This document shows positions 1-64,000 of a stretch of DNA of 64,000 nt, piece by piece (within the stretch, counting starts at the first letter, position 1; every line of letters starts with the position of its first letter). The stretch covers positions 310,001-374,000 of the forward strand of contig RDZE01000015.1 in NCBI GenBank assembly GCA_004293905.1, in the 5' to 3' direction. Origin of the DNA: Cytophagales bacterium (GTDB lineage: Bacteria; Bacteroidota; Bacteroidia; Cytophagales; Microscillaceae). A program made the translations under genes and the position numbers. The notes under the pieces are model-generated. The model ran no database searches, was not told the origin of the DNA, and saw only the letters and a program-made list of their open reading frames with translations.

Positions 1-475
1 TGATGGTAACTTCGAGGTATTGCTTTTGCATTTCTATTTCATCATTGTTATCTTGAAGTTCTTTAATCATCGCCTCGAGATACTGCTTCTGCATTTCTAT
101 TTCATCATTATTGTCTAATAGTTTTTTGATGGTGGAGCGTAGTTCTTCTGATTGCAGTTTTATTTTTTTGTTTTTTCTTCTGAGTTGTTGGTTTTTTTGT
201 TTTACTTGTTCTTTTTGTAATTCATTTTCTTCAATGACTTTTGCCATATATTCACTGGTTTGAATGAACATATTTTTTTGTGCTTCTACATATTCCTTCA
301 AATAATCATATTCGTTTTCTTTTCTTTGTAGTGTATTTTGTGTGTCTTTTAGCTCTATAGACAAAAGATTGACTTCAAGCTCTTTTTCAGCCAATAATGC
401 ACGTAGTTTTTCTATTTCCTCCTGTTGGGAGGTAGTAGATGCATTAGAATCTAATATTTTGTCTATTTTTGTCAA
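1..475 (-). CDS. Coiled-coil protein, N-terminal part (cut by window edge)
   Basis: The reverse strand is open from a stop at 485-487 to the window edge. The best available start is TTG at 475, because no ATG lies near the 5' end. About 158 residues are visible. They are almost entirely heptad-rich, charged coiled coil (Glu/Lys/Gln/Leu), with no signal peptide or membrane segment. Near the edge a 21-residue unit beginning DNNDEIEMQKQ is repeated twice, which is three heptads and a 63-bp DNA period. Similar Q-x-x-EI-x-x-Q linkers precede the SpoIIE phosphatase domain in the TPR protein at 16407, so the missing C-terminus may be a phosphatase or kinase. That is inference. It is divergent from the bilin reductase gene, with starts only 37 bp apart. 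Confidence 0.6.
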   Translation of the reverse strand, partial: MTKIDKILDSNASTTSQQEEIEKLRALLAEKELEVNLLSIELKDTQNTLQRKENEYDYLKEYVEAQKNMFIQTSEYMAKVIEENELQKEQVKQKNQQLRRKNKKIKLQSEELRSTIKKLLDNNDEIEMQKQYLEAMIKELQDNNDEIEMQKQYLEVTI

Positions 476-512
476 TGTTATTATTTATAAAATTATTTTA
501 CTTTACCGAAAT

Positions 513-1220
513 ATGTTATCACATTTAAGTTTATTACATAGCCTTGTTTTATCTTGGCTTGAACGCATAGGAGCTCGGACGTTGGCAGTACCTTCTGAAT
601 TGGCTTTGATGGAGGCTACAGTCAAAGGTGAGCAAGCTGAGATGCGTAGTTGGGCTTGGGAGCAAGATTTTTTTCACTACATTCGGCTGAGTTACTTTCG
701 AAGTAAACAGCGCGTAGAGATGCTCAATTTAACTCTTTACCCACGTATTGAGTATGAAATTCCCATGTTTGCGACTGATTTTGTGATAGTGGGCGACCGT
801 TTAAGGATAGGGTTGATAGATGCTATGCCTTTATTAGATACTGCCGAATATCAGGCGCATTGGGTTACTCCTTTTGCTCCTTTGTATGCAAAAAGCAAGG
901 CTTTGGCGGTGCAGTATGAGCGAAAATTGGATTGGAGTTTTCGCTATTTGAGCCCTCATGCTTGTATGGCTACCCAATTAGAGTTGAATCAATTGCCTGC
1001 TTTGTTTGAGTTATGGGAGGCTTATTTTTCTTTGTATTGGCAACTTTTGAACAATACGCCTCAACACACTTCGGCAGATTTTCAATCTTTAGTGCAGCAT
1101 TGGCAGCAAGACTATAATACATCGCATTTAGCCGTTGAGCACGATAGAAACCCTTTGATGCATTACTTTGGTACAGAATTGGGTAAGCGTTATCATGAGG
1201 AGTTTCTATTCCGTTTATGA
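513..1220 (+). CDS. Ferredoxin-dependent bilin reductase (PcyA/HY2 family)
   Basis: The 235-residue product matches the Fe_bilin_red family, which reduces biliverdin to phytobilins using ferredoxin. Seen: the central YPRIEYEIPMF segment (residues 76-86), whose Glu80 sits where PcyA has its catalytic Glu76; the LIDAMPL segment, with Asp103 at the place of PcyA Asp105; and the C-terminal pattern YFGTELGKRYHEEFLF typical of the family's end. By rough spacing no His lies at the PcyA His88 position, so the bilin product cannot be predicted. Length fits the family (about 230-250). I start at the ATG at 513, because the longer open frame upstream runs antisense to the coiled-coil gene. The gene converges on the phytochrome and heme oxygenase cluster, which supplies biliverdin. 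Confidence 0.82.
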   Translation: MLSHLSLLHSLVLSWLERIGARTLAVPSELALMEATVKGEQAEMRSWAWEQDFFHYIRLSYFRSKQRVEMLNLTLYPRIEYEIPMFATDFVIVGDRLRIGLIDAMPLLDTAEYQAHWVTPFAPLYAKSKALAVQYERKLDWSFRYLSPHACMATQLELNQLPALFELWEAYFSLYWQLLNNTPQHTSADFQSLVQHWQQDYNTSHLAVEHDRNPLMHYFGTELGKRYHEEFLFRL

Positions 1221-1223
1221 TTG

Positions 1224-1658
1224 TCAGACTTCGAGAGCTGGCTTGCTTAGTGCAGTATCTGCATATTTTTCGGGCAGTAGCCATGCTTTTGCCTCAAGTT
1301 CGTCATTGAAGAAGGCAATATCTACTTGGTATTTCTGAATGTATGTAGAAATGATGCGCACAGAGATACGGTTGAAGATATTTTTTGCTACAATTACGGC
1401 TATTTTCTTTACGCCTGACGAAACGGCTTGTATCGCTTTGGGCAACCACTCTTCTACTGTCCAATCTTGGTCTTCATTGATGATGTTTTCACTTTCTTTG
1501 TAGTTGAGTAACCATAGGGCATTTTCGTTTTTTTCGATGAGTTGTAAAAAATCTTGATGCCCTTTGCGATAGTCTATGGTATCTAATAGTCCTAACCATT
1601 CCATAATGGCAATGGAATCGTTGGTTTGCACTTTTAAATAATTGTTTTCTGTTTCCAT
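1224..1658 (-). CDS. SpoIIAA/STAS-like protein (copy 1)
   Basis: This 144-residue cytosolic protein is a clear paralogue of the next gene (1688-2128): both share NSIAxMEWLGL-like starts, a WLLNY strand near the middle, a WTxEEWLP helix and a closing xAxxWLL motif. The layout (strand, helix, LLNY strand, helix, strand, terminal A-x-x-WL) resembles the SpoIIAA-like branch of the STAS superfamily, but the phosphorylatable Ser of classical anti-sigma antagonists is not recognisable. The start at 1658 is preferred because the longer frame would overlap copy 2 and begins with a low-complexity basic stretch. It is last in the leftward phytochrome cluster, 29 bp after copy 2. A partner-switch or adaptor role is inferred from fold only. 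Confidence 0.7.
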   Translation of the reverse strand: METENNYLKVQTNDSIAIMEWLGLLDTIDYRKGHQDFLQLIEKNENALWLLNYKESENIINEDQDWTVEEWLPKAIQAVSSGVKKIAVIVAKNIFNRISVRIISTYIQKYQVDIAFFNDELEAKAWLLPEKYADTALSKPALEV

Positions 1659-1687
1659 TGTGAATGTAGTTATATTGGTTGTTGTTT

Positions 1688-2128
1688 TTATTCTGTGATT
1701 TCCATTTCTTCCACTTGGTCTTGTGGTTCGGCGGTGAGCAGCCAATCTATAGCATCACTTTTATTTTCGAAATAAGCAATTTCGGCAGTGCTATTTTGTT
1801 CTATTTGACCGCTGATGAGTCTTACCGCAACTTTATTAAATATATCTTGTGAAAGTATGATGGCTACTTTTTTCAAGTTGTGGTCTATGTGGTTCAGTGC
1901 AACGGGCAACCATTCTTCGGTTGTCCATTTTTGGTCTTTGATATCAATCACCTTTCCTTGTGCATAATTGAGAAGCCAGAGGGTACTTTTATGTTCTTCT
2001 AAGAGTTTCAGAAACTGCTCCATGCCTGTTCTGTAAGCCTCTGTTTTGGCAAGCCCCAGCCACTCCATATTTGCTACGGATTCTTCTTCGGTATTGATTA
2101 TTATGTATTCTTCCTCGAAGTAACTCAT
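1688..2128 (-). CDS. SpoIIAA/STAS-like protein (copy 2)
   Basis: 146 residues, soluble, no signal peptide. Residues about 20-60 (MEWLGLAKTEAYRTGMEQFL, then TLWLLNY) and the end (IAYFENKSDAIDWLL) align with copy 1 at 1224-1658 and more weakly with the 134-residue protein at 51954-52358. The alternating strands and helices and the terminal AxxWLL are like the SpoIIAA-like family (STAS superfamily), in which small alpha/beta proteins bind a partner kinase or phosphatase. It lies 30 bp after the phytochrome stop, in the same direction, so co-transcription is likely. The duplication next to an output-less phytochrome suggests that these proteins carry the signal by protein contact; that is inference. 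Confidence 0.72.
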   Translation of the reverse strand: MSYFEEEYIIINTEEESVANMEWLGLAKTEAYRTGMEQFLKLLEEHKSTLWLLNYAQGKVIDIKDQKWTTEEWLPVALNHIDHNLKKVAIILSQDIFNKVAVRLISGQIEQNSTAEIAYFENKSDAIDWLLTAEPQDQVEEMEITE

Positions 2129-2158
2129 AGTATCTTTTTTTTGGGTAGTGAGACAATT

Positions 2159-3670
2159 TTAGATGGATAATAAAGCATCTCTTAATTCTTTTGCCATTTG
2201 TATTTCATAGCTTCTCCAGTTTTCGGAGGTGTTTTCTACGTCTTTTTTCCAAGCTGAAAAAGATTTGCGAGGCGATACGCGCATTGTTTTTTCGTCAATG
2301 TGCAATGCTTGGTCGGGGTTTCCTGCCCAAGTAGCGGCTAAAATTCTTTCAGGGCGAAACCAAACGATGTATTCGCTTTTTGCCTTAGAAATAGGAATGA
2401 GCATGAGCCCACTTGCGGCATGTTTGATGGATTCTGCTCCGTCTAAGAGGGCTGCTAATCTACTTGTTACGAAAAAGCCATTGGGGTCTTCTTGGTAGAG
2501 CAAATTGAAAGAGGGGTTGCTGAATACTTTCATGAGTGCCTCTGCTTCCGTTTGCGAAGGAGTGTAGCCTGCGAGCGTGAGCTGTCCGTTGCGCAAAATA
2601 CCTACTCCATCTGCATTAGTGAGTGCGAGTAGTGCGTTCGTAGCTCCGTTTGCATCATTGTTTTTAAGGCTTTGAATTGCAGCATCTTTATAGACTTTGA
2701 GACGACTGGTATGGGTTGTATCGTCATCTAATTGATTGAGCATGGCGACGAACATTTCAACGATTTGTTCGCAAACAAGTCTATTGATATAGGGCACAAA
2801 CTTGCCTGAGTAGTGGTGGCAGGCAAACATTCCTATCATTTTTCCATCGCGCATGATGGTAAAAGACATAGAGGAGTTGATGCCTAAATTGCGCATGTAT
2901 TCTATGTGAGTAACTGCTACGGCACGCAAGATAAAGTTAGACATATTGAGTGGCTTGCGCGTAAGCGGGTTGATTTCGGGAAACAATAGTACTTGCTGCT
3001 CTCCGAGGTCGGGGAGGTATCGGCTGGCAGTATTCATATAGAGTTGGCGTACTCGCTGTGGAATATCGGAAGCGGGGAAGTGTAAGCCTAAGAATGAATC
3101 TACCCCTCTTACAGTGGCTTCAGCTATTACTTGTCCGTGGTATTCTTCATCGAATTTGTAATACATCACGCGGTCAAAGTCAGTAAGGTCGCGGATTTCG
3201 TTGGTGGCTATCTCTATGAGTTGCTCTACGAATACTGCGTTCTGAAATTTCTCCATTGCTTGCATTGCTCCCATTTGATAGGCTTCGTTGTTATCAATTT
3301 CAGAGCGTACTGGCTCTATTTCTGCAATCAAGAAACCATCGCTTCGGGCGAGTATGGCATCGCAAGCCATTGTTCCGAATTGTAGCCTGAGTGGGTTTAT
3401 CATGCTGAAGTTAGAGGATTGCAGGCTTTTGGTGAGTTTTTCACCACTTTGTGGGTCTAAGAAGCTAATGATGCTTTGGTTAATCATTTGCTTGTGGTCG
3501 ATTCCCATTATTTTTTGTGTATTTTGGCTAAGTTGCAATATTTTGAGTGTTGGTTCTTGCATAACCAATAGTGCTCCGTGTGATTGAATCTTGCCGGGGG
3601 TTTCGAAGTTGTAGCGATCGCATTCGGTTTCTATGCTTTCGCGGGGTGATAAATTCAAATTACTCATCAT
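2159..3670 (-). CDS. Bacteriophytochrome photosensory module (PAS-GAF-PHY, no output domain)
   Basis: This 503-residue red/far-red photoreceptor has only the sensory core. Residues 17-35 carry the biliverdin-binding Cys17 in the TECDRYNFETPGKIQ context that opens bacteriophytochromes. PAS spans about 18-120, GAF about 150-310 with the PASDIP motif (199-204) and chromophore-contact His255, and PHY about 325-500 with the paired tongue motifs WFRPE (about 434) and PRKSF (468-472). Thr254 occupies the place where plant and cyanobacterial phytochromes have the bilin-binding Cys. The protein ends right after PHY, where a histidine kinase, PAS or GGDEF would normally follow, so the signal must leave through other proteins. 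It lies between heme oxygenase (71 bp upstream) and two STAS-like genes. Confidence 0.93.
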   Translation of the reverse strand: MMSNLNLSPRESIETECDRYNFETPGKIQSHGALLVMQEPTLKILQLSQNTQKIMGIDHKQMINQSIISFLDPQSGEKLTKSLQSSNFSMINPLRLQFGTMACDAILARSDGFLIAEIEPVRSEIDNNEAYQMGAMQAMEKFQNAVFVEQLIEIATNEIRDLTDFDRVMYYKFDEEYHGQVIAEATVRGVDSFLGLHFPASDIPQRVRQLYMNTASRYLPDLGEQQVLLFPEINPLTRKPLNMSNFILRAVAVTHIEYMRNLGINSSMSFTIMRDGKMIGMFACHHYSGKFVPYINRLVCEQIVEMFVAMLNQLDDDTTHTSRLKVYKDAAIQSLKNNDANGATNALLALTNADGVGILRNGQLTLAGYTPSQTEAEALMKVFSNPSFNLLYQEDPNGFFVTSRLAALLDGAESIKHAASGLMLIPISKAKSEYIVWFRPERILAATWAGNPDQALHIDEKTMRVSPRKSFSAWKKDVENTSENWRSYEIQMAKELRDALLSI

Positions 3671-3741
3671 AATTTTAATTACATTTTCAGTTGTTTAAGT
3701 TTTGTAATTTGTGATATTTGTTTTTGTGGATATTAAATTTA

Positions 3742-4359
3742 TTAGATAGAAGTTGCCAACCAAAGGTCTAATTTTTCGAAAGTTTCTTTGGCTGTTTTTA
3801 TCATTTGTGCCTCTTCTTCGGGGTGCTGCTCGGCAAAGTTGGTGAGTAGGTTTTGAAACCCAAACCACATATTTTTTAGGTTTTCTTTGCCATAACTATT
3901 AAAGTATGCCGCTCCTTGTTGGGCTGTAAATTGAAATTTTTGGTGTAGTTGTCGGCTCAGTACTTGCCCTCCTAAACTTGATCCTTCTATGACGTATAGA
4001 TAGGCTATTTTTTGAGCGGTTGTGTCGAGGGTTGGTATTTTTTTACAAATGGGTATTTGCTGAATTTCTTTGGTTGATAGCCCGAAATATTGCAAATCTT
4101 TGAGTAAATAGGGCGTTTTGCTTCTTTGTTGTATGTCGAAATTCATTTGTTGCCAAAAAGTACCCTCCTTGAGTAGGGGTTCGGTGGCTTGATAAAACCC
4201 ATAAAACTTTTTGAGTAATAATAAATAGTTTTCTTGGGTGATAGTGTTGTCTGTAATTGCTTTTGTAAGCGGATTTAGTTCTATCTTGTCGTGTGCTTGG
4301 GTCGTTGCTTGCTTAATGGCGAGCAAGATGTTTGTGGTTGTGAGTTTGTCTGTGTTCAT
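3742..4359 (-). CDS. Heme oxygenase (biliverdin-producing, BphO type)
   Basis: 205 residues, matching the alpha-helical heme oxygenase family that opens heme to biliverdin, Fe and CO. Seen: the proximal-ligand region KQATTQAHDKIE with His23 as heme ligand, and the distal-helix motif EGSSLGGQVLSRQL (125-138) with the conserved glycines over the heme. Length is standard. It precedes the phytochrome gene in the same direction, the usual bphO-bphP arrangement, so its product most likely supplies the phytochrome chromophore and the substrate for the bilin reductase at 513. No membrane or export signal is seen. Spacing to the repeat-protein gene upstream is 25 bp. Confidence 0.9.
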   Translation of the reverse strand: MNTDKLTTTNILLAIKQATTQAHDKIELNPLTKAITDNTITQENYLLLLKKFYGFYQATEPLLKEGTFWQQMNFDIQQRSKTPYLLKDLQYFGLSTKEIQQIPICKKIPTLDTTAQKIAYLYVIEGSSLGGQVLSRQLHQKFQFTAQQGAAYFNSYGKENLKNMWFGFQNLLTNFAEQHPEEEAQMIKTAKETFEKLDLWLATSI

Positions 4360-4384
4360 TGTGAATGTGATTATGATAAAAAAA

Positions 4385-5293
4385 TTACTTGTTTAGGTTT
4401 GTCAGCAATTCTTCAATGCGTTGGTCTATTTTTGACAAGTATAGGTTATTTGCTCTGATGCTTTTGAGCAGTGCTTCATGACTTTGCTCAAATTGTGCTT
4501 GGCTATTTTGGAGTTGGTTTTTTTGCTGTTCGAGTAGTGCGTCTAATTTTTGTTCTAAGTGGCTAAAATCTTGTTGGTTTTCAGTGTTTTGTTGTGTTGA
4601 GTTTTGAGTTGTTTTCGTTTGAGCGATATGGTAAAGTATGGTATCTATTTTTCTCTCTACTTTTGACAAATAAAGGCTATTGGTACGAAATTGCTCTGCG
4701 AAATTTTGCAAAGAAGACTCCTGAGTAGTACTACCGCCCCCTTGCATAAGGTCTACTTTTCGGTCTAATTTGGAAAGGTAGAGGCTATTAGTACGTATTT
4801 GATTGAGCAAATCTTCTAAAATCTGGGAATTGGGCTGTGTGCTTTGCGCTACTTGGCTGGCTTCGTATTTTCTTTCTAATTTTGAGAGGTAAAGGCTATT
4901 AGTACGTATCTGACTGTATATTTCTTCTAATATTTGCTGATGGTTGCCCTCATTCTGCCCTGTATTTTTTATAAGTTCTACTTGTTGGTTTAGTTTGGAG
5001 ATATATAGATTATGAGTACGCAACTGATTGCTAATGTCTTGGAGCGTTTGTTGCAAAAGAGCATCTTGTTGATAACTTTGTTGTGCGGTACTTTGCTGTG
5101 GCGAATACGTTTCGGTATAAGTCTGTGTATAATTTTCTTCAGTAGGTTTTTGTTCGTATGCCTCTTGGTGGTAGCCATTGATATTGTTTTCCTCTTTGCT
5201 TTGTGGCAAAAATTCAGACAATGATATTTTTTTCTCTAAGAAGGTTTCTTCTTGTTGAATTTTTGTATTCTGATTTTGTTTTGGCGTAAACAT
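4385..5293 (-). CDS. Repeat protein with ~37-residue helical repeats (LYLSK motif)
   Basis: I do not recognise this 302-residue family. After a Gln/Asn/Glu-rich N-terminal 80 residues, it has five clear copies of a motif of the form QxRTNSLYLSKLxRK, with the Arg at residues 92, 130, 167, 203 and 280. The spacing is 38, 37, 36 and 77, so a sixth, degenerate copy probably sits near 241-255 (HLEQKLDALL). Between motifs are Gln-rich linkers and short helices ending in LxxIYxQ-like sequence. It has no signal peptide. Gas vesicle GvpC proteins are also built from 33-40-residue amphipathic helical repeats, so a vesicle-coat or scaffold role is possible, but sequence similarity is not evident. It sits 12 bp after the pseudophosphatase gene. 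Confidence 0.75.
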   Translation of the reverse strand: MFTPKQNQNTKIQQEETFLEKKISLSEFLPQSKEENNINGYHQEAYEQKPTEENYTQTYTETYSPQQSTAQQSYQQDALLQQTLQDISNQLRTHNLYISKLNQQVELIKNTGQNEGNHQQILEEIYSQIRTNSLYLSKLERKYEASQVAQSTQPNSQILEDLLNQIRTNSLYLSKLDRKVDLMQGGGSTTQESSLQNFAEQFRTNSLYLSKVERKIDTILYHIAQTKTTQNSTQQNTENQQDFSHLEQKLDALLEQQKNQLQNSQAQFEQSHEALLKSIRANNLYLSKIDQRIEELLTNLNK

Positions 5294-5305
5294 AATAATT
5301 ACAAG

Positions 5306-6268
5306 TTAAAAAGCGATTCCTAATACAGCATATTTGGGTTTTTGTTTGGCTAACCATTCATTGATTTTTGCTTTTTTATCGGGTAGGGTAGCATCTTGAA
5401 TGGTTTTGGTAGTGGCTTCTACCTCTGTTGTTGGGAGGTCTTTATGCCCTATGTATAGGTTCATTCCGCGCTTAATATCTATAGTCTGCATCGTGAATTG
5501 GGCTTGTGTGTTGCCTAAAAATGCTTCCGCGCCTTTATGGGTTTGTAGTTTTTTGTCTTCCATCACAAAAGCGTGCATTTGAGCATTGCTGCAGAATATT
5601 TTAGCTTGTTTTTTGTCTACGATGACAATGCTTGCTGTGATTTCTTTTGAAAGTTGCGCATATTTTTGTAGTAGTTCTGCACATTTTCGATTCAAAAAAC
5701 GCATCATTTCTATGGTGTCTTTGGCGGCATAACAAATTTCATTGAGTAATTGATGCCCTACTATATTGAGCACTCTATTACTTACTGAGTCATTGGGAGT
5801 TTGCAAAAATACCAGCCGAATTTGACTTTGGACAATCCCCGACCACAAAAAGTATTCTTTGTGTTGTTGTTGTGTAGCAATAAAAGCATTGGGCAAAATG
5901 GCTTGCATTTGAAATTCTGCTTGCAGCACTGTATCTTCTAAAACTTGGGTATAAGTGCTGCTTTCGTGCCCATTAGTTTGTTTATTATTAGTATTCAAAG
6001 ATGATACTGTATTAGAAGAAGTCGTAGGAGCATTTCCATTTTGTAGGTGAGCCATCTGTTCTTTGAGCTGTACGATGGCTTCTTGCACATATTGAAATTG
6101 TTGGCTTACTTGGTTTTTAAAGCCGTTTAGGTCTGTGTTAGTATTCATTTCGGGAAAAGTACTAACGGCATTGTTTGGATTATGATGAAGCATCTCGGCA
6201 GTGCTTTCATCACTATCTACCAAGTGTCTTATTAGTTTCAAAATAAGTGCTTCTCGTTTAGTGTTCAT
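5306..6268 (-). CDS. SpoIIE/PP2C-like pseudophosphatase
   Basis: First gene of the leftward cluster, 320 residues. Residues 105-320 align in order with the intact SpoIIE domain of the TPR protein at 16407: AEFQMQAILPNAFI corresponds to AKHIQEAMLPFPERI, and TASIVIVDKKQAKIFCSN to DVAICVIDNIDKTLEFSG. At each metal site the acidic residue is gone: LQTPNDS (155-161) stands for LDCTGHG, YIGHKDL (272-278) for FSDGYED, WSGI for SGDFYW, and KYAVLGI near the end for DDVLVMGV. It should therefore bind partners without catalysis. The N-terminal 100 residues are a short coiled coil plus a Ser/Thr/Asn-rich linker. Next to two STAS-like genes this suggests a phosphatase-like partner switch. The fold call rests on this internal comparison. 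Confidence 0.62.
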   Translation of the reverse strand: MNTKREALILKLIRHLVDSDESTAEMLHHNPNNAVSTFPEMNTNTDLNGFKNQVSQQFQYVQEAIVQLKEQMAHLQNGNAPTTSSNTVSSLNTNNKQTNGHESSTYTQVLEDTVLQAEFQMQAILPNAFIATQQQHKEYFLWSGIVQSQIRLVFLQTPNDSVSNRVLNIVGHQLLNEICYAAKDTIEMMRFLNRKCAELLQKYAQLSKEITASIVIVDKKQAKIFCSNAQMHAFVMEDKKLQTHKGAEAFLGNTQAQFTMQTIDIKRGMNLYIGHKDLPTTEVEATTKTIQDATLPDKKAKINEWLAKQKPKYAVLGIAF

Positions 6269-6408
6269 AAGTTTGAGTACTTAATAGATGTTGTGAATGA
6301 TTTTTTTGAAATATTACAATAATGATTCCAAAATCAATCAGATGGTTGTTTTCTTACTATTTATGTAATGAATTTTATTAAAATGTAGTTTTTAAGCCTG
6401 TTAATATC

Positions 6409-6426
6409 AGTATTATCACTAATACT
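6409..6426. repeat. 18-bp inverted repeat, candidate operator
   Basis: Seven-base arms AGTATTA and TAATACT are separated by TCAC. The site lies midway in the divergent control region and is flanked by the two TATTTATGTAAT direct repeats, which fits a dimeric DNA-binding protein site. Function is inferred. Confidence 0.35.
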
Positions 6427-6504
6427 CCTTTATATGATAAGATTATTTATGTAATTTTTTCCCCAAAAAAAACTTTTTATCATTTACTACTATTGGCTAA
6501 ATAA

Positions 6505-6532
6505 TTGATACTATCAGTTTTTAATAGATTTA
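6505..6532 (+). promoter_or_regulatory. Candidate promoter of the gas vesicle operon
   Basis: TTG at 6505-6507 and TAGATTTA at 6525-6532 are 17 bp apart. This matches the Bacteroidota TTG / TAnnTTTG promoter except for the last base. The gvpA start follows 46 bp later. Confidence 0.3.
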
Positions 6533-6578
6533 TTCACATGTTTAAATTTTTTTACCAAACCTTAAATTAAATAATCTT

Positions 6579-6785
6579 ATGGCAGTAGAAAAACACATGG
6601 CTTCTTCCAGTTTGGCAGAAGTCGTAGACCGCATCTTAGATAAGGGTATCGTGATAGATGCCTTTGCAAGAGTTTCATTAGTAGGTATTGAGTTACTTTC
6701 GATAGAGGCACGTATTGTGATTGCTTCCGTAGAAACTTACCTGAAATACGCTGAAGCGATTGGACTAACGAGCAGAGTCGCCTAA
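6579..6785 (+). CDS. gvpA: Gas vesicle structural protein GvpA
   Basis: 68 residues, the main shell protein that assembles into the ribbed, gas-permeable wall of gas vesicles. The sequence is nearly canonical: [45 protein letters not shown] spans the amphipathic helix, the beta-hairpin that lines the gas face, and the second helix, and it closes with YAEAIGL. It is shorter than many GvpA proteins because the C-terminal tail is almost absent. It is the only full GvpA-type shell gene seen; the other two family members (8483, 10529) look like minor GvpJ and GvpM/S types. A hairpin with a T-run follows at 6809-6851, probably setting high gvpA over downstream gene expression. Confidence 0.97.
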
Positions 6786-6808
6786 ACGTGATAACTTCTC
6801 TATGATAC

Positions 6809-6851
6809 AACTTGCCAAATCAGATTTACAAATGACTTTGGCAAGTTTTTC
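6809..6851 (+). terminator. Hairpin and T-run after gvpA (partial terminator)
   Basis: Eleven-base arms AACTTGCCAAA (6809-6819) and TTTGGCAAGTT (6837-6847) pair perfectly around a 17-base loop and run into five T residues. Since the rest of the gvp genes follow in the same direction with tight spacing, this is most likely a leaky terminator that makes gvpA mRNA more abundant than the accessory genes. Confidence 0.7.
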
Positions 6852-6926
6852 ACCTACATTTTTATCAATCATCAATCATTACATTCACAATTTTTTGTAA
6901 CATTCACAATTTTCACTTTTACGCTC

Positions 6927-7244
6927 ATGAACACACTCCAAGAACAGGCACAAATACTCAAGAGCCAAACCCACATACTACTGCGTCAAATTCATGCAGA
7001 ACGCGAAGAAAAAGCCAAACAAGCACAAATAGACCGTAAAAATACTTTACAAAGACTCAAAAGTGAAACAAAACTGTGGTTTCAACACTGCCAAAATGAA
7101 AAGAAAAATAGACAAGACAACCTACAAAGTCTTAGACAGTATGTAAGCCAACTACTACATCAATTCCAAGAGCAAAGACAGGCGTGGTTTGCACAGGAAA
7201 ATATCAAAAGCATGCCTATTCTCTCTATTCGCACTAAAAAATAA
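6927..7244 (+). CDS. GvpC-like coiled-coil protein
   Basis: 105 residues, nearly all charged amphipathic helix rich in Gln, Lys, Glu and Arg with scattered aromatic residues (LWFQH at 50-54, AWFAQ at 86-90). Two segments, about 18-32 and 50-64, look alike at an offset of 31-33 residues, close to the 33-residue period of cyanobacterial GvpC, which binds and stiffens the outside of the vesicle. The place between gvpA and gvpN is the cyanobacterial gvpC position. Similarity to known GvpC sequences is not obvious by eye, so the call rests on position, length and helix type. It follows the gvpA terminator by 75 bp and is 14 bp before gvpN. Confidence 0.5.
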   Translation: MNTLQEQAQILKSQTHILLRQIHAEREEKAKQAQIDRKNTLQRLKSETKLWFQHCQNEKKNRQDNLQSLRQYVSQLLHQFQEQRQAWFAQENIKSMPILSIRTKK

Positions 7245-7258
7245 AGCCTTAGCCACGC

Positions 7259-8212
7259 ATGATCACCGAAGATAGAACCATCTTAGAACTCAAACCCCTT
7301 GAGAACTTTGTAGAAACTGACTATGTGAAAAATATCACACATAGAGCCTTTCACTACATCAAGGCAGGCTTTGCTGTCCATTTCAGAGGACCCGCAGGCA
7401 CCGGAAAAACGACCATCGCGAAGCATCTCGCCAATTTATTGGGGCAGCCTTTGGTGATGATTCACGGAGACGAAGAACTCACCACCTCTAATATGATTGG
7501 CGGTGAGTATGGCTTTCGTTCCAAAACTATCATAGACAATTACATTGCTTCTGTGGTGAAAAAAGAAGAAAATTTTACCAAACATTGGATAGACAATCGA
7601 CTTACGGTCGCATGCCGATATGGATTCACGCTCATTTATGATGAATTTACGCGCTCCAGACCCGAAGCCAACAATGTTCTTCTTTCTATCTTAGAAGAAA
7701 AAATGATTAACCTGCCTATATCAAGAGGTGGCGAAGACCCCTACTTGCCCGTACACGAAAACTTTGCTGCCATCTTTACCTCAAACCCCGAAGAGTATGC
7801 AGGTGTATACAAAACCCAAGATGCACTCCGCGATAGAATGGTAACCATAGATTTAGATTTCTTCGACTACGAAACCGAAGTAGCCATTACCAAAGCCAAA
7901 AGCGAAGTCAGTATAGAAGAAGCCATTTTCATCGTCAATATTGTAAGAGCACTCCGCGATTCGGGCGAGTGCGAATTTTCGCCCACAGTGCGCGCTGCCA
8001 TCATGATAGCCAAAACAAGCAAAACAATGGAGCTACTCCCTACCAAAGATTTAGCCATATTCATAGCCATCTGCCAAGATATTTTGGGCTCTGAAACCAG
8101 CCGCGTAGGAAGTATTAGCAAACACCTCAAAACAGTCAAAGACCTTATCAAAGAAATTATAGAGTACCAAATCAAATTTTTTGGGAACAAAAACTACCAA
8201 AACGCATCATAA
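7259..8212 (+). CDS. gvpN: Gas vesicle protein GvpN (MoxR-type AAA ATPase)
   Basis: 317 residues, an AAA+ ATPase required for normal vesicle enlargement. Seen: Walker A GPAGTGKT at residues 44-51, Walker B TLIYDE at 124-129, the TSNPEEYAGV sensor-1 region about 180-190, and RDRMVTIDL just after, typical of the GvpN/MoxR group. Length is standard for GvpN. The preceding HFRGPAGTGKTTIAKHLA and the MIHGDEELTTSNMIGGE loop are characteristic of GvpN rather than other MoxR proteins. It lies third in the gvp operon, 3 bp before the next gene. It probably acts as a chaperone ATPase at the growing vesicle. Confidence 0.95.
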   Translation: MITEDRTILELKPLENFVETDYVKNITHRAFHYIKAGFAVHFRGPAGTGKTTIAKHLANLLGQPLVMIHGDEELTTSNMIGGEYGFRSKTIIDNYIASVVKKEENFTKHWIDNRLTVACRYGFTLIYDEFTRSRPEANNVLLSILEEKMINLPISRGGEDPYLPVHENFAAIFTSNPEEYAGVYKTQDALRDRMVTIDLDFFDYETEVAITKAKSEVSIEEAIFIVNIVRALRDSGECEFSPTVRAAIMIAKTSKTMELLPTKDLAIFIAICQDILGSETSRVGSISKHLKTVKDLIKEIIEYQIKFFGNKNYQNAS

Positions 8213-8215
8213 AAT

Positions 8216-8470
8216 ATGAGTTATAAAGCCATTTACTTCCGAAAACTGAGCGTCATTCCTCATAAAAAAATTTCTTATGAGGTACAAATGTATATGCTCG
8301 AAAAAGAAAAAAACCGCTACAAAAAAGAGTTGGAAAGACTTTTGCAAAGAAAGCAATACATCGAAGCACGACTCATCGATATAGAAAAAGAACAGCAAAC
8401 GCTTACGCAATCTTTTGCCCAAAAACTACCCATAGAAAAGAAATGGCAAAAGAAGACAATTCAATACTAA
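8216..8470 (+). CDS. Small coiled-coil gas vesicle cluster protein (GvpV-like position)
   Basis: 84 residues, basic, with a helix rich in Lys/Glu/Arg from about 28 to 75 (KEKNRYKKELERLLQRKQYIEARL). It begins with the non-helical MSYKAIYFRKLS. I cannot assign it with certainty. Small helical proteins such as GvpV, GvpH or GvpI occur in most gvp clusters, and it sits tightly between gvpN (3 bp) and a gvpJ-type gene (12 bp), so a role in vesicle assembly is very likely. No signal peptide or cysteine is present. Confidence 0.6.
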   Translation: MSYKAIYFRKLSVIPHKKISYEVQMYMLEKEKNRYKKELERLLQRKQYIEARLIDIEKEQQTLTQSFAQKLPIEKKWQKKTIQY

Positions 8471-8482
8471 TGAAAATACACC

Positions 8483-8788
8483 ATGAATGAAAAAAGAATT
8501 GTACATACTACTGACTCCACCAACTTAGCCGATATTTTGGAGCGAGTGTTAGACAAGGGCATCGTCATTGCAGGCGATATCAAAGTCAATATTGCCGATG
8601 TAGAACTACTCTCCATCAAAATCCGATTGGTTATCTGCTCCGTAGACAAAGCCAAAGAAATAGGCATCAATTGGTGGGAAAAAGATGCCTACCTCTCCGC
8701 AAAAGCCCAAGCTTTAGAAGAAAACAACGCTATTTTGGCGCAAAAAATAGAAGCCTTAGAAAACCAAATCAAAACCTTACAACCTTAG
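8483..8788 (+). CDS. gvpJ: GvpJ-type minor gas vesicle protein (GvpA/J/M family)
   Basis: 101 residues. Residues 13-65 carry the GvpA-family core (LADILERVLDKGIVIAGDIKVNIADVELLSI), then KAKEIGINWWEKD, the ending usual in GvpJ/GvpS proteins instead of the GvpA ending YAEAIGL. A C-terminal helix (about 68-98, Ala/Glu/Gln-rich) is added. GvpJ proteins are minor wall or cap components that start vesicle formation. It is 10 bp before the first gvpF/L gene. Confidence 0.85.
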   Translation: MNEKRIVHTTDSTNLADILERVLDKGIVIAGDIKVNIADVELLSIKIRLVICSVDKAKEIGINWWEKDAYLSAKAQALEENNAILAQKIEALENQIKTLQP

Positions 8789-8798
8789 ACAAACACGC

Positions 8799-9548
8799 AT
8801 GGAAAATAACTACTACCTCTATGGCATAGCCCTGCATGAGCAACCTATAGAACACCTTAGTACCTTAGGAATAGCCGAACTTCCCGTATTACAACACAAA
8901 AACGAACTCGTAACCATTCTTTATAGCCCTCTCGAAAGTACGGAAAGCGATTGGTTAGGCACAAGAAAAAACCTCATCGCTCATCAAAAAGTCATAGAGT
9001 TTTTTTTGCCACATACCACTGCCGCCCCCTTCAAATTTGGCACTATAGCCAATGAAGAAACCCTAAATATTATCTCACAAACACGAAAAGAGGCTTTTTA
9101 TCAGGAACTAAAACAATACGAAGGAAAAGTAGAATACAACCTAAAAGCCTTTTGGAAAGAAATAAGTCTTATATTTGAACAAATAGAAGCCGAAAATCCT
9201 CACATCAGAGAACTCAAAGAATACATCATTGCTACTGCCCAGAATGTGCCTACCAATAGTGCTATGATAGAGGTAGGCAAACAAGTTCAAATGGCATTAG
9301 AGCAGAAAAAACAATCACTTGCAAAAGACATGATTGAAAAAATAAAGCCATACGTCATTCATTACAAAATGGAAGAAAACAATCTTGATGTACTTTTTTT
9401 GCAAGTAGCTCTCCTGATAGATAAAACGCAAGAACAAGCCCTTGATGAAGCAATACAAAATATAGCCGAAGAATACAACGACAATATTCAATTCAAATAC
9501 ATAGGTCCTTCCGCGCCTACATCGTTCATGAATCTTCAGATTTCTTAA
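8799..9548 (+). CDS. gvpL: Gas vesicle protein GvpF/GvpL (copy 1)
   Basis: 249 residues of the GvpL/GvpF family, minor proteins needed for vesicle formation that bind GvpA. It opens with the family's YYLYGI strand, then a Val/Leu strand (VTILYSPL), the helix AHQKVIEFFLPHTTAAPFKFGTI typical of the N-terminal ferredoxin-like half, and a second half with FKYIGPSAPTSF, close to the family ending YxGPxPPYSF. It is most like canonical GvpF/L of the three copies (others at 9795 and 10713). Whether it is F or L cannot be settled by eye. Confidence 0.9.
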   Translation: MENNYYLYGIALHEQPIEHLSTLGIAELPVLQHKNELVTILYSPLESTESDWLGTRKNLIAHQKVIEFFLPHTTAAPFKFGTIANEETLNIISQTRKEAFYQELKQYEGKVEYNLKAFWKEISLIFEQIEAENPHIRELKEYIIATAQNVPTNSAMIEVGKQVQMALEQKKQSLAKDMIEKIKPYVIHYKMEENNLDVLFLQVALLIDKTQEQALDEAIQNIAEEYNDNIQFKYIGPSAPTSFMNLQIS

Positions 9549-9562
9549 ATCCTTATTTTATT

Positions 9563-9805
9563 ATGTTTTTCGCTCGCACACTTCGCAATATAGCACAAAT
9601 CGTCTATGAAAAAGCCGAAAAAGAACTCTATGACATAGCCCAAATCAAAACCGAAATGATGCAATTGCAACTCTCCTTAGATTTGCAAAAAATAACCGAA
9701 GAAGAGTATGAACAAAAAGAAGAAGCCCTCTTAGAAAGATTCAAAGAAGCACAAAGAAGACAAAAAGAAGCCGAAGAAGAAACCTCAGAAGACAATGACG
9801 AATGA
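9563..9805 (+). CDS. gvpG: Gas vesicle protein GvpG
   Basis: 80 residues, matching the short helical GvpG family: the N-terminus FARTLRNIAQIVYEKAEKEL, then a LQLSLDLQKITEEEYEQKEEALLERF helix and a charged Glu/Lys/Arg tail. GvpG proteins lie beside GvpF/L in nearly all gvp clusters and take part in vesicle assembly. The end overlaps the second gvpF/L start by 11 bp, so translation is likely coupled. Confidence 0.88.
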   Translation: MFFARTLRNIAQIVYEKAEKELYDIAQIKTEMMQLQLSLDLQKITEEEYEQKEEALLERFKEAQRRQKEAEEETSEDNDE

Positions 9806-10517
9806 GTTACTTACCTACCTATATGGTATCATTGCCCAACTACCAACACAAACACCGAAAGGGGTAGAATTTGTACCTATAGGTCAATATTTTGCTCTTA
9901 CAACACAAGTAGAGTCGCAAGATTTTACAGACCCTCAATGGTCTGAAAATATCCAAAACATGGCTTGGTTAGAACATAAAATTAGGCAACATGAGGAGAT
10001 AATACAGTTTTTTATTACCCAACAAGATATATTGCCCTCCAAATTCCCCACTCTTTTTGCCTCAAAAGAAAGCCTACAAACTCAATTTGTAGAGCGGCAA
10101 CTTTGGCTGAAAAACAATTTCGAACGCCTTCAAGACAAACAGGAGTGGGATATAAAAGTATGGCTACAACCTACATCACAACCTACCAAAGATGCTCCCC
10201 CAAAAAGCCAAACAGGAAAGTCCTATTTTTTGGAAAAAATAAAAGAAAAAGAAAAAAAACAAAACCAAACAGCGCAAATCAATCAGTTTTGTCAAGATTT
10301 GTGGAACAAACTTTGCCTTATTTCTACAGAAATGACGCAAGCCAAAACACAAGAAAGCACCATGCTATTCAGAATTATTATGTTATTGCGAAAAGAACAA
10401 TCATTGTTACTTGCTAATACCATAACAGAAATGAACGAAGCAGCACAAGCAAATGGCGTATTTCTAACCCTAACAGGTCCTTGGGCGGCGTATCATTTTA
10501 TGACAGATACACCCTAA
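9795..10517 (+). CDS. Gas vesicle protein GvpF/GvpL (copy 2)
   Basis: 240 residues. It begins with TYLYGIIAQ, has the helix EHKIRQHEEIIQFFITQQDILPSKFPTLF matching the family's DAVVEAL-like segment, and ends with VFLTLTGPWAAYHF, the family's closing GPWPPYSF-like motif. A Lys/Gln-rich loop (about 130-165) separates the halves. It starts within the end of gvpG. It is clearly diverged from copy 1, suggesting old duplication and different roles (F against L). Confidence 0.85.
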   Translation: MTNELLTYLYGIIAQLPTQTPKGVEFVPIGQYFALTTQVESQDFTDPQWSENIQNMAWLEHKIRQHEEIIQFFITQQDILPSKFPTLFASKESLQTQFVERQLWLKNNFERLQDKQEWDIKVWLQPTSQPTKDAPPKSQTGKSYFLEKIKEKEKKQNQTAQINQFCQDLWNKLCLISTEMTQAKTQESTMLFRIIMLLRKEQSLLLANTITEMNEAAQANGVFLTLTGPWAAYHFMTDTP

Positions 10518-10528
10518 AAAAACTAAAA

Positions 10529-10720
10529 ATGCAAAGTATTCAGCCCTCAGTACAAATAAAACAAGAAACATCGCTTGCCGAAATCTTAGACAGAGTATTG
10601 GCACACGGGGTAGTCATACAAGGCGAGCTTGTAATTTCGGTGGCAGAGGTTGATCTTATCTATCTTTGTGTCAATATACTCATCACATCTGCCAATCCTC
10701 ATCAGCCTAAAAATGAATGA
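10529..10720 (+). CDS. GvpM/GvpS-type minor gas vesicle protein (GvpA family)
   Basis: 63 residues from the ATG at 10529, which lies 11 bp after the upstream stop; a longer frame would overlap that gene. The core SLAEILDRVLAHGVVIQGELVISVAEVDLIYLCVNILI is a GvpA-family domain of the GvpM/GvpS type (VDLIYL in place of VELLSI). It has no C-terminal extension. Such proteins are minor components of the vesicle ends. It overlaps the third gvpF/L gene by 8 bp. Confidence 0.82.
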   Translation: MQSIQPSVQIKQETSLAEILDRVLAHGVVIQGELVISVAEVDLIYLCVNILITSANPHQPKNE

Positions 10721-11393
10721 TGCAACACTTTATATATATGCTTTTGCGGCAAAAAAAATACCTACGCTTGTCTATAGAGGTATAGAGGAGAGCCCTATAC
10801 AATATACCCAGAAGGGTAAGGTAGTCGCTATTTGGAGTTATTTGAACAACCCTCAAGAATTACAAAAAAACCTATACTCCGATACACAATCTGCTGCCCT
10901 CAAACACTATACACTCCTTTCCGAAATTGCTCCTACGACTGCATTACTCCCTTGTAAATTTGGGACAATACTCAAAAATGAAGAAGATTTAGCACAATTG
11001 ATTACCAACCAACAAGATGCCTTATTAGCATTGCTAACACAAATAGAAAATTGTTGTGAATATGACCTTAAAATAACACTCACTGAAAAAGCAATTCCCC
11101 AAACAGGCACAGAATACCTAAAACAAAAACAAGAATTACTAAAAACTCATCAACAAATAGAAGCTGAATTATCGCATTTGCCTTTGCAATACCCCGAAAT
11201 CATCAAAAAATATGTATTTCATAAAAAACAGGATAGTTTTTTGTCTAATAGTAGTTGGTTAGTGAGTAACTCCGAAGAAGCACGATTTTTATCAATCATA
11301 GCAACTCTTCAGCAAAAAAATATGCATTGGCAGTATAGCCTCAGTGTTTATCCCTTTCCTTATAAAACAATTCAATTAAATTTCACCCTTTAA
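10713..11393 (+). CDS. Gas vesicle protein GvpF/GvpL (copy 3)
   Basis: 226 residues from the ATG at 10713, which overlaps the previous stop by 8 bp; the longer upstream frame is not used. Seen: TLYIYAFAA start, KHYTLLSEIAPTTALLPCKFGTI (the helix and strand with KFGT shared with copy 1), a YDLKITL strand, and QYSLSVYPFPYKTIQL at the end, where the family's GPxPPY motif has decayed to YPFPY. It is the shortest and most diverged copy. Three F/L genes in one operon is more than the usual one or two. Confidence 0.8.
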   Translation: MNDATLYIYAFAAKKIPTLVYRGIEESPIQYTQKGKVVAIWSYLNNPQELQKNLYSDTQSAALKHYTLLSEIAPTTALLPCKFGTILKNEEDLAQLITNQQDALLALLTQIENCCEYDLKITLTEKAIPQTGTEYLKQKQELLKTHQQIEAELSHLPLQYPEIIKKYVFHKKQDSFLSNSSWLVSNSEEARFLSIIATLQQKNMHWQYSLSVYPFPYKTIQLNFTL

Positions 11394-11406
11394 ACAGACC
11401 GCTATC

Positions 11407-11697
11407 ATGATTACCGCAGAAGATTTTGCCAAAATACCCCTTCCTAATATAGATGCAGACCCCGAAAATGCTGCCAATGGTTTGGTACAATTGGTATTGA
11501 GTGTAGTAAAACTACTCAAAGATGTATTAGAAAAACAAGCCATTCGTAGAATAGAAAACGAAAGCCTCACAGAAGAACAAATAGAGCGTATGGGGCTTAC
11601 TTTTATGAAAATGGAAGAGAAAATAGAAGAATTAAGACTACTATTTCATTTAGAAAATGTCGATTTACAACTTCCCATTCAGGTAAAAGAAATCTAA
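11407..11697 (+). CDS. gvpK: Gas vesicle protein GvpK
   Basis: 96 residues, all of it family core: DADPENAANGLVQLVLSVVKLLKDVLEKQAIRRIE followed by LTEEQIERMGLTFMKMEEKIEELRLLF, the two-helix signature of GvpK, which is essential for vesicle formation. It is the last gene of the gvp operon. Only 19 bp separate it from the convergent response regulator stop; I see no strong hairpin there, so operon ending is not clear. Confidence 0.93.
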   Translation: MITAEDFAKIPLPNIDADPENAANGLVQLVLSVVKLLKDVLEKQAIRRIENESLTEEQIERMGLTFMKMEEKIEELRLLFHLENVDLQLPIQVKEI

Positions 11698-11716
11698 AAT
11701 AAAACAATGAATGGGG

Positions 11717-12109
11717 TTATTCTACTATCATACGCGTCAGAATATCTACAATTTTTTCATTATTGAGCGGCTTCACCATATAACCCTTCACCATTGCATA
11801 TTGGCTGGTTTTGTTTACATCTTTACTGTCTATAGAAGAAGTAAGCATCACCACTAAAAAATTGGTTTTATTTTGGGCAATGAGTTTATCCAATAATTCC
11901 CAACCACTCATTACAGGCATATTGATATCCAATAATACCAAATCGGGCTGGTCAGTATCGCCTAAAATAGCCTCGAGAGCATCTTCGGCAGCATCATAGA
12001 CTGATATAGACAGTTGACTTTCGTAACGTGCAAGCATTTTTTGGTTGATAAGATTATTGATTTTATCATCATCTACCAACATGATTTTACGGATTAGGTT
12101 GTGTCCCAT
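11717..12109 (-). CDS. Single-domain response regulator (CheY-like)
   Basis: 130 residues forming one receiver domain and nothing else. Seen: the acidic DDD near residues 13-15, the phosphoacceptor Asp in LVLLDINMPVMSGWELLD (about 60), LTSS (about 90) for the switch Ser/Thr, and the invariant Lys in YMVKPL (about 112). It overlaps the sensor gene by 16 bp and is transcribed with it, so it is the obvious phosphoryl partner. Having no DNA-binding output, it probably acts by protein contact. Its position against the end of the gvp operon may be chance. Confidence 0.92.
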   Translation of the reverse strand: MGHNLIRKIMLVDDDKINNLINQKMLARYESQLSISVYDAAEDALEAILGDTDQPDLVLLDINMPVMSGWELLDKLIAQNKTNFLVVMLTSSIDSKDVNKTSQYAMVKGYMVKPLNNEKIVDILTRMIVE

Positions 12110-13788
12110 AATTGTTCTTGGTCATTTTGTTGTTCTAAAGCTTTATTCATTTTATGGATTACACCATCGAGTTCTTGGGCTGAAATATACAAATTTTTAA
12201 TAATTTCGAGGTTAAAACCATCTGTAGGGTCTTCTTCATTAAAAAGAGAGATTAATCCCAAAATATTAGCTAAAGGCTTGCGTAACTCGTGTGAGGTAAT
12301 AAATGCATAGTTCCTAAATTGCTGATTTTGTTGATTGAGCAGTTCTTCGGCTTGTTTTCGGCGTGTAATTTCTATACGTATGGCTAAATATTGTTCGGGT
12401 TTGCCTGTAGTATCGTCCAAAATAGGTACAATGGTAGTATCAACCCAATAATAACGCCCATTTTTAGCTTTATTTTTCACTTCTCCTTTCCAGATTTTCC
12501 CTTTGCTAATCTGTCGCCACATGCGCGCAAAAAACTCTTTATCGTGGTAGCCCGAATTGATAATTTGATGACTATTGCCAAGTAATTCTTCTTTACTATA
12601 GCCCGATATAATACAAAAAGCATTGTTTACTTCCACTATGATGCCTTTTTTGTCGGTAATAGCCAAAATTGTAGAAGAATCAAGTGCTGTACGAAAATCT
12701 TGAAGGGTTTTGCTCTTATATCTGATTTCTTCAATGGCTTGTTTTTCTTTGGTAATATCTTTTAGTACACCAAAAAAACTAATTACTTCTTCATTATCAT
12801 TCTTTACGCTATAGCCCTCCGTAAATATATAGTGTACTCCTCCTTCAATATCTATCATTCGGTATTCAGAGGCAACTATCTGGTTTTCGGATTGTGTTCT
12901 GTCTAAATTTTGTTGAAGCATAGGCGCATCTTCAGGATGCACAAACTGGAAAAAATTTTCTATGGTAGGTTTAAAACTTTTATCACGAATTTTTAAGATT
13001 TCGTACACCTCATCTGACCAAAAAATATCTGTCGTTTTTACATTCCATTCCCAATAACCTATTTTGCTAATCCTTGAGGCTTCTTTAAGTTTTTGCTCGC
13101 TTTGTCTAAATTTTTCTAACACCTCTATATAGCTCTCAATGGTAGCCCTTAGTTCGGCTTCGCTTGCAGAAAGTTCTTCGTTCAACTCTTGTTGTTTGAA
13201 ATAAAGTTCTTTGTAATTATTATTTTCGGCTTCTTTTTCTCTCTGAAAAGTTAGACTTTGAATAATGACCGTACAAGTATTGGTAAACGGAGTAAGGAAT
13301 TGCACTATTTCTTCAGAATAGCCATCAGGTCGGTTGGCAATGCCTATCATTCCTATTATTTTTTGATTTATTAACAAGGGTATTCCTAAAAAAGCATTGA
13401 GCGGAGGATGACCTTTGGGTGTTCCGCCTGCGCGTGGGTCGGTTGGAGGGTGATTGGCTATAACAACATTTTGCGTAACCATCACTTCCCCAAAAAGAGT
13501 TTTGAGGTTATAAAACTCCATGCCTTCACTTTCTTGTTGTTCATAGAATTGACGCGTATAGTCGTTCCAAGCAATGTTTGTAACAGCTATGGTTTTCAGA
13601 TAAGGTTGTTGCTTTTCTGGGTGGTAAAATACCCTGCCAATAAAACCATACTCACTTTGTGTAATATCCAACAAAGTATCTAATAAATAATAAAATATTT
13701 CTTTTTCTGTTTTTGCTCCCCCTATATAATGCTCTTGAGCTTGATTAATTGCTTTGAGTAAAGAGTATTGTTCTGCCGATGAAAACAT
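12094..13788 (-). CDS. GAF-PAS-PAS sensor with DHp helix pair but no ATPase domain
   Basis: 564 residues, soluble. Domain order: GAF about 25-185 (with GIPLLINQKIIGMIGIAN), a coiled coil about 190-235, PAS about 240-345 ending GVLKDITKEKQA, a second PAS about 360-485 with the typical GYHDKEFF and YYWVDTTIVPILDD segments, and a DHp helix with the H-box SHELRKPLANILG, His500. The protein stops 64 residues later, with no N, G1 or G2 boxes. The receiver gene starts before its end, so no ATPase domain was lost by frameshift nearby. It may be a phosphotransfer or scaffold protein served by another kinase, or a pseudokinase. Confidence 0.85.
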   Translation of the reverse strand: MFSSAEQYSLLKAINQAQEHYIGGAKTEKEIFYYLLDTLLDITQSEYGFIGRVFYHPEKQQPYLKTIAVTNIAWNDYTRQFYEQQESEGMEFYNLKTLFGEVMVTQNVVIANHPPTDPRAGGTPKGHPPLNAFLGIPLLINQKIIGMIGIANRPDGYSEEIVQFLTPFTNTCTVIIQSLTFQREKEAENNNYKELYFKQQELNEELSASEAELRATIESYIEVLEKFRQSEQKLKEASRISKIGYWEWNVKTTDIFWSDEVYEILKIRDKSFKPTIENFFQFVHPEDAPMLQQNLDRTQSENQIVASEYRMIDIEGGVHYIFTEGYSVKNDNEEVISFFGVLKDITKEKQAIEEIRYKSKTLQDFRTALDSSTILAITDKKGIIVEVNNAFCIISGYSKEELLGNSHQIINSGYHDKEFFARMWRQISKGKIWKGEVKNKAKNGRYYWVDTTIVPILDDTTGKPEQYLAIRIEITRRKQAEELLNQQNQQFRNYAFITSHELRKPLANILGLISLFNEEDPTDGFNLEIIKNLYISAQELDGVIHKMNKALEQQNDQEQLWDTT

Positions 13789-14019
13789 TTTTTATTTTAG
13801 AATAATTTGAATCAGAGTGATGTTATATGTTATTGATTAAAAATAGGGGATTATGACAATTATATTTCTGTTATCAGTAATTTAGATGACTATGAATGGT
13901 TTTATTAAATGTAATAAAAAAAGATATTTTGCAATGATACAATTATTTGCCTGAATACACAAATTTTGCTTTGATTTTCTTTCAACTTTGGCTTTCAAAT
14001 TGCATACTATTTCAGTACT

Positions 14020-14736
14020 ATGCAACAGTTCAATAATTATATACTTTCCCCCGAAAAAGGTCAAGGTCGCCAATTAGTCATAGGGGCTACACTCTCTTCT
14101 ATTGCAGAAATGGAGGCACTTTTATTTTCTCAGATAAAAGTTACACTTCAAGACCAATTGTTTTTTATGGGCAATTATCTACATGAAGGGGTAGCAGCGC
14201 AATGGCTTGATTGGCTTATGGCACTCCGCGAGCGAGGCTATCAAATTTTTTTGCTCAGAGGAGAAGCCGAAGAACAATTGCTTTTGGAAGCGCAACGACA
14301 AGATGAGGAACTACTGGAGTGCTATGCCGAAATCAAAGGATTTGAAAATTTATTGGACAATGGGCAACTAAAACCAAAATACGAACAACTATTGCAAAGC
14401 ATGGCTTACTTCTTCGAAACCGAAAAAATGATGATTTCTTATGGCGGTTTTGTATTCCAAGATGCTAATAGTTTTCATAAACCCTCCTCCTTTTTATCAC
14501 CTGAAAATTTTGAACTTTTTATTCCGCTCGATATTTCCAAAAAAATCATCTATGCGCGCCGCCCTAATACTATAGAACAACTACACGATGACCTCAATGC
14601 CGATGCACATTGTTTGTCTTTAAATCTTCTAAAAGAAAATAGTTGGGTAGTGTATGATATTGCTAAAAATCTTGTTTGGCTTTACGATACTACGCCACCA
14701 CCTATAGCCTTGTGGCAATCTTTTCAATACAATTAA
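14020..14736 (+). CDS. Degenerate calcineurin-like phosphoesterase (pseudophosphatase)
   Basis: 238 residues with the order and spacing of a bacterial PPP-type metallophosphatase, but each metal motif is altered: GATLS (22-26) where GDIHG is expected, GNYLHEG (51-57) for GDYIDRG, and GEAEE (81-85) for GNHEE. The hydrophobic strands around them (LVIG, QLFFMG, YQIFLLRG) are kept, and YGGFVF (about 145) stands where HAG/HGG is usual. The fold is thus probably intact while catalysis is lost. It may bind a phosphorylated ligand or partner. It is divergent from the sensor gene and ends in a strong terminator. Confidence 0.68.
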   Translation: MQQFNNYILSPEKGQGRQLVIGATLSSIAEMEALLFSQIKVTLQDQLFFMGNYLHEGVAAQWLDWLMALRERGYQIFLLRGEAEEQLLLEAQRQDEELLECYAEIKGFENLLDNGQLKPKYEQLLQSMAYFFETEKMMISYGGFVFQDANSFHKPSSFLSPENFELFIPLDISKKIIYARRPNTIEQLHDDLNADAHCLSLNLLKENSWVVYDIAKNLVWLYDTTPPPIALWQSFQYN

Positions 14737-14740
14737 AAGA

Positions 14741-14770
14741 AAAGCACAGTGAATCCGCTGTGCTTTTTTT
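14741..14770 (+). terminator. Rho-independent terminator
   Basis: Arms AAAGCACAG and CTGTGCTTT pair around an 8-base loop, followed by seven T residues. It lies 5 bp after the pseudophosphatase stop. Confidence 0.85.
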
Positions 14771-15200
14771 ATATAAACATATAATAGTATTGCTATTTAT
14801 TTTAAATGTCTTACCATCTATCTTTTGGCTTTCATCATTTTTTTTAGGTTTTTGAAAAAAAATAAAAAAAAATAAAAAAAATTTTCATTTTATAAAAAAA
14901 ATATTATACAGAATAATATTCCGAATTAATTCTATTTCGTCAATAATATTTGGTTTAAAATGGATTTTAAGTATTTTTAACGTTCTACATACAGAATAAT
15001 ATTTTGAACCGTGAAACCTTCCCTTTCTTTCTTGCGTTATAGAAGTGTAATAATTTGAAAGCCTTTGCAACCAATAGTTCAAATCAGTTGTCTTTGAGGC
15101 AAAGAGTTCTTCAAAAATAAAAACTTAAAAAAAGTTAAAACAAAGAACCTTTTATTACATAGTACCGTATAAATACATAACACTTTAACAATTATATATT
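14771..15200. other. AT-rich intergenic region without convincing gene
   Basis: 430 bp with long A-runs around 14854-14880 and a 14-base direct repeat, TACAGAATAATATT, at 14907-14920 and 14990-15003. A 65-codon reverse frame (14885-15082) covers both repeats but has no recognisable features and poor composition, so I do not call it. The region probably holds the promoter of the secreted protein at 15201. Confidence 0.4.
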
Positions 15201-15575
15201 ATGGACACGTTCAGGTTAATTTTATTCACAATTTTAATGTCAGTTGCTTCTGTCAGTTTAGCCAATAATGAAAACCCTTCATTAAAAAACACTAAACGTA
15301 AAAAAGCGAAAAAACAAATTCAAATCAATACTCAAGAGGAAGACCTCAACCTTTACTATGAAGACCCTATCCCCGCAGTGATTGATGATTTTGTAATGCC
15401 CGGCAGCATTATTGATGTGAAAGTAGTAGATTTGAAAGGCAATATCATCGTAAAAGATAAAGTAACAATAGAGCAATTTTTAGAGTCTAAACATTCTTTA
15501 GATTCACTTCCTAAAAACAGTTTATTTGTTCTTTTCTACAACAATACAGCTTATTACGTTTTAGACGTTCAATAA
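15201..15575 (+). CDS. Small exported protein of unknown function
   Basis: 124 residues. The first 22 form a signal peptide (MDTFRLILFTILMSVASVSLA). A Lys/Arg-rich stretch (30-38) and acidic EEDLNLYYEDP follow, then a hydrophobic C-terminal part with IIDVKVVDLKGNIIVKDKV and LFVLFYNNTAYYVLDV strands. The last part resembles the strand pattern of Bacteroidota type IX sorting tails, but lacks the LxxGxYxxxI end, so this is not claimed. I do not recognise the family. It ends in a strong terminator. Confidence 0.65.
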   Translation: MDTFRLILFTILMSVASVSLANNENPSLKNTKRKKAKKQIQINTQEEDLNLYYEDPIPAVIDDFVMPGSIIDVKVVDLKGNIIVKDKVTIEQFLESKHSLDSLPKNSLFVLFYNNTAYYVLDVQ

Positions 15576-15654
15576 CAAAAAATATTTCAGCGATATAACT
15601 GAGATTTTGACAAAAAGAGAGAAATAGATTATAGTAGGTTAGTTTAATTTTGTG

Positions 15655-15686
15655 AAACCCTAAAGTTAGTGACTTTAGGGTTTTTT
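15655..15686 (+). terminator. Terminator overlapping the marC stop codon
   Basis: Perfect 12-base arms AAACCCTAAAGT and ACTTTAGGGTTT with a 5-base loop, followed by T residues on the + strand. It serves the 15201 gene. The convergent marC gene ends inside the right arm (stop at 15675-15677), so the stem also lies at its 3' end. Confidence 0.85.
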
Positions 15687-16319
15687 GTGTATAATCTCTT
15701 GTAAGATGGGTTTTAAGCCGCTAAAAAAGAATTCAATGGCTATCACCATTACAATAAGCCCCATCAAACGCATCATAATTTTGTTGCCTGTATCACCCAA
15801 AAGCCGAATAATAGTGCTCGAACTCCAAAGAATCACAAAAGTAATTGCACAAACTACTAAAATTGTGGCTATCAAAGCAATCTGCAAGGGTATATTATTG
15901 GCATCTTCCATCAGTACTATGGCATTGGTAATAGCCCCCGGACCGCAAAGCATAGGAATAGCCAAAGGTGTAATAGAAATATCATCTACATATTCGCGAA
16001 TATCTTCCGCGCTAATTTTCATGGATACAAGCCGCGCCTGAAGCATGTCGTAGCCCATTATAAAAAATAAAATACCGCCTACCATTCGAAAACCATTGAC
16101 CGAAATACCAAAAAAATTGAACAACAGTTGCCCAGAATAAGCAAAGGCGACAATGGTAAAAAAAGCAACAATTACAGCCTTGCGCGCCGTGTTCGTGCGT
16201 TGCTGATGATTGAGGCTTGCGGTCATGGTCATAAAAACAGGCATCACCCCCAAAGGATTGAGCAGGGTGAAAAAAGAGGTAAATGCTAAAAGAACTAAAT
16301 TTGTTATTTCATTCGTCAT
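15675..16319 (-). CDS. MarC family integral membrane protein
   Basis: 214 residues with six hydrophobic segments, the usual size and topology of the MarC/UPF0056 family. Family features: the first helix ending FFTLLNPLGVMPVFMTMT, the KAVIVAF and GGILFFIMGYDMLQA segments, and AIPMLCGPGAITNAIVLM. The biochemical role of this family is not settled; the old link to multiple antibiotic resistance has been withdrawn for E. coli MarC. It is a single gene, divergent from the TPR phosphatase gene. Confidence 0.92.
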   Translation of the reverse strand: MTNEITNLVLLAFTSFFTLLNPLGVMPVFMTMTASLNHQQRTNTARKAVIVAFFTIVAFAYSGQLLFNFFGISVNGFRMVGGILFFIMGYDMLQARLVSMKISAEDIREYVDDISITPLAIPMLCGPGAITNAIVLMEDANNIPLQIALIATILVVCAITFVILWSSSTIIRLLGDTGNKIMMRLMGLIVMVIAIEFFFSGLKPILQEIIHKKP

Positions 16320-16406
16320 AAATTTTGAGATAGTTTTATTGTAAAAGTAGTTTTTTTTTGCTATATATTAAAAAATTAGCATAAATTTCGCAGTATCTCT
16401 TTTAAA

Positions 16407-18617
16407 ATGAAAAAAACGCACTACTACATATCTATTGTCATTGTTATACTTCTTCTGATGAGCATAAAAGCTCAAGCACAAGAAGATTTTTTCGATAAGG
16501 CATACCTCAGCAAAAAACTCAATGAAAGTGCTCTCAATGATACTATTCGTATAGAAATTTTACAACAATTAGCCTTAGCTCAAATAGAAGAGAGCCAACT
16601 TTCGCTCGCCGAAACACTCAACAATGAGGCGATGCAATTAGCCCAAAAAAATAAATTTGAAAAAGGTATTTTACAATCGCGCATAGTAGAAGCAGAATAC
16701 TATAGAAAAAAAGAAAACTATAAAAAAAGCCTTCAAATAGCCTTAGAAACCCTCACTAAAATACGAAATGTTCAGGTTTCTCTTTTCCTCGAAGCTGCCC
16801 TATATTATTCATTAGCCTCCTCTTATTCTAGTCGTTCTGATTTTTTTGAAGCCATTGATTTTTCCCGAAAAGCAATGTTATTGTATAAAAAAATAGCCCC
16901 TCAATCACTTTATTTAGCCAATACTTACAACTTAATAGCCAATGTTCAAGCCAAACTAAAAGACTATAAAACCGCTCTTAACAATTATGAACAAGCTCTT
17001 AAAATCTATGAATTTAAAAACAACGCGCTCGGCAAGGCACGTATTTTCAATAATATGGGCGATACCTATAGGCTACAAGGGCGAACACAAGAAGCATTGA
17101 TTTATCAGTTCAAATCATTGACTATCAACGAACAAAACGACAACCCTCGCCACCATGTACTCAAAGCCTACAACTACACAAACATAGGCGAAATATACGA
17201 ACAACAAGAAAAATATGACAGTGCTTTGTACTTTTATCAAAAAGGGTTTATCTTAGACTCGACCTATGGTGGTCAGTATGAATTGGTGTATGACTACAAC
17301 AATTTTGGTAGTTTATATCTAAAAAAACAAAATTATGCGCAGGCAATATTTTACTATACTCAAGCACTACAAATCGCCGAAAAAGTAGGATTTAAGGAAG
17401 AACTTATGAAAGCATACAAAGGACTCAGCGAACTATACGAAAGGCAAAATCAATACGAAAAAGCCCATTTTTTCAATAAAAAACATTTCAGCCTTCGCGA
17501 TTCGTTATATGGGCAAGACAATATAGAAAAAATAGCAAAGCTGTACAATAAATTACAAATCTTAGAGAAGGAAAATGAAATAAAAACTCTTAACAAAGAT
17601 AAAAAAATTCAAGAAGAAGAAATCTTGATTAATACTATAACCCTATATGCTTCTTTGACTGTATTATTTTTAACGGTTATTATTGCTATACTGCTCGTAA
17701 GAAATAATCAAAAGCAAAAAATGAGTAATCTGACTCTTACCAACCAAAAACAAGAAATAGAAGCACAAAGAGATAACATAGAAATACAAAATCGCAATAT
17801 GACGAGCAGCATACGTTATGCTAAGCATATTCAAGAGGCTATGTTACCCTTTCCAGAACGCATCAATCATATTCTTAAAGATTATTTTATACTCTATAAG
17901 CCTAAAGATATTGTTTCGGGCGATTTTTATTGGATAGACGAAGCCAGCCCAAAACCTATCTATAAACAAAGTTTAAGTGAAAAAGGGGTCGTGCCAATCT
18001 TGCAGGGGTTCAGCAATCCTAAAAAAATTATAGCTTCTTTAGATTGCACAGGACATGGCGTACCCGGTGCATTTATGAGCATGATAGGCAATGACCTGCT
18101 CGATAATATCGTGAATGAAAAAGAAGTAATTTCTCCCGAAAAAATACTCGATAACCTACACAACAAAGTTAGATATGCACTCAAGCAAGACGTTACCCAC
18201 AATGATGATGGTATGGACGTAGCCATTTGTGTAATTGACAACATAGATAAAACATTAGAGTTTTCAGGGGCAAAACGTCCTTTGATTTATATTCAAGAAG
18301 GCAAACTCTACGAAATCAGGGGTAATAAAAAATCTATTGGAGGTGTGCAAAAAGAAAAAGAACGCTTATTCACCAAACACACCATCGATATCTCAAAAGA
18401 AACAACCATTTATCTGTTTTCAGATGGTTATGAAGACCAATTGAGCGATGTCGGTAGAAAAAAATTTACAAGACCTCGCCTCGCCACACTCCTTTTAGAT
18501 ATTCATCAAAAAAGCCTTTCCGAACAAATGAAAATATTAGAAAATGCTTTTGAGCGTTGGAAAGGAAAAGGCGAACAGTTAGATGACGTGTTAGTTATGG
18601 GTGTAAAAATTTCATAA
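16407..18617 (+). CDS. TPR-containing SpoIIE-type protein phosphatase
   Basis: 736 residues. A signal-like N-terminus (ISIVIVILLLMSIKAQA) is followed by about nine TPR units (residues 40-385, such as AKLKDYKTALNNYEQALKIYE), a membrane helix (about 412-432), a coiled coil with QEIEAQRDNIE, and a PP2C/SpoIIE domain (about 465-735). All metal motifs are intact: IVSGDFYW, LDCTGHGVPGAFMSMIG, DDGMDVAI, FSDGYEDQ and LDDVLVMGV. It is a common Cytophagales layout: periplasmic TPR sensor, cytosolic serine phosphatase. It is the natural active counterpart for comparison with the pseudophosphatase at 5306, and could act on STAS proteins; targets are unknown. Confidence 0.93.
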   Translation: MKKTHYYISIVIVILLLMSIKAQAQEDFFDKAYLSKKLNESALNDTIRIEILQQLALAQIEESQLSLAETLNNEAMQLAQKNKFEKGILQSRIVEAEYYRKKENYKKSLQIALETLTKIRNVQVSLFLEAALYYSLASSYSSRSDFFEAIDFSRKAMLLYKKIAPQSLYLANTYNLIANVQAKLKDYKTALNNYEQALKIYEFKNNALGKARIFNNMGDTYRLQGRTQEALIYQFKSLTINEQNDNPRHHVLKAYNYTNIGEIYEQQEKYDSALYFYQKGFILDSTYGGQYELVYDYNNFGSLYLKKQNYAQAIFYYTQALQIAEKVGFKEELMKAYKGLSELYERQNQYEKAHFFNKKHFSLRDSLYGQDNIEKIAKLYNKLQILEKENEIKTLNKDKKIQEEEILINTITLYASLTVLFLTVIIAILLVRNNQKQKMSNLTLTNQKQEIEAQRDNIEIQNRNMTSSIRYAKHIQEAMLPFPERINHILKDYFILYKPKDIVSGDFYWIDEASPKPIYKQSLSEKGVVPILQGFSNPKKIIASLDCTGHGVPGAFMSMIGNDLLDNIVNEKEVISPEKILDNLHNKVRYALKQDVTHNDDGMDVAICVIDNIDKTLEFSGAKRPLIYIQEGKLYEIRGNKKSIGGVQKEKERLFTKHTIDISKETTIYLFSDGYEDQLSDVGRKKFTRPRLATLLLDIHQKSLSEQMKILENAFERWKGKGEQLDDVLVMGVKIS

Positions 18618-18643
18618 AAATTTTTTTTTCTTGTTTTTTTCCT

Positions 18644-18651
18644 TACTTTTG
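18644..18651 (+). promoter_or_regulatory. TAnnTTTG -7 element
   Basis: TACTTTTG matches the Bacteroidota -7 consensus and lies 39 bp before the lysozyme-like gene. No convincing -33 element at the expected distance was found. Confidence 0.4.
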
Positions 18652-18690
18652 GGTGCAAAGAACGTATGACACTTAAAATTTAACACAATA

Positions 18691-19569
18691 ATGCACCTAT
18701 TGTATCGATTTGTATTGGTAGGGTTGATGCTGTTTTCAACTCCTACTCCGCTTATTGTCGCTTCTGCTTACCTCACTGATGTATGTCTACATCTTAAAAG
18801 CAAACCCATTCATTTAGGCTATATTTCTCCAAGTAAAGAAAAAAAGATTTGGAATGTAATCCTTTTCAACCGCGAAACCATCAACGGAAAACTCATAGAG
18901 GCACTTCGCTTTGAGAACATCACTAAAGCCGTAGAACAACGCTATTGCTTGCCTTCTAACATCATTTTAGCTATGATAGTTCAAGAAACTTGGGGGCAGG
19001 AATGTGTGGCTAATCAAACAGGTAACAACTCTTGGGGCGATGGAGGTTTTGGTTTGTGCCACATGCAAGGGCTCACGGCTGAAGAGTACGGGCTTAGTAC
19101 AGTTTGCAATACTCAATGCGGAGAACCCGGAAGACCCTTTGCTTGTTATAAACACGCAAAAGAACTTGGATATGCCATTCAACAGTATGACAAATGCGAT
19201 ATGAAAGTAATGCACCTCCGCGATGATAGATTGCACCCTATCATGAATATAGATGCCGTAGGGAGGATTTTGGCACTTGCTAACGGCACTCTTCAAGATA
19301 AAGTATTCAGATACAGAGGTGGAAGTTATGAAGATAAAATCATCTATTGGCAACGTGTAGAAAGCTATCGCCGAGAATTGAATGACCCTAATCGCAGAAA
19401 ATCATTAGAAAATGAATTTAACAAATACAATCAATACATGACTATTGATGGTTTTTTGTTCACGAACCCATATAAAGCCTATTTAGAGTACTATCATACC
19501 CAAAACTATTATTTTGGCTTAGCAAATTACAAACAGCTTGGTATTTGTGTGAATTGCTGTGCAAAATAA
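18691..19569 (+). CDS. Exported, cysteine-rich lysozyme/transglycosylase-like protein
   Basis: 292 residues with an N-terminal signal peptide (about 1-25). Residues 85-135 resemble the lysozyme-like (SLT) core: LPSNIILAMIVQETWGQ, with a candidate catalytic Glu in QETWG, and GDGGFGLCHMQG like the G-x-x-GLxQ motif. This points to peptidoglycan cleavage in the periplasm. It has eleven cysteines, including paired ones at CNTQC and a final CVNCC, which is unusual for this fold and suggests disulfides. The C-terminal part contains a Tyr-rich helix. Substrate is inferred. It is adjacent to the phosphatase gene but has its own -7 element. Confidence 0.7.
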   Translation: MHLLYRFVLVGLMLFSTPTPLIVASAYLTDVCLHLKSKPIHLGYISPSKEKKIWNVILFNRETINGKLIEALRFENITKAVEQRYCLPSNIILAMIVQETWGQECVANQTGNNSWGDGGFGLCHMQGLTAEEYGLSTVCNTQCGEPGRPFACYKHAKELGYAIQQYDKCDMKVMHLRDDRLHPIMNIDAVGRILALANGTLQDKVFRYRGGSYEDKIIYWQRVESYRRELNDPNRRKSLENEFNKYNQYMTIDGFLFTNPYKAYLEYYHTQNYYFGLANYKQLGICVNCCAK

Positions 19570-19580
19570 GGAAAAGGCTA

Positions 19581-20159
19581 CTACTGAAAGGCAGGAGGCA
19601 AAAGTGTATCTTTTAGAATGGCATTTTTAAAAGATGTGGTATTGTCTATGACAGCACTTCGCAAATCAGCCCCTGTGAGGTCGCAGCGTTCAAAATCAGC
19701 ATTGGTAAGGTTGGCATAGCTTAGGTCGGCATAGCGCAGTTCGGAGCGTGAAAAATCAGTAGCTTGTAAATCGGCTTCCTTAAAGTTGCAATGGTTGAGC
19801 AAAGAATCTATCATCAAAGATCCTTCTAAATCAGATTTTTTCCAATCTTTCCCTTCTGCATAAACGCAGGAGAAATCGGCGTAGGGCATAAACAACGCCT
19901 CTAAGTTAACTTTAGATAGGTTGCGAAAAGATATTTTGGCTTGCTTTTTCAATATATGGGCATCAGCAAAACTGCCATGGTAAGTGCCAAAAATAAGGTT
20001 TTCGATGTAGAAAGTTTGCCAGTATCCTCCTGCACCTCCTTCTTGTAGAAATTCATGATGGTTGCGTAAGATTCTATAGAAATCATCGGAGGTGATGAGC
20101 TCGGCTTTCAAAACCAGCTCACGCACTGCTAATCGAGTTTTTTCAAATTCAGATAGCAT
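19581..20159 (-). CDS. Pentapeptide-repeat protein
   Basis: 192 residues. From about 85 to 180 it is built of A(D/N)LxX repeats, for example ADLQATDFSRSELRYADLSYANLTNADFERCDLTGADLRSA, which form a right-handed quadrilateral helix. The N-terminal 80 residues are helical and not repeated (RLAVRELVLKAELITSDDFYRIL). No signal peptide. Known members act by protein contact, some as gyrase mimics; no specific target can be read here. It converges on the lysozyme-like gene with an 11-bp gap. Confidence 0.88.
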   Translation of the reverse strand: MLSEFEKTRLAVRELVLKAELITSDDFYRILRNHHEFLQEGGAGGYWQTFYIENLIFGTYHGSFADAHILKKQAKISFRNLSKVNLEALFMPYADFSCVYAEGKDWKKSDLEGSLMIDSLLNHCNFKEADLQATDFSRSELRYADLSYANLTNADFERCDLTGADLRSAVIDNTTSFKNAILKDTLLPPAFQ

Positions 20160-20230
20160 AATAATTTAGTAAAAGACAATTCGTTAGGTAAAGTTTTACC
20201 CAAACATACGAAATTTGTTTGAAAAGAAGT

Positions 20231-20238
20231 TATTTTTG
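20231..20238 (+). promoter_or_regulatory. TAnnTTTG -7 element
   Basis: TATTTTTG lies 20 bp before the glycosyltransferase start. The -33 element is not clear. Confidence 0.4.
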
Positions 20239-20258
20239 CATTCAAAATTTAACGAAGT

Positions 20259-21899
20259 ATGCAAAAAATCTTATCAAATCGCCTTTTTATTGGCTTTTTG
20301 TTATTTTTCGGCTGTGTAAATTTATTCCTCAACAATGGTTTTATTTCATTATGGGATCAAGATGAGGCGGCTTATGCAGGTTTTGCTAGTGTGATGCGCA
20401 GCACAGGCAATTGGGTAATTCCTGATTTTTTATGGTCAGATATCCATCGGAAAACACCTCTCCATTTTTGGTTAATTGCGCTGAGTTATGGTATTTTTGG
20501 TGAAAATGAGTTTGCACTTCGTTTCCCAAGTGCATTGGCTGTTTTACTCACTTGGGTATCTACTTTTTATTTAGGGCGTTCCGTATTTGGCAAAGAAAGA
20601 GCTCTTTTGGCAACATTGCTTGTAGTCGCTTCTATTTTTTTAGTGAATTTAGGAAAAATTGCCGTAACCGATGCATTGCTCACCTTTTTTGAAACGGTAG
20701 CAGTTTTGGCACTGCTTAATTTTTTGGTGCACTATCGTTGGTATTATAATCTTTTATTTTGGGCAGCCGTGAGCGCGGGTATGTTGGTAAAGGGTCCTCC
20801 TATTCTAATCGTAAGTGCAGGCACAGGTGGCTTATTATTATTATTTCACTCCTCAAGGTGGCGTTTATTGATGCTTCATCCTTGGTTCTTTTTCCCTTTG
20901 GCTTTGTTACCCTTATGGCTTTGGGGCAGAGCGGCTTGGCTGGCAGATAATGGTGTTTTTATCACTTGGCTCTATGATTGGTACATAGCCAAACGCGCTT
21001 CTGGCGAAACTGTGCTGGGGCAGTGGGGACCTCCGGGTTACTTTTTGCTTGTGTTTATGCTTTCTTTTCTTCCTTTTACGGTATTTTTTCCAGCAGCATT
21101 GCGCGAAATTGTTCGCCAAATCAGAGGGAAACTACACAATGAGCAGTACTTATTGCTTATTTGTTGGTTGGCAGGCGGTTGGTGGATTTATGAAATTATA
21201 CCGAGCAAATTGCCTTCTTATAGTTTGGGAGCTTATGCGGCTGTGGCTTTTTTATTAGCCGATATTATGCTTCGTATAGAAACAGAAGACTTTGGAACAC
21301 TGCGCATAGGCAAAGGTTTATTCCTATTTTTCAGCAGTCTTATCGCATTAGGCTTGGTAATTGGCTCTGTATTGTTGTTAGATACTTGGGGGATAGCAGT
21401 TGCTTCCTTTACAGCTTTGGTTTGGTCAGTATTGGCAGGTTTTAGTTATAGGGCTTATCATCAAAAAAATTGGGAAGCAGGATTCCGTTGGGGTAGTTTG
21501 CAGGTTTTAGTATTTGTGTTTTTAGCTTGGTTGCTTATTATTCCTTCTTTTGAAGAACCCCGCGGTGCTACCAAACGTATAGCAGAGAAAATAGCACAAA
21601 CCTCTCCTAATACGGTAGAAGTTGTTTTTGCTCGCCCTTTTTATTTGCCAAGTCTGCCTTTTTATGTGTTGCAAAGTGGTAGAAAATACAGAGGGTTGGA
21701 GGAGCAAGAGTTTGAACAGGTATTTGGGCTGTATGCGCAAAAGAAGCCTACTGTAATTGTTTTTGATAAAGAAAAATGTGACCTTTTTGTAGCTCGTTTG
21801 GATAGTCAAAAACAAAAAATGCCGCGTGTAGAAATTATCAGAGGTTGGGTTTCGGATATGGGCAAACTAATAGAATATAAACTTGTGTATAATTTTTAG
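20259..21899 (+). CDS. ArnT/PMT-like membrane glycosyltransferase (GT39/GT83 type)
   Basis: 546 residues with about 11-12 membrane helices. The first periplasmic loop holds the acidic DQDEAAYAG motif (35-43) and then a second loop IHRKTPLHFWLIALSYGIFGENEFALRFPSA, the hallmark of ArnT, PMT and related enzymes that take a sugar from a polyprenyl-phosphate carrier. A soluble domain closes the protein (about 450-546). The likely product is a modified lipid A, glycan or glycoprotein; acceptor and sugar cannot be read. The downstream Omp85-like gene overlaps it by 17 bp, so the two are coupled and probably serve envelope building. Confidence 0.88.
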   Translation: MQKILSNRLFIGFLLFFGCVNLFLNNGFISLWDQDEAAYAGFASVMRSTGNWVIPDFLWSDIHRKTPLHFWLIALSYGIFGENEFALRFPSALAVLLTWVSTFYLGRSVFGKERALLATLLVVASIFLVNLGKIAVTDALLTFFETVAVLALLNFLVHYRWYYNLLFWAAVSAGMLVKGPPILIVSAGTGGLLLLFHSSRWRLLMLHPWFFFPLALLPLWLWGRAAWLADNGVFITWLYDWYIAKRASGETVLGQWGPPGYFLLVFMLSFLPFTVFFPAALREIVRQIRGKLHNEQYLLLICWLAGGWWIYEIIPSKLPSYSLGAYAAVAFLLADIMLRIETEDFGTLRIGKGLFLFFSSLIALGLVIGSVLLLDTWGIAVASFTALVWSVLAGFSYRAYHQKNWEAGFRWGSLQVLVFVFLAWLLIIPSFEEPRGATKRIAEKIAQTSPNTVEVVFARPFYLPSLPFYVLQSGRKYRGLEEQEFEQVFGLYAQKKPTVIVFDKEKCDLFVARLDSQKQKMPRVEIIRGWVSDMGKLIEYKLVYNF

Positions 21900-23652
21900 G
21901 CAGAGTACTTATTTTTTCTTACTTCTTTTATTGTGTTTTTGGTTTCCTGATGAGGCAAAATCACAATCTAAGTCTATCTTTTTATTGCTCCGTGCGACTG
22001 AGTCAGAAAAAGAAATACCTCTTCCCTCTTACAATACCCTACACCTCGATAGCCTATCGGCAGGAAAAGAAATAACGAATACATTATTGTTTTTGCAAAA
22101 AAAAGGCTATTGGGAGGCACAAATCGAGCGTATTTTCTGGGTCAGTGATACGATGAAGGTTTTTATTGAGGCAAAAAAAATGTACCGATGGGCTCATTTA
22201 GATGTTTCACAAATTCCGATGACAGCCCTGAGTATGATGGGTTATAGAGAAAAAGATTTTCGGGGTGCGCCTATTGATTGGGAAGGATTACAATTGTTGG
22301 AGGAACGTCTTTTGGAGTATGCAGAAAATAGAGGCTATCCTTTTGCTAATGTATTTGTTGATAGTATCCTGATAAAAGAGGAAGGCTTGGTGGCAAGGCT
22401 TCGCTTTGAGCCTAATGATAGAATAGTATTTGACAGCATAGCTATTGCAGGTAATAACAAAATTAAGGCACGCTTTCTTAGTAAGTATTTACAAATAATT
22501 TCAGATGCTCCTTTCAATCAATCTTTGATAGATAGAAGTAGTTTACTGTTAAATCGTTTGCCTTATTTGCGTGTGCAGGCAGTACCTAAAGTTTTTTTTC
22601 AATTAGGGCGCGCCTATACTACTCTTTATATAGGAGAACGCAAAGCGAGCCAAATAGATGGTATTTTAGGTATTTTGCCCAATCAGGAACGCCCCGATGA
22701 AGTATTGTTTACGGGTGAGTTCAATCTTCATCTGCAAAATATATTGGGCGTAGGTATAGGACTTACTGTAGAATGGCAACGCATTCAATCGGAATCGCAA
22801 CGTTTGTTGATAGGCTATAAACAGCCTCAGCTTTTTGGTACAAAAGTAGCATTGGAGGGATATTTTTCACTACTTCGCCAAGATAGCACTTTTTTGACTT
22901 TGGATAGAGGTATTGTGTTATCGTATCGTTTAAGTGCTTTTCAAGAGTTGGGATTGTCTTTTTCGGCACGTAGTTCTAATAATTCTTTGCTATTGAACAA
23001 TATACAACAACAGCGCGAAACGCCTATAGTAAGCGACCAAGAGCTTTGGGTGTATGGTTTGCGTTATGAATACAATCGTTTGAATGATTTTTGGTATGCA
23101 ACCAAAGGCTATAGACTGCAATTGATGGCAGAATTGGGCGATAAGAGCACCCCTCGCAATCCTTTTTTAGCAGATAGTCTTTGGGTGGGTATTAGTGAGA
23201 AAAGTTTACAATTTGGGGCTAAGTTGAATGGAGAATATTTTATTCCGATGGGCAAAAAAAATACTTGGCTTTGGCGTATGCAATGGGCTTATGTGGATAA
23301 TAATAATATTTTATTTATGAATGATTTGTATCGGTTAGGGGGATTGATGCAGTTGCGTGGGCATAATCAGAATGAGTTTTATGCTAATTTTTATGGGTTA
23401 TTAAGCAGCGAATATCGTATTTTTTTAGAAGCAGAGTCTTATTTTTTTCTATTCTTTGATTATAGTTATTATCAGATGAATGTACTTAGGCGTGCTTCTT
23501 ACGAAGATACCCCCTTTGGTTTGGGTTTAGGGATTAGCCTTAGTACCGAAGGGGGTATTTTTAATTTTGTGTATGCATTAGGGCAGTCAGCTCAAAACTC
23601 ATTGGATTTTAGCCGCTCTAAAATTCATTTTGGTTTTATTGGAAGATTTTAA
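21883..23652 (+). CDS. Omp85/TamA-like outer-membrane beta-barrel protein
   Basis: 589 residues from a TTG at 21883. No ATG is available before the signal peptide (YFFLLLLLCFWFPDEAKSQ), so the TTG start is inferred. Residues about 30-240 form POTRA-like modules (RLEEYAENRGYPFANVFVDSI, then IAIAGNNKIKARFLSKYLQI), and from about 260 to the end is a beta-barrel ending SKIHFGFIGRF with terminal Phe, as usual for outer-membrane proteins. It resembles BamA/TamA relatives or the surface-protein-type Omp85 of Bacteroidota. Main BamA is expected elsewhere, since this has only about two POTRA units. It is coupled to the glycosyltransferase gene and converges on recQ, overlapping it by 4 bp. Confidence 0.82.
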   Translation: MCIIFRQSTYFFLLLLLCFWFPDEAKSQSKSIFLLLRATESEKEIPLPSYNTLHLDSLSAGKEITNTLLFLQKKGYWEAQIERIFWVSDTMKVFIEAKKMYRWAHLDVSQIPMTALSMMGYREKDFRGAPIDWEGLQLLEERLLEYAENRGYPFANVFVDSILIKEEGLVARLRFEPNDRIVFDSIAIAGNNKIKARFLSKYLQIISDAPFNQSLIDRSSLLLNRLPYLRVQAVPKVFFQLGRAYTTLYIGERKASQIDGILGILPNQERPDEVLFTGEFNLHLQNILGVGIGLTVEWQRIQSESQRLLIGYKQPQLFGTKVALEGYFSLLRQDSTFLTLDRGIVLSYRLSAFQELGLSFSARSSNNSLLLNNIQQQRETPIVSDQELWVYGLRYEYNRLNDFWYATKGYRLQLMAELGDKSTPRNPFLADSLWVGISEKSLQFGAKLNGEYFIPMGKKNTWLWRMQWAYVDNNNILFMNDLYRLGGLMQLRGHNQNEFYANFYGLLSSEYRIFLEAESYFFLFFDYSYYQMNVLRRASYEDTPFGLGLGISLSTEGGIFNFVYALGQSAQNSLDFSRSKIHFGFIGRF

Positions 23653-25865
23653 TTGGCTACTTCGGATAAGAATTTTATTCGCATTAGCCTTACTTCTTCT
23701 TCTGAAAAATCGTCTTCTGCTAAAGACTCCATCGCCAACTGTATGTTATCGCTTTCAGCAGTCATAAAATAATCATAGATGATGTCTTGTCGGTCGGCTT
23801 CCATCATTTGGTCTATGTAGTAATCGAGATTGAGTTTTGTACCTGAGTAACAAATACTTTCTATTTCGTCTAAAATTTCGGACATAGATATATTTTTGGC
23901 TTCGCTGATGTCTTCAAGGTCTACTTTTTTATCAATTTGTTGAATGATAAATATTTTTACCTTTGATTTATTAATCGCCGATTTTACAACAACTTCATTG
24001 GCAGTTTCTATGTCATTTTCTTCTACATATTTGGCGATAAGGTCTATGAAGGGTTGCCCGAATTTGTCTACTTTTCCTTTTCCTACCCCATTTACGCGGA
24101 GTAGCTCGTCTTTGGTTACGGGATAAGTGGTAGCCATTTCTTCGAGGGAGGGTTCTTGGAAAATAGCATAGGGAGGTAATCCTGCTTCTTTGGCTACGCG
24201 TTTGCAAAGGTTTTTGAGCAAGTCGAAAAGTGTAGGGTCGTAGGCTTTTACACCATTGGAGCGGTGTCCTATTTCTTGTTTTTCTTCTTGCTCTTCGGTA
24301 ACGCTTGAGTAGTCGTGGTCTTTGTAGAGTGTAAGTGTATAGGGGTCGTCTAAGTATTCTTGCCCTTTTTCTGATATTTTGAGTACTCCGTAGTTATCTA
24401 TGTCTTTGTCGAGCAGTCCATACATAACAAGTTGTCGGAGTAGTGATTGCCAATAGGCATTGTCTTTTTCTACTTCTTTTTCGTTGCCTTTTCCGAATTC
24501 GAGGAGTTGGTCGTGGTTATAACTCATCACATAGTCGCTTTTTGTACCTGTGAGTATATCGGCAACGTGTGGAGCGGCAAATCGTTGGTCTATTTTTAGA
24601 ACAACTTGCATAGCTATTACGGCTTCATTTTGCACTTCGTAGCTTTCTCTTTCTTTGATACAGTTGTCGCAAAATCCACAATCTTTTTCTAAGTATTCGC
24701 CAAAGTAGTTGAGTAGTTGTTTTCTTCGGCAGACGGCTGAGGTAGCATAAGCCATCATTTCGTTGAGCAACTGTCGGGCGTTTTCTCTTTCTGTAACGGT
24801 TTTGTCTTTGTTGAATTTTTCTAATTTGAGAATATCATTGGGGCTATAGAACATAATGCAATCGCCTTCAAGTCCATCGCGCCCTGCGCGCCCTGTTTCT
24901 TGGTAGTATCCTTCGAGCGATTTGGGCACATCATAGTGAATTACAAAACGTACATCTGGCTTATCGATTCCCATACCGAAGGCTATAGTGGCTACGATGA
25001 TGTCTACTTCTTCATTGAGGAATGCATCTTGGTTATTCATTCTGATATCTGACTCAAGACCTGCGTGGTAGGGAGCGGCTTTGATGTCATTGACTTGTAA
25101 AAACTCGCAAACTTCTTCTACTTTTTTACGACTTAGGCAGTAAATGATACCCGATTGCCCTGTTTTTGATTTGATGTATTTGATGAGTTGCTTTTTAACA
25201 GCTACTTTAGGTCTTACTTCATAGTAGAGGTTGGGTCTGTTAAAGGAACTTTTGAAAGTATTGGCACTTTCCATGAGCAAGTTTTTTTGTATGTCTTGCT
25301 GTACTTTTGGGGTAGCGGTAGCGGTAAGGGCTATAAGGGGTAAATTGCCTAAATTATCAACAATGGTTCTTATTTTACGGTATTCAGGTCGGAAATCGTG
25401 CCCCCATTCCGAGATACAGTGGGCTTCGTCTACGGCTACAAAAGAGATATTGGCTTTTTTTAGAAAATCTACATTGGTTTCTTTGGTAAGCGATTCAGGG
25501 GCTACATAGAGTAGTTTGGTTTCGCCATTGAGTACGCCTTTTTTCACACGCGTCATTTCTGACTTGTTGAGTGTTGAGTTAAGAAATTGCGCATTGACAC
25601 CAATGGCATTGAGTTGGTCTACTTGGTTTTTCATCAGTGCTATCAAAGGTGATATAACAATAGCAGTACCCTCTTTGATGATGGCGGGTAGTTGATAGCA
25701 GAGTGATTTACCTGCGCCTGTGGGCATAATTACAAAGGTGTGTTGCTTAGAAAAAATGCTGTTGATAATTTCTTCTTGATTACCTCTGAATTGCCCATAT
25801 CCAAATACTTCTTTCAATTTTTCTTTTAGAATGGGATAGCCCACTGTTTTTTCTTCTTCTACCAT
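23649..25865 (-). CDS. recQ: ATP-dependent DNA helicase RecQ
   Basis: 738 residues. Seen in order: motif 0 region FGYGQFRGNQ, Walker A PTGAGKS (48-54), DEAH box (146-149) with CISEWGHDFRP, motif VI QETGRAGRDG (about 330), the zinc-binding cysteines CRRKQLLNYFGE...CGFCDNC (about 385-415), the RQC winged helix (about 420-520), and an HRDC domain (about 535-615). A further C-terminal region (about 620-738) is acidic and helical, found in the long RecQ of Bacteroidota. It unwinds DNA in recombination and replication repair. It appears monocistronic. Confidence 0.97.
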   Translation of the reverse strand: MVEEEKTVGYPILKEKLKEVFGYGQFRGNQEEIINSIFSKQHTFVIMPTGAGKSLCYQLPAIIKEGTAIVISPLIALMKNQVDQLNAIGVNAQFLNSTLNKSEMTRVKKGVLNGETKLLYVAPESLTKETNVDFLKKANISFVAVDEAHCISEWGHDFRPEYRKIRTIVDNLGNLPLIALTATATPKVQQDIQKNLLMESANTFKSSFNRPNLYYEVRPKVAVKKQLIKYIKSKTGQSGIIYCLSRKKVEEVCEFLQVNDIKAAPYHAGLESDIRMNNQDAFLNEEVDIIVATIAFGMGIDKPDVRFVIHYDVPKSLEGYYQETGRAGRDGLEGDCIMFYSPNDILKLEKFNKDKTVTERENARQLLNEMMAYATSAVCRRKQLLNYFGEYLEKDCGFCDNCIKERESYEVQNEAVIAMQVVLKIDQRFAAPHVADILTGTKSDYVMSYNHDQLLEFGKGNEKEVEKDNAYWQSLLRQLVMYGLLDKDIDNYGVLKISEKGQEYLDDPYTLTLYKDHDYSSVTEEQEEKQEIGHRSNGVKAYDPTLFDLLKNLCKRVAKEAGLPPYAIFQEPSLEEMATTYPVTKDELLRVNGVGKGKVDKFGQPFIDLIAKYVEENDIETANEVVVKSAINKSKVKIFIIQQIDKKVDLEDISEAKNISMSEILDEIESICYSGTKLNLDYYIDQMMEADRQDIIYDYFMTAESDNIQLAMESLAEDDFSEEEVRLMRIKFLSEVAN

Positions 25866-26114
25866 AATGATATTTATAGCTAAAATAAAGTAAGACGATG
25901 TTTCTTATTCTTTTTCTTCTAAATTACTGCAAAAAGAATGATTTACCAAAAAATATTTTACGTTTTTTTTGTTTTCAGTTCTAATGTACTGTAATTCAGG
26001 CTAAAAGAGTAATTTAATATTTAAAAAATTATATTTTCTATTATTTTAAAGTATAAATTTAGTGCCTTGTATGGTAAAAATACAAATTTTAGGGCAAAAA
26101 TATTTATTCTTTTT

Positions 26115-28043
26115 TTATCTAAAGATTACATTGCCTAATAATTTGGCGATGTTAGCTTCTATTTGTTTGAGTTCTATGGCTTTGATGAGTAAGTAGTCTT
26201 GGTCTTCTTCGATATCGGTTTTCGAAAGTTCTTGGTTGAGTTGCTCATAGTGTTTATTGACGAACCTTTGTTTGAGGCGAAGAATATTCTTGAAGGCTAA
26301 TTGTTGCAGGGTTTCTTCTTCGGTGGTAGTTTTTATGTTGTGTTTAAGTAGCCAATTTTCACTCATTTGGTACTTCATGGCAATGAGTTGGGTTACGGTA
26401 GTGGCTATTTGGGGGTCTTCGTGTGTGAGGAAATAATCCATATTGACCAAGTTTCCTTTCTCGAGCTCTGTTCTGAAGATATGTAGGATTTGGTTGTATA
26501 GCGGATTTTGATAGTGTATATCTTCGGTTTCGGTGAGCAGGTATTGGCAAAGGCTTATGCTGTTTTCTACTTCATAGTAGGCATAATTGAGTAGTAGGCG
26601 CATACTTTCTTTTTCTTGGTATGCAAGTGGGCTTTCGGCTATGGCAGTATCCTCAAGAGGTGTTGAGGAGTAGTTTTCGTCTTCGGTTTCAGTGTCTTGC
26701 CAAGCAGGGCTTTGGTTGTTTTTTTCGCTTTCTTTAAGTATGATTTTATTAGCTTCGGCAATGAGTATTTCTTCCGAAATGTCCATTTTTTGGGCTACCT
26801 CTTTGGTGTAGTAGTTTCTTTTGAGTGGGTCAGCTATTTTGCTGATGCTTGCTACTACTTCTTTTACGGCTTCGGCTTTTTTGAGGGGGCTGTTGCTTTC
26901 TTGTAAATAAAATTGTGTTTTGAAGTGTATAAAATCTTGTGCGGTTTGTTGTATGTATTGTAAAAAACTTTCCGCGCCTACTTCCTTAACATAACTATCG
27001 GGGTCTTCTCCTGTGGGTAGCAATACAATTCGGACATTTAGGTCGTCTTCTAAGAGCATATCTAAACCCCTGAGTGCGGCTTTGATGCCTGCGTTGTCGT
27101 TGTCGTAGATTAGGATTACTTGTTGTGTAAATCGTTTGATGAGCCTAATTTGTTCTTTGGTGAGCGAAGTGCCTGAGGAGGCAACCGCATGCGTAATGCC
27201 CGCTTGGTGTAGCGATATTACGTCCATGTAGCCTTCTACTAAAATACATTCGTCTTTTTGCTGTATGCTTTTTTTGGCTTGAAAAAGTCCATAAAGAATT
27301 TCACTTTTTTTATAAACGGCTGTTTCAGGAGAGTTGATGTACTTGGCTTGTTTTTTATCTCCACTACTCAATATCCTGCCTCCAAAGCCAATGACTTTGC
27401 CCGATAGGTTATGAATAGGAAACATTACTCTATCGCGAAAACGGTCTAAATATTGTTTTTTTTCTTCTTGAAAAGTACTCAGTCCTGCCTTGAGAAGCAT
27501 TTCAGGGTTGTAGCCTTTTTTGATAGCCATTTGCGAGAATACGTCCCACATAGGTAGGCTATAGCCAAGTTGAAAACTTTCTATAGTGTGTTGTCTTAGG
27601 TTTCTTTCTTTGAAGTAGCTTAGCCCTATTTTTCCTTCTTGGCTATTGAGTAAAATATCTTGGTAATAGCTTCGGGCAAAATCTAAGATGATAAGCAGGC
27701 TTTCGCGTTCGGTTTGCTCTTTCTTGGCTTCGTCTATGTTTATGTTTTTATCATATTCTACTTCTATGTTGTATTTTTTGGCAATATACTCAAGGGCTTC
27801 TGTATAGGTAGCATTTTCATAACGCATCAGAAAAGTAATGGCATCGCCTGCTGCTCCGCAACCAAAACACTTGAAAATACCTTTGGCGGGGGCAATGGAA
27901 AAAGAGGCTGTTTTTTCGTGATGAAATGGGCAGGGCGACCACCAATTGGTGCCTTTTTTTTTCAAGGTGAGAAAGTCTTCAGCTATTTCGAGTACGTTGG
28001 CTACTGCTTTGATGGTTTGAATACTGCTTTGCTTAATGCGCAT
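26115..28043 (-). CDS. dnaG: DNA primase DnaG
   Basis: 642 residues from the ATG at 28043; two earlier in-frame ATGs give an extension not seen in primases. The N-terminal CHC2 zinc site is Cys38, His41, Cys59 and Cys62 (CPFH and CFGC). The TOPRIM catalytic core has the EGYMDVISLHQAG and LIYDNDNAGIKAALRG motifs, the acidic residues that bind Mg. The C-terminal part (about 450-642) is the poorly conserved helicase-binding region. It makes RNA primers at the replication fork. It is divergent from gpmI. Confidence 0.96.
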   Translation of the reverse strand: MRIKQSSIQTIKAVANVLEIAEDFLTLKKKGTNWWSPCPFHHEKTASFSIAPAKGIFKCFGCGAAGDAITFLMRYENATYTEALEYIAKKYNIEVEYDKNINIDEAKKEQTERESLLIILDFARSYYQDILLNSQEGKIGLSYFKERNLRQHTIESFQLGYSLPMWDVFSQMAIKKGYNPEMLLKAGLSTFQEEKKQYLDRFRDRVMFPIHNLSGKVIGFGGRILSSGDKKQAKYINSPETAVYKKSEILYGLFQAKKSIQQKDECILVEGYMDVISLHQAGITHAVASSGTSLTKEQIRLIKRFTQQVILIYDNDNAGIKAALRGLDMLLEDDLNVRIVLLPTGEDPDSYVKEVGAESFLQYIQQTAQDFIHFKTQFYLQESNSPLKKAEAVKEVVASISKIADPLKRNYYTKEVAQKMDISEEILIAEANKIILKESEKNNQSPAWQDTETEDENYSSTPLEDTAIAESPLAYQEKESMRLLLNYAYYEVENSISLCQYLLTETEDIHYQNPLYNQILHIFRTELEKGNLVNMDYFLTHEDPQIATTVTQLIAMKYQMSENWLLKHNIKTTTEEETLQQLAFKNILRLKQRFVNKHYEQLNQELSKTDIEEDQDYLLIKAIELKQIEANIAKLLGNVIFR

Positions 28044-28087
28044 ACGATTCTTAATAATAGATTCCAAAGATATATATTTATTTTGTA

Positions 28088-28116
28088 TTGTTTTCATAAA
28101 AAAGGTCATAAATTTG
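28088..28116 (+). promoter_or_regulatory. Promoter of gpmI
   Basis: TTG at 28088-28090 and TAAATTTG at 28109-28116 are separated by 18 bp. This matches both elements of the Bacteroidota promoter. The ATG follows 20 bp later. Confidence 0.6.
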
Positions 28117-28136
28117 CAACATTTTGAATTTTGACT

Positions 28137-29672
28137 ATGAACAAAAAAGTATTATTGATGATTTTAGATGGCTGGGGCATTGCACAAAAGCCTGAAGTAT
28201 CTGCCATTGACCATGCGCATACACCTTTTATAGATAGCCTAAGCCAACAATACCCCTACACTACCTTAGAAGCCTCTGGATTGGCGGTAGGGCTTCCTGA
28301 AGGGCAAATGGGGAATTCCGAAGTAGGGCACATGAACATAGGGGCAGGGCGTGTCGTTTACCAAGATTTAGTACGCATCAACCAAGCCATTCAACAAAAA
28401 ACCTTAGCCCAAAATACTACACTTTTGGAGGCATTGGCATACGCAAAAAAACAAAATGTGGCACTGCATTTCATCGGTTTGGTATCCGATGGAGGTGTAC
28501 ACTCTCATATAGAACACCTAAAAGCCTTGTGCGAAATAGCAAAAGAACAAGGCGTTGAACGTTTTTATATACATGCCTTTACCGATGGGCGCGATACTGA
28601 CCCACAAGGCGGGATACACTATATAGATGCGCTCGAAACACACCTGAAAAAAATAGGAGTAGGAAAAATTGCCTCTATAGTAGGGCGATACTATGCTATG
28701 GATAGAGATAAACGATGGGAAAGGGTGAAATTAGCCTACGATTTATTGGTCAATGGAATAGGAAGTCCTGCTTCTGATGCCAAAACAGCCATAGAAAATG
28801 CCTATAAAAATAATATTACTGATGAATTTATACCACCTGTAGTCATCGTTAATGAACAACAAAAACCCATTGCTACTATCAAAGAGGGGGACTGTGTAAT
28901 CTGTTTCAACTTCAGAACCGACCGAGGCAGGCAAATTACGGAGGCACTCACCCAAAAAGCCTTTCACGAGCAAAATATGCACCCTTTGGCACTCAAATAC
29001 CTTACACTAACAAGCTATGATGATAGTTTCGAAGCCGTAGAGGTGATTTTTCAAAAAGATAATTTAGAGGATACCTTAGGTGAAATAATAGCTAAAAACA
29101 ACAAAACACAATTACGCATAGCCGAAACTGAAAAATATCCCCACGTTACATTTTTTTTCTCAGGTGGGCGCGAAGTAGTTTTTGAGGGCGAAAAACGTAT
29201 TTTATGCCCCTCGCCCAAAGTGCCTACTTATGACCTTCAACCCGAAATGAGCGCGAACGAAATCAAAGAGGCTGTATTGCCTATCTTGGAAGAAGCCACT
29301 ACCGATTTTATATGCCTCAATTTTGCAAACCCTGATATGGTAGGGCATACAGGCGATTTCGAGGCAACTGTAAAAGCCTGCCAAACCGTAGACGCTTGCG
29401 CAAAAACAGTAGTAGAAAAAGCCTTAGCCAAAAACTACGCCTGCCTTATCATTGCTGACCATGGCAATGCTGACTATATGCGCAATGACGACCAAAGCCC
29501 TAATACAGCACATACTACTAACTTAGTACCTTGTTGGTGGGTAGATAAAGCTATCCCTGCGCATACCCTCAATAAAGGAAAATTAGCCAACATAGCCCCT
29601 ACTGTTTTAGCCCTGATGGGAATTGCACAACCTACAACAATGAATGAAAAATCTTTGATTAATTTTGAATAA
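28137..29672 (+). CDS. gpmI: 2,3-bisphosphoglycerate-independent phosphoglycerate mutase
   Basis: 511 residues, the alkaline-phosphatase-type enzyme that interconverts 3- and 2-phosphoglycerate in glycolysis using two Mn ions. Metal and catalytic sites: Asp11 in ILDGWG, the nucleophile Ser61 in MGNSEVGH, the DGRDTDP loop (about 155), RYYAMDRDKRW (about 190), the CFNFRTDRGRQ motif (about 260), and the C-terminal NFANPDMVGHTG and IADHGNADYM (about 400-445). I choose the ATG at 28137; the TTG two codons earlier is less likely. The gene stands alone with its own promoter. Confidence 0.97.
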   Translation: MNKKVLLMILDGWGIAQKPEVSAIDHAHTPFIDSLSQQYPYTTLEASGLAVGLPEGQMGNSEVGHMNIGAGRVVYQDLVRINQAIQQKTLAQNTTLLEALAYAKKQNVALHFIGLVSDGGVHSHIEHLKALCEIAKEQGVERFYIHAFTDGRDTDPQGGIHYIDALETHLKKIGVGKIASIVGRYYAMDRDKRWERVKLAYDLLVNGIGSPASDAKTAIENAYKNNITDEFIPPVVIVNEQQKPIATIKEGDCVICFNFRTDRGRQITEALTQKAFHEQNMHPLALKYLTLTSYDDSFEAVEVIFQKDNLEDTLGEIIAKNNKTQLRIAETEKYPHVTFFFSGGREVVFEGEKRILCPSPKVPTYDLQPEMSANEIKEAVLPILEEATTDFICLNFANPDMVGHTGDFEATVKACQTVDACAKTVVEKALAKNYACLIIADHGNADYMRNDDQSPNTAHTTNLVPCWWVDKAIPAHTLNKGKLANIAPTVLALMGIAQPTTMNEKSLINFE

Positions 29673-29710
29673 TAAACTTTTTTTACCATATTTACCACAA
29701 AATAGTAAAG

Positions 29711-30349
29711 ATGAAACGAATCCTACTTATTGCCGCTGCCGCCTCAATTATTTATATTGCCATTAATCAATATATTACATATAGGCGTTATAACCCAGCC
29801 AACAACTACACTTATCAACCTAATGACAATGTAGATGCGAACTATCATAATCCACAAATGGTAAAAGAATACTATGAATTGACCTATGAAATTGGTAGCT
29901 TCGCCAGAAATGCTTGGTATAGCGATGGCATAGATGTTCTTTATATAGATAACACTGACGCGCAAAGCCAAAATGCTATCAAAAAATACAATCAAATGCT
30001 TGCAAGAGTTAAATTTTTAGAAAATAAATTACTTACTTCTAAAGAATTAAAAAAACAAGGCTTCGGAAACGAAGAAATCATATTTATAGAGAAAAAAGGA
30101 ATTAACCCAGCGCACTACCACTTATTCAAGATAGTAGAAAAAAATACCTTTAATAAAGGCGATACAGGCGAAATCATCTGGACTACACAAGAAAAACTCA
30201 TCAAGTTGGGCTATTTGATGCCTTATGATGGAAAATTCATTGATATTACAGAAGACGCACTCAAAAAATTTCAACAAAAAAATAAATTACGCCCTACAGG
30301 GGTGATAGACGAGGCAACTCTAAGATCACTTTTAAATAGTAAACAATAA
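29711..30349 (+). CDS. Membrane-anchored protein with peptidoglycan-binding domain
   Basis: 212 residues. An N-terminal hydrophobic segment (about 4-20) is probably a membrane anchor or uncleaved signal. Residues 150-212 form a PG_binding_1-like domain: QEKLIKLGYLMPYDGKFIDITEDALKKFQQKNKL followed by TGVIDEATLRSLL. The middle (45-145) is polar and helical and not recognised. It probably attaches to the cell wall from the periplasmic side of the inner membrane. It is followed at 43 bp by a small coiled-coil gene. Confidence 0.78.
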   Translation: MKRILLIAAAASIIYIAINQYITYRRYNPANNYTYQPNDNVDANYHNPQMVKEYYELTYEIGSFARNAWYSDGIDVLYIDNTDAQSQNAIKKYNQMLARVKFLENKLLTSKELKKQGFGNEEIIFIEKKGINPAHYHLFKIVEKNTFNKGDTGEIIWTTQEKLIKLGYLMPYDGKFIDITEDALKKFQQKNKLRPTGVIDEATLRSLLNSKQ

Positions 30350-30392
30350 ATATAATAATAATAAAACATACTTATTAAAAATCAAGTTCTTT

Positions 30393-30728
30393 ATGGAAAA
30401 CGGATATACAATGAATGGTAATGGAGTAGAACAAATCAGAGAAATTGTATTTGGACAAAGCCTACGCGAAATAGAAAGCAAAATAAGCCAAGTACGCACC
30501 AATGTAGAGCAAAACCAAACCGCAATACTGAACACAATAGAAGACCTGAAAAACCAACTCCTTAGTGCTATTGGCAATGCAGAAAATAATATGCTTGCCA
30601 AAATCCAAGAATTACAACAATATACAGAACAAGAACTGCAAAGGCTTGATAGAGCACACGTTGACCGTCAATCACTCAGCGATGCTTTAGCCAAAGTAGC
30701 CAATGCTATCAATACTGATGAACAATAA
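30393..30728 (+). CDS. Small coiled-coil protein of unknown function
   Basis: 111 residues, soluble and helical: EQIREIVFGQSLREIESKISQVRTNVEQNQTAIL, then a long heptad run to about 90. The opening IREIVFGQSLREIE pattern is a recognisable short motif in hypothetical proteins of Bacteroidota and cyanobacteria, but I cannot name a function. It sits between the wall-binding protein (43 bp) and the cytochrome assembly gene (44 bp), all in one direction. Confidence 0.7.
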   Translation: MENGYTMNGNGVEQIREIVFGQSLREIESKISQVRTNVEQNQTAILNTIEDLKNQLLSAIGNAENNMLAKIQELQQYTEQELQRLDRAHVDRQSLSDALAKVANAINTDEQ

Positions 30729-30772
30729 GCATCGGTTTGTTTTGAAATAAAATTTATCTGAATTCTCTTACT

Positions 30773-33358
30773 ATGATTAATACTTTCATAGGCGACTTAG
30801 GGCACTTGTTCGTTGTCGCCTCATTCATCACGGCTATAGTAGCCGCTATCAGTTATGCTATCACTACTCAACAGCTATCTTTAGCCAATCATTCTACTAT
30901 AGCTTGGCGCAATTTCTCACGTTTCTCCTTTTATATACATACACTCAGCACTTGGGGAGTTATTTTGGTGCTTTTTTACATCATTTATAATCACCTCTTC
31001 GAATACCACTACGCATGGAGTCATTCCTCGCGCAATTTGCCTGTTTATTATATGATTTCCTGCTTCTGGGAAGGACAAGAAGGCAGTTTTTTGCTTTGGA
31101 TATTTTGGCATACTTGCTTAGGTCTTATCTTGATTCATACCAATAAAACTTGGGAAGCTCCCCTAATGACTATTTTTGCCTTAGTACAAGCCTTTTTGGT
31201 GTCTATGATTTTAGGCATTGTATTGGGCGATGCAAAAATTGGCAGCTCGCCTTTTATTCTCCTACGCGATGCGATGGAAGCCCCTATTTTTCAAACCAAC
31301 CCTAATTTTACTCCCGAAGATGGTCGCGGATTGAACCCTTTATTGCAAAATTATTGGATGGTGATTCACCCTCCTACCCTATTTTTAGGCTTCGCACTCA
31401 CCTTAGTTCCCTTTGCTTATGTTTTGGCGGGTATGTGGCAAAAAAAATACAAAGAATGGGTACGTCCTGCCTTGCCTTGGGCATTGGTAGGCGCGGCTAT
31501 TTTGGGAATAGGCATTATGATGGGGGGGGTTTGGGCGTATGAAACTCTCAATTTTGGTGGCTATTGGAATTGGGATCCCGTAGAAAATGCCGTGTATGTG
31601 CCTTGGCTCGTGTTGGTAGCAGCGATTCATACGATGGTAGCACACAAAAAGAGTGAAACTACACTCAAAGCGGCTATTATTTTGAATGTAGCTACTTTTT
31701 TACTCATTTTGTACTCTACATTCCTTACTCGAAGTGGTGTATTAGGCAATGCTTCGGTGCACTCATTTACCGATTTAGGGCTTTCGGGGCAATTGCTACT
31801 TTATATGTTGTTCTTCAGCATTATGGCTATTCTCTTGCTCATCATTCGCTGGAAATCGCTCCCTAAAATTCAAGAAAACTCAAACTCTGCCTACTCACGC
31901 GAGTTTTGGATACTCATTGGTGCTATTACGCTTTGTTTGGCAGGTTTTCAGGTATTGGCTACTACGTCTATTCCTGTTTATAATGCCATTGCTCAATGGT
32001 TTGGCTACCTACTCGATATTGCGCCTCCTGCCAACCAAATAGAACACTATACCAAATTCCAAATATGGTTTGCGGTGTTAGTGGCAATTCTCTCAGGCAC
32101 AGGGCAGTATTTTTGGTGGAATAAAATGGACAAAAAAGTACTATTCAATACGCTCTCTACTCCTTTGGTAGTTTCTCTATTGTTTTCTGCTTTGTTGATA
32201 GCCTTAGGAGGTATACAAAATATTGCTTTTATTGTTTTGCTCACTACTTCTATTTACTCTATCATCGCCAATTTGCAAATTTTTATCAGCATCGTTCGCA
32301 ATAGTGGTATTTATTTGGCAGGTGGTTCTGTTACGCATATTGGTATTGCGATGATGTTTTTGGGTATTCTGTTTTCAGCGGGTTATTCTAAGGTAGTTTC
32401 TGTGAATACTTCTGGATTGTTATATTCCAAAGAGTTTTCTACGGAAATGAACCAAGAAAATGTACTTTTGTGGCTAAACAAACCTATCAAAATGGAAAAC
32501 TATACCGTAACCTACAAAGGCGATTGTATAGAAACCAATCAATACCCTTATTATATTCAGAAAAAAAATATTTTCCCTACCAATAACCCCTACAAAGCCT
32601 TAGTAATAGCAGATGTAGAAAAAGAGGGCAAAGTGTATTTCAAGCGTGGCGATACGCTGCATACTTATCCCGAAAATACTTACTATGAAGTGGAATACCA
32701 AACCGAATCGGGGCAGAAATTTGTGCTTTACCCACGTGCGCAAGTGAACCCTCAAATGGGACTTTTGGCATCGCCCGACATCAAAAAATTCTGGGGAAAA
32801 GACCTTTATACACACGTTTCTTCTATTCCTGACCCTACTGCCGAAAAGGAATGGAGCGAAGCCGAAGAGAAAACCATACAACTTGGCGATACGCTTTTTT
32901 TGAATGACTATGTGGCTATTTTCAAAAAAATAAACCCTATCAAAGCCGATAAACTTATACAACTTTCGGCGCAAGATGCAGCAATGGAGGCAGAAATATT
33001 GGTATTGGCAGAGGGTGGAAAACAATATACAATTAAGCCTAAATTCTATGTGAAAGACAATATGATAGGTTTTGAACCTGACGTAATCAAAGAAATAGGA
33101 CTCAGAATGGCACTTAAAAATATAAAACCTGAAAAAGACCCTCAACAAACTGCCTTTACTTTTGCCATCAATACTACTCAAAAAGATTATATCATTATGA
33201 AGGCTATGGAAAAGCCTATGATTAATGTGCTTTGGTTGGGTACGGGTGTGGTGATGTTTGGTTTTTGCATTGCTATTTATCGCCGTTATCGTGAGTTTTT
33301 TAAGATGGAAGACAAGGAAAGTAAAAAAGTGAGCAACACGCAAAAAGAACTTGCCTAA
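30773..33358 (+). CDS. ccsA: Cytochrome c biogenesis protein, CcmF/CcsA type
   Basis: 861 residues with about 15 membrane helices. The central signature is the tryptophan-rich WNWDPVEN motif (residues 265-272) in FGGYWNWDPVENAVYVPWLVL, which binds heme during its transfer to apocytochrome c. Conserved histidines lie in MVIHPPTLFLGF (about 196-207) and in HTMVAHKK. The long C-terminal extracytoplasmic region (about 570-830) follows the CcmF pattern. It works at the outer side of the inner membrane. A CcmE- or CcmG-like gene is not in the window. Whether the organism uses system I or a hybrid cannot be told from one gene. Confidence 0.9.
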   Translation: MINTFIGDLGHLFVVASFITAIVAAISYAITTQQLSLANHSTIAWRNFSRFSFYIHTLSTWGVILVLFYIIYNHLFEYHYAWSHSSRNLPVYYMISCFWEGQEGSFLLWIFWHTCLGLILIHTNKTWEAPLMTIFALVQAFLVSMILGIVLGDAKIGSSPFILLRDAMEAPIFQTNPNFTPEDGRGLNPLLQNYWMVIHPPTLFLGFALTLVPFAYVLAGMWQKKYKEWVRPALPWALVGAAILGIGIMMGGVWAYETLNFGGYWNWDPVENAVYVPWLVLVAAIHTMVAHKKSETTLKAAIILNVATFLLILYSTFLTRSGVLGNASVHSFTDLGLSGQLLLYMLFFSIMAILLLIIRWKSLPKIQENSNSAYSREFWILIGAITLCLAGFQVLATTSIPVYNAIAQWFGYLLDIAPPANQIEHYTKFQIWFAVLVAILSGTGQYFWWNKMDKKVLFNTLSTPLVVSLLFSALLIALGGIQNIAFIVLLTTSIYSIIANLQIFISIVRNSGIYLAGGSVTHIGIAMMFLGILFSAGYSKVVSVNTSGLLYSKEFSTEMNQENVLLWLNKPIKMENYTVTYKGDCIETNQYPYYIQKKNIFPTNNPYKALVIADVEKEGKVYFKRGDTLHTYPENTYYEVEYQTESGQKFVLYPRAQVNPQMGLLASPDIKKFWGKDLYTHVSSIPDPTAEKEWSEAEEKTIQLGDTLFLNDYVAIFKKINPIKADKLIQLSAQDAAMEAEILVLAEGGKQYTIKPKFYVKDNMIGFEPDVIKEIGLRMALKNIKPEKDPQQTAFTFAINTTQKDYIIMKAMEKPMINVLWLGTGVVMFGFCIAIYRRYREFFKMEDKESKKVSNTQKELA

Positions 33359-33377
33359 CCTAAAAATAATATTCTTT

Positions 33378-34004
33378 TTATTTTTTCTCTGCCCTTACAT
33401 CGAAAAACAAATGAAAAATATGGATTTCGGTATTGTTGTTTCTTAGGTGTTTGGATTGGAAACTAAGTGGTTGGTCTAAGCATTTTTTACTGAGCCATGC
33501 CTCAATATCGGAGGCGGGGTGAAAAGTACGGACTTTTTTTTTGAGGTTTTTGACAATGTTTTCGGGCTTTCCTGCAATGATGAAGCCTAACATGCCTGCA
33601 AAATTATCTCTTTCGGCATATTTCAACTCTATAAATCTTTGTAAACCCTCTTCCAAATACTTTTTATCGGCAAATTTGAGGGTTTTGCATTCTAATACAA
33701 ATTTTAATCCTGTGGTGCGAAAAGCCATATCTGACCTGCTTCTTTCATTATCTGAAATATTTTCCCAATCCTCAAAAGACAGAAAAAAGAATTTAACTGC
33801 TAAAAAATCTTTTGTATATGGATTGTGCAGTTCTAAATCGCGGACAATATTATCCCTAATTTTTTCTTCAAAAGTAGTGTCTATTTTTATTCGTGTGAAA
33901 GCATCTATGATAGCCTTTAAAAATCTTTCCTCTATGATTTCATATTCGCTTTGATGCCCTAAAGCTGACAAAATTCTCTGTTTGATTCTTTCAACTAATT
34001 CCAT
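33378..34004 (-). CDS. PD-(D/E)XK nuclease superfamily protein
   Basis: 208 residues from the ATG at 34004; the extra frame upstream overlaps the partner gene too far. A helical N-terminus leads into SRSDMAFRTTGLKFVLECKTLKFADKKYLEEGLQRFIELKYAE, which fits the nuclease core: Asp in RSDMAF, then ECK as the (D/E)xK motif, then a helix. This fold includes restriction enzymes, and here it may be a DNA-cleaving or decayed version. It overlaps the upstream gene by 14 bp, so the two are made together. No methylase is present nearby. Role as a defence or repair nuclease is inferred. Confidence 0.6.
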   Translation of the reverse strand: MELVERIKQRILSALGHQSEYEIIEERFLKAIIDAFTRIKIDTTFEEKIRDNIVRDLELHNPYTKDFLAVKFFFLSFEDWENISDNERSRSDMAFRTTGLKFVLECKTLKFADKKYLEEGLQRFIELKYAERDNFAGMLGFIIAGKPENIVKNLKKKVRTFHPASDIEAWLSKKCLDQPLSFQSKHLRNNNTEIHIFHLFFDVRAEKK

Positions 34005-34485
34005 AGGTTTCTGTCTTATATTGTGGCATATTTTGTATAAGAATACCAAACAAGTCCCTTGAATCGGTTTGTGCCTGCTCTTCAGTCCATTGTGTCATTT
34101 TTGTAGTTTTACAAAATATGATGTTTTTTTCGCTAAAAAAAATCTGGGTGTTGGTCTGAATATTTTCTATAAAGGCTTCATACTCTTGTTTATTTTCTTT
34201 CACAAGTGTTAATAAATCTATATCTTCCATGATTTCGCTCAATTCAGTGTTTTTTTCTTGAGTTTCTACCCATTGAATTAGAACAATTCCTTTTTCTTCT
34301 GAAAGTCGGTAATGCGCTGTGAGATGCAGACCTTCTTGCATAATCAGCTCAAAACTCTGCCTAAAAAAATTTACATACACCTGTAAAGTTTCTTTGTCTA
34401 CTGTTTTTGTTTCTTTAAAAGGCGAAGCCATGAGCTGTATTATTTGGTAGAGGTGTGCCAAATACTGCTCAGGGAGGTATTGCAT
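33991..34485 (-). CDS. Unknown partner of the nuclease-like protein
   Basis: 164 residues from the second ATG (34485); the longer version adds six residues (MIKKNR). The protein is soluble, largely helical with a short strand pair (GLHLTAHYRLSEEKGIVLIQWVET and TQIFFSEKNIIFCK). I do not recognise the family. It lies first in a two-gene unit with the PD-(D/E)XK protein and its end overlaps that gene by 14 bp, so it is likely a specificity or control partner. Confidence 0.62.
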   Translation of the reverse strand: MQYLPEQYLAHLYQIIQLMASPFKETKTVDKETLQVYVNFFRQSFELIMQEGLHLTAHYRLSEEKGIVLIQWVETQEKNTELSEIMEDIDLLTLVKENKQEYEAFIENIQTNTQIFFSEKNIIFCKTTKMTQWTEEQAQTDSRDLFGILIQNMPQYKTETYGIS

Positions 34486-34560
34486 ACGATTTTTTTTTAT
34501 CAAATAGGCGCGCTCATCGTCAGAACTTTAGTAAGACGGTTTTTTTAAGTTGAGAAGGAT

Positions 34561-34658
34561 AAACCTCGGAAATGGTCGCAGACCTTGCCGATGGTTTTGG
34601 GTTTTTGGGTTATGCGCCTTATTTTAGCGAAACGGTCGCTTGGAGTGACCCCTTCGCT
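34561..34658. repeat. Two-hairpin intergenic repeat, copy 1
   Basis: About 98 bp with two stem-loops. The first (34561-34597) pairs AAACC with GGTTT and GGTC with GACC. The second (34626-34658) pairs AGCGAA with TTCGCT around the GGTCGCT and AGTGACC arms. A second copy with the same order lies at 35741-35829 in the same orientation. Together they bracket the formylglycine-generating-enzyme-like gene. The structure resembles REP-type bacterial repeats. Confidence 0.75.
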
Positions 34659-34689
34659 TTAGCCCGTATTTAAAACCATTGATTTAAGA

Positions 34690-34767
34690 AACTTTTTCCA
34701 ACATAGCTTTTTGTGTGCGTCGTCACTAACACACTTTAAAGCTATGCCCGAAAAAGTTATTTTTTTT
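34690..34767. repeat. 69-nt imperfect hairpin with T-run
   Basis: Nested arms pair across 34690-34758: AACTTTTTC with GAAAAAGTT, CATAGCTTT with AAAGCTATG, and GTGTG with CACAC, separated by small internal loops and a 12-base apex. A run of eight T residues follows on the + strand at 34760-34767. It sits 30 bp past the end of the reverse-strand gene at 34801. It may be a terminator, a small RNA or part of a mobile repeat. Confidence 0.6.
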
Positions 34768-34800
34768 AGCTCAAAGAATAGCCCGAATAACACCACTAAA

Positions 34801-35619
34801 CTATAAAACAAGCAACCGCAGCCCAATGTCATAGGCGCGAAGACCTGGCGTGTTGTTAAGGCGAACAGCTACGCGGCAAGCAGGAACATAGTAGAGCCAA
34901 GAGCCGCCGCGCAAAACACGGCAAAAAGCAATATTATTATTCGCAGGGTTCGTTTTTGTGGCTTCGGCACTGCCATAAAATTTTGAGTCGCACCCATCCT
35001 GACACCATTCCCACACGTTCCCCGTCATATCGTACAAGCCCAATTCGTTTGGGGCTTTGGTCTTTACGGGGTGTGTACTGCCTGCGCTGCCATATTTGAC
35101 TTGGCTGTAGTTTACACCATACCAAGCTACTGCGTTGAGGTCGTTACTCCCTGCGTAGGTATAGCCTTTGCTTTTCTGCCCTCCTCTTGCAGCGTATTCC
35201 CATTCGGCTTCGGTAGGGAGGCGGTATTTTTTGCCTGTGAGCTGCTCAAGTTTGGGTAAAAACTCATTCACGATGTCGTTCCAACTGACACGCTCCACAG
35301 GGCAGTCATCACAGCCTTTGTTGTACAAATCAGGAGGGTCTTGCCCCATCACTGCCCGCCAAAGGGCTTGAGTTACTTCGGTTTCGGCTATGTAGTAGTC
35401 TGTGAGGGTTACGGTGTGTATGGGTTTGGCATCATCCATATACTTATCCTCTCCATCACGTCCTGCTTTGTAACCCATTTCAAAAGAGCCTCCTTTTACT
35501 TTTATCATTTTGAAAGATACGCCATTGACGGTTACGGTGTAGGAAGAAGAATCGGTTTGGCTTTGGGCTACCTGCCAGTGCAGTATGCCTAATAATAAGA
35601 AGAATAAGGTCTTTTTCAT
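34801..35619 (-). CDS. Secreted formylglycine-generating enzyme (SUMF1)-like protein
   Basis: 272 residues with a signal peptide (MKKTLFFLLLGILHWQVAQSQ). Residues 35-270 form an FGE-sulfatase domain: GGSFEMGYKAG, then YYIAETEVTQALW, VSWNDI, YRLPTEAEWEYAARGG, GLYDMTGNVWEWCQDG, and a closing RVLRGGSWLYYVPACRVAVR and IGLRLL. True formylglycine enzymes use two active-site Cys and copper; here the C-terminal CRVAVR contributes one, so enzymatic action is uncertain, and many Bacteroidota members are only adhesin-like or C-type-lectin-like. The gene is framed by two copies of the hairpin repeat. Confidence 0.88.
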   Translation of the reverse strand: MKKTLFFLLLGILHWQVAQSQTDSSSYTVTVNGVSFKMIKVKGGSFEMGYKAGRDGEDKYMDDAKPIHTVTLTDYYIAETEVTQALWRAVMGQDPPDLYNKGCDDCPVERVSWNDIVNEFLPKLEQLTGKKYRLPTEAEWEYAARGGQKSKGYTYAGSNDLNAVAWYGVNYSQVKYGSAGSTHPVKTKAPNELGLYDMTGNVWEWCQDGCDSKFYGSAEATKTNPANNNIAFCRVLRGGSWLYYVPACRVAVRLNNTPGLRAYDIGLRLLVL

Positions 35620-35740
35620 ATTTCTTTACTTTTATTCAAATACTACTGTATAATTACAACAAAGTTAGTGATTTTACAATACTAAGGGTATTTTCTGCTA
35701 TAAAAAGTTATATATTTGAAATGGACTTTTGCGACCCCTT

Positions 35741-35829
35741 AAACCTCGGAAATGGTCGAAGACCTTGCCGATGGTTTGGGGCTATGCACCTTATTTTAGC
35801 GAAACGGTCGCTTGGAGCGACCCCTTCGC
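35741..35829. repeat. Two-hairpin intergenic repeat, copy 2
   Basis: About 89 bp, the direct repeat of 34561-34658, with a shorter middle. The first stem pairs AAACC with GGTTT and GGTC with GACC (35741-35777). The second pairs GCGAA with TTCGC and GGTCGC with GCGACC (35799-35829), with more perfect pairing than copy 1. A spurious reverse frame (35708-35953) is only the translation of this repeat. Confidence 0.75.
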
Positions 35830-35929
35830 AGGACAAAAGCCACTGCCGAGTTGAGTCATTAGAAAGGGACAAATTGTAGGCAAAAAAGAAATATTTTCTG
35901 AAAAGTAATGGTATTCCAAAGAAACGCAC

Positions 35930-35937
35930 TACATTTG
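35930..35937 (+). promoter_or_regulatory. TAnnTTTG -7 element of guaB
   Basis: TACATTTG lies 33 bp upstream of the guaB ATG. It exactly matches the Bacteroidota -7 consensus. No guanine riboswitch-like structure is recognisable in the short leader. Confidence 0.5.
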
Positions 35938-35970
35938 TACGGCAAATAGTCATCTTAAATTATTTGCCAA

Positions 35971-37443
35971 ATGAACATAGATTCTTCCAAACTACTTTTC
36001 GAAGCACTCACCTACGACGACGTACTCCTCATTCCTGCTTATTCCGATGTTTTGCCAAGAGATGTAGATACTACTACACAACTCACCCGCAATATTTCAA
36101 TGAGTATTCCCCTTGTTTCTGCTGCTATGGATACCGTTACTGAAGCAGACATGGCTATCACATTAGCCCAAGAAGGAGGTATAGGCATCATTCACAAAAA
36201 CATGAGCATTCAGGCACAAGCCGAACAGGTCAGAAAAGTGAAACGCTCACAAAGCGGTATGATTTTAGACCCCATCACCCTATCGCCCGATGCTACCCTC
36301 GCAGAAGCCCAAAAACTAATGCAGGATTTTAAAATAGGAGGAATACCCATTACCAACGATAAGAATGAATTGGTAGGTATCATCACCAACCGCGATTTAC
36401 GATTCCAAAAAAATCTGAAAACGCCCATCAAAGAAATCATGACACACGAAAGACTCATTACTGCCCCCGAAGGCATAGACCTTTCCCAAGCTGAAGAAAT
36501 ACTACAACAATACAAAATAGAAAAATTACCCATCATCAATAAAGACAACAAACTTGTTGGGCTCATCACCTACAAAGACATCATCAAGAAAAAAGACCTC
36601 CCTTTTGCTTGCAAAGACGATATTGGCAGACTCAGAGTAGGGGCAGCAGTAGGCATTACTGCCGATGTGATAGAAAGAGTAGATGCCCTTCAAAAAGCAG
36701 GCGTAGATGTCATCAGTATTGATACCGCTCACGGACATTCAGCAGGTGTTATCAATGCACTCAAAAACATAAGAGCACAATTCAAGCACTTAGAAATCAT
36801 CGCAGGCAATGTAGCCACAGGCGAAGGTGCAAAAGCCTTAGCCGATGCAGGTGCCAATGCCGTAAAAGTAGGCATCGGACCGGGCAGTATCTGTACTACG
36901 CGCATCATTGCCGGAGTAGGTATGCCCCAACTTTCGGCAGTAGTAGAAGCCGCCAAAGTACTCCAAAAAATGGGGATTCCTGTCATTGCCGATGGTGGTA
37001 TTCGCTTTTCAGGCGATTTAGTAAAAGCCATTGCAGGGGGCGCAAGTAGCATTATGATAGGTTCTCTTTTGGCGGGCACAGAAGAAGCACCCGGCGAAAT
37101 ACTCATCTATGAAGGCAGAAAATTCAAAAGTTATCGCGGTATGGGCTCTGTAGAAGCAATGGAAGACGGCTCAAAAGACCGCTACTTTCAAGACAACGAA
37201 GTAGATGTAAAAAAACTCGTACCCGAAGGCATCGTAGGGCGTGTGCCTTACAAAGGAAAAGTAGCCGAAGTACTGTATCAATTGGTAGGCGGGCTCAAAG
37301 CAGGGATGGGCTATTGCGGAGCTAAAGACATCGCAGCACTCAAAGAAGCCAAGTTCGTAAAAATAACGGCTGCTGGCGTGCGCGAAAGCCACCCACACGA
37401 CATACAAATCACGAAAGAAGCACCCAATTACTCTACTAAATAA
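35971..37443 (+). CDS. guaB: Inosine-5'-monophosphate dehydrogenase
   Basis: 490 residues. It oxidises IMP to XMP with NAD, the committed step of guanine nucleotide synthesis. Seen: the N-terminal [10 protein letters not shown] strand, two CBS domains at about 95-205 ([17 protein letters not shown]), [13 protein letters not shown] (246-257), the catalytic loop GPGSICTTR with Cys308, the [20 protein letters not shown] phosphate site (about 335), and RGMGS. All expected active-site residues are present and the length is normal. The next gene, dCMP deaminase, follows at 10 bp, so nucleotide genes are grouped. Confidence 0.98.
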
Positions 37444-37453
37444 AACCCTACAA

Positions 37454-37933
37454 ATGCGACCCAGTTTCGATGATATTTTTATGCGTTTGGCAAACGACTT
37501 AGCCAAACGCTCCCGATGTGTAAAGAGAAAAGTAGGGGCAGTGCTCACCAAAGATACACGCATTGTATCTATAGGCTACAACGGACCGCCTGCGGGTACG
37601 CACAACTGCGACGAAGAATTTCCCGTAGAAGGTTGCCCTCGTGATAGCAGAGGTAGTTGCTCTTTGGCACTCCATGCCGAAGAAAACGCCATTATCTATG
37701 CTACCAAAAACGGTACTTCGCTCGAAGGGGCAACGCTTTACCTCACTTTATCGCCTTGTTTGCCTTGTGCACGCATCATATTCAGTGTGGGCATCAAAAA
37801 AGTAATCTATTTGCAATCTTATGCCGAATACAAAGGACTGCCAACTGAAGAAGGAATAGAATTTCTAAAAACCTACGACATAGCCGTAGAACACTATACT
37901 AAAAATCTTGATGAGCTTCCAACTAATCCATAA
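37454..37933 (+). CDS. dCMP deaminase (zinc-dependent cytidine/deoxycytidylate deaminase family)
   Basis: 159 residues, converting dCMP to dUMP for thymidylate synthesis. The zinc and catalytic site is His74-Ala-Glu76 (LHAEENAI) with Cys102 and Cys105 (SPCLPCAR). The GYNGPPAGTHNCDE segment (41-54) and the following Cys-containing GCPRDSRGSC insertion are typical of the dCMP deaminase branch (ComEB type). It is 10 bp after guaB and overlaps tgt by 23 bp, so a three-gene operon is likely. Confidence 0.93.
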   Translation: MRPSFDDIFMRLANDLAKRSRCVKRKVGAVLTKDTRIVSIGYNGPPAGTHNCDEEFPVEGCPRDSRGSCSLALHAEENAIIYATKNGTSLEGATLYLTLSPCLPCARIIFSVGIKKVIYLQSYAEYKGLPTEEGIEFLKTYDIAVEHYTKNLDELPTNP

Positions 37934-39044
37934 AGACCCTATTTCTAAAGCGCGTGCAGGACTTTTGCAAACTGCTCATGGCAACATAGAAACCCCTATT
38001 TTTATGCCTGTAGGCACAGCAGGCACTGTCAAAGGAGTGCACTTGCACGAACTTCAAGAAGAAATCAAAGCCCAGATTATTTTGGGCAATACTTACCATC
38101 TCTATTTACGACCTACCACCGAAATATTAGAAAAAGTAGGCGGACTGCACCAATTCAATGGTTGGAAAAAACCTATCCTTACTGATAGTGGCGGTTATCA
38201 AGTATATTCTTTGTCAGGAATGCGTAAAATCAAGGAAGAAGGCGTAACGTTTCAATCGCACATAGACGGCTCAAAACATACTTTCACTCCTGAAAAAGTA
38301 ATAGAGATACAGCGAAGCATAGGTGCAGATATTATGATGGCTTTCGATGAGTGCCCCCCTTACCCTTGCGAGTATGGCTATGCAAAAAAATCTATGGAAA
38401 TGACGCATCGTTGGTTGCAACGTTGTATGAATGCTTTTGAAAAAACAACCCCTCTTTATGGCTATCAACAAATGCTTTTTCCAATAGTACAAGGCAGCGT
38501 ATTCAAAGACCTCAGACAACAGTCAGCCGAAGTAATAGCACAACACCAAGCCGAAGGAAATGCCATAGGAGGGCTCTCGGTAGGCGAGCCTGCCGAAAAA
38601 ATGTACGAAATGACCGAATGGGTATGCGATATTTTACCTGTTGAAAAACCTCGCTATCTGATGGGAGTCGGTACACCTGCTAACTTATTAGAATGTATAG
38701 CCTTAGGAGTAGATATGTTCGACTGTGTAATGCCTACACGCAACGGCAGAAATGGCATGATTTTCACCACACAAGGCATCATCAATATCAAAAATAAAAA
38801 ATGGCAAGCCGACCATACACCTATAGATGCAGGCATGCCCGATAATAGAAATAGCCAACAATATACAAAAGCCTACCTCCGACATCTTATCATTAGCGGA
38901 GAAATGCTCGGAGCACAAATTGCCTCCGTGCAAAATCTTAGCTTTTATCTTTGGCTCGTCAAAGAAGCAAGGAAACATATCATCACGGGCGACTTTACTA
39001 CATGGAAAGCCCAAATATTACCTGTTATGATGCAAAGACTCTAA
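37911..39044 (+). CDS. tgt: tRNA-guanine transglycosylase
   Basis: 377 residues from the ATG at 37911, inside the end of the deaminase gene. It swaps guanine 34 for preQ1 in tRNAs with GUN anticodons. Seen: FMPVGTAGTVKGV, LILGNTYHLYLRP, PILTDSGGYQVYSL with its substrate-binding Asp, GGLSVGEP, and MGVGTPANLLECIALGVDMFDCVMPTRNGR with the nucleophilic Asp. In the C-terminal zinc region (DAGMPDNRNSQQYTKAYLRHL) the usual C-x-C-x2-C cysteines are absent, as in other Bacteroidota forms I recall. Its neighbours queD and folE make the precursor. Confidence 0.96.
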   Translation: MSFQLIHKDPISKARAGLLQTAHGNIETPIFMPVGTAGTVKGVHLHELQEEIKAQIILGNTYHLYLRPTTEILEKVGGLHQFNGWKKPILTDSGGYQVYSLSGMRKIKEEGVTFQSHIDGSKHTFTPEKVIEIQRSIGADIMMAFDECPPYPCEYGYAKKSMEMTHRWLQRCMNAFEKTTPLYGYQQMLFPIVQGSVFKDLRQQSAEVIAQHQAEGNAIGGLSVGEPAEKMYEMTEWVCDILPVEKPRYLMGVGTPANLLECIALGVDMFDCVMPTRNGRNGMIFTTQGIINIKNKKWQADHTPIDAGMPDNRNSQQYTKAYLRHLIISGEMLGAQIASVQNLSFYLWLVKEARKHIITGDFTTWKAQILPVMMQRL

Positions 39045-39059
39045 AAAAGAGCCTTTTTT
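39034..39059 (+). terminator. Probable terminator after tgt
   Basis: AAAG-A-CTC and GAG-C-CTTT pair with one mismatch around an A-rich loop that holds the tgt stop codon. Six T residues close it. Confidence 0.5.
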
Positions 39060-39216
39060 GTTGAACCTTTCCCCCAAAAGAGTTGTTTAAAAAGAGTAAC
39101 TCATTAAACAGAAGATGCCTAATCCTCGCTTATTTTGTTTAATTTTTTTATAGAATATCTTAAACAAAGATTTTTTTTATTGGTTAAATAAGGGCGCAAA
39201 CGCAACAACCCAACCC

Positions 39217-39624
39217 ATGAAAATTGCTGTATTTAGAAAAGAGCATTTCAACGCCGCACACCGATTGCACAACCCCAATTGGAGCGATGAAAAAAACAAA
39301 GAAACCTTTGGACTTTGTAACAATGCTCATTATCACGGACACAACTACGACCTTATCGTACAACTTTCGGGCGAAATAGACCCCGAAACAGGTTATCTCA
39401 TGGATATGAAACTACTCAGTGATTTAATCAAAGAGCATATCACCGAACGATTTGACCACAAGAACCTCAATCTCGATGTAGATGAATTTAAAAACCTCAA
39501 CCCTACCGCCGAGAACATTGCCATCGTGATTTATGATATTTTAAGAAGTCAAATAGATAAAAAACTGGATTTAAAAATAAAATTATATGAAACAGAAAGA
39601 AATTTTGTTGAGTATCCCGCCTAA
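39217..39624 (+). CDS. queD: 6-carboxytetrahydropterin synthase QueD / PTPS family
   Basis: 135 residues. The zinc ligands are His15 (FNAAHRL) and His40 and His42 in the HYHGHNY motif; Cys34 in GLCNNAH is the catalytic position. The later FDHKNLN and NPTAENIA segments with LYETERNFVEY are typical. It turns 7,8-dihydroneopterin triphosphate into carboxytetrahydropterin on the way to queuosine, or into pyruvoyl-tetrahydropterin in the PTPS variant. The overlap of 38 bp with folE, which makes its substrate, and the nearby tgt favour the queuosine role. Confidence 0.9.
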   Translation: MKIAVFRKEHFNAAHRLHNPNWSDEKNKETFGLCNNAHYHGHNYDLIVQLSGEIDPETGYLMDMKLLSDLIKEHITERFDHKNLNLDVDEFKNLNPTAENIAIVIYDILRSQIDKKLDLKIKLYETERNFVEYPA

Positions 39625-40339
39625 AAACCTCAACGGACAAACCCTCAAAATAGACCACTCCAATGACCATTGCGATTGCCACGATGAAGATGACTTTGGC
39701 GATGCTCACCTCCTTACCTCTTTAGATACGCCCCTCCGCGAAGATGCTTTTGCAATCTCAGATGAAGATAAAATTGCCAAAATAACAGAGCATTTCAAAG
39801 AAATCATGAACATTTTAGGCTTAGACCTCCAAGACGATAGCCTCAAAGGAACCCCCAAACGTGTAGCCAAAATGTATGTAAAAGAGATTTTCAGCGGTTT
39901 AAACCCTGCAAACAAGCCCGCTGTTACACTTTTTGATAATAAATACCGCTACAATGAAATGTTAGTAGAAAAAGACATCACTTTTCACTCTTGTTGCGAA
40001 CACCATTTTGTACCCATTTATGGCAAAGTACACGTAGCCTATGTATCAAGCGGACAAGTAATAGGGCTTTCTAAAATCAATAGAATTGTTCAATATTTTG
40101 CTAAACGCCCCCAAGTACAAGAACGCATGACCGTGCAAATAGGCAATGAGCTAAAAAAAGCCCTCAAAACCGACAGCGTAGCCGTGATTGTAGATGCTTT
40201 TCACATGTGCGTATCTACGCGTGGCGTGCAAGATGTCAATAGCTCTACCATTACTTCTTTTTACAGTGGCATTTTTGAGGAAGAAAACAAAAGAAACGAA
40301 CTTCTACAATACCTTTCACTCTCAGCAGGAAAAGGATAA
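39587..40339 (+). CDS. folE: GTP cyclohydrolase I
   Basis: 250 residues, making dihydroneopterin triphosphate from GTP. The zinc site is Cys137, His140 and Cys208: HSCCEHHFVPIYGKVHVAY (134-152) and AFHMCVSTRGVQD. IGLSKINRIVQYFAKRPQVQERM (159-181) is the family core. The extra N-terminal 60 residues include an Asp/His/Cys-rich HSNDHCDCHDEDDF segment that could bind metal; start choice here is uncertain, since a later Met would remove it. Overlap with queD indicates coupled translation. The product also feeds folate (folB at 49341). Confidence 0.95.
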   Translation: MKQKEILLSIPPKNLNGQTLKIDHSNDHCDCHDEDDFGDAHLLTSLDTPLREDAFAISDEDKIAKITEHFKEIMNILGLDLQDDSLKGTPKRVAKMYVKEIFSGLNPANKPAVTLFDNKYRYNEMLVEKDITFHSCCEHHFVPIYGKVHVAYVSSGQVIGLSKINRIVQYFAKRPQVQERMTVQIGNELKKALKTDSVAVIVDAFHMCVSTRGVQDVNSSTITSFYSGIFEEENKRNELLQYLSLSAGKG

Positions 40340-40402
40340 TTTTTTTTGGATAATAATAAAATATATTGTTCCTTTGCGACTCCTTTTAGCATCTCTTAAA
40401 CT

Positions 40403-40885
40403 ATGTGGCAACGCGTACAAACCTTATTTTTAGTCTTAGTGGCTGTCTGTATGATAGCCGCTATCTTTTCTACTGTTTGGCATAAAGAAAACCCAAACAC
40501 CAACGAAATGGCACACCTTACTTTTTTGAGTCTTAAAAAATTCAAAGGAAGCCAACCCATTGCTCAAATACCTACTTTCTACGCCGCAATCTTAGCATTC
40601 GCCGCCGCCGCAGTAGCTCTTTATTCAACTACTCGTTACGATAACAGACTCCTGCAAATGAAATTAGGGTTTTTCAATACGCTTCTGCTGGCATCAACAT
40701 TAGGGCTTTCGGTTTATTTTGCACAACAAGCCGAACAACTTCTTATAGAACCACAAACAGAGCCTTGGCGTTATTACCAAACAGGATTTTACCTCCCCGT
40801 GATTGCCATGATGTGCAACTTACTCGCTAATCGCTTCATCAGACGCGATGAAATGCTGGTACGCTCCATGGATAGAATCCGATAA
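40403..40885 (+). CDS. DUF4293 family membrane protein
   Basis: 160 residues with four membrane helices: TLFLVLVAVCMIAAIFST, AAILAFAAAAVALYS, FFNTLLLASTLGLSVYFA and FYLPVIAMMCNLLANRFI. It begins MWQRVQTLFL and ends with a short basic tail containing RRDEMLVRSMDRIR, both typical of this Bacteroidota-only family. Function is unknown. It is followed at 25 bp by panD. Confidence 0.82.
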   Translation: MWQRVQTLFLVLVAVCMIAAIFSTVWHKENPNTNEMAHLTFLSLKKFKGSQPIAQIPTFYAAILAFAAAAVALYSTTRYDNRLLQMKLGFFNTLLLASTLGLSVYFAQQAEQLLIEPQTEPWRYYQTGFYLPVIAMMCNLLANRFIRRDEMLVRSMDRIR

Positions 40886-40910
40886 ATAACATCTTATTTC
40901 TCAAAAAAAC

Positions 40911-41258
40911 ATGTACATAGAAGTTCTCTACTCCAAAATTCATAGAGTAAAAGTAACTCAAGCCGAGTTGCACTATGTAGGAAGCATCACTATCGACGAA
41001 GCACTCTTGGAAGCCTCTGGTATGATAGAAAATCAAAAAGTGCAAATTGTAAATATCAATAATGGCGAACGCTTCGAAACCTACATCATCAAAGGCGAAC
41101 GCAACTCTGGGCAAATATGCCTCAACGGACCTGCTGCACGCCGTGTACAAGTAGGCGATATTATCATTGTCATTGCTTATGCTTCTATGCCTTTGGAAGA
41201 TGCCAAAAAATTCAAGCCTACCCTTCTTTTTCCTGATGAAAACAACCGAATAATATGA
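40911..41258 (+). CDS. panD: Aspartate 1-decarboxylase (pyruvoyl enzyme)
   Basis: 115 residues. The precursor cleaves itself between Gly24 and Ser25 (HYVGSITID) to form the pyruvoyl group that makes beta-alanine from aspartate for pantothenate and Co[11 protein letters not shown] at the start and [21 protein letters not shown] (about 84-104) are family signatures. Length is normal. Overlap of 4 bp with the next gene is the ATGA type. Confidence 0.96.
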
Positions 41259-42283
41259 AAAAAACATTATTGAGCATTTTAAAATACTTATTGCCTTTGG
41301 GTATTGGCATTGCTATGTTTTTTTATGCAACCAAAGACATTAGTTTTGCCTCAGTAATGCAGCAATTTGGAGAAGCCAAATATGGCTATTTATTGTTAGG
41401 TATTCTTTTTTTCACTATCAGCAATATGGCACGCGCTTATCGTTGGCTTTTGTTGGTAGAGCCTATGGGCTATAAACCCTCTTTCAAAAGGTCTTTTCTA
41501 TCTGTAATGGTAGGGTATTTCATCAATTTGGTTTTTCCGAGAGCAGGCGAAATAAGCCGCGCCGCAACCATACAACGCTTAGAAGGTATACCTTTGACTA
41601 CCGTATTGGGTACTATCATCTTAGAGCGTGTCATCGATGTATTTTTCCTATTTTCACTCATCATTGCCTTATTGCTTGTAGAGTCAGGGAAAGTAAACGA
41701 ACTTTTAAGCAGTTTCTTAGGCAATAGCTTCCAAAAAATCACCTTTGACCTTTATACCATACTTCTTTTGGGCTTTGTTGGTCTTTTTGTAGTGGTCATT
41801 ATTTATTTTCTTTACCAAAAATGGAAAAATAACCGCATCGTCCAAAATATTCGTACCTTCATTGTGAATCTCTTACAAGGACTTACAAGCATCAGAAAAG
41901 TAAAAAACCAAACTGCTTTTTGGTTTCATTCACTCCTGATATGGGTTATGTATTTTTGGATGTCTTATATCTTGTTTTTCTGCTTCGAGCATACCGAAAA
42001 CTTAGGACTAAGAGTAGGATTTGTAATGCTGGTTTTAGGCGGCATTGGCATGGCTGCTCCCGTACAAGGAGGCATTGGTACTTATCATCTTTTGGTAGGC
42101 AAAGCCTTTACTTTTTATGGACTTACGGCAGTTGAAGGGCAAATTATGGCTACTTTTATGCACACTACACAAATATTAATCATCTTGTTAGTAGGTGGTA
42201 TTTCTACTATCATCAGTATGTCTTTACTACCAACAATACCTAAAAATTCGCAAGAAAATATTTCTACTGACCAAAAACAATAA
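41255..42283 (+). CDS. Lysylphosphatidylglycerol synthase-type/UPF0104 membrane protein
   Basis: 342 residues with seven to eight membrane helices. The [49 protein letters not shown] stretch (about 80-135) is the core of the AglD/UPF0104 family, also seen in the flippase part of MprF. A second conserved piece is [21 protein letters not shown] (about 260-282). Known relatives move or modify lipid-linked molecules; the substrate here cannot be read. It overlaps panD by 4 bp and lies 5 bp before asnB, so all three may be co-transcribed. Confidence 0.88.
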
Positions 42284-42288
42284 CAATT

Positions 42289-44157
42289 ATGTGTGGGATT
42301 ACGGGTTTTGTTCATTTCGACACGCAAAAAGAAGCCTCATTAGCCTCTCTTAAAAAAATGACCGATAGCATTGCCCATCGTGGTCCTGATGGAGAAGGTT
42401 TTTTCTGCCAAAATAACATTGCATTGGGGCATCGCCGCCTTTCTATCATAGACCTCAATACTGGCGCACAACCCATGCAAAGTGATGAAGGAACAATACA
42501 AGTGGTTTTTAATGGCGAAATATACAACTACATAGAACTCAAAGAAGAACTACGACAGTTGGGGCATTCTTTCAAAACTACCTCTGATACGGAAGTCATC
42601 ATTAAGGCATATCAACAGTGGGGCATTGATTTTCAAAACAAACTCAATGGAATGTGGGCTTTGGCTCTTTGGGATAATCAACAAAAACAACTTATTCTTT
42701 CCATAGACCGTATGGGAGAAAAACCGCTCTACTATACCCTCTACGAGAATACCTTACTTTTTGGCTCAGAAATCAAAACCCTTGAAGCCTTTGGCGTACC
42801 CTTAGCCCTTCATTGGGAGCTTGCCGAACTTTATTTTTCTTTGCTGTATATTCCCGCTCCTTTTTCTTTTTATAAAAACATACACAAACTACAACCCGCA
42901 CATTGTATTATCATTCGACCTTTCGAGAACAATACCATCGTGCAACGCCCTTATTGGCAATTACCTGCCTGCCGCGACAAAGACATGCGCACCGATAAAG
43001 CACAAGTACACCGCGATTTTGAGGCATTGTTTTATGATGCAATCCGAATTCGTATGCGTAGCGATGTGCCTTTTGGGGCTTTTCTTAGTGGAGGTTTAGA
43101 TTCCTCCTCCATAGTAGCCCTCATGAGCGAAATTGTCAATTACCCAATTCAAACTTTTACCATAGGATTTGCCGAAAAAGAATTCGATGAAACGGCTTTA
43201 GCCGCAGAAGTAGCCCAAAAATTCAATACCAACCATCAAGTACAAATAGTAACCCCTACTTCTTTTGACGAGGCACTCCAAAAAATAGCCCATCACTACG
43301 ATGAGCCTTTTGGTGATAGTTCGGCTATCCCGACAGGCTATGTATCTGCATTTGCGCGCAAACACGTAAAAATGGTGCTTACGGGCGATGGAGGTGATGA
43401 GGTGCTTTCGGGCTATACTACCTATCAGGGCGAAAAATTTGCTTCTCAATTTCAAAAACTCCCTCGCATATTCCAAAAAGCCATTCCCAAAGTGGCGAAC
43501 CAAATAGCAAAAATCAACAAAGGCAATCGCATTGGGTACGGTATGCGCCGCGTTCAGAACCTTACTGAAGTTTCGCAACAGCCTTTTATTGACCGATTGG
43601 CTGACAAAGCGGGTTTTTATGGTAAAAAAATAGCCAAAGAACTCACGCAACACCTCCCTACTATTCGTATTGAAGACTATTTACATGATTTTTATAAAGA
43701 TTGCCCTTATGAAGATAATTTTTATAAAATGATGTACTTCAACCTCAAAAACTCATTACCCTATGATATGTTAGTAAAGGTAGACCGCATGAGCATGGCA
43801 CATTCCTTAGAAACTCGCGTTCCGTTTTTAGATTATCGTTTGGTAGAGTTAATGGTGCAAGTGCACAAAAAAGTAAAGATGGAAGGCTATGAGCGCAAAT
43901 CAGTATTGAGAAAAACTGTAGCACGCAAACTCCCACCTAATTTATTAAAGGCAGGCAAAAAAGGTTTTGGCGTTCCACTGCGCGAATGGTTCAAGGATAA
44001 AAGTTTTGAACAACGCTTAGATAGTTTGAAACAAGACTTTGGGTTACACAATCCAAGTATAGAACGCATCATTCGCGAAAATAATACGGGCGAACGCGAC
44101 CATGGCAACCTAATATGGATGCTTTTTATTCTGAAAAAAGCTATAGGAAAGGCTTAG
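42289..44157 (+). CDS. asnB: Asparagine synthase (glutamine-hydrolysing)
   Basis: 622 residues. The N-terminal amidotransferase starts with the nucleophile Cys2 (MCGITGFVHF) and has RGPDGEGFF and FNGEIYNY; the C-terminal synthetase carries the ATP-pyrophosphatase loop AFLSGGLDSSSI (264-275) and LTGDGGDEVLSGYTTY. It amidates aspartate, or, as often in Bacteroidota capsule loci, another carboxylate. The length and the DYRLVELM and KKGFGVPLREWF segments fit AsnB rather than short relatives. Its end overlaps the converging beta-helix gene by 4 bp. Confidence 0.93.
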   Translation: MCGITGFVHFDTQKEASLASLKKMTDSIAHRGPDGEGFFCQNNIALGHRRLSIIDLNTGAQPMQSDEGTIQVVFNGEIYNYIELKEELRQLGHSFKTTSDTEVIIKAYQQWGIDFQNKLNGMWALALWDNQQKQLILSIDRMGEKPLYYTLYENTLLFGSEIKTLEAFGVPLALHWELAELYFSLLYIPAPFSFYKNIHKLQPAHCIIIRPFENNTIVQRPYWQLPACRDKDMRTDKAQVHRDFEALFYDAIRIRMRSDVPFGAFLSGGLDSSSIVALMSEIVNYPIQTFTIGFAEKEFDETALAAEVAQKFNTNHQVQIVTPTSFDEALQKIAHHYDEPFGDSSAIPTGYVSAFARKHVKMVLTGDGGDEVLSGYTTYQGEKFASQFQKLPRIFQKAIPKVANQIAKINKGNRIGYGMRRVQNLTEVSQQPFIDRLADKAGFYGKKIAKELTQHLPTIRIEDYLHDFYKDCPYEDNFYKMMYFNLKNSLPYDMLVKVDRMSMAHSLETRVPFLDYRLVELMVQVHKKVKMEGYERKSVLRKTVARKLPPNLLKAGKKGFGVPLREWFKDKSFEQRLDSLKQDFGLHNPSIERIIRENNTGERDHGNLIWMLFILKKAIGKA

Positions 44158-46364
44158 AATTTCAAGAATCTTTTTTGGAAAATTTGTTTTCCTGATTGTA
44201 CCAGCATTTGATAGTTACCTGCTTTGAGCTGACGCACATCTAAGGAAAATGTATCTGTATGGCTATTTTTTGTACTCTCTATCAATACATTGCCTTGTAA
44301 GTCTACAATCGTTATTTTTAAATTATCCATTGCATGGTTTGTGCTATTGATATAGAGATAATCTGCCGTAGGATTAGGGAATATAACAATATTGAGTTCA
44401 GGATTGGTTTCTAAAACAGTATGAATCATCATTTTGAAGGGCTGTGTACGAATTACCCAATTTTTTTTGCAAGCAAAATCATAACTAACTTCCACCGTTA
44501 CTTCATCACCATTTTTGAGTCTTTTGGTGGTGTATTGTGGTGCAGTAGTTGTTGCTACTAAATTATTATTGATATACCATTGATAGTTATTTGCCTGCAC
44601 AGTACCCTGATTAGTCGTATTTTTAGTCATGGCTTCTAAATGCGTGGCTTCTGCTGAAAAAGTAACCTCTTCCCCTTCTTTAGCTTCTTGATTGTGGTGT
44701 GTACTACAAATCATGGAAACTTGTGGTGTAGGTAGTATATTTTTCTGTATGGTAATAGGTGTAGAGGTTTGTGTGCATCCTCCTGCGGAGTAAGTACGCA
44801 AAGTTACTACATCTCCATTTTGTAAGTTTGTAGTAGTGAAAGTGTTTTGTAAGCCTTTCTGTACAATTTTGCCATTGACTATAAATTCATACTCAATACC
44901 ACCAGCACCACTAAAAGTAGTCGGCTCTTCTTGACAAATGAGCCCTTGAGTAGGGTGCGAAAGAAGGGCAGTAGGAAAAGGGTTCACTTGAAAAGCAAAA
45001 TCACTACCTACCTTCAAACTCACCCCTGAAACAGTTGAGGTAGCCATCAAATAGGCATCAGTCGTATTTTGAAGTGCTTGTTCGGTATTGAGAATAAGCG
45101 CGGAGCCATTGCCTGTTACAGTTGCACTGATAGGTTGGTTGGTGTTTTTATCAAATAGTTGATAATTGACAGCTACTTGTGAAGCCAACAATTTTACTGT
45201 TCCTAATTCGCCTGTGCAAATGGCTTGCCCTGTTTCCATCGTGAGATTGCTTTCTGGCAGATTGGCAGGCAGTATGCTCACTGTTCCGGTATTGCCTAAA
45301 TGGTTAGGTGCATTGTTTTTAAATTGACTGTTGCGTAGTGTGAGCCTTGCGAGCCCTCCTGCCGTCTGTTGCGTATTTTGGATAGCCCCGCCAGAAGCCG
45401 TAGTTACATTTTCTTGGAAAGCGCAATTTTCTACCAATATATCAAATTTTCTTTTGTTGTTACTTCCTCCGTATTGGTTGTGTGTGATATTGAAAATAGC
45501 ACCACCGAAGGCTTCTGCACCTGTATTTTGATTTCCTAAGAATTGTGAATTGCGAATAGTACCACTTGCATTGTCATTAAAAATAGCAGCACCACCAAAT
45601 AAAGAGCTTCCACCAGTAGTACCCAAAGAGGTATTTTGGCTAAATAGGCAGTTTTCTACCACAAAGCCCACTTCAGTATTAGTGTTAGGGTTAAATGCGT
45701 TTTGGAAGTTGAGATAATTATAAATTCCTGCGGCATCTTGTTTGGCTGTATTGCTAATAAATTTGCAATTATTAATCCAAGGAAATGCTGTATTGCTGTT
45801 GAAAATAGCAGCACCCCAATCGGCTTGGTTCTCTCTGAAGGTGCAATTGGCAAATGTAGGAGAGCCATAGTTAGCTACTGCGCCACCTAAGCCACTCCCT
45901 GTGCAATTATAGGCTTTTTCGAAGATGATACCATCTATGAGCGTGTTTCTGCTGAGTGTAGAAACGATAATCAAGATACGATAACTATTGTCAGTACCAA
46001 GATTGGTTGTACCTATATCGCCGCTTAGTATTGTTTTGTTGTCATTGGGATTTCTTTGTGATAGTTGGGTTTCATTGCCCACAAATCCGCCATAGATTTT
46101 TACGCCATTGGTATTGGCTGCCATAAAAAAGTGGGCATCTCTATCATTCGTATTAGTAGGTTTATAAGTACCTGCCGCAATCCATATTTGGTCTTGGTTG
46201 CTTGAGCGGTCTAAAGCATCTTGTAAGGTAGTAGCATTTGCCCAAGAATTACCTGTATTGGTGCTTGCATTGGCTTTCACATAGTAAGTCGTTTGGGCTT
46301 GCAGGTTGGTATAAAAGCCTATATAAGTGATAAATAATAGTACTATGTATATTTTAGTTTTCAT
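44154..46364 (-). CDS. Secreted beta-helix protein with type IX sorting tail
   Basis: 736 residues from the ATG at 46364, which opens a signal peptide (MKTKIYIVLLFITYIGFYTNLQAQ). The longer frame upstream has a non-signal start. Residues 25-380 hold right-handed beta-helix repeats of the polymorphic-outer-membrane type (VENCLFSQNT, IRNSQFLGNQN, VENCAFQENV, RNSQFKNN). From about 490 to 650 are Ig- or PKD-like domains. The last 75 residues are a type IX secretion sorting domain: VIFPNPTADYLYINS, IVDLQGNVLIES, and LKAGNYQMLVQSG ending in a basic KRFLKF. It should be exported and anchored outside. It is probably an adhesin or surface protein. Confidence 0.88.
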   Translation of the reverse strand: MKTKIYIVLLFITYIGFYTNLQAQTTYYVKANASTNTGNSWANATTLQDALDRSSNQDQIWIAAGTYKPTNTNDRDAHFFMAANTNGVKIYGGFVGNETQLSQRNPNDNKTILSGDIGTTNLGTDNSYRILIIVSTLSRNTLIDGIIFEKAYNCTGSGLGGAVANYGSPTFANCTFRENQADWGAAIFNSNTAFPWINNCKFISNTAKQDAAGIYNYLNFQNAFNPNTNTEVGFVVENCLFSQNTSLGTTGGSSLFGGAAIFNDNASGTIRNSQFLGNQNTGAEAFGGAIFNITHNQYGGSNNKRKFDILVENCAFQENVTTASGGAIQNTQQTAGGLARLTLRNSQFKNNAPNHLGNTGTVSILPANLPESNLTMETGQAICTGELGTVKLLASQVAVNYQLFDKNTNQPISATVTGNGSALILNTEQALQNTTDAYLMATSTVSGVSLKVGSDFAFQVNPFPTALLSHPTQGLICQEEPTTFSGAGGIEYEFIVNGKIVQKGLQNTFTTTNLQNGDVVTLRTYSAGGCTQTSTPITIQKNILPTPQVSMICSTHHNQEAKEGEEVTFSAEATHLEAMTKNTTNQGTVQANNYQWYINNNLVATTTAPQYTTKRLKNGDEVTVEVSYDFACKKNWVIRTQPFKMMIHTVLETNPELNIVIFPNPTADYLYINSTNHAMDNLKITIVDLQGNVLIESTKNSHTDTFSLDVRQLKAGNYQMLVQSGKQIFQKRFLKF

Positions 46365-46538
46365 TTTTATGTTTTTTGAAATAAAACTTACATCTATTTT
46401 GTACGCTTGCTGGCTATATCTAAAACTTTTTGTTAACCGTTTTTTGATATTTTTGCACAAATTTAGTTGTTTTATATAAAATAATCAAAAATCATACCCT
46501 TTTTATTATAAAAATAAACTTACATAGACAGATAGGGC

Positions 46539-46566
46539 AAAAAAAAGAGCTGCTTGTGTGCAGCTC
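46539..46566 (-). terminator. Terminator of the 52-residue gene
   Basis: On the reverse strand, GAGCTGC and GCAGCTC pair around six bases and run into eight T residues. It lies 27 bp downstream of the small gene's stop. Confidence 0.82.
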
Positions 46567-46592
46567 GGTATCTTTGGAGATTTAGTAAAAAA

Positions 46593-46751
46593 TTAGGCGT
46601 TGAGGCTTTTTTTCAAATCAGAAATTTTGCTTTGTATTTCTTTGATTTTGGCTTCATCTCTTTCTCCGCCATTTGATTTTTTTCTTTTTTTCCACTCGTT
46701 TGATAACTCAGTTTTGTATTGATTGAGTTGTTCTAATATCTCTTTTTTCAC
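46593..46751 (-). CDS. Small coiled-coil protein, GTG start
   Basis: 52 residues, from GTG at 46751 to TAA at 46593-46595. It reads MKKEILEQLNQYKTELSNEW, then a basic KKRKKSNGGERDE turn, then a second helix with KIKEIQSKISDLKKSL: two helices of opposite ends that could form a hairpin. A strong reverse-strand terminator directly follows, and the coding pattern is clean, so it is probably a real gene. Function is unknown. A similar arrangement of tiny helical proteins is common in Bacteroidota. Confidence 0.68.
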   Translation of the reverse strand: MKKEILEQLNQYKTELSNEWKKRKKSNGGERDEAKIKEIQSKISDLKKSLNA

Positions 46752-46838
46752 GGCACTAATGTATTTTGATGATTGATATTACAAAATTAGGGTGCAAAGT
46801 TACGATTTTTTTTGGTAGAAACAATTTTTGCTCTTTTT

Positions 46839-47294
46839 TTATTTTGGAAGCACTTCTCCAGTAAGGGTTAGTTTTTCTTCTTTGTTAGTGGCATTAGAGA
46901 ATACAATAATTACCTTTTTTTGTGCGCCCATTTGATTGGCATTTTCACCAGAGCTATAAATCACTTCTATCATGCCTGTTTCGTTGGGGGCTATGGGTTT
47001 GCGATCCCATTGGGTAGCTGTACAGCCGCAACTGGTTTGCACATCGAAAATAATGAGTGGCAGTTTGCCTGTATTTTTGAAATAAAAAGTTGTTTTTATT
47101 TGCTCTCCATGTTTTATTTGTCCAAATTGCATATCTCTTTCCACGAAGCTAATTTCGGGTTGGGTAGCTTCAGGATTAAGGTTCAATTGTGTGGCAGGAT
47201 TGGTTGTTTGGAGGGAGCTTGTCAGTGTTTGAGCAGACGCAATGGTAATGCTTAATAGTAGCATTAGCAAAGAAAATAAGAACTTTTTCATCAT
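46839..47294 (-). CDS. Exported DUF1573 protein
   Basis: 151 residues with a signal peptide (MKKFLFSLLMLLLSITIASA). Residues 45-150 form an immunoglobulin-like DUF1573 domain: ISFVERDMQFGQIKHGEQIKTTFYFKNTGKLPLII, then QTSCGCTATQWDRKPIAPNETGMIEV, the SCGCT motif being characteristic. Function of this domain is not known; it occurs in many Bacteroidota surface proteins. A perfect -7 element (TATCTTTG, 47316-47323) sits just upstream. Start M1 or M2 cannot be settled. Confidence 0.88.
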   Translation of the reverse strand: MMKKFLFSLLMLLLSITIASAQTLTSSLQTTNPATQLNLNPEATQPEISFVERDMQFGQIKHGEQIKTTFYFKNTGKLPLIIFDVQTSCGCTATQWDRKPIAPNETGMIEVIYSSGENANQMGAQKKVIIVFSNATNKEEKLTLTGEVLPK

Positions 47295-47315
47295 TTTGAT
47301 AGCTTTTTAGAGTCG

Positions 47316-47323
47316 CAAAGATA
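47316..47323 (-). promoter_or_regulatory. TAnnTTTG -7 element of the DUF1573 gene
   Basis: Read on the reverse strand as TATCTTTG, this ends 22 bp before the start codon and matches the consensus at all defined bases. It lies in the 30-bp gap to the divergent gene at 47325. Confidence 0.5.
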
Positions 47324-47324
47324 T

Positions 47325-48587
47325 ATGATTTTATTGGGTATTCATGCTTTTTTCTTAAGCATTTTGATAGCTTTTTTGAAAAAACGCTATGAAAATACTC
47401 CTTTGGGTAGTTATTGGTATTATTTTGTGTTTCTAAAAATAATAGCTGGATTGGGTGTTGGTCTGTTGTATTTACATGCCTATCATCGCGGCGGCGATAC
47501 TTGGCTTTACTACGAACAAGGTAGTTTGTTGGCAGATGTTATCTACAAATCGCCTCTCTTATACACTCAAATAGTTTGTTTTGATACTTATAGCCCCGAT
47601 GTAATGCTTCCTTGGGAGCAACCCCGTGCGCTTTTTTTTGTGAAATTAGTAAGCCTTTTCAACCTCTTAACACAAAACAACTATTGGCTTATGAGCATTT
47701 ATTTTTCTCTGTTTAGTGCTTGGGCTATGTGGTATTTTGCGAACAATTGGGCACTCTTATTTCCTACGCACAAAATGGTGATTGTAGCGAGTTTTTTGGC
47801 GATTCCTTCTGTGATAGTTTGGAGTTCGGGTTTGCAAAAAGAGAGTTTGGCATGGACATTCATTGGCTTTTGGGGGGCGTATAGTTTGCGCTATGCAAGT
47901 AATAAAAGCAATATATATACTCTTTTTGGTGTAAGCCTTGTCTGTAGTTATGGACTTTGGGTCTTAAAATTTTATTACCTCATTGGTATCCTATTTTTTA
48001 TATTCGTTTTTTTTGTGTTACTATATGGACAAAAAGCCACCTTACAAATACGTATTTTAATGTTTTTTGTGCTTTTAAGCGCATTAGTTGTTGAAGTATT
48101 TTGGTTGCGTTTTCATACTGGTTGGATATATGCAATCATAGACAATCACAACAGCAGTTATCATTTTTCTTTGCCTAATACTGCCATTCAATACTATAAA
48201 TACACCCCTTATGGTTTTTATGCCCTACACCCACACTACTCCAGTTGGTTGCCCAATATCCCATTGGCATTGTTTTCGGGTTTATTTCGCCCACTGCCCT
48301 ACGAAGCCTACGGCACATTAGCCCTGTTAGCAAGCCTTGAAAACACACTGCTTATTTGTTATTTTGTCTTTTGGATTTTTTTTGCAAAAAAACACGTTTA
48401 TCATTTTCCCTTGCAGTTCAGTTTATTAGCCTATTGCTTACTTTTGGCTACAGTACTTGCTTTGGCTTCCCCTAACTATGGTAGTTTGGTTCGGTACAAA
48501 ATAGTATGGCTTCCATTGGCTTGGTACGGTCTTTTGAGTAGTAGTTCGATATATTTTTTCAAAAAGAGTTGCAAATACAGAGATTAA
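47325..48587 (+). CDS. Polytopic membrane protein of unknown function (polymerase/glycosyltransferase-like)
   Basis: 420 residues with about ten membrane helices and a larger periplasmic loop near HRGGDTWLYYEQG (45-57) and SPDVMLPWEQPRALFF. The topology and AIPSVIVWSSGLQKESLAWTFIGFWGAYSLRY segment look like Wzy-type or other polyprenyl-dependent glycan enzymes, in which WSSGLxKE is a recurring motif in Bacteroidota. A firm name is not possible. It is divergent from the DUF1573 gene by 30 bp and 64 bp before divIVA-like gene in the same direction. Confidence 0.68.
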   Translation: MILLGIHAFFLSILIAFLKKRYENTPLGSYWYYFVFLKIIAGLGVGLLYLHAYHRGGDTWLYYEQGSLLADVIYKSPLLYTQIVCFDTYSPDVMLPWEQPRALFFVKLVSLFNLLTQNNYWLMSIYFSLFSAWAMWYFANNWALLFPTHKMVIVASFLAIPSVIVWSSGLQKESLAWTFIGFWGAYSLRYASNKSNIYTLFGVSLVCSYGLWVLKFYYLIGILFFIFVFFVLLYGQKATLQIRILMFFVLLSALVVEVFWLRFHTGWIYAIIDNHNSSYHFSLPNTAIQYYKYTPYGFYALHPHYSSWLPNIPLALFSGLFRPLPYEAYGTLALLASLENTLLICYFVFWIFFAKKHVYHFPLQFSLLAYCLLLATVLALASPNYGSLVRYKIVWLPLAWYGLLSSSSIYFFKKSCKYRD

Positions 48588-48651
48588 TTCTTAATTTCGT
48601 ACCAACATATACAAACAATTTTATTTTATCAATTAGGTAAAAGAAGGACTT

Positions 48652-49341
48652 ATGAAAATTTCACCTGTAGAAATCAAACAAAAAACATTCAAAAAGAAAT
48701 CTTTTGGAAGTGGTTATGACATAGACGAAGTAAGCGGTTTCTTGGTTTTTTTGGCTCAAGAATGGGATAAAATCACTGATGAAAACAGAGAATATAAAAT
48801 AAAAGTAGAATTCTTAGAGAAAGAAATCGCAAAACTCAAAGAAGTGGAAACCTCTTTGTTCAAGACTTTAAAAACGGCAGAAGACACAAGCGCGAACATG
48901 GTGGAACAAGCAAGACGCAATGCAGAACTTAAAATGAGAGATGCGCAAATGAAGTCTGATGCTATTATGAATGATTCACGCAACCAAGCCAAAAATATAG
49001 TACAAAAAGCCCATCTTAAAGCACAACAAATATTGAAAGATGTGGTAGATGAAATCAAAGAAAAAGAAAGAGAATACCATCTATTAGATAACTACCGCGA
49101 TAGCTTGTTGGTCAATATCAAAACTTTTATCAAAGAAATGTTGGAAAAGGTGGAGAAAATAGAAGACAAAAACGCCCGCGATATGATTGCTAATAAAGTG
49201 CAAGAAGCCAAAGGATTGGTGCATGACAAAGCCGAAGCAATTATTCAAGAAGAAAATAACAGCACAGTACTCATCAATAGCAGCGAAGAAAATAATACTT
49301 CCAATAATAACAACTCTTTTTTTGATACCTTAGAAAACTAA
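48652..49341 (+). CDS. DivIVA-domain coiled-coil protein
   Basis: 229 residues. The start ISPVEIKQKTFKKKSFGSGYDIDEVSGFL (3-31) fits the DivIVA N-terminus, which binds membranes at poles and division sites; a long coiled coil (about 34-170) and a Ser/Asn-rich tail follow. Such proteins steer division and growth zones. The usual DivIVA length is about 160-230. Its last base is shared with the folB start, so the two are coupled. Confidence 0.85.
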   Translation: MKISPVEIKQKTFKKKSFGSGYDIDEVSGFLVFLAQEWDKITDENREYKIKVEFLEKEIAKLKEVETSLFKTLKTAEDTSANMVEQARRNAELKMRDAQMKSDAIMNDSRNQAKNIVQKAHLKAQQILKDVVDEIKEKEREYHLLDNYRDSLLVNIKTFIKEMLEKVEKIEDKNARDMIANKVQEAKGLVHDKAEAIIQEENNSTVLINSSEENNTSNNNNSFFDTLEN

Positions 49342-49703
49342 TGCAAAAAGGCACTATAGAACTTATTGGTGTTGATTTTTTTGCTTATCATGGCGTAGGA
49401 GCTGCCGAACAACAAGTAGGGAATAGGTATACTTTAGACCTGAAACTAAGCGCAGATTTGTTGAAAGCCTGTCAAACCGACAATGTTCAACATACCATAG
49501 ATTATGCTGAAGTATACCAACTATTAGCGCAAGAAATGAAAACACCTTCACATTTATTGGAGCACTTGGCGTACAAAATGGTGCAAATACTCAAAAAAAC
49601 ATATCCTCAAATCTCCTATATCTATTTAAAAGTTAGCAAACACAATCCTCCTATAGGTTCACTTGCCGCCAAAACTGCTTTTGTATGGGAAGAATCTTGG
49701 TAA
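49341..49703 (+). CDS. folB: Dihydroneopterin aldolase
   Basis: 120 residues, normal for FolB, which splits dihydroneopterin to 6-hydroxymethyl-dihydropterin in folate synthesis. Seen: IELIGVDFFAYHGVGAAEQQVGNRYTLDL (4-32) with the YHGV motif and its catalytic-site Tyr and Glu, HTIDYAEVYQLL, SHLLEHLAYKM and a closing LKVSKHNPPIGSLAAKTAFVWEESW with the conserved Lys. It starts on the last base of the DivIVA-like gene. It converges on porZ with a 4-bp gap. Confidence 0.94.
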   Translation: MQKGTIELIGVDFFAYHGVGAAEQQVGNRYTLDLKLSADLLKACQTDNVQHTIDYAEVYQLLAQEMKTPSHLLEHLAYKMVQILKKTYPQISYIYLKVSKHNPPIGSLAAKTAFVWEESW

Positions 49704-49707
49704 GTGT

Positions 49708-51930
49708 TTATTCTACCACAGCTATTTTAGTACAAAGCCACTCCGAGCCATCAGTTTTGATGGTAAAAACCAAATAAATACCCGTAGGCACTCTTCGCCC
49801 CTCTTGGTCTTGCATTTCCCAAACAGCAGTACCCCCATTTGCCTTTGTGTTATAAATTAATTGACCACTGATAGTCGTAATTTTAACGTTTGCATTCTCG
49901 GCTAATCCCGAAACGGAAACATAATTATGAAATTGTTGTGAAGCAGGGTTCGGAAATGCGAGCACATTGCTATAGCTTTCCGTAGCCTCAGTTGCTGTTC
50001 CTCTGTATGAAATCACTCCTTGAGTGGTTGCTATGAAAACTTCTCCCGAAATAGGCATTACACTGATACTCAATACACTATCGGAGGGCAGAGGGCTATT
50101 ATCGGTATTAAAATACTCAAGCAGATTTTCGCCTTCGGCATCAAAAAGCCAAACACCACTATTGGTGCCTATCCATTTACGGTCGCCACCATCTACAGCT
50201 ATAGTATTGATGGTTTCTTCTCTCAAAAGTGGTCTGTTTTCATAAATAGGGCGGCTGACAGTAAAACCTGTTGTAAAAATGCGGCTCGTATTGCTGACAG
50301 TAGCTATTCCTTTAGCAGTTCCTATCCAAATAATACCTGCTTTGTCTTGTACCAAACAAGTAGGTATGGCAGGAAGATTGCCATTTTCGGGGCTACTGCT
50401 CAGCGTTCTACTATTTTTGGTGTCCGTAATCCAAATACCTCCACCTTGTGAGGGGTTGAGCAACATCCATTTTTGTTCGCTATTGGCATCTATGATTAAT
50501 TTCGTAGGAAAATTAGCAGCAGTACTGATAGGCGAAAAACTTTGCCAAGTGCCGTCTGTGCGTCTTTGGTGCAAAACTGCCCCCACAGAATTGGGATTCA
50601 GTAGCCATAAGCTGCCTTTATTGTCAAATGCAAAATCTGTAACACGTGTTTCTGTAAGTGTAGCACGTAATGGACTATTGGCACTATTCCAATTTTCCCA
50701 TGTAGTATTGTCTTTCTGAATCCATAATCCTGATTGAAAAGAAGCCACATAAATTTGTTGGTTGTATTTTTTAGCCACCATCAAATCCTTGAAATTTGTC
50801 ATTTGTAGGTTTTTCCAAGTGCCTTTTTCAAAAATAGCCAACCCCTCTGCTTTGTTCATTGCAACGCCCGAGGCAGGTACATACCCTCCTTCACAACTAT
50901 AGATTTGTTGGTCTTGGGCGTGTAAATATTGACTATAGGCAGGGTAAATGCCATTGGGCACAAATGTATTCTGTGCATTGATAAGTCCATTTTTACCATC
51001 AGCAACCCAAATACTTCCTTTTGTATCTACTTGAAGGTCTTGGATTTGGGCATATAACCCATTTTGAATCGTAGGGAGTACAGTTCCATTGGCTTGAATA
51101 GGAATGATGCTGTTCGTAGTTGCCGCATAACAAGTTTGTTCATGCGTAGTCATTGCCTTGATAGGTAATGCAGAAGCCCACACAAGTTGCCAATTTCCTT
51201 GATGAGCATACTTGTAAATACCTTGATTTGCGACTGCTACCCATATTTCTTGGTTAAAACTAACCATTGCAGTAATATTTCCAGTGGGAAGTCCTGCATT
51301 GATAGGAAAAAACTGCCAATTGTTATAGTCTTTCAGGTTGTTTTGGGCTGCCAAACTCCCCCTTTGCACTCCTTGACTGCTCAATGCAAACAAACTATCG
51401 CGCGATACGCATAAGCCTAATATAGACACAGAAGCACCATTTTTGCCTATGTTTTGATAGGTTTCGCGAAGGGTGTTTTTAGTCATGTCTAAAACTGCTA
51501 TGCCAAACCCCGCTCCTATGTAGGTCTGATTTTGGTAAGCAACTGCCTCGTAGAGTTCTTTTTTAAGCAAAGAAGTAGCCTCTTTGATGGCATTTAGGCT
51601 ACTAATCTTCTGATTTTGGAGTATGTCTATGCTTCCGTCTTTGTAGGCAAAAACGGTTTTTTGGGTAGCAAAATGATGAAATACTTCACTGGTTTGGGTA
51701 CTGCTTAAGCCTTGTATTTTGCTGAGTGTTACCAAGTTGGCATCTGCAAAATAACGCACAAAACAGCCGTTTTCAGTGATGGCATAGATAGCTTCAGGGC
51801 TAATAGTGATTTTCTTTGCATTTTGGTAAGAGGCATGCATACGCCAAGTGCCTACGGCTATTTCTTGAGCCGATGCAAACAAATACGTAAATATGATACA
51901 AACAAAAGAAAAGAAGATTTTTTTTTTCAT
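49708..51930 (-). CDS. porZ: PorZ-like propeller protein (type IX secretion, surface attachment)
   Basis: 740 residues from the ATG at 51930, with a signal peptide (MKKKIFFSFVCIIFTYLFASAQ). The start EIAVGTWRMHASYQNAKKITISPEAIYAITENG corresponds well to PorZ, which has two seven-bladed beta-propellers and a type IX sorting tail and helps attach cargo proteins to anionic lipopolysaccharide. Propeller blades of the two-component-regulator type show as IWIGTAKGIATVS and RKWIGTNSGVWLFDAEG. The C-terminus VLAFPNPASQQFHNYVSVSG and RVPTGIYLVFTI is the sorting domain. A -7 element lies just upstream. Related propeller proteins exist, so the name is a family call. Confidence 0.8.
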   Translation of the reverse strand: MKKKIFFSFVCIIFTYLFASAQEIAVGTWRMHASYQNAKKITISPEAIYAITENGCFVRYFADANLVTLSKIQGLSSTQTSEVFHHFATQKTVFAYKDGSIDILQNQKISSLNAIKEATSLLKKELYEAVAYQNQTYIGAGFGIAVLDMTKNTLRETYQNIGKNGASVSILGLCVSRDSLFALSSQGVQRGSLAAQNNLKDYNNWQFFPINAGLPTGNITAMVSFNQEIWVAVANQGIYKYAHQGNWQLVWASALPIKAMTTHEQTCYAATTNSIIPIQANGTVLPTIQNGLYAQIQDLQVDTKGSIWVADGKNGLINAQNTFVPNGIYPAYSQYLHAQDQQIYSCEGGYVPASGVAMNKAEGLAIFEKGTWKNLQMTNFKDLMVAKKYNQQIYVASFQSGLWIQKDNTTWENWNSANSPLRATLTETRVTDFAFDNKGSLWLLNPNSVGAVLHQRRTDGTWQSFSPISTAANFPTKLIIDANSEQKWMLLNPSQGGGIWITDTKNSRTLSSSPENGNLPAIPTCLVQDKAGIIWIGTAKGIATVSNTSRIFTTGFTVSRPIYENRPLLREETINTIAVDGGDRKWIGTNSGVWLFDAEGENLLEYFNTDNSPLPSDSVLSISVMPISGEVFIATTQGVISYRGTATEATESYSNVLAFPNPASQQFHNYVSVSGLAENANVKITTISGQLIYNTKANGGTAVWEMQDQEGRRVPTGIYLVFTIKTDGSEWLCTKIAVVE

Positions 51931-51938
51931 TGACAGTG

Positions 51939-51946
51939 CAAAGATA
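51939..51946 (-). promoter_or_regulatory. TAnnTTTG -7 element of porZ
   Basis: TATCTTTG on the reverse strand, 8 bp before the porZ start codon and inside the 23-bp gap to the STAS-like gene. It is a perfect -7 match, though the leader would be almost absent. Confidence 0.4.
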
Positions 51947-51953
51947 GTCAAAA

Positions 51954-52358
51954 TTAATCTTCTACAAGCCAATGCATGGCATCTTCATGGTTGCTAAATG
52001 ATTTAATATCGAGGCGTGTAATAGTACCTACTAAACCTACTACATATTGCGCACCTATTTTAGAAAACATATTCCTTGCCAATACTACTGCACATTTTGC
52101 ATTTTCACCTATTTCTTGGCGTACCATTGGAATCCATTTGGTTACTAACCAAGCACGTGATTCCATACTACTTTTTTGTACATCGCTTTGGTCTACTAAC
52201 AATCTATAGCATTTTTTCTCAACAAATTTTTCTAAAACAGTCAAAAACATAGTTTTGTATTCTTCGTGTTCTACTACATTTTTCATTTTAAGAAAAATCA
52301 AATCATTCTTATTGTCATGTTCTATATAAGCATAATGTGTTTCAAATAATTTTTCCAT
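51954..52358 (-). CDS. SpoIIAA/STAS-like protein (copy 3)
   Basis: 134 residues, soluble. The pattern YKTMFLTVLEKFVEKKCYRLLVDQSDV, then SRAWLVTKWIPMV, then CAVVLARNMFSKIGAQYVVG and a final HEDAMHWLVED mirrors the two proteins at 1224 and 1688, including the FSK/FNK after the VVLA strand and the xAxxWL end. It is thus a third, more diverged paralogue far from the phytochrome cluster. The start at 52358 is the natural ATG. It is divergent from the ECF sigma gene. Confidence 0.75.
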   Translation of the reverse strand: MEKLFETHYAYIEHDNKNDLIFLKMKNVVEHEEYKTMFLTVLEKFVEKKCYRLLVDQSDVQKSSMESRAWLVTKWIPMVRQEIGENAKCAVVLARNMFSKIGAQYVVGLVGTITRLDIKSFSNHEDAMHWLVED

Positions 52359-52488
52359 ATAAGTACTTGGTTAATTGAAATATTGGTTATTTAAAACAAA
52401 GATAAATAAAAAATTTCATTTTTCAAAGATTAATTAGAATTTTTTCACAATTAGTCTTAAAAATAAAGCTATTTTTTGTAATATTTCG

Positions 52489-52496
52489 TATATTTG
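52489..52496 (+). promoter_or_regulatory. TAnnTTTG -7 element of the ECF sigma operon
   Basis: TATATTTG exactly matches the consensus, 39 bp before the GTG start. Dependence on the primary sigma factor is inferred; a self-regulated ECF promoter was not recognised. Confidence 0.45.
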
Positions 52497-52535
52497 CTAT
52501 ACTAAGGAATACAGTAACCATTTGTTGTAATTGTT

Positions 52536-53051
52536 GTGAAAGATAGCCCCACAAGTGAAAAAGAATTTGTATCGTTAATCACCGAGAATCAGGCGATTAT
52601 ATACAAAATAGTAAATCTATACACGCACACTGAAAGCGACCGAGAAGATTTATTCCAAGAGGTGGTATACCAACTTTGGAAATCCTATCCGACCTTTAAG
52701 CATCAATCCAAATTTACAACTTGGATGTATAGAGTTGCCCTCAATACTGCTTTAACAGACTTCAAAAAATTTCAAAAGCAAAAAAATAAACAGGATATCA
52801 ACGAAAGAATTTTACAACTTCCTGAGTATACACAGCATAAAGAAATAGAAGAGCAGATACAAATGCTTTACAAAGCAATAAACCAACTTACTGATATTGA
52901 AAAAGCCATCATGACACTCTACTTAGATGAATACAACTATCAGGAAATAAGCCAGATAGTAGGTATCACTGAAACGAATGTAGGGGTGAAAATCAACCGA
53001 ATAAAGAAAAAATTAAAAGAACTTTTAACTCCCTCTGTATATGGAACTTGA
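52536..53051 (+). CDS. ECF-type RNA polymerase sigma factor
   Basis: 171 residues from a GTG at 52536. Sigma region 2 is SDREDLFQEVVYQLWKSYPTFKHQSKFTTWMYRVALNTALTDFKK (about 34-78), and region 4 is LTDIEKAIMTLYLDEYNYQEISQIVGITETNVGVKINRIKKKLKE (about 117-163) with a helix-turn-helix. There are no regions 1 or 3. The next gene overlaps by 11 bp and encodes a membrane protein, the standard ECF/anti-sigma pairing. Targets are unknown. Confidence 0.95.
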   Translation: MKDSPTSEKEFVSLITENQAIIYKIVNLYTHTESDREDLFQEVVYQLWKSYPTFKHQSKFTTWMYRVALNTALTDFKKFQKQKNKQDINERILQLPEYTQHKEIEEQIQMLYKAINQLTDIEKAIMTLYLDEYNYQEISQIVGITETNVGVKINRIKKKLKELLTPSVYGT

Positions 53052-53664
53052 TGAACTAAAAACCTTGTGGAATCAATACCACAAACAAACTATACCAAAA
53101 ACACCTATACACACACAAACTGAGATTTTGCAAATGACTAAACGCCGGGCTAAGGGCATTTTTGCAAAAATACATCGAGGTATATTCATTGAACTACTCA
53201 TCAATAGTAGTTTGGTATTGATCTGTGGTGTTTGTTGGTTACTCAATATTCTACCATTGTTCAGCCTAACAATTGCTTGTTTTGCTACAGTATTTCTGAT
53301 TAATTATATTATTAAATACAATATGCTCAGAAATAGTATGATTCACCCCGAAGAGAATTTCCGTGAAAACCTTGAACAATATGTACGTATTATGGGTGGT
53401 TATATGAATGCTTATTGGGTGGTCGTTTGGGCTATAGTACTGGGCTCTGGGGTTTTGTATATGGGCTTGATTGTAGATCAATACCAAAAACACCTCAAAA
53501 ATGAGATTTCATTTGATTATTTCTCTGTCGTTTCTACAGTATTTTTGAGCTACTATTTTGGTATTACCATTCTCACTATGTGGTTTTTCAAAAAATACCT
53601 TAATGCTTTTTATGGTAAATATCTTTCTCAACTTAAATCATTTTTGGGGGAACTGCATGACTAA
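53041..53664 (+). CDS. Membrane anti-sigma-like protein
   Basis: 207 residues with four hydrophobic segments: FIELLINSSLVLICGVCWLLNIL, FSLTIACFATVFLINYI, YWVVVWAIVLGSGVLYMGL and VVSTVFLSYYFGITILTMWFF. The N-terminal 45 residues are cytosolic (MELDELKTLWNQYHKQTIP), which could bind the sigma factor encoded immediately before. The first few residues, ELDELKxLWN, recur in Bacteroidota proteins next to ECF sigma genes. The role is inferred from position. Confidence 0.72.
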   Translation: MELDELKTLWNQYHKQTIPKTPIHTQTEILQMTKRRAKGIFAKIHRGIFIELLINSSLVLICGVCWLLNILPLFSLTIACFATVFLINYIIKYNMLRNSMIHPEENFRENLEQYVRIMGGYMNAYWVVVWAIVLGSGVLYMGLIVDQYQKHLKNEISFDYFSVVSTVFLSYYFGITILTMWFFKKYLNAFYGKYLSQLKSFLGELHD

Positions 53665-53710
53665 ACTCTTTACATTTCTTTTTTGATTTTTTTTACTTGA
53701 TTATATGTTA

Positions 53711-53741
53711 AGCCCATAAACGACTGTTTGTGGGCTTTTTT
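53711..53741 (+). terminator. Terminator after the ECF operon
   Basis: AGCCCATAAAC pairs with GTTTGTGGGCT (one G-T pair) around a 4-base loop; a T-run follows. Confidence 0.82.
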
Positions 53742-53825
53742 ATTTGCTTCTTAAAATAGGCTATGAACTTTTATTGCAATTTCAATGTTTGAACATTGAA
53801 TATCTATAACTAAAACCTATTTATT

Positions 53826-54230
53826 ATGACGTTTTCTTTTTCACTCAAATCAGGAGCTACTGCTGGTGTTGTAGCTGCTACTCTCAATGGTATTTTGTTT
53901 TTTATTGGTTCTTCCTTGAATTGGATACCCTCTACTGTGATTATACCGAATGCCAACGCCCCTATGACTATTTTTCCTGTTATTTTCGCTTCTATTGTTC
54001 CTTTATTAATAGGGAGTTTGTTGGCTTTTGGCTTGCATCGCTTGAGCAATCGTTATGGGATTATTATTTTTCAAGTAATTGCTATTCTTTTCCTGCTTCT
54101 TTCTTTTGGCAGTCCATTAAGCATTCCCGATGCTCCTATGTCTATGATTATTGTGTTGAATCTGATGCATACAGTAGCGGCTGTAAGTCTTTTGTATTTT
54201 CTTACTATTCGTACTAAAAGCACTGTTTAG
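53826..54230 (+). CDS. Small four-helix membrane protein (DUF6069-like)
   Basis: 134 residues with four membrane helices: SGATAGVVAATLNGILFFIG, PVIFASIVPLLIGSLLAFGL, IIIFQVIAILFLLLSFG and SMIIVLNLMHTVAAVSLLYFLTI. The loop SLNWIPSTVIIPNANAPM and the final HTVAAVSLLYFLT are like DUF6069 proteins of unknown function. It is a single gene between two terminators. Confidence 0.78.
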   Translation: MTFSFSLKSGATAGVVAATLNGILFFIGSSLNWIPSTVIIPNANAPMTIFPVIFASIVPLLIGSLLAFGLHRLSNRYGIIIFQVIAILFLLLSFGSPLSIPDAPMSMIIVLNLMHTVAAVSLLYFLTIRTKSTV

Positions 54231-54242
54231 CATTGTTAAAAC

Positions 54243-54273
54243 AAAAATTCCATTTCAAAAAAATGGAATTTTT
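54243..54273. terminator. Bidirectional terminator
   Basis: AAAAATTCCATTT and AAATGGAATTTTT pair with a 5-base loop, giving A-runs on one side and T-runs on the other in both directions. It serves the DUF6069-like gene and the converging cobB. Confidence 0.75.
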
Positions 54274-54290
54274 AGAATTTTATGTATATG

Positions 54291-54986
54291 TTATTTATAT
54301 TTTTCTCTTAATTCTTTAGCTACTTTGGGCACGCCTGTAGTGGCTTTTTCTTCTATGAAAAAAAGGTGATTGTTCTGTTTACTTACTGTAGGTTTATGGG
54401 GGTCTATGATGTATTTTGGCGCATTGGTCGGTACGAAATCAATCAGACTAGCCGCTGGATAGACTACTAATGAAGTGCCTACCACCAAAAATATATCGGC
54501 TTTTTCGGTAATGGTAGCGGCTACTTGCATCATTGGGACTGCTTCGCCAAACCATACAATGTGTGGTCGGAGTTGATGTCCTTTTTCGCAAGTATCACCC
54601 CAATGAATAGGCTTGTCCGCATATTCGTAGATGAGTTTGGCATCGCCCGTACTACGCACTTTGGAAAGTTCTCCGTGCAGGTGTATTACTTTAGTAGAGC
54701 CTGCTTTTTCGTGCAAATTATCTACATTTTGGGTGATAATGGTAACGTCGAAATCTTTTTCCAAATCGGCTAAGGCTTTGTGTCCTTCATTGGGCATTGT
54801 GGAATAGGCTTGTTTTCTACGTTCGTTATAAAACTGCAAAACTAACTCAGGGTTTTTGTGCCAACCGTCTATGGAGGCTACTTCCATAATGTCGTGGTTT
54901 TCCCACAATCCGCCTGCATCACGAAAGGTTTTTAAACCGCTTTCCGCACTGATGCCTGCTCCTGTCAATACTACTATTTTTTTCAT
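54291..54986 (-). CDS. cobB: NAD-dependent protein deacylase (sirtuin, CobB type)
   Basis: 231 residues. Seen: TGAGISAESGLKTFRDAGGLW (7-27), the NAD-binding GAG and FRD motifs; FYNERRKQA with the Tyr and Arg that mark desuccinylase/deacylase-type (SIRT5-like) sirtuins; TQNVDNLHEKAG; the catalytic His in IHLHGEL; and RPHIVWFGEAVP. The zinc ribbon is degenerate: only one Cys (DTCEKG) remains, while four are normal. I recall the same in other Bacteroidota homologues. It removes acyl groups from lysine in an NAD-dependent way. It is a single gene. Confidence 0.95.
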   Translation of the reverse strand: MKKIVVLTGAGISAESGLKTFRDAGGLWENHDIMEVASIDGWHKNPELVLQFYNERRKQAYSTMPNEGHKALADLEKDFDVTIITQNVDNLHEKAGSTKVIHLHGELSKVRSTGDAKLIYEYADKPIHWGDTCEKGHQLRPHIVWFGEAVPMMQVAATITEKADIFLVVGTSLVVYPAASLIDFVPTNAPKYIIDPHKPTVSKQNNHLFFIEEKATTGVPKVAKELREKYK

Positions 54987-55157
54987 GCTTTGCTATTTTA
55001 ATGTATTTACAACTTGTTATTTATGACTAATATTACTTTTTCTTCTCTTAATAACTTATTAGGTTAAAACATTAAGTTTGGTATTTTATTATCTCATTTT
55101 CATATTAACAAAAAGTTTTTAACTTTTATTTAGATAACGATTTCAATTGTGCTATCG

Positions 55158-55165
55158 TAAATTTG
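55158..55165 (+). promoter_or_regulatory. TAnnTTTG -7 element
   Basis: TAAATTTG lies 85 bp before the DUF5916 gene start. The -33 element is not recognisable. Confidence 0.4.
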
Positions 55166-55250
55166 TGAAAAGATATGCAACCTTTCTAAAAGTTGTCTGT
55201 CTTTGTATCAAACAAGGTGATTTTGCTGCACCATTAAACTATACAATATT

Positions 55251-57482
55251 ATGAAATTTTTTTCTAAAATTAAGATTCTACTCTTACTATTTATCATTGT
55301 CTTCTATACAATTCAGGCTGTTTTTGCAAAGCCTACCCCTCCGGGCGATGAGGACAATCGTTTGAACTATCAACTCAAAGTAGGTACTGTGAAGTCTTCT
55401 ATCAGAATAGATGGAAAATTGGACGAAAGCGACTGGCTGGAAGCGGGGTTGGCTACTAATTTTTGGCAAAAGTGGCCTACGGATACTGCCTTAGCCGAAA
55501 AACAAACCGAAATAAGGGTGATGGCTGATGATAATTTTTTATACATCAGTGCTATTTGTTATGACAATGGAAAACGGGTCATACAAAACCTTAAGCGTGA
55601 TGTAGGGCATTGGGAAAGCGATGCTTTTACTATCATGTTAGACCCTATGAATGAGCGTACCACAGGTTTTGCCTTTGGAGTAAATGCAGGAGGCGCGCAA
55701 TTTGATGCTACCATTGCAGTCAATGAAGATTCTTGGGATTGGGACGCTAAATGGTACTCTGCCGTAAGCCGCGAAGGAGATAGATGGGTGGCTGAAATAG
55801 CAATTCCTTTCAAAACACTCCGTTATGACCCCAATAACACGCAGTGGGGCATTAATTTCAATCGTATTGATATGCAACAAAATATTGTTTCAGCTTGGGC
55901 AAAAGTGCCTATTCAGCAAAGAACTATTGATTTGGGCTTTACAGGTGCCTTAGATTGGACATATCAACCCCCAAGCATGAATGGCAATGTGGTTTTGATA
56001 CCCTACCTTACAGGGGGAGCTTCACAAGATATTCAGAACGAACGCCCTGCCGAATATACTTACAATGCGGGTTTAGACGCAAAAATAGCCGTAAGCTCGT
56101 CTTTGAATTTGGATTTAACGGTCAATCCTGATTTTTCGCAAGTAGATGTCGATGTGCAGGTTACGAATCTGAGCCGTTTCAGTATCTTTTTTCCTGAAAG
56201 GCGTTCTTTTTTCTTAGAAAATAGCGATTTGGTCGCCGATTTGGGTAGTGGCGATATTCGTCCTTTCTTCTCGCGGCGCATAGGGTTGAGCAATGGCAAA
56301 AGTGTGCCGATAGTATTTGGGGCGCGATTGAGTGGCAATTTATCAAAAAATTGGCGCATTGGCATCATGAACATACAAACGGCTTCGAGTGGTGATTATG
56401 ATGGACAAAATTATGCTGTAGCTGCCTTGCAACGCCGTCTTTTGAAACGTTCTAATTTGAAAACTTTCTTCATTAATCGTCAGGCTTTTGCGCATGGCAA
56501 CGATGAAATGAAAGCAGAGGATTATAACCGTGTGGCAGGTGCTGAATTTGATTTCGTATCGGAAAGTAACAAATGGCGTGGTAGTTTGCGCTATCATTAT
56601 TCTTTTAATACTTCTTCTTTAGTAGACAATGATTATGTAGCAGGTACATTCAATAGACAAGGCAGAAACATCAACTGGGGAATGGGCATGAATAAGGTAG
56701 GGGATAATTTTATTGCTGATCTGGGTTTTGTGCCACGTTTGTATAATTATGATGCAAGCCGTGATACTACCATACGCAGAGGTTATAGCCAATATTGGAA
56801 TGACTTTTATGTGAATTTATATTCTAAAAATAGTAAACTCATCAATATGCAATGGTTTGGCTTTACTACTGAAGTAATTCTAAACAAAGATGGCTCTTTT
56901 AACGAAGGCGGTATTTATGGCGGGTGGGGAGTTAATTTTAAAAGTAGAAGTTGGTTCAATTTGAATCTTAACATTACTCGTGTGGCTCTGCCCTATGCTA
57001 CTTCCATTATCGATGGCGACCCTTTGCCTGCTACTGAGTACGAGTACGGCGGGGTATCGTTGAACTATGGCTCTGACCCCCGAAAAAAATTCTCTTGGCG
57101 GGTGTTTGGTAGTTATGGTGGTTTTTACAATGGCACACGTGTTAGTTATGGAGGTGGTATCAATTTCAGACAACAGCCTTGGGGTAATTTCGGGGTAGAT
57201 TTCAATCAAAATGAAGTTTATTTGCCTGAAAACTACGGTACAGCAAGCCTTACTTTGATTAGTCCTAAGGTAGAGATTTCATTTACCAACAATATGTTTT
57301 GGACTACTTTTTTACAATACAACACTCAAGCCGATAACTTCAATATCAATAGCCGTTTTCAGTGGCGTTTCAAACCTATGTCCGATTTGTTCATTGTTTA
57401 TACGGATAATTATGTGGCTGAAAATTTTAAAGAGAAAAATAGAGGAATCGTCTTAAAAATTAATTATTGGCTCAATTTGTAA
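55251..57482 (+). CDS. Outer-membrane protein with CBM9-like domain and DUF5916 barrel
   Basis: 743 residues with a signal peptide (about 1-27). Residues 45-225 form a carbohydrate-binding family 9-like domain: IRIDGKLDESDWLEA, ISAICYDN, WESDAFTIMLDPMNERTTGFAFGVNAGGAQFD, DWDAKWYSAV and AEIAIPFKTLRY. The rest (about 240-743) is a DUF5916 beta-barrel with PDFSQVDVDVQVTNLSRFSIFFPERRSFFLEN, the signature of this family, ending in an aromatic strand (YWLNL). Function is not established; sugar or polymer binding at the outer membrane is inferred. Confidence 0.88.
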   Translation: MKFFSKIKILLLLFIIVFYTIQAVFAKPTPPGDEDNRLNYQLKVGTVKSSIRIDGKLDESDWLEAGLATNFWQKWPTDTALAEKQTEIRVMADDNFLYISAICYDNGKRVIQNLKRDVGHWESDAFTIMLDPMNERTTGFAFGVNAGGAQFDATIAVNEDSWDWDAKWYSAVSREGDRWVAEIAIPFKTLRYDPNNTQWGINFNRIDMQQNIVSAWAKVPIQQRTIDLGFTGALDWTYQPPSMNGNVVLIPYLTGGASQDIQNERPAEYTYNAGLDAKIAVSSSLNLDLTVNPDFSQVDVDVQVTNLSRFSIFFPERRSFFLENSDLVADLGSGDIRPFFSRRIGLSNGKSVPIVFGARLSGNLSKNWRIGIMNIQTASSGDYDGQNYAVAALQRRLLKRSNLKTFFINRQAFAHGNDEMKAEDYNRVAGAEFDFVSESNKWRGSLRYHYSFNTSSLVDNDYVAGTFNRQGRNINWGMGMNKVGDNFIADLGFVPRLYNYDASRDTTIRRGYSQYWNDFYVNLYSKNSKLINMQWFGFTTEVILNKDGSFNEGGIYGGWGVNFKSRSWFNLNLNITRVALPYATSIIDGDPLPATEYEYGGVSLNYGSDPRKKFSWRVFGSYGGFYNGTRVSYGGGINFRQQPWGNFGVDFNQNEVYLPENYGTASLTLISPKVEISFTNNMFWTTFLQYNTQADNFNINSRFQWRFKPMSDLFIVYTDNYVAENFKEKNRGIVLKINYWLNL

Positions 57483-57490
57483 TTTGGTAC

Positions 57491-57534
57491 AAAAAAAATG
57501 AAACTATTTATGACAAAATAGTTTCATTTTTTTT
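57491..57534. terminator. Bidirectional terminator
   Basis: AAAATGAAACTATTT and AAATAGTTTCATTTT pair around a short loop, with A- and T-runs at the ends. It separates the DUF5916 gene from the converging SCP2 gene. Confidence 0.8.
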
Positions 57535-57555
57535 CAAAATCTTTTCAGAGATTTT

Positions 57556-57843
57556 TTAGCCAAAAATAGATTGCAATTTCATGGCTACACTCATGTCGCC
57601 ATCTATACGCATTTTGCCACCCATGAAAGCACTCATAGGGTTCAAAGAGCCCTCAAGCATCGCATTGAAATCTGCAATATCCATAGATACAGTACAAGCT
57701 GCGTCAGTGTTGTCATTAGTGATGCCACCTTTTCCATCAAGGTAAATAACACCTTCGCCAAATACGAATTTCACTGAAGAACCTAAGTCAGCAGTTGCGG
57801 CGGCTCTTCCTGATATTTTTTGAGTAGTAGCTTCTAAGCTCAT
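57556..57843 (-). CDS. SCP2 sterol-binding domain protein
   Basis: 95 residues, one SCP-2 domain: VKFVFGEGVIYLDGKGGITN, ACTVSMDIADFNAMLEGSLNPMSAFMGGKMRIDGDMSVAMKL (about 48-90), the last part being the family signature. These small proteins bind lipids or fatty acyl chains; the ligand here is unknown. No signal peptide. Confidence 0.92.
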   Translation of the reverse strand: MSLEATTQKISGRAAATADLGSSVKFVFGEGVIYLDGKGGITNDNTDAACTVSMDIADFNAMLEGSLNPMSAFMGGKMRIDGDMSVAMKLQSIFG

Positions 57844-57944
57844 AACTTTTTTTGTGTTTGAATTGTATGTTAATTTTTTTCAAAAATAGATAAGAAACTT
57901 CGAATAAAACAAAAAAACAGTAGAAAAGTTTTATTATTTCTATT

Positions 57945-59390
57945 CTAACACATTTGATATTCGGGCAGAGAGGCAATAGCTAAAGCAAGGCTTTGTATGT
58001 GTGTTTCATCGGAGCTAATATCGAGAAAGGTTTTCATGGTAGTCCAATCGGGTTGTTGTGTGGTTTGGAGTAGGTATTCGGTCATTTTTGCAAACCGTGT
58101 TTCGGGGTTCTCTATGGCTTTGAAATGCGTTAGAAGTACACTCCAATCATTGGAAACTTGCAATTTTTTGAGTTTATTATTAACCAATCCGTCATTGTTT
58201 ACATCGCCATCGTCTTTGGCACTCACGTTGAGTTCAGCGGCTTTGAGTAGAAATTCGGGGAGTTGAAGCCTAAACAATAAGGTGTTGCTATCAATCCAAG
58301 CACGTCCGCCTGCCCAGCCTGCTACATTGGGTGGGTATAAAATCATTTGCCCCAATACTTTTTGGATAAACATGGGTGCGCTATGGTCAAGGTATTGTAG
58401 GTTAAAATGTTTTTGCAGACTCATCATAAGGTCTACGGGCGATTTTATCTTGCTTCCTATGTTTTCTTCCTCATAAAACCAATCTGCCATAAAAATTTGC
58501 TTCATTAGTGCGCCTATGTCATAGCTATTTTGCTTGAATGTTTTGGCTAACTGTTCTATACGTGTTTGATGATTTTTTTGTGTGATGTCATCTTTTACAA
58601 AATATTGATAAATTTTTTTGGTGATGTATAGGGCTGTTTGCGGTTGCTCTAAGATGATGTCAATAATTTCGTCTCCATTGAAGTTGCCTGTTTTTCCCAT
58701 AAATGTTTTTGGGTCGAAATCGTGCGTTTTTTCGTTGAATTGGTATTTGCCTGTATCTTTGTTGATAGCCCAGCCTGTGAAAGCTCTTGCAGCCTCCTTG
58801 ATGTCTTGTTCGGTGTAGTTTCCTCTACCAATGGTGAATAACTCCATTAGTTCGCGGGCAAAATTTTCGTTGGGGTGGGCTTTTTTATTTTGTTGATTAT
58901 TGAGAAATAAAATCATGGCGGGGTTTTTTGCCACTGCCATCATCAAATCTTTTAATTTTCCTAAGGCGTTTTGTCTGATGATGTTGATTTGCTCTTGTGC
59001 TAAAAAAGCATCTTTGAATTGACAAGCAAAATGCCCATGCCAAAAGAGTGTCATACGCTCTCGGAGTGCCGCAGTGTTGCTATACATACGCGTAAGCCAT
59101 ACTTCGTTGATGCGTTTGATGCGTTCGCGCCCCTCTTTAAGTGCTTTTTTGATGGCTTCTTTGCGTTGTTCGGGGGTCATTTGTAAAAACTCTTGCCTTG
59201 CTTCTGCTCTGCTCGTAAATTCATCTACCTCGTTGATAGGGGTGTAATTATTGGCTTCTTTGAATAATTCTTCTACCCATTGGCTTCTGTTTTGTGTAAT
59301 TTTGGTACGCATTTCTGCCAAAGAGATGCCAAAAGCGGCTCGGTGGTATAGGTGTTGTAGTTGTCGTTGTTGTGAAGGGGTAGCACTCAT
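57945..59390 (-). CDS. DUF1800 family protein
   Basis: 481 residues. Family marks: HLYHRAAFGISLAEMR at the start, ERMTLFWHGHFAC (about 110), QNALGKLKDLMMAVAKNPAMILFLNN, and NENFARELMELFTIGRGNYTEQDIKEAARAFTGW (about 174-207), then GKTGNFNGDEIIDIIL and PPNVAGWAGGRAWIDS. DUF1800 genes are usually paired with an exported DUF1501 gene; none is here and no signal peptide is visible, so this is a stand-alone version. Function is unknown. Confidence 0.88.
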   Translation of the reverse strand: MSATPSQQRQLQHLYHRAAFGISLAEMRTKITQNRSQWVEELFKEANNYTPINEVDEFTSRAEARQEFLQMTPEQRKEAIKKALKEGRERIKRINEVWLTRMYSNTAALRERMTLFWHGHFACQFKDAFLAQEQINIIRQNALGKLKDLMMAVAKNPAMILFLNNQQNKKAHPNENFARELMELFTIGRGNYTEQDIKEAARAFTGWAINKDTGKYQFNEKTHDFDPKTFMGKTGNFNGDEIIDIILEQPQTALYITKKIYQYFVKDDITQKNHQTRIEQLAKTFKQNSYDIGALMKQIFMADWFYEEENIGSKIKSPVDLMMSLQKHFNLQYLDHSAPMFIQKVLGQMILYPPNVAGWAGGRAWIDSNTLLFRLQLPEFLLKAAELNVSAKDDGDVNNDGLVNNKLKKLQVSNDWSVLLTHFKAIENPETRFAKMTEYLLQTTQQPDWTTMKTFLDISSDETHIQSLALAIASLPEYQMC

Positions 59391-59441
59391 AATTTTAAAG
59401 TTGTTTTTTTAAGAGGTTTGACCTAAAAAAAGCGCGAAGGT

Positions 59442-60740
59442 TTAAATCCACGCTACAGTATATATTTGTTGGGTATTTTTTTCTACTTTGTATCGTTCGT
59501 CTATGCGCAAACCTACCACCCAAACAATCGTATCGGCAGAAGTAAGCACCCATATTTGTTGTTTTTCGAGAGTGGTTAGCTTTTGGTCAATGAGTAAATC
59601 GCTTATTTTTTTTCGTTTTCCAGCCATACCCAAAGGGCAAAACCAATCACCTGCTTGCCAAATACGTAGTTGTAGGGGCAGTTCTAATTTTTGGAGGTCA
59701 AAATGTGCAATACGGTTGCTTTGAGGCAACGAACTTAATTGGGTGTAGGGAGGCTGAGCAATGTATTCTAAGCGAGGAGTTTCGGGTATCTCTTGCCACT
59801 GCTCTATAGGCGCAATCATCCATCGTTTTCGGTCGTAGAGTGCCACATGCGTATGGCTTATCATTTTTTTACCTGTTTGCATTTTTTTCTCTTGTAACAT
59901 TCGCTTGCATTGGTCATAACTAAACCCAAAACGGCGTACTATTTCGTAGAGTTGTACTATTCTGTGAGGCGCATCAACGAGAGCATCAAGCACTAAATAC
60001 CAACCGTCTTCTTTTTGTGTTAAAATTTGTTTCTCTAATTTTGTAGTTTCGTCCCAAAAAATGGTGCCCACATAGTCAAGTTTTTCGAGGGTTTGGGCAA
60101 ATGTTTCTTCCAAATTGGGATTCATTTTCCTCATTAGTGGAATGATTTCATTTCTGAGCAAATTTCGCTTGTACTTATTGCTTGCATTTGAGCTATCTTC
60201 GCGCCACGAAAGCCCATTTTCTGCGGCATATTGTTGTATTTCTTGCCTATTGACGGAAAGTAAAGGACGAAGCAAACAACCTTGTTTGGGCTTAAGTGCC
60301 TGCAAACCTGCGATGCCTGTACCCCGAATAAGGTTCAAAAAAAAGGTTTCTATTTTGTCGTTCTGATGGTGAGCCGTGAGTATGTAGTCATATTTTTCCT
60401 TCTGCCTTAGTTCCTCAAACCATTGGTAGCGCAAATCGCGGGCTGCCATCTGTATTGATGCACCATTTTCCATTTGGTAAGTTGCGAGGTCAATGGCTTT
60501 TACTTCATAGGCATAGCCGTATTGCTTTGCTAATGTTACTACAAAAGCCTCATCACCTGCCGATTCTTCGCCACGCAAGCCAAAATTAACGTGCAATACT
60601 TTTATTTGTTTGTAGCCCAAAGAATGAAGCAAATGTAATAACACTACTGAATCTATGCCTCCGCTGATGGCTACTAATAAGCGTTTTTGCGGTGGGCAAA
60701 ACAATATCGTTTGGAGATAATGCGCTATTTTTTTTTCCAT
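59442..60740 (-). CDS. tilS: tRNA(Ile)-lysidine synthase
   Basis: 432 residues from the ATG at 60740; longer frames add an unlikely extension. The N-terminal PP-loop ATPase has AISGGIDSVVLLHLL (SGGIDS at about 26-31), HVNFGLRGEESAGDEAFV, LTAHHQNDKIETFFLNLIRGTGIAG and RPLL. The C-terminal part (about 330-432) is the tRNA-binding TilS_C region with RIWQAGDWFCPLGMAGKRKKISDLLID. It converts cytidine 34 of tRNA-Ile2 to lysidine so that it reads AUA. Essential in most bacteria. Confidence 0.96.
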   Translation of the reverse strand: MEKKIAHYLQTILFCPPQKRLLVAISGGIDSVVLLHLLHSLGYKQIKVLHVNFGLRGEESAGDEAFVVTLAKQYGYAYEVKAIDLATYQMENGASIQMAARDLRYQWFEELRQKEKYDYILTAHHQNDKIETFFLNLIRGTGIAGLQALKPKQGCLLRPLLSVNRQEIQQYAAENGLSWREDSSNASNKYKRNLLRNEIIPLMRKMNPNLEETFAQTLEKLDYVGTIFWDETTKLEKQILTQKEDGWYLVLDALVDAPHRIVQLYEIVRRFGFSYDQCKRMLQEKKMQTGKKMISHTHVALYDRKRWMIAPIEQWQEIPETPRLEYIAQPPYTQLSSLPQSNRIAHFDLQKLELPLQLRIWQAGDWFCPLGMAGKRKKISDLLIDQKLTTLEKQQIWVLTSADTIVWVVGLRIDERYKVEKNTQQIYTVAWI

Positions 60741-60815
60741 AAATTTTGTTTTGAAAACGAAACTCATAATCAACAAGTTTCGTAACACAATAAGTAAAAA
60801 TTAAACTAATCTTAT

Positions 60816-61751
60816 ATGCTAAACTTAGTCATACTCTCATTTTCGCTGTTCTCAACCCCTAATTATTTCAAAAATTACTACCCCTACATTAGCCAAGCCG
60901 AAATATGTATTATGCAACAACAATACGACAAGGCAATGCAATACTACAAAAAAGGTTTCCAAAAAGTGAAATACCAAAACATACCCTACAAAGATTGTCA
61001 TAACTATACCATTTGTGCTTTTTTACAAAATGACACTTTAGAAGGATTCCGATATTTAGAAAAACTTGTCAGTATGGGAAGTACCCCTCATTTGTTATCA
61101 CAACACCCTGTTTTTGGTTTGTATCTCAATACTTCTCATTGGCAAAAGCTAACACAAAAAACAGATAGCCTATTGCAAATACATCAAAAAATATTCAGAC
61201 AGGAAGATTATCAATATTTAGATAGCTTGTCTTATCAAAACATGCATTCAACTTGCATGAACCCAAAAGCTCAAAAAGATACACCAGATCACATGGATAG
61301 ATTCAGAGAATTTATCAAAGAAAAAGGCTTTTTAAACGATTACGAAATCAAAAAAGGGCTTTCTCCACGCCCCGATTATAATTTATTGAAATTCAATTAT
61401 AGTTTCGAGTGGATTAATTTGCTCAAAGAAGCCGCCAAAAAAGGCAAGATATCACCCTATGTATATGCCAAACAATACGATTTTTTTTACCACAGCTTGG
61501 ATCATCTCGATATTCAACGTATGCCTCCAAACATTATCCGAAAAAATACTTATTATGCCTCGTTTATAATAGAACCCGACCACTTTTTTAGTTTTGTTAC
61601 TGAAGGCAATGGAAATTTGATGTCTAGCACCAACACTAAAAACATAAATAAAAACAGGAAAGCATTGGGTATTATCACATTCAAAGAAGCCCAGAAAATG
61701 GTGGTTTTTAAAAAAGAAAATGCAAAAAATCTTCAATTCTTACTCTACTAA
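60816..61751 (+). CDS. Exported protein of unknown function with TPR-like start
   Basis: 311 residues. A hydrophobic start (MLNLVILSFSLFSTP) may be a signal or anchor. Residues 25-110 look like two TPR-type helices (YISQAEICIMQQQYDKAMQYYKKGFQ and a GFRYLEKLVSMGS unit). The rest is helical and rich in Lys and Tyr (FREFIKEKGFLNDYEIKKG; LKEAAKKGKISPYVYAKQYDFFYHSLD). I do not recognise the family; similar uncharacterised proteins with a LxxHP-Fxx-L start occur in multiple Bacteroidota paralogue sets. It lies divergently from tilS. Confidence 0.62.
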   Translation: MLNLVILSFSLFSTPNYFKNYYPYISQAEICIMQQQYDKAMQYYKKGFQKVKYQNIPYKDCHNYTICAFLQNDTLEGFRYLEKLVSMGSTPHLLSQHPVFGLYLNTSHWQKLTQKTDSLLQIHQKIFRQEDYQYLDSLSYQNMHSTCMNPKAQKDTPDHMDRFREFIKEKGFLNDYEIKKGLSPRPDYNLLKFNYSFEWINLLKEAAKKGKISPYVYAKQYDFFYHSLDHLDIQRMPPNIIRKNTYYASFIIEPDHFFSFVTEGNGNLMSSTNTKNINKNRKALGIITFKEAQKMVVFKKENAKNLQFLLY

Positions 61752-61795
61752 ATTTTTATCTTTCCATTAAGCCCTAATTCTAATGAAAGAAATAG

Positions 61796-61803
61796 TATTT
61801 TTG
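61796..61803 (+). promoter_or_regulatory. TAnnTTTG -7 element of the OstA-like gene
   Basis: TATTTTTG lies 22 bp before the start codon and matches all fixed consensus bases. Confidence 0.45.
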
Positions 61804-61825
61804 CGGAATAATAATTTCATTTTTT

Positions 61826-63355
61826 ATGCGCGCAATCATCTTTCTACTACTCATTTGCTATACGCTCATTTTCCCTGAAAAACTACAAGCCCAAGAAAGC
61901 CAAATAGAAATAGTACAAGCAGAAGCCCTCGCTGGAGGCATTATCAATGGCGTAGAAGTGCGGATACTAAGGCGCAATGTTATCGTAAGACATCAAGGTA
62001 TGACCCTCTATTGCGACTCTGCATACCAATATCTGAAGGAAAACAATATAGATGCATTCGGAAGGTCAAGACTCATCAACAGCGATGGGGCTACAGTTAC
62101 CAGCAACAAAATGTTTTATGAAGGAAATGTACGCATGGCAAAAGCAATCGGAGATGTAGTAGTTACTGACGAAGGCAAAACCCTCTACACCGAAGAACTT
62201 GACTACGACCTCAACGGAAAACTTATTTACTACAGTACAGGCGGAAAAATCGTAGATGCCGAAAACCTTCTTACCAGCCAAACAGGTACTTATGATGTCA
62301 ATAGTAAAATTTATTACTTCACCCAAAATGTAGTCTTACAAAGTCTTAAAGACGGCGACCGATTGGAAACCAATAATCTGCAATACAACAGTGTAACAGG
62401 TATTTCCTATTTCCAAGGTCCAAGTAAAATTACGACTAAAGATGGTGCAGTGCTTTACTCCGACAATGGCACTTACAACACAAGAACCAAAGAATCTAAC
62501 TTTCGCGGACGACCACGCATAGAAGATGATAAATACATACTCAGCGGCGACTCGCTCTACTACGATGACCAGAAAAAAATAGGAGTAGCCTTAGGCAATG
62601 TACGCCTCACAGCCAAACTCGATAGCGTTATCATCGATGGAGATGTAGGTAGATTTTGGAATCGCGAAGGTATCAGTAAAGTATATGGCAATGCCATCAT
62701 GCGTCAAATAGCCGAAAAAGATACCCTTTACCTTACCGCTGACACATTACTTTCTATCAATAATGAAAACACAAAATTACTAAAAGCCTATTACAAAACA
62801 CGGATTTACAGAAAAGATTTACAAGCCATTTGCGACTCCTTAGTTTATAACCGCCGCGACTCCGTCATACAATTCTTCCGCGACCCCGTAGTGTGGAGTA
62901 AAGGCAACCAAATGACCGCCGATTCCATAGACATTGCATTGGCAAATAATAAAATACACAAAATGTATCTCAAAAATAAATCTTTTGTAATTTCACAAGA
63001 TACTGTCCTGAATTTCAACCAGTTAAAAGGAAAATATATCACCGCACATTTCAACCAAAGCAACCAAATTCAAAGAATAGACGTAAAAGGCAATGGGGAA
63101 AGTATATATTTTGTATTGGAAGAAGGCGATACCACCCTCTTAGGTATGAATAGAGCCATTTGTACAGATATGTATTTTTTGTTTAAAGAAGACAATAAAC
63201 TTGAAATCATTAACTACATCACTAAACCCGATGCCGAAATGATTCCCCCACATGAGCTCCAAGAACCTCAGAAAAAAATAAAGGGGTTTGTCTGGAGAAA
63301 AGAAGAAAGACCAAGCAAAGAAGAAATGCTCAGAAGACGATTACTTATTTTTTAG
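61826..63355 (+). CDS. OstA-like (LptA/LptD N-domain) lipopolysaccharide transport protein
   Basis: 509 residues with a signal peptide (MRAIIFLLLICYTLIFPEKLQAQ). The protein is made of beta-jellyroll repeats of the OstA type: VRILRRNVIVRHQGMTLYCDSAYQYLKENNIDAFG, GATVTSNKMFYEGNVRMAKAIGDVVVTDEGKTLYTEELDYDL, then LETNNLQYNSVTGISYFQG and later copies, up to about residue 440. This extended form is usual in Bacteroidota, where a long OstA-like protein takes the part of LptA. It probably carries lipopolysaccharide across the periplasm. Confidence 0.9.
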   Translation: MRAIIFLLLICYTLIFPEKLQAQESQIEIVQAEALAGGIINGVEVRILRRNVIVRHQGMTLYCDSAYQYLKENNIDAFGRSRLINSDGATVTSNKMFYEGNVRMAKAIGDVVVTDEGKTLYTEELDYDLNGKLIYYSTGGKIVDAENLLTSQTGTYDVNSKIYYFTQNVVLQSLKDGDRLETNNLQYNSVTGISYFQGPSKITTKDGAVLYSDNGTYNTRTKESNFRGRPRIEDDKYILSGDSLYYDDQKKIGVALGNVRLTAKLDSVIIDGDVGRFWNREGISKVYGNAIMRQIAEKDTLYLTADTLLSINNENTKLLKAYYKTRIYRKDLQAICDSLVYNRRDSVIQFFRDPVVWSKGNQMTADSIDIALANNKIHKMYLKNKSFVISQDTVLNFNQLKGKYITAHFNQSNQIQRIDVKGNGESIYFVLEEGDTTLLGMNRAICTDMYFLFKEDNKLEIINYITKPDAEMIPPHELQEPQKKIKGFVWRKEERPSKEEMLRRRLLIF

Positions 63356-63423
63356 TTAAAAACCCATAATTATTTGGAAAAACAAAAAAAAAGTATTAAT
63401 TTCGTAAGATTTTTATAATAAAA

Positions 63424-63858
63424 ATGAAAAGGCAGACAAAAATACACATTCACAAAACACTTTCCATAGGGATAATAACCTTTATGTTATTTTTTCCTAT
63501 TCGTTTTGCCTATTCGTTTACACCCGAAAGCGAACCCGAAAATCAATACCAAAATCATTATTTCAAATTTCGCACCACTGCCGAAATACTTTTCGAGAAC
63601 GAACAATTACGCATTACCACTGCATTTCCTAATCCTGCAAGCATCAATGCGACCTTAGAATACCAAATGTTCTCACCTGTAAATGCTAAAATTACTGTAT
63701 CTAATGTGTTAGGAAATACGCTTAATACTTTTAATTTAGATTTTAACGATAATAAAATCATCATTCCTACCACACAATACGAATCAGGCGTATATTTCTA
63801 TACACTCAGTATTGATAATAAATCCATCATTACCAAAAAATTAGTAGTGAAGCACTAA
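63424..63858 (+). CDS. Small exported protein with type IX sorting tail
   Basis: 144 residues with an N-terminal signal region (about 14-33, IGIITFMLFFPIRFAYS). From residue 68 it is a type IX secretion sorting domain: TTAFPNPASINATLEYQMFSPVNAKITVSNVLGNTLNTF, and ESGVYFYTLSIDNKSIITKKLVVKH, with the PNPA and GVYxY-L marks and a basic ending. There is almost no cargo before the tail, so this may be a tiny surface protein or a remnant of a larger gene. It is 9 bp before the FAD-dehydrogenase gene. Confidence 0.82.
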   Translation: MKRQTKIHIHKTLSIGIITFMLFFPIRFAYSFTPESEPENQYQNHYFKFRTTAEILFENEQLRITTAFPNPASINATLEYQMFSPVNAKITVSNVLGNTLNTFNLDFNDNKIIIPTTQYESGVYFYTLSIDNKSIITKKLVVKH

Positions 63859-63867
63859 AAATCTTCA

Positions 63868-64000
63868 ATGAAGAAAATAGTAGAGCATACACTTAGCCCT
63901 GAAATTGCTTACGAACCCGAAGCATTACGACAATATCTCCAAAAACAATATATACAACAAAATGCTACATGGGAGTTTCAGATTCTGAAACGCTCTATCG
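63868..64000 (+). CDS. FAD-dependent dehydrogenase, N-terminal part (cut by window edge)
   Basis: 44 codons from the ATG at 63868 are visible and open to the edge. The text MKKIVEHTLSPEIAYEPEAL and the closing QILKRSI match the N-terminus of the COG2509-type uncharacterised FAD-dependent dehydrogenases, in which the LKRSIDAR motif is typical; only the first part is seen here. The start follows the type IX substrate gene by 9 bp. Confidence 0.68.
   Translation, partial: MKKIVEHTLSPEIAYEPEALRQYLQKQYIQQNATWEFQILKRSI

Follow-up and report, generated by a model that had tools for sequence, protein, structure and literature searches.

The window, meaning the whole stretch of DNA analysed here (64,000 nucleotides), carries near its start a gene for a ferredoxin-dependent bilin reductase (FDBR) beside an operon that encodes a phytochrome. 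The features of this part of the window are as follows.

1..475, minus strand: beginning of a SpoIIE-type phosphatase, apparently intact at 440 aa, that runs beyond the window (PF07228, 2.1e-20, on L084 9153-10475)
513..1220, plus strand: FDBR of 235 aa (PF05996, 2.2e-31; alignments; AF2/Foldseek)
726-728, plus strand: FDBR Asn codon at the place of PcyA His88 (alignment)
777-779, plus strand: FDBR Asp codon at the place of Asp105 (alignment)
1125-1127, plus strand: FDBR His codon at the place of GtPEBB Arg215 (alignment)
1137-1139, plus strand: FDBR Glu codon at the place of PebS Asp206/GtPEBB Asp219 (alignment)
1224..1658, minus strand: SpoIIAA-like (STAS-type) protein 2, whose ORF, counted from an upstream TTG, reaches to 1745 (PF11964, 1.4e-6; syntenic in the related genome G476)
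1688..2128, minus strand: SpoIIAA-like (STAS-type) protein 1 (PF11964, 1.8e-5; syntenic in G476)
2159..3670, minus strand: kinase-less phytochrome of 503 aa, PAS-GAF-PHY only (PF08446, PF01590, PF00360)
2909..2911, minus strand: Thr254 codon at the GAF-Cys place, before His255 (alignment)
3620..3622, minus strand: Cys17 codon, N-terminal biliverdin-type Cys (alignment)
3742..4359, minus strand: heme oxygenase, the sole one found in the genome (PF01126, 5.4e-18; single genome match)
4385..5293, minus strand: repetitive coiled-coil protein of the phytochrome operon (homologue in the same order in G476, phmmer 2e-23)
5306..6268, minus strand: protein with a coil and a degenerate SpoIIE-like part, encoded by the operon's first gene (G476 homologue, 2e-46, itself a weak SpoIIE match)

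The operon on the minus strand thus reads SpoIIE-like coil protein, coil protein, heme oxygenase, phytochrome and two SpoIIAA-like proteins. The FDBR gene stands outside it, on the opposite strand, and converges on the 3' end of the operon with a gap of 3 bp, while the SpoIIE-type phosphatase gene at 1..475 (minus strand) is divergent from the FDBR gene. The predicted heme oxygenase (3742-4359, minus strand) completes the bilin pathway. Upstream of the window, L084 5982-9080 holds a second cassette of a coil protein, a SpoIIE-coil protein and a 150-aa protein, which resembles the start of the phytochrome operon.

A sequence-only reading of this DNA had described a biliverdin-type phytochrome next to a PcyA/HY2-type reductase, and both parts of this description were borne out. 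In the alignment, Cys17 occupies the biliverdin site, ahead of the PAS domain, and Thr254 the GAF-Cys place, which is the arrangement of a BphP. The remaining bilin pocket is kept (PASDIP, Arg249, His255, Tyr258 and His285) and is an otherwise standard biliverdin pocket. Nothing follows the PHY domain, and the histidine kinase output domain that is usual, though not universal, in BphP is missing. The adjoining reductase (513-1220, plus strand, versus 2159-3670, minus strand, for the phytochrome) runs from an ATG at 513 to a stop at 1220, and its PF05996 score of 109.7 bits against a cut-off of 31 places it in the FDBR family. Its AlphaFold model (pLDDT 78.9, pTM 0.80) has the FDBR fold and matches the structures of GtPEBB, PebA, PcyA and HY2 in Foldseek.

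The sequence-only reading had also found no obvious counterpart of PcyA His88 in the reductase and had proposed an alignment with the known classes. When the protein was aligned with PebA, PebB, PebS, PcyA and HY2, together with two Bacteroidota relatives described below, the window FDBR showed Asn at the His88 place, Asp105 kept and Ser at the Glu76 place. All three Bacteroidota FDBRs have Asn and Asp at the first two of these places and Ser or Thr at the third, as well as Glu at PebS Asp206/GtPEBB Asp219 and His at GtPEBB Arg215. This active-site set, Asn-Asp-His-Glu, is unlike that of any PebA, PebB, PebS, PcyA or HY2 sequence compared. Since PcyA requires Glu76, His88 and Asp105 (PMC10151467), and Ser/Thr, Asn and Asp are found here, PCB is an unlikely product of the window enzyme. 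The Arg215-Asp219 pair of PebB and HY2 (GtPEBB numbering), of which both residues matter for A-ring reduction in GtPEBB (PMC6755814), is replaced by His and Glu in all three. In the tree, the three Bacteroidota FDBRs formed one clade (100/100) on a long stem, which fell outside PebA plus PebS (98/97); the clade is clear and its attachment point poorly supported. The best BLAST and structure matches of the window FDBR were PebA, PebB and PebS, and the closest plasmid matches were PebA genes. Judged by residues alone, the protein carries the pre-2 signature (Asn at His88, Asp105 kept, without Glu76; PMC10151467). Pre-2 FDBRs share this Asn/Asp combination, and the pre-2 enzyme CAP_1520 of Chondromyces makes phytochromobilin (PMC10151467). 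Sequence is not a reliable guide to what an FDBR makes (PMC13193486); the product here may be new, as the sequence-only reading had suggested, in that none of the FDBR classes compared has this active-site set. A literature search found nothing on Bacteroidota FDBRs, and the clade is apparently a Bacteroidota lineage of FDBRs without a description in the literature found. It could correspond to one of the two new, uncharacterised clades in the FDBR tree of PMC13193486. Phage cargo was rejected as an origin of the gene, phage matches being only cyanophage genes at 22% identity and IMG/VR yielding no relative. Contamination was likewise rejected, since the window is embedded in a 422-kb contig and the same clade occurs in two other genomes of the order.

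The FDBR is rare: it was found in 3 of the 391 genomes of the order, belonging to three different families, and a phylum-wide sample of 396 yielded only the window's own genome. The two other carriers are a Bernardetiaceae MAG (G476) and a MAG that carries the label 'uncultured Thalassobius' yet was assigned to this order (G536). In all three genomes, a kinase-less phytochrome of 503-526 aa is encoded next to genes for heme oxygenase and SpoIIAA-like proteins. The operon of G476 follows that of the window gene for gene, and the G476 phytochrome is 71% identical to the window copy, with Cys17 and with Thr at the GAF site. The 526-aa phytochrome of G536 (L042 9762-11342) adjoins a pair of heme oxygenase genes and one for a SpoIIAA-like protein; it has the canonical phytobilin GAF Cys (CPDCHLQY), and its N-terminal Cys is one residue out of register. 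In the PSM tree, G536 joined the other two phytochromes weakly (94/0, long branches). The FDBR and phytochrome genes of G476 and G536 are on different contigs, so the linkage in these genomes rests on co-occurrence, and the G536 FDBR adjoins a gene that looks like trpC. Several further features of G536 were seen in passing. In its phytochrome, PAWETP replaces the near-invariant PASDIP (Asp to Glu). One heme oxygenase (L042 8240-9370), adjoining the second one at 7602-8213, has a C-terminal extension that by eye resembles a SpoIIAA-like domain. L045 8016-10913 encodes a degenerate phytochrome-like kinase without the N-terminal Cys, GAF Cys and GAF His.

The GAF site was compared across 152 phytochromes of the order, taken from the better-scoring matches listed, of which 151 were usable and one was read in the wrong frame. 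Ile, Val, Leu or Met occupied the site in 146 of them, Phe or Tyr in two, Thr in two (the window and G476) and Cys in one (G536). A polar GAF residue therefore occurred, among the matches listed, exactly in the FDBR genomes (3/3 FDBR-linked phytochromes versus 0/148 others), for which the probability by chance is about two in a million if kinship is disregarded. Because the window and G476 share their Thr by descent, at most two independent events are involved. The confinement of the polar site to the phytochromes of the three FDBR genomes, among these matches, links the reductase to the phytochrome. The short form of the phytochrome was rejected as a marker of the FDBR, as many genomes of the order have kinase-less phytochromes but no FDBR, and in a sample these phytochromes adjoin CheB-like fusions.

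One option raised by the sequence-only reading was that the reductase serves a different photoreceptor, and another phytochrome or cyanobacteriochrome with a GAF Cys in the same genome, clearly using the reductase product, was named as what would speak against the puzzle. Such a protein was looked for and was absent from the genome (3.29 Mb, 90% complete). Profile searches identified a single FDBR, a single heme oxygenase and two phytochromes; the second phytochrome (contig C39) has an N-terminal Cys and, at the GAF site, Met. Only these two phytochromes, among 23 GAF hits, matched the phytochrome-type GAF profile; no cyanobacteriochrome-like GAF was seen among the 23 hits, 20 of which had loci that were scanned, and a PF00502 search for phycobilisome-type globins in the 90% complete genome was negative. 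A second bilin user was accordingly discarded as a candidate on the basis of the 2 PHY hits, the 23 GAF hits and the PF00502 search, and the option of a different photoreceptor found no support in this genome. Two sensor proteins (window 12094-13788 and L002 736-3018), one of which is the second phytochrome, stop after a stretch that resembles the HisKA (dimerisation) helix pair (SHELRKPLANILGL and SHEVRRPLANILGL) and have no visible ATPase domain.

We think that the reductase probably tunes the colour of the clustered phytochrome. Heme oxygenase would supply biliverdin, which the neighbouring FDBR would reduce to a phytobilin, most likely one reduced by two electrons at the A-ring, such as phytochromobilin, and probably not PCB. 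This pigment would be loaded into the kinase-less phytochrome, via Cys17 or non-covalently in the window protein and via the GAF Cys in G536, and would move the red/far-red switch to shorter wavelengths than in a biliverdin phytochrome. The signal would pass to the SpoIIAA-like and SpoIIE-like neighbours and perhaps onward to the adjacent gas-vesicle genes. For this chain as a whole, we put the chances slightly better than even. Against it stand the small number of genomes (n=3, two of which share Thr by descent), the otherwise standard biliverdin pocket of the window phytochrome and the lack of a GvpA match in G476.

Use of a phytobilin without the GAF Cys, one of the options raised by the sequence-only reading, is favoured by the co-occurrence of the FDBR with a polar GAF residue, by the true GAF Cys of the G536 relative and by the precedent of Acaryochloris AM1_5894. 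AM1_5894, which has a PAS Cys and no GAF Cys, binds both biliverdin and PCB via its PAS Cys, the covalent attachment of PCB requiring Cys11, and its peaks are at 682/734 nm with PCB versus 705/758 nm with biliverdin, a blue shift of ~23 nm (PMC4901347). By analogy, the window phytochrome could bind the FDBR product as AM1_5894 binds PCB. The host of AM1_5894 is a cyanobacterium able to make phytobilin, and unlike the window protein, AM1_5894 has kinase and receiver domains; what is particular to the window protein is its GAF Thr and the absence of an output domain. Bradyrhizobium ORS278, with BphP3 and PcyA, likewise combines a phytochrome and an FDBR in a non-cyanobacterium (cited in PMC10151467 and PMC13193486), but BphP3 is a PCB phytochrome and its FDBR is a PcyA of the AX clade. 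On the side of the enzyme, the window FDBR resembles, by published signature, the pre-2 pre-PcyA FDBRs such as CAP_1520: the host is a heterotroph whose genome also encodes heme oxygenase, Asn stands at the His88 place, Asp105 is kept and Glu76 is absent; it differs from the pre-PcyA FDBRs in its link with a phytochrome, no bilin-binding globin having been found. With PebA, PebB and PebS of cyanobacteria, algae and cyanophages, the window FDBR shares the fold, Asn at His88 and Asp105, while Glu for Asp206, His at Arg215 (3/3 Bacteroidota FDBRs) and a separate clade set it apart. The GAF Cys is present in BphP3 of Bradyrhizobium ORS278. The contrast between a biliverdin-type Cys and an FDBR is real and unusual, but it is partly explained by precedent and less paradoxical than first stated, because cyanobacteria hold both and some PAS-Cys phytochromes bind PCB.

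Three other explanations were considered. The phytochrome could be an ordinary biliverdin phytochrome, with the FDBR supplying an unrecognised biliprotein, e.g., an unknown globin or GAF-like protein. The intact biliverdin pocket, the association of FDBRs with bilin-binding globins in pre-PcyA bacteria (PMC10151467) and a genome that is only 90% complete are in line with this, but the negative PF00502 search, the lack of a cyanobacteriochrome-like GAF among the 23 GAF hits and the unusual GAF residues of the co-occurring phytochromes, including one Cys, make it unlikely. Biliverdin-style binding through the retained Cys17, with no need for a GAF Cys, would also be expected if the FDBR product kept its A-ring vinyl, as in 15,16-dihydrobiliverdin or 18-ethyl biliverdin. 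PebA, whose genes are the closest plasmid matches, makes the former compound, and the Arg of PebB and HY2 for A-ring reduction is His here (PMC6755814). Yet Glu76 and His88, which in PcyA are tied to PCB formation, are missing, and the presence of a GAF Cys in G536 speaks for an A-ring-reduced bilin. In addition, a bilin reduced at 15,16 could not photoisomerise at C15. We regard a product that keeps the A-ring vinyl as improbable.

We give slightly less credence still to a role of the FDBR in heme or biliverdin breakdown or redox protection, unconnected with light sensing. Heme oxygenase followed by FDBR is also a route of heme turnover (discussed in PMC10151467), the window FDBR is on the other strand, and that of G536 adjoins the trpC-looking gene; however, the window FDBR abuts the phytochrome operon, and an enzyme that is very rare in the order is present exactly where, among the matches listed, the polar-GAF phytochromes are. 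If the preferred reading holds and a reduced bilin is carried in vivo, the rule by which a PAS Cys indicates biliverdin and a GAF Cys a phytobilin would be shown to break down physiologically, and phytobilin synthesis in a non-photosynthetic heterotroph would be tied to a phytochrome and not to globins or antennae. Natural variants of a single receptor type, with Thr and with Cys, are available to test the rule.

The output side adds the following features, divergent from the phytochrome operon.

6609..11393, plus strand: gas-vesicle cluster
6609-6725, 8522-8638 and 10571-10687, plus strand: GvpA domains (PF00741)
7259-8212, plus strand: AAA ATPase, GvpN-like (PF07728)
8799-9548, 9795-10517 and 10710-11393, plus strand: GvpL/F (PF06386)

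GvpA was found in 2 of the 391 genomes of the order, both FDBR carriers (the window genome and G536), and the third carrier, G476, gave no match. Phytochrome-linked gas vesicles were not found in a literature search. A kinase-less phytochrome beside SpoIIAA/SpoIIE and gas-vesicle genes points to a testable path by which light could affect buoyancy, and moving the response away from far-red light, which water strongly absorbs, would make sense in a floating bacterium. We consider it doubtful that the locus represents a third phytochrome pigment use in full, i.e., a PAS-Cys phytochrome without GAF Cys, taking its chromophore from a dedicated Bacteroidota FDBR of a new lineage (Asn-Asp-His-Glu), with kinase-free SpoIIAA/SpoIIE signalling and red-light control of gas vesicles. 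Output by partner switching through the SpoIIAA and SpoIIE neighbours would be a reasonable reading of the gene order. None of 10 other kinase-less phytochromes sampled in the order had such neighbours, and the five whose neighbours were listed all border on a long ORF, at least four of these ORFs being CheB-like. A 150-aa neighbour protein also links the loci, but weakly, because its family is widespread (108/391 genomes), which ruled it out as a specific marker; the tightest subfamily is also present in two genomes that lack a phytochrome match.
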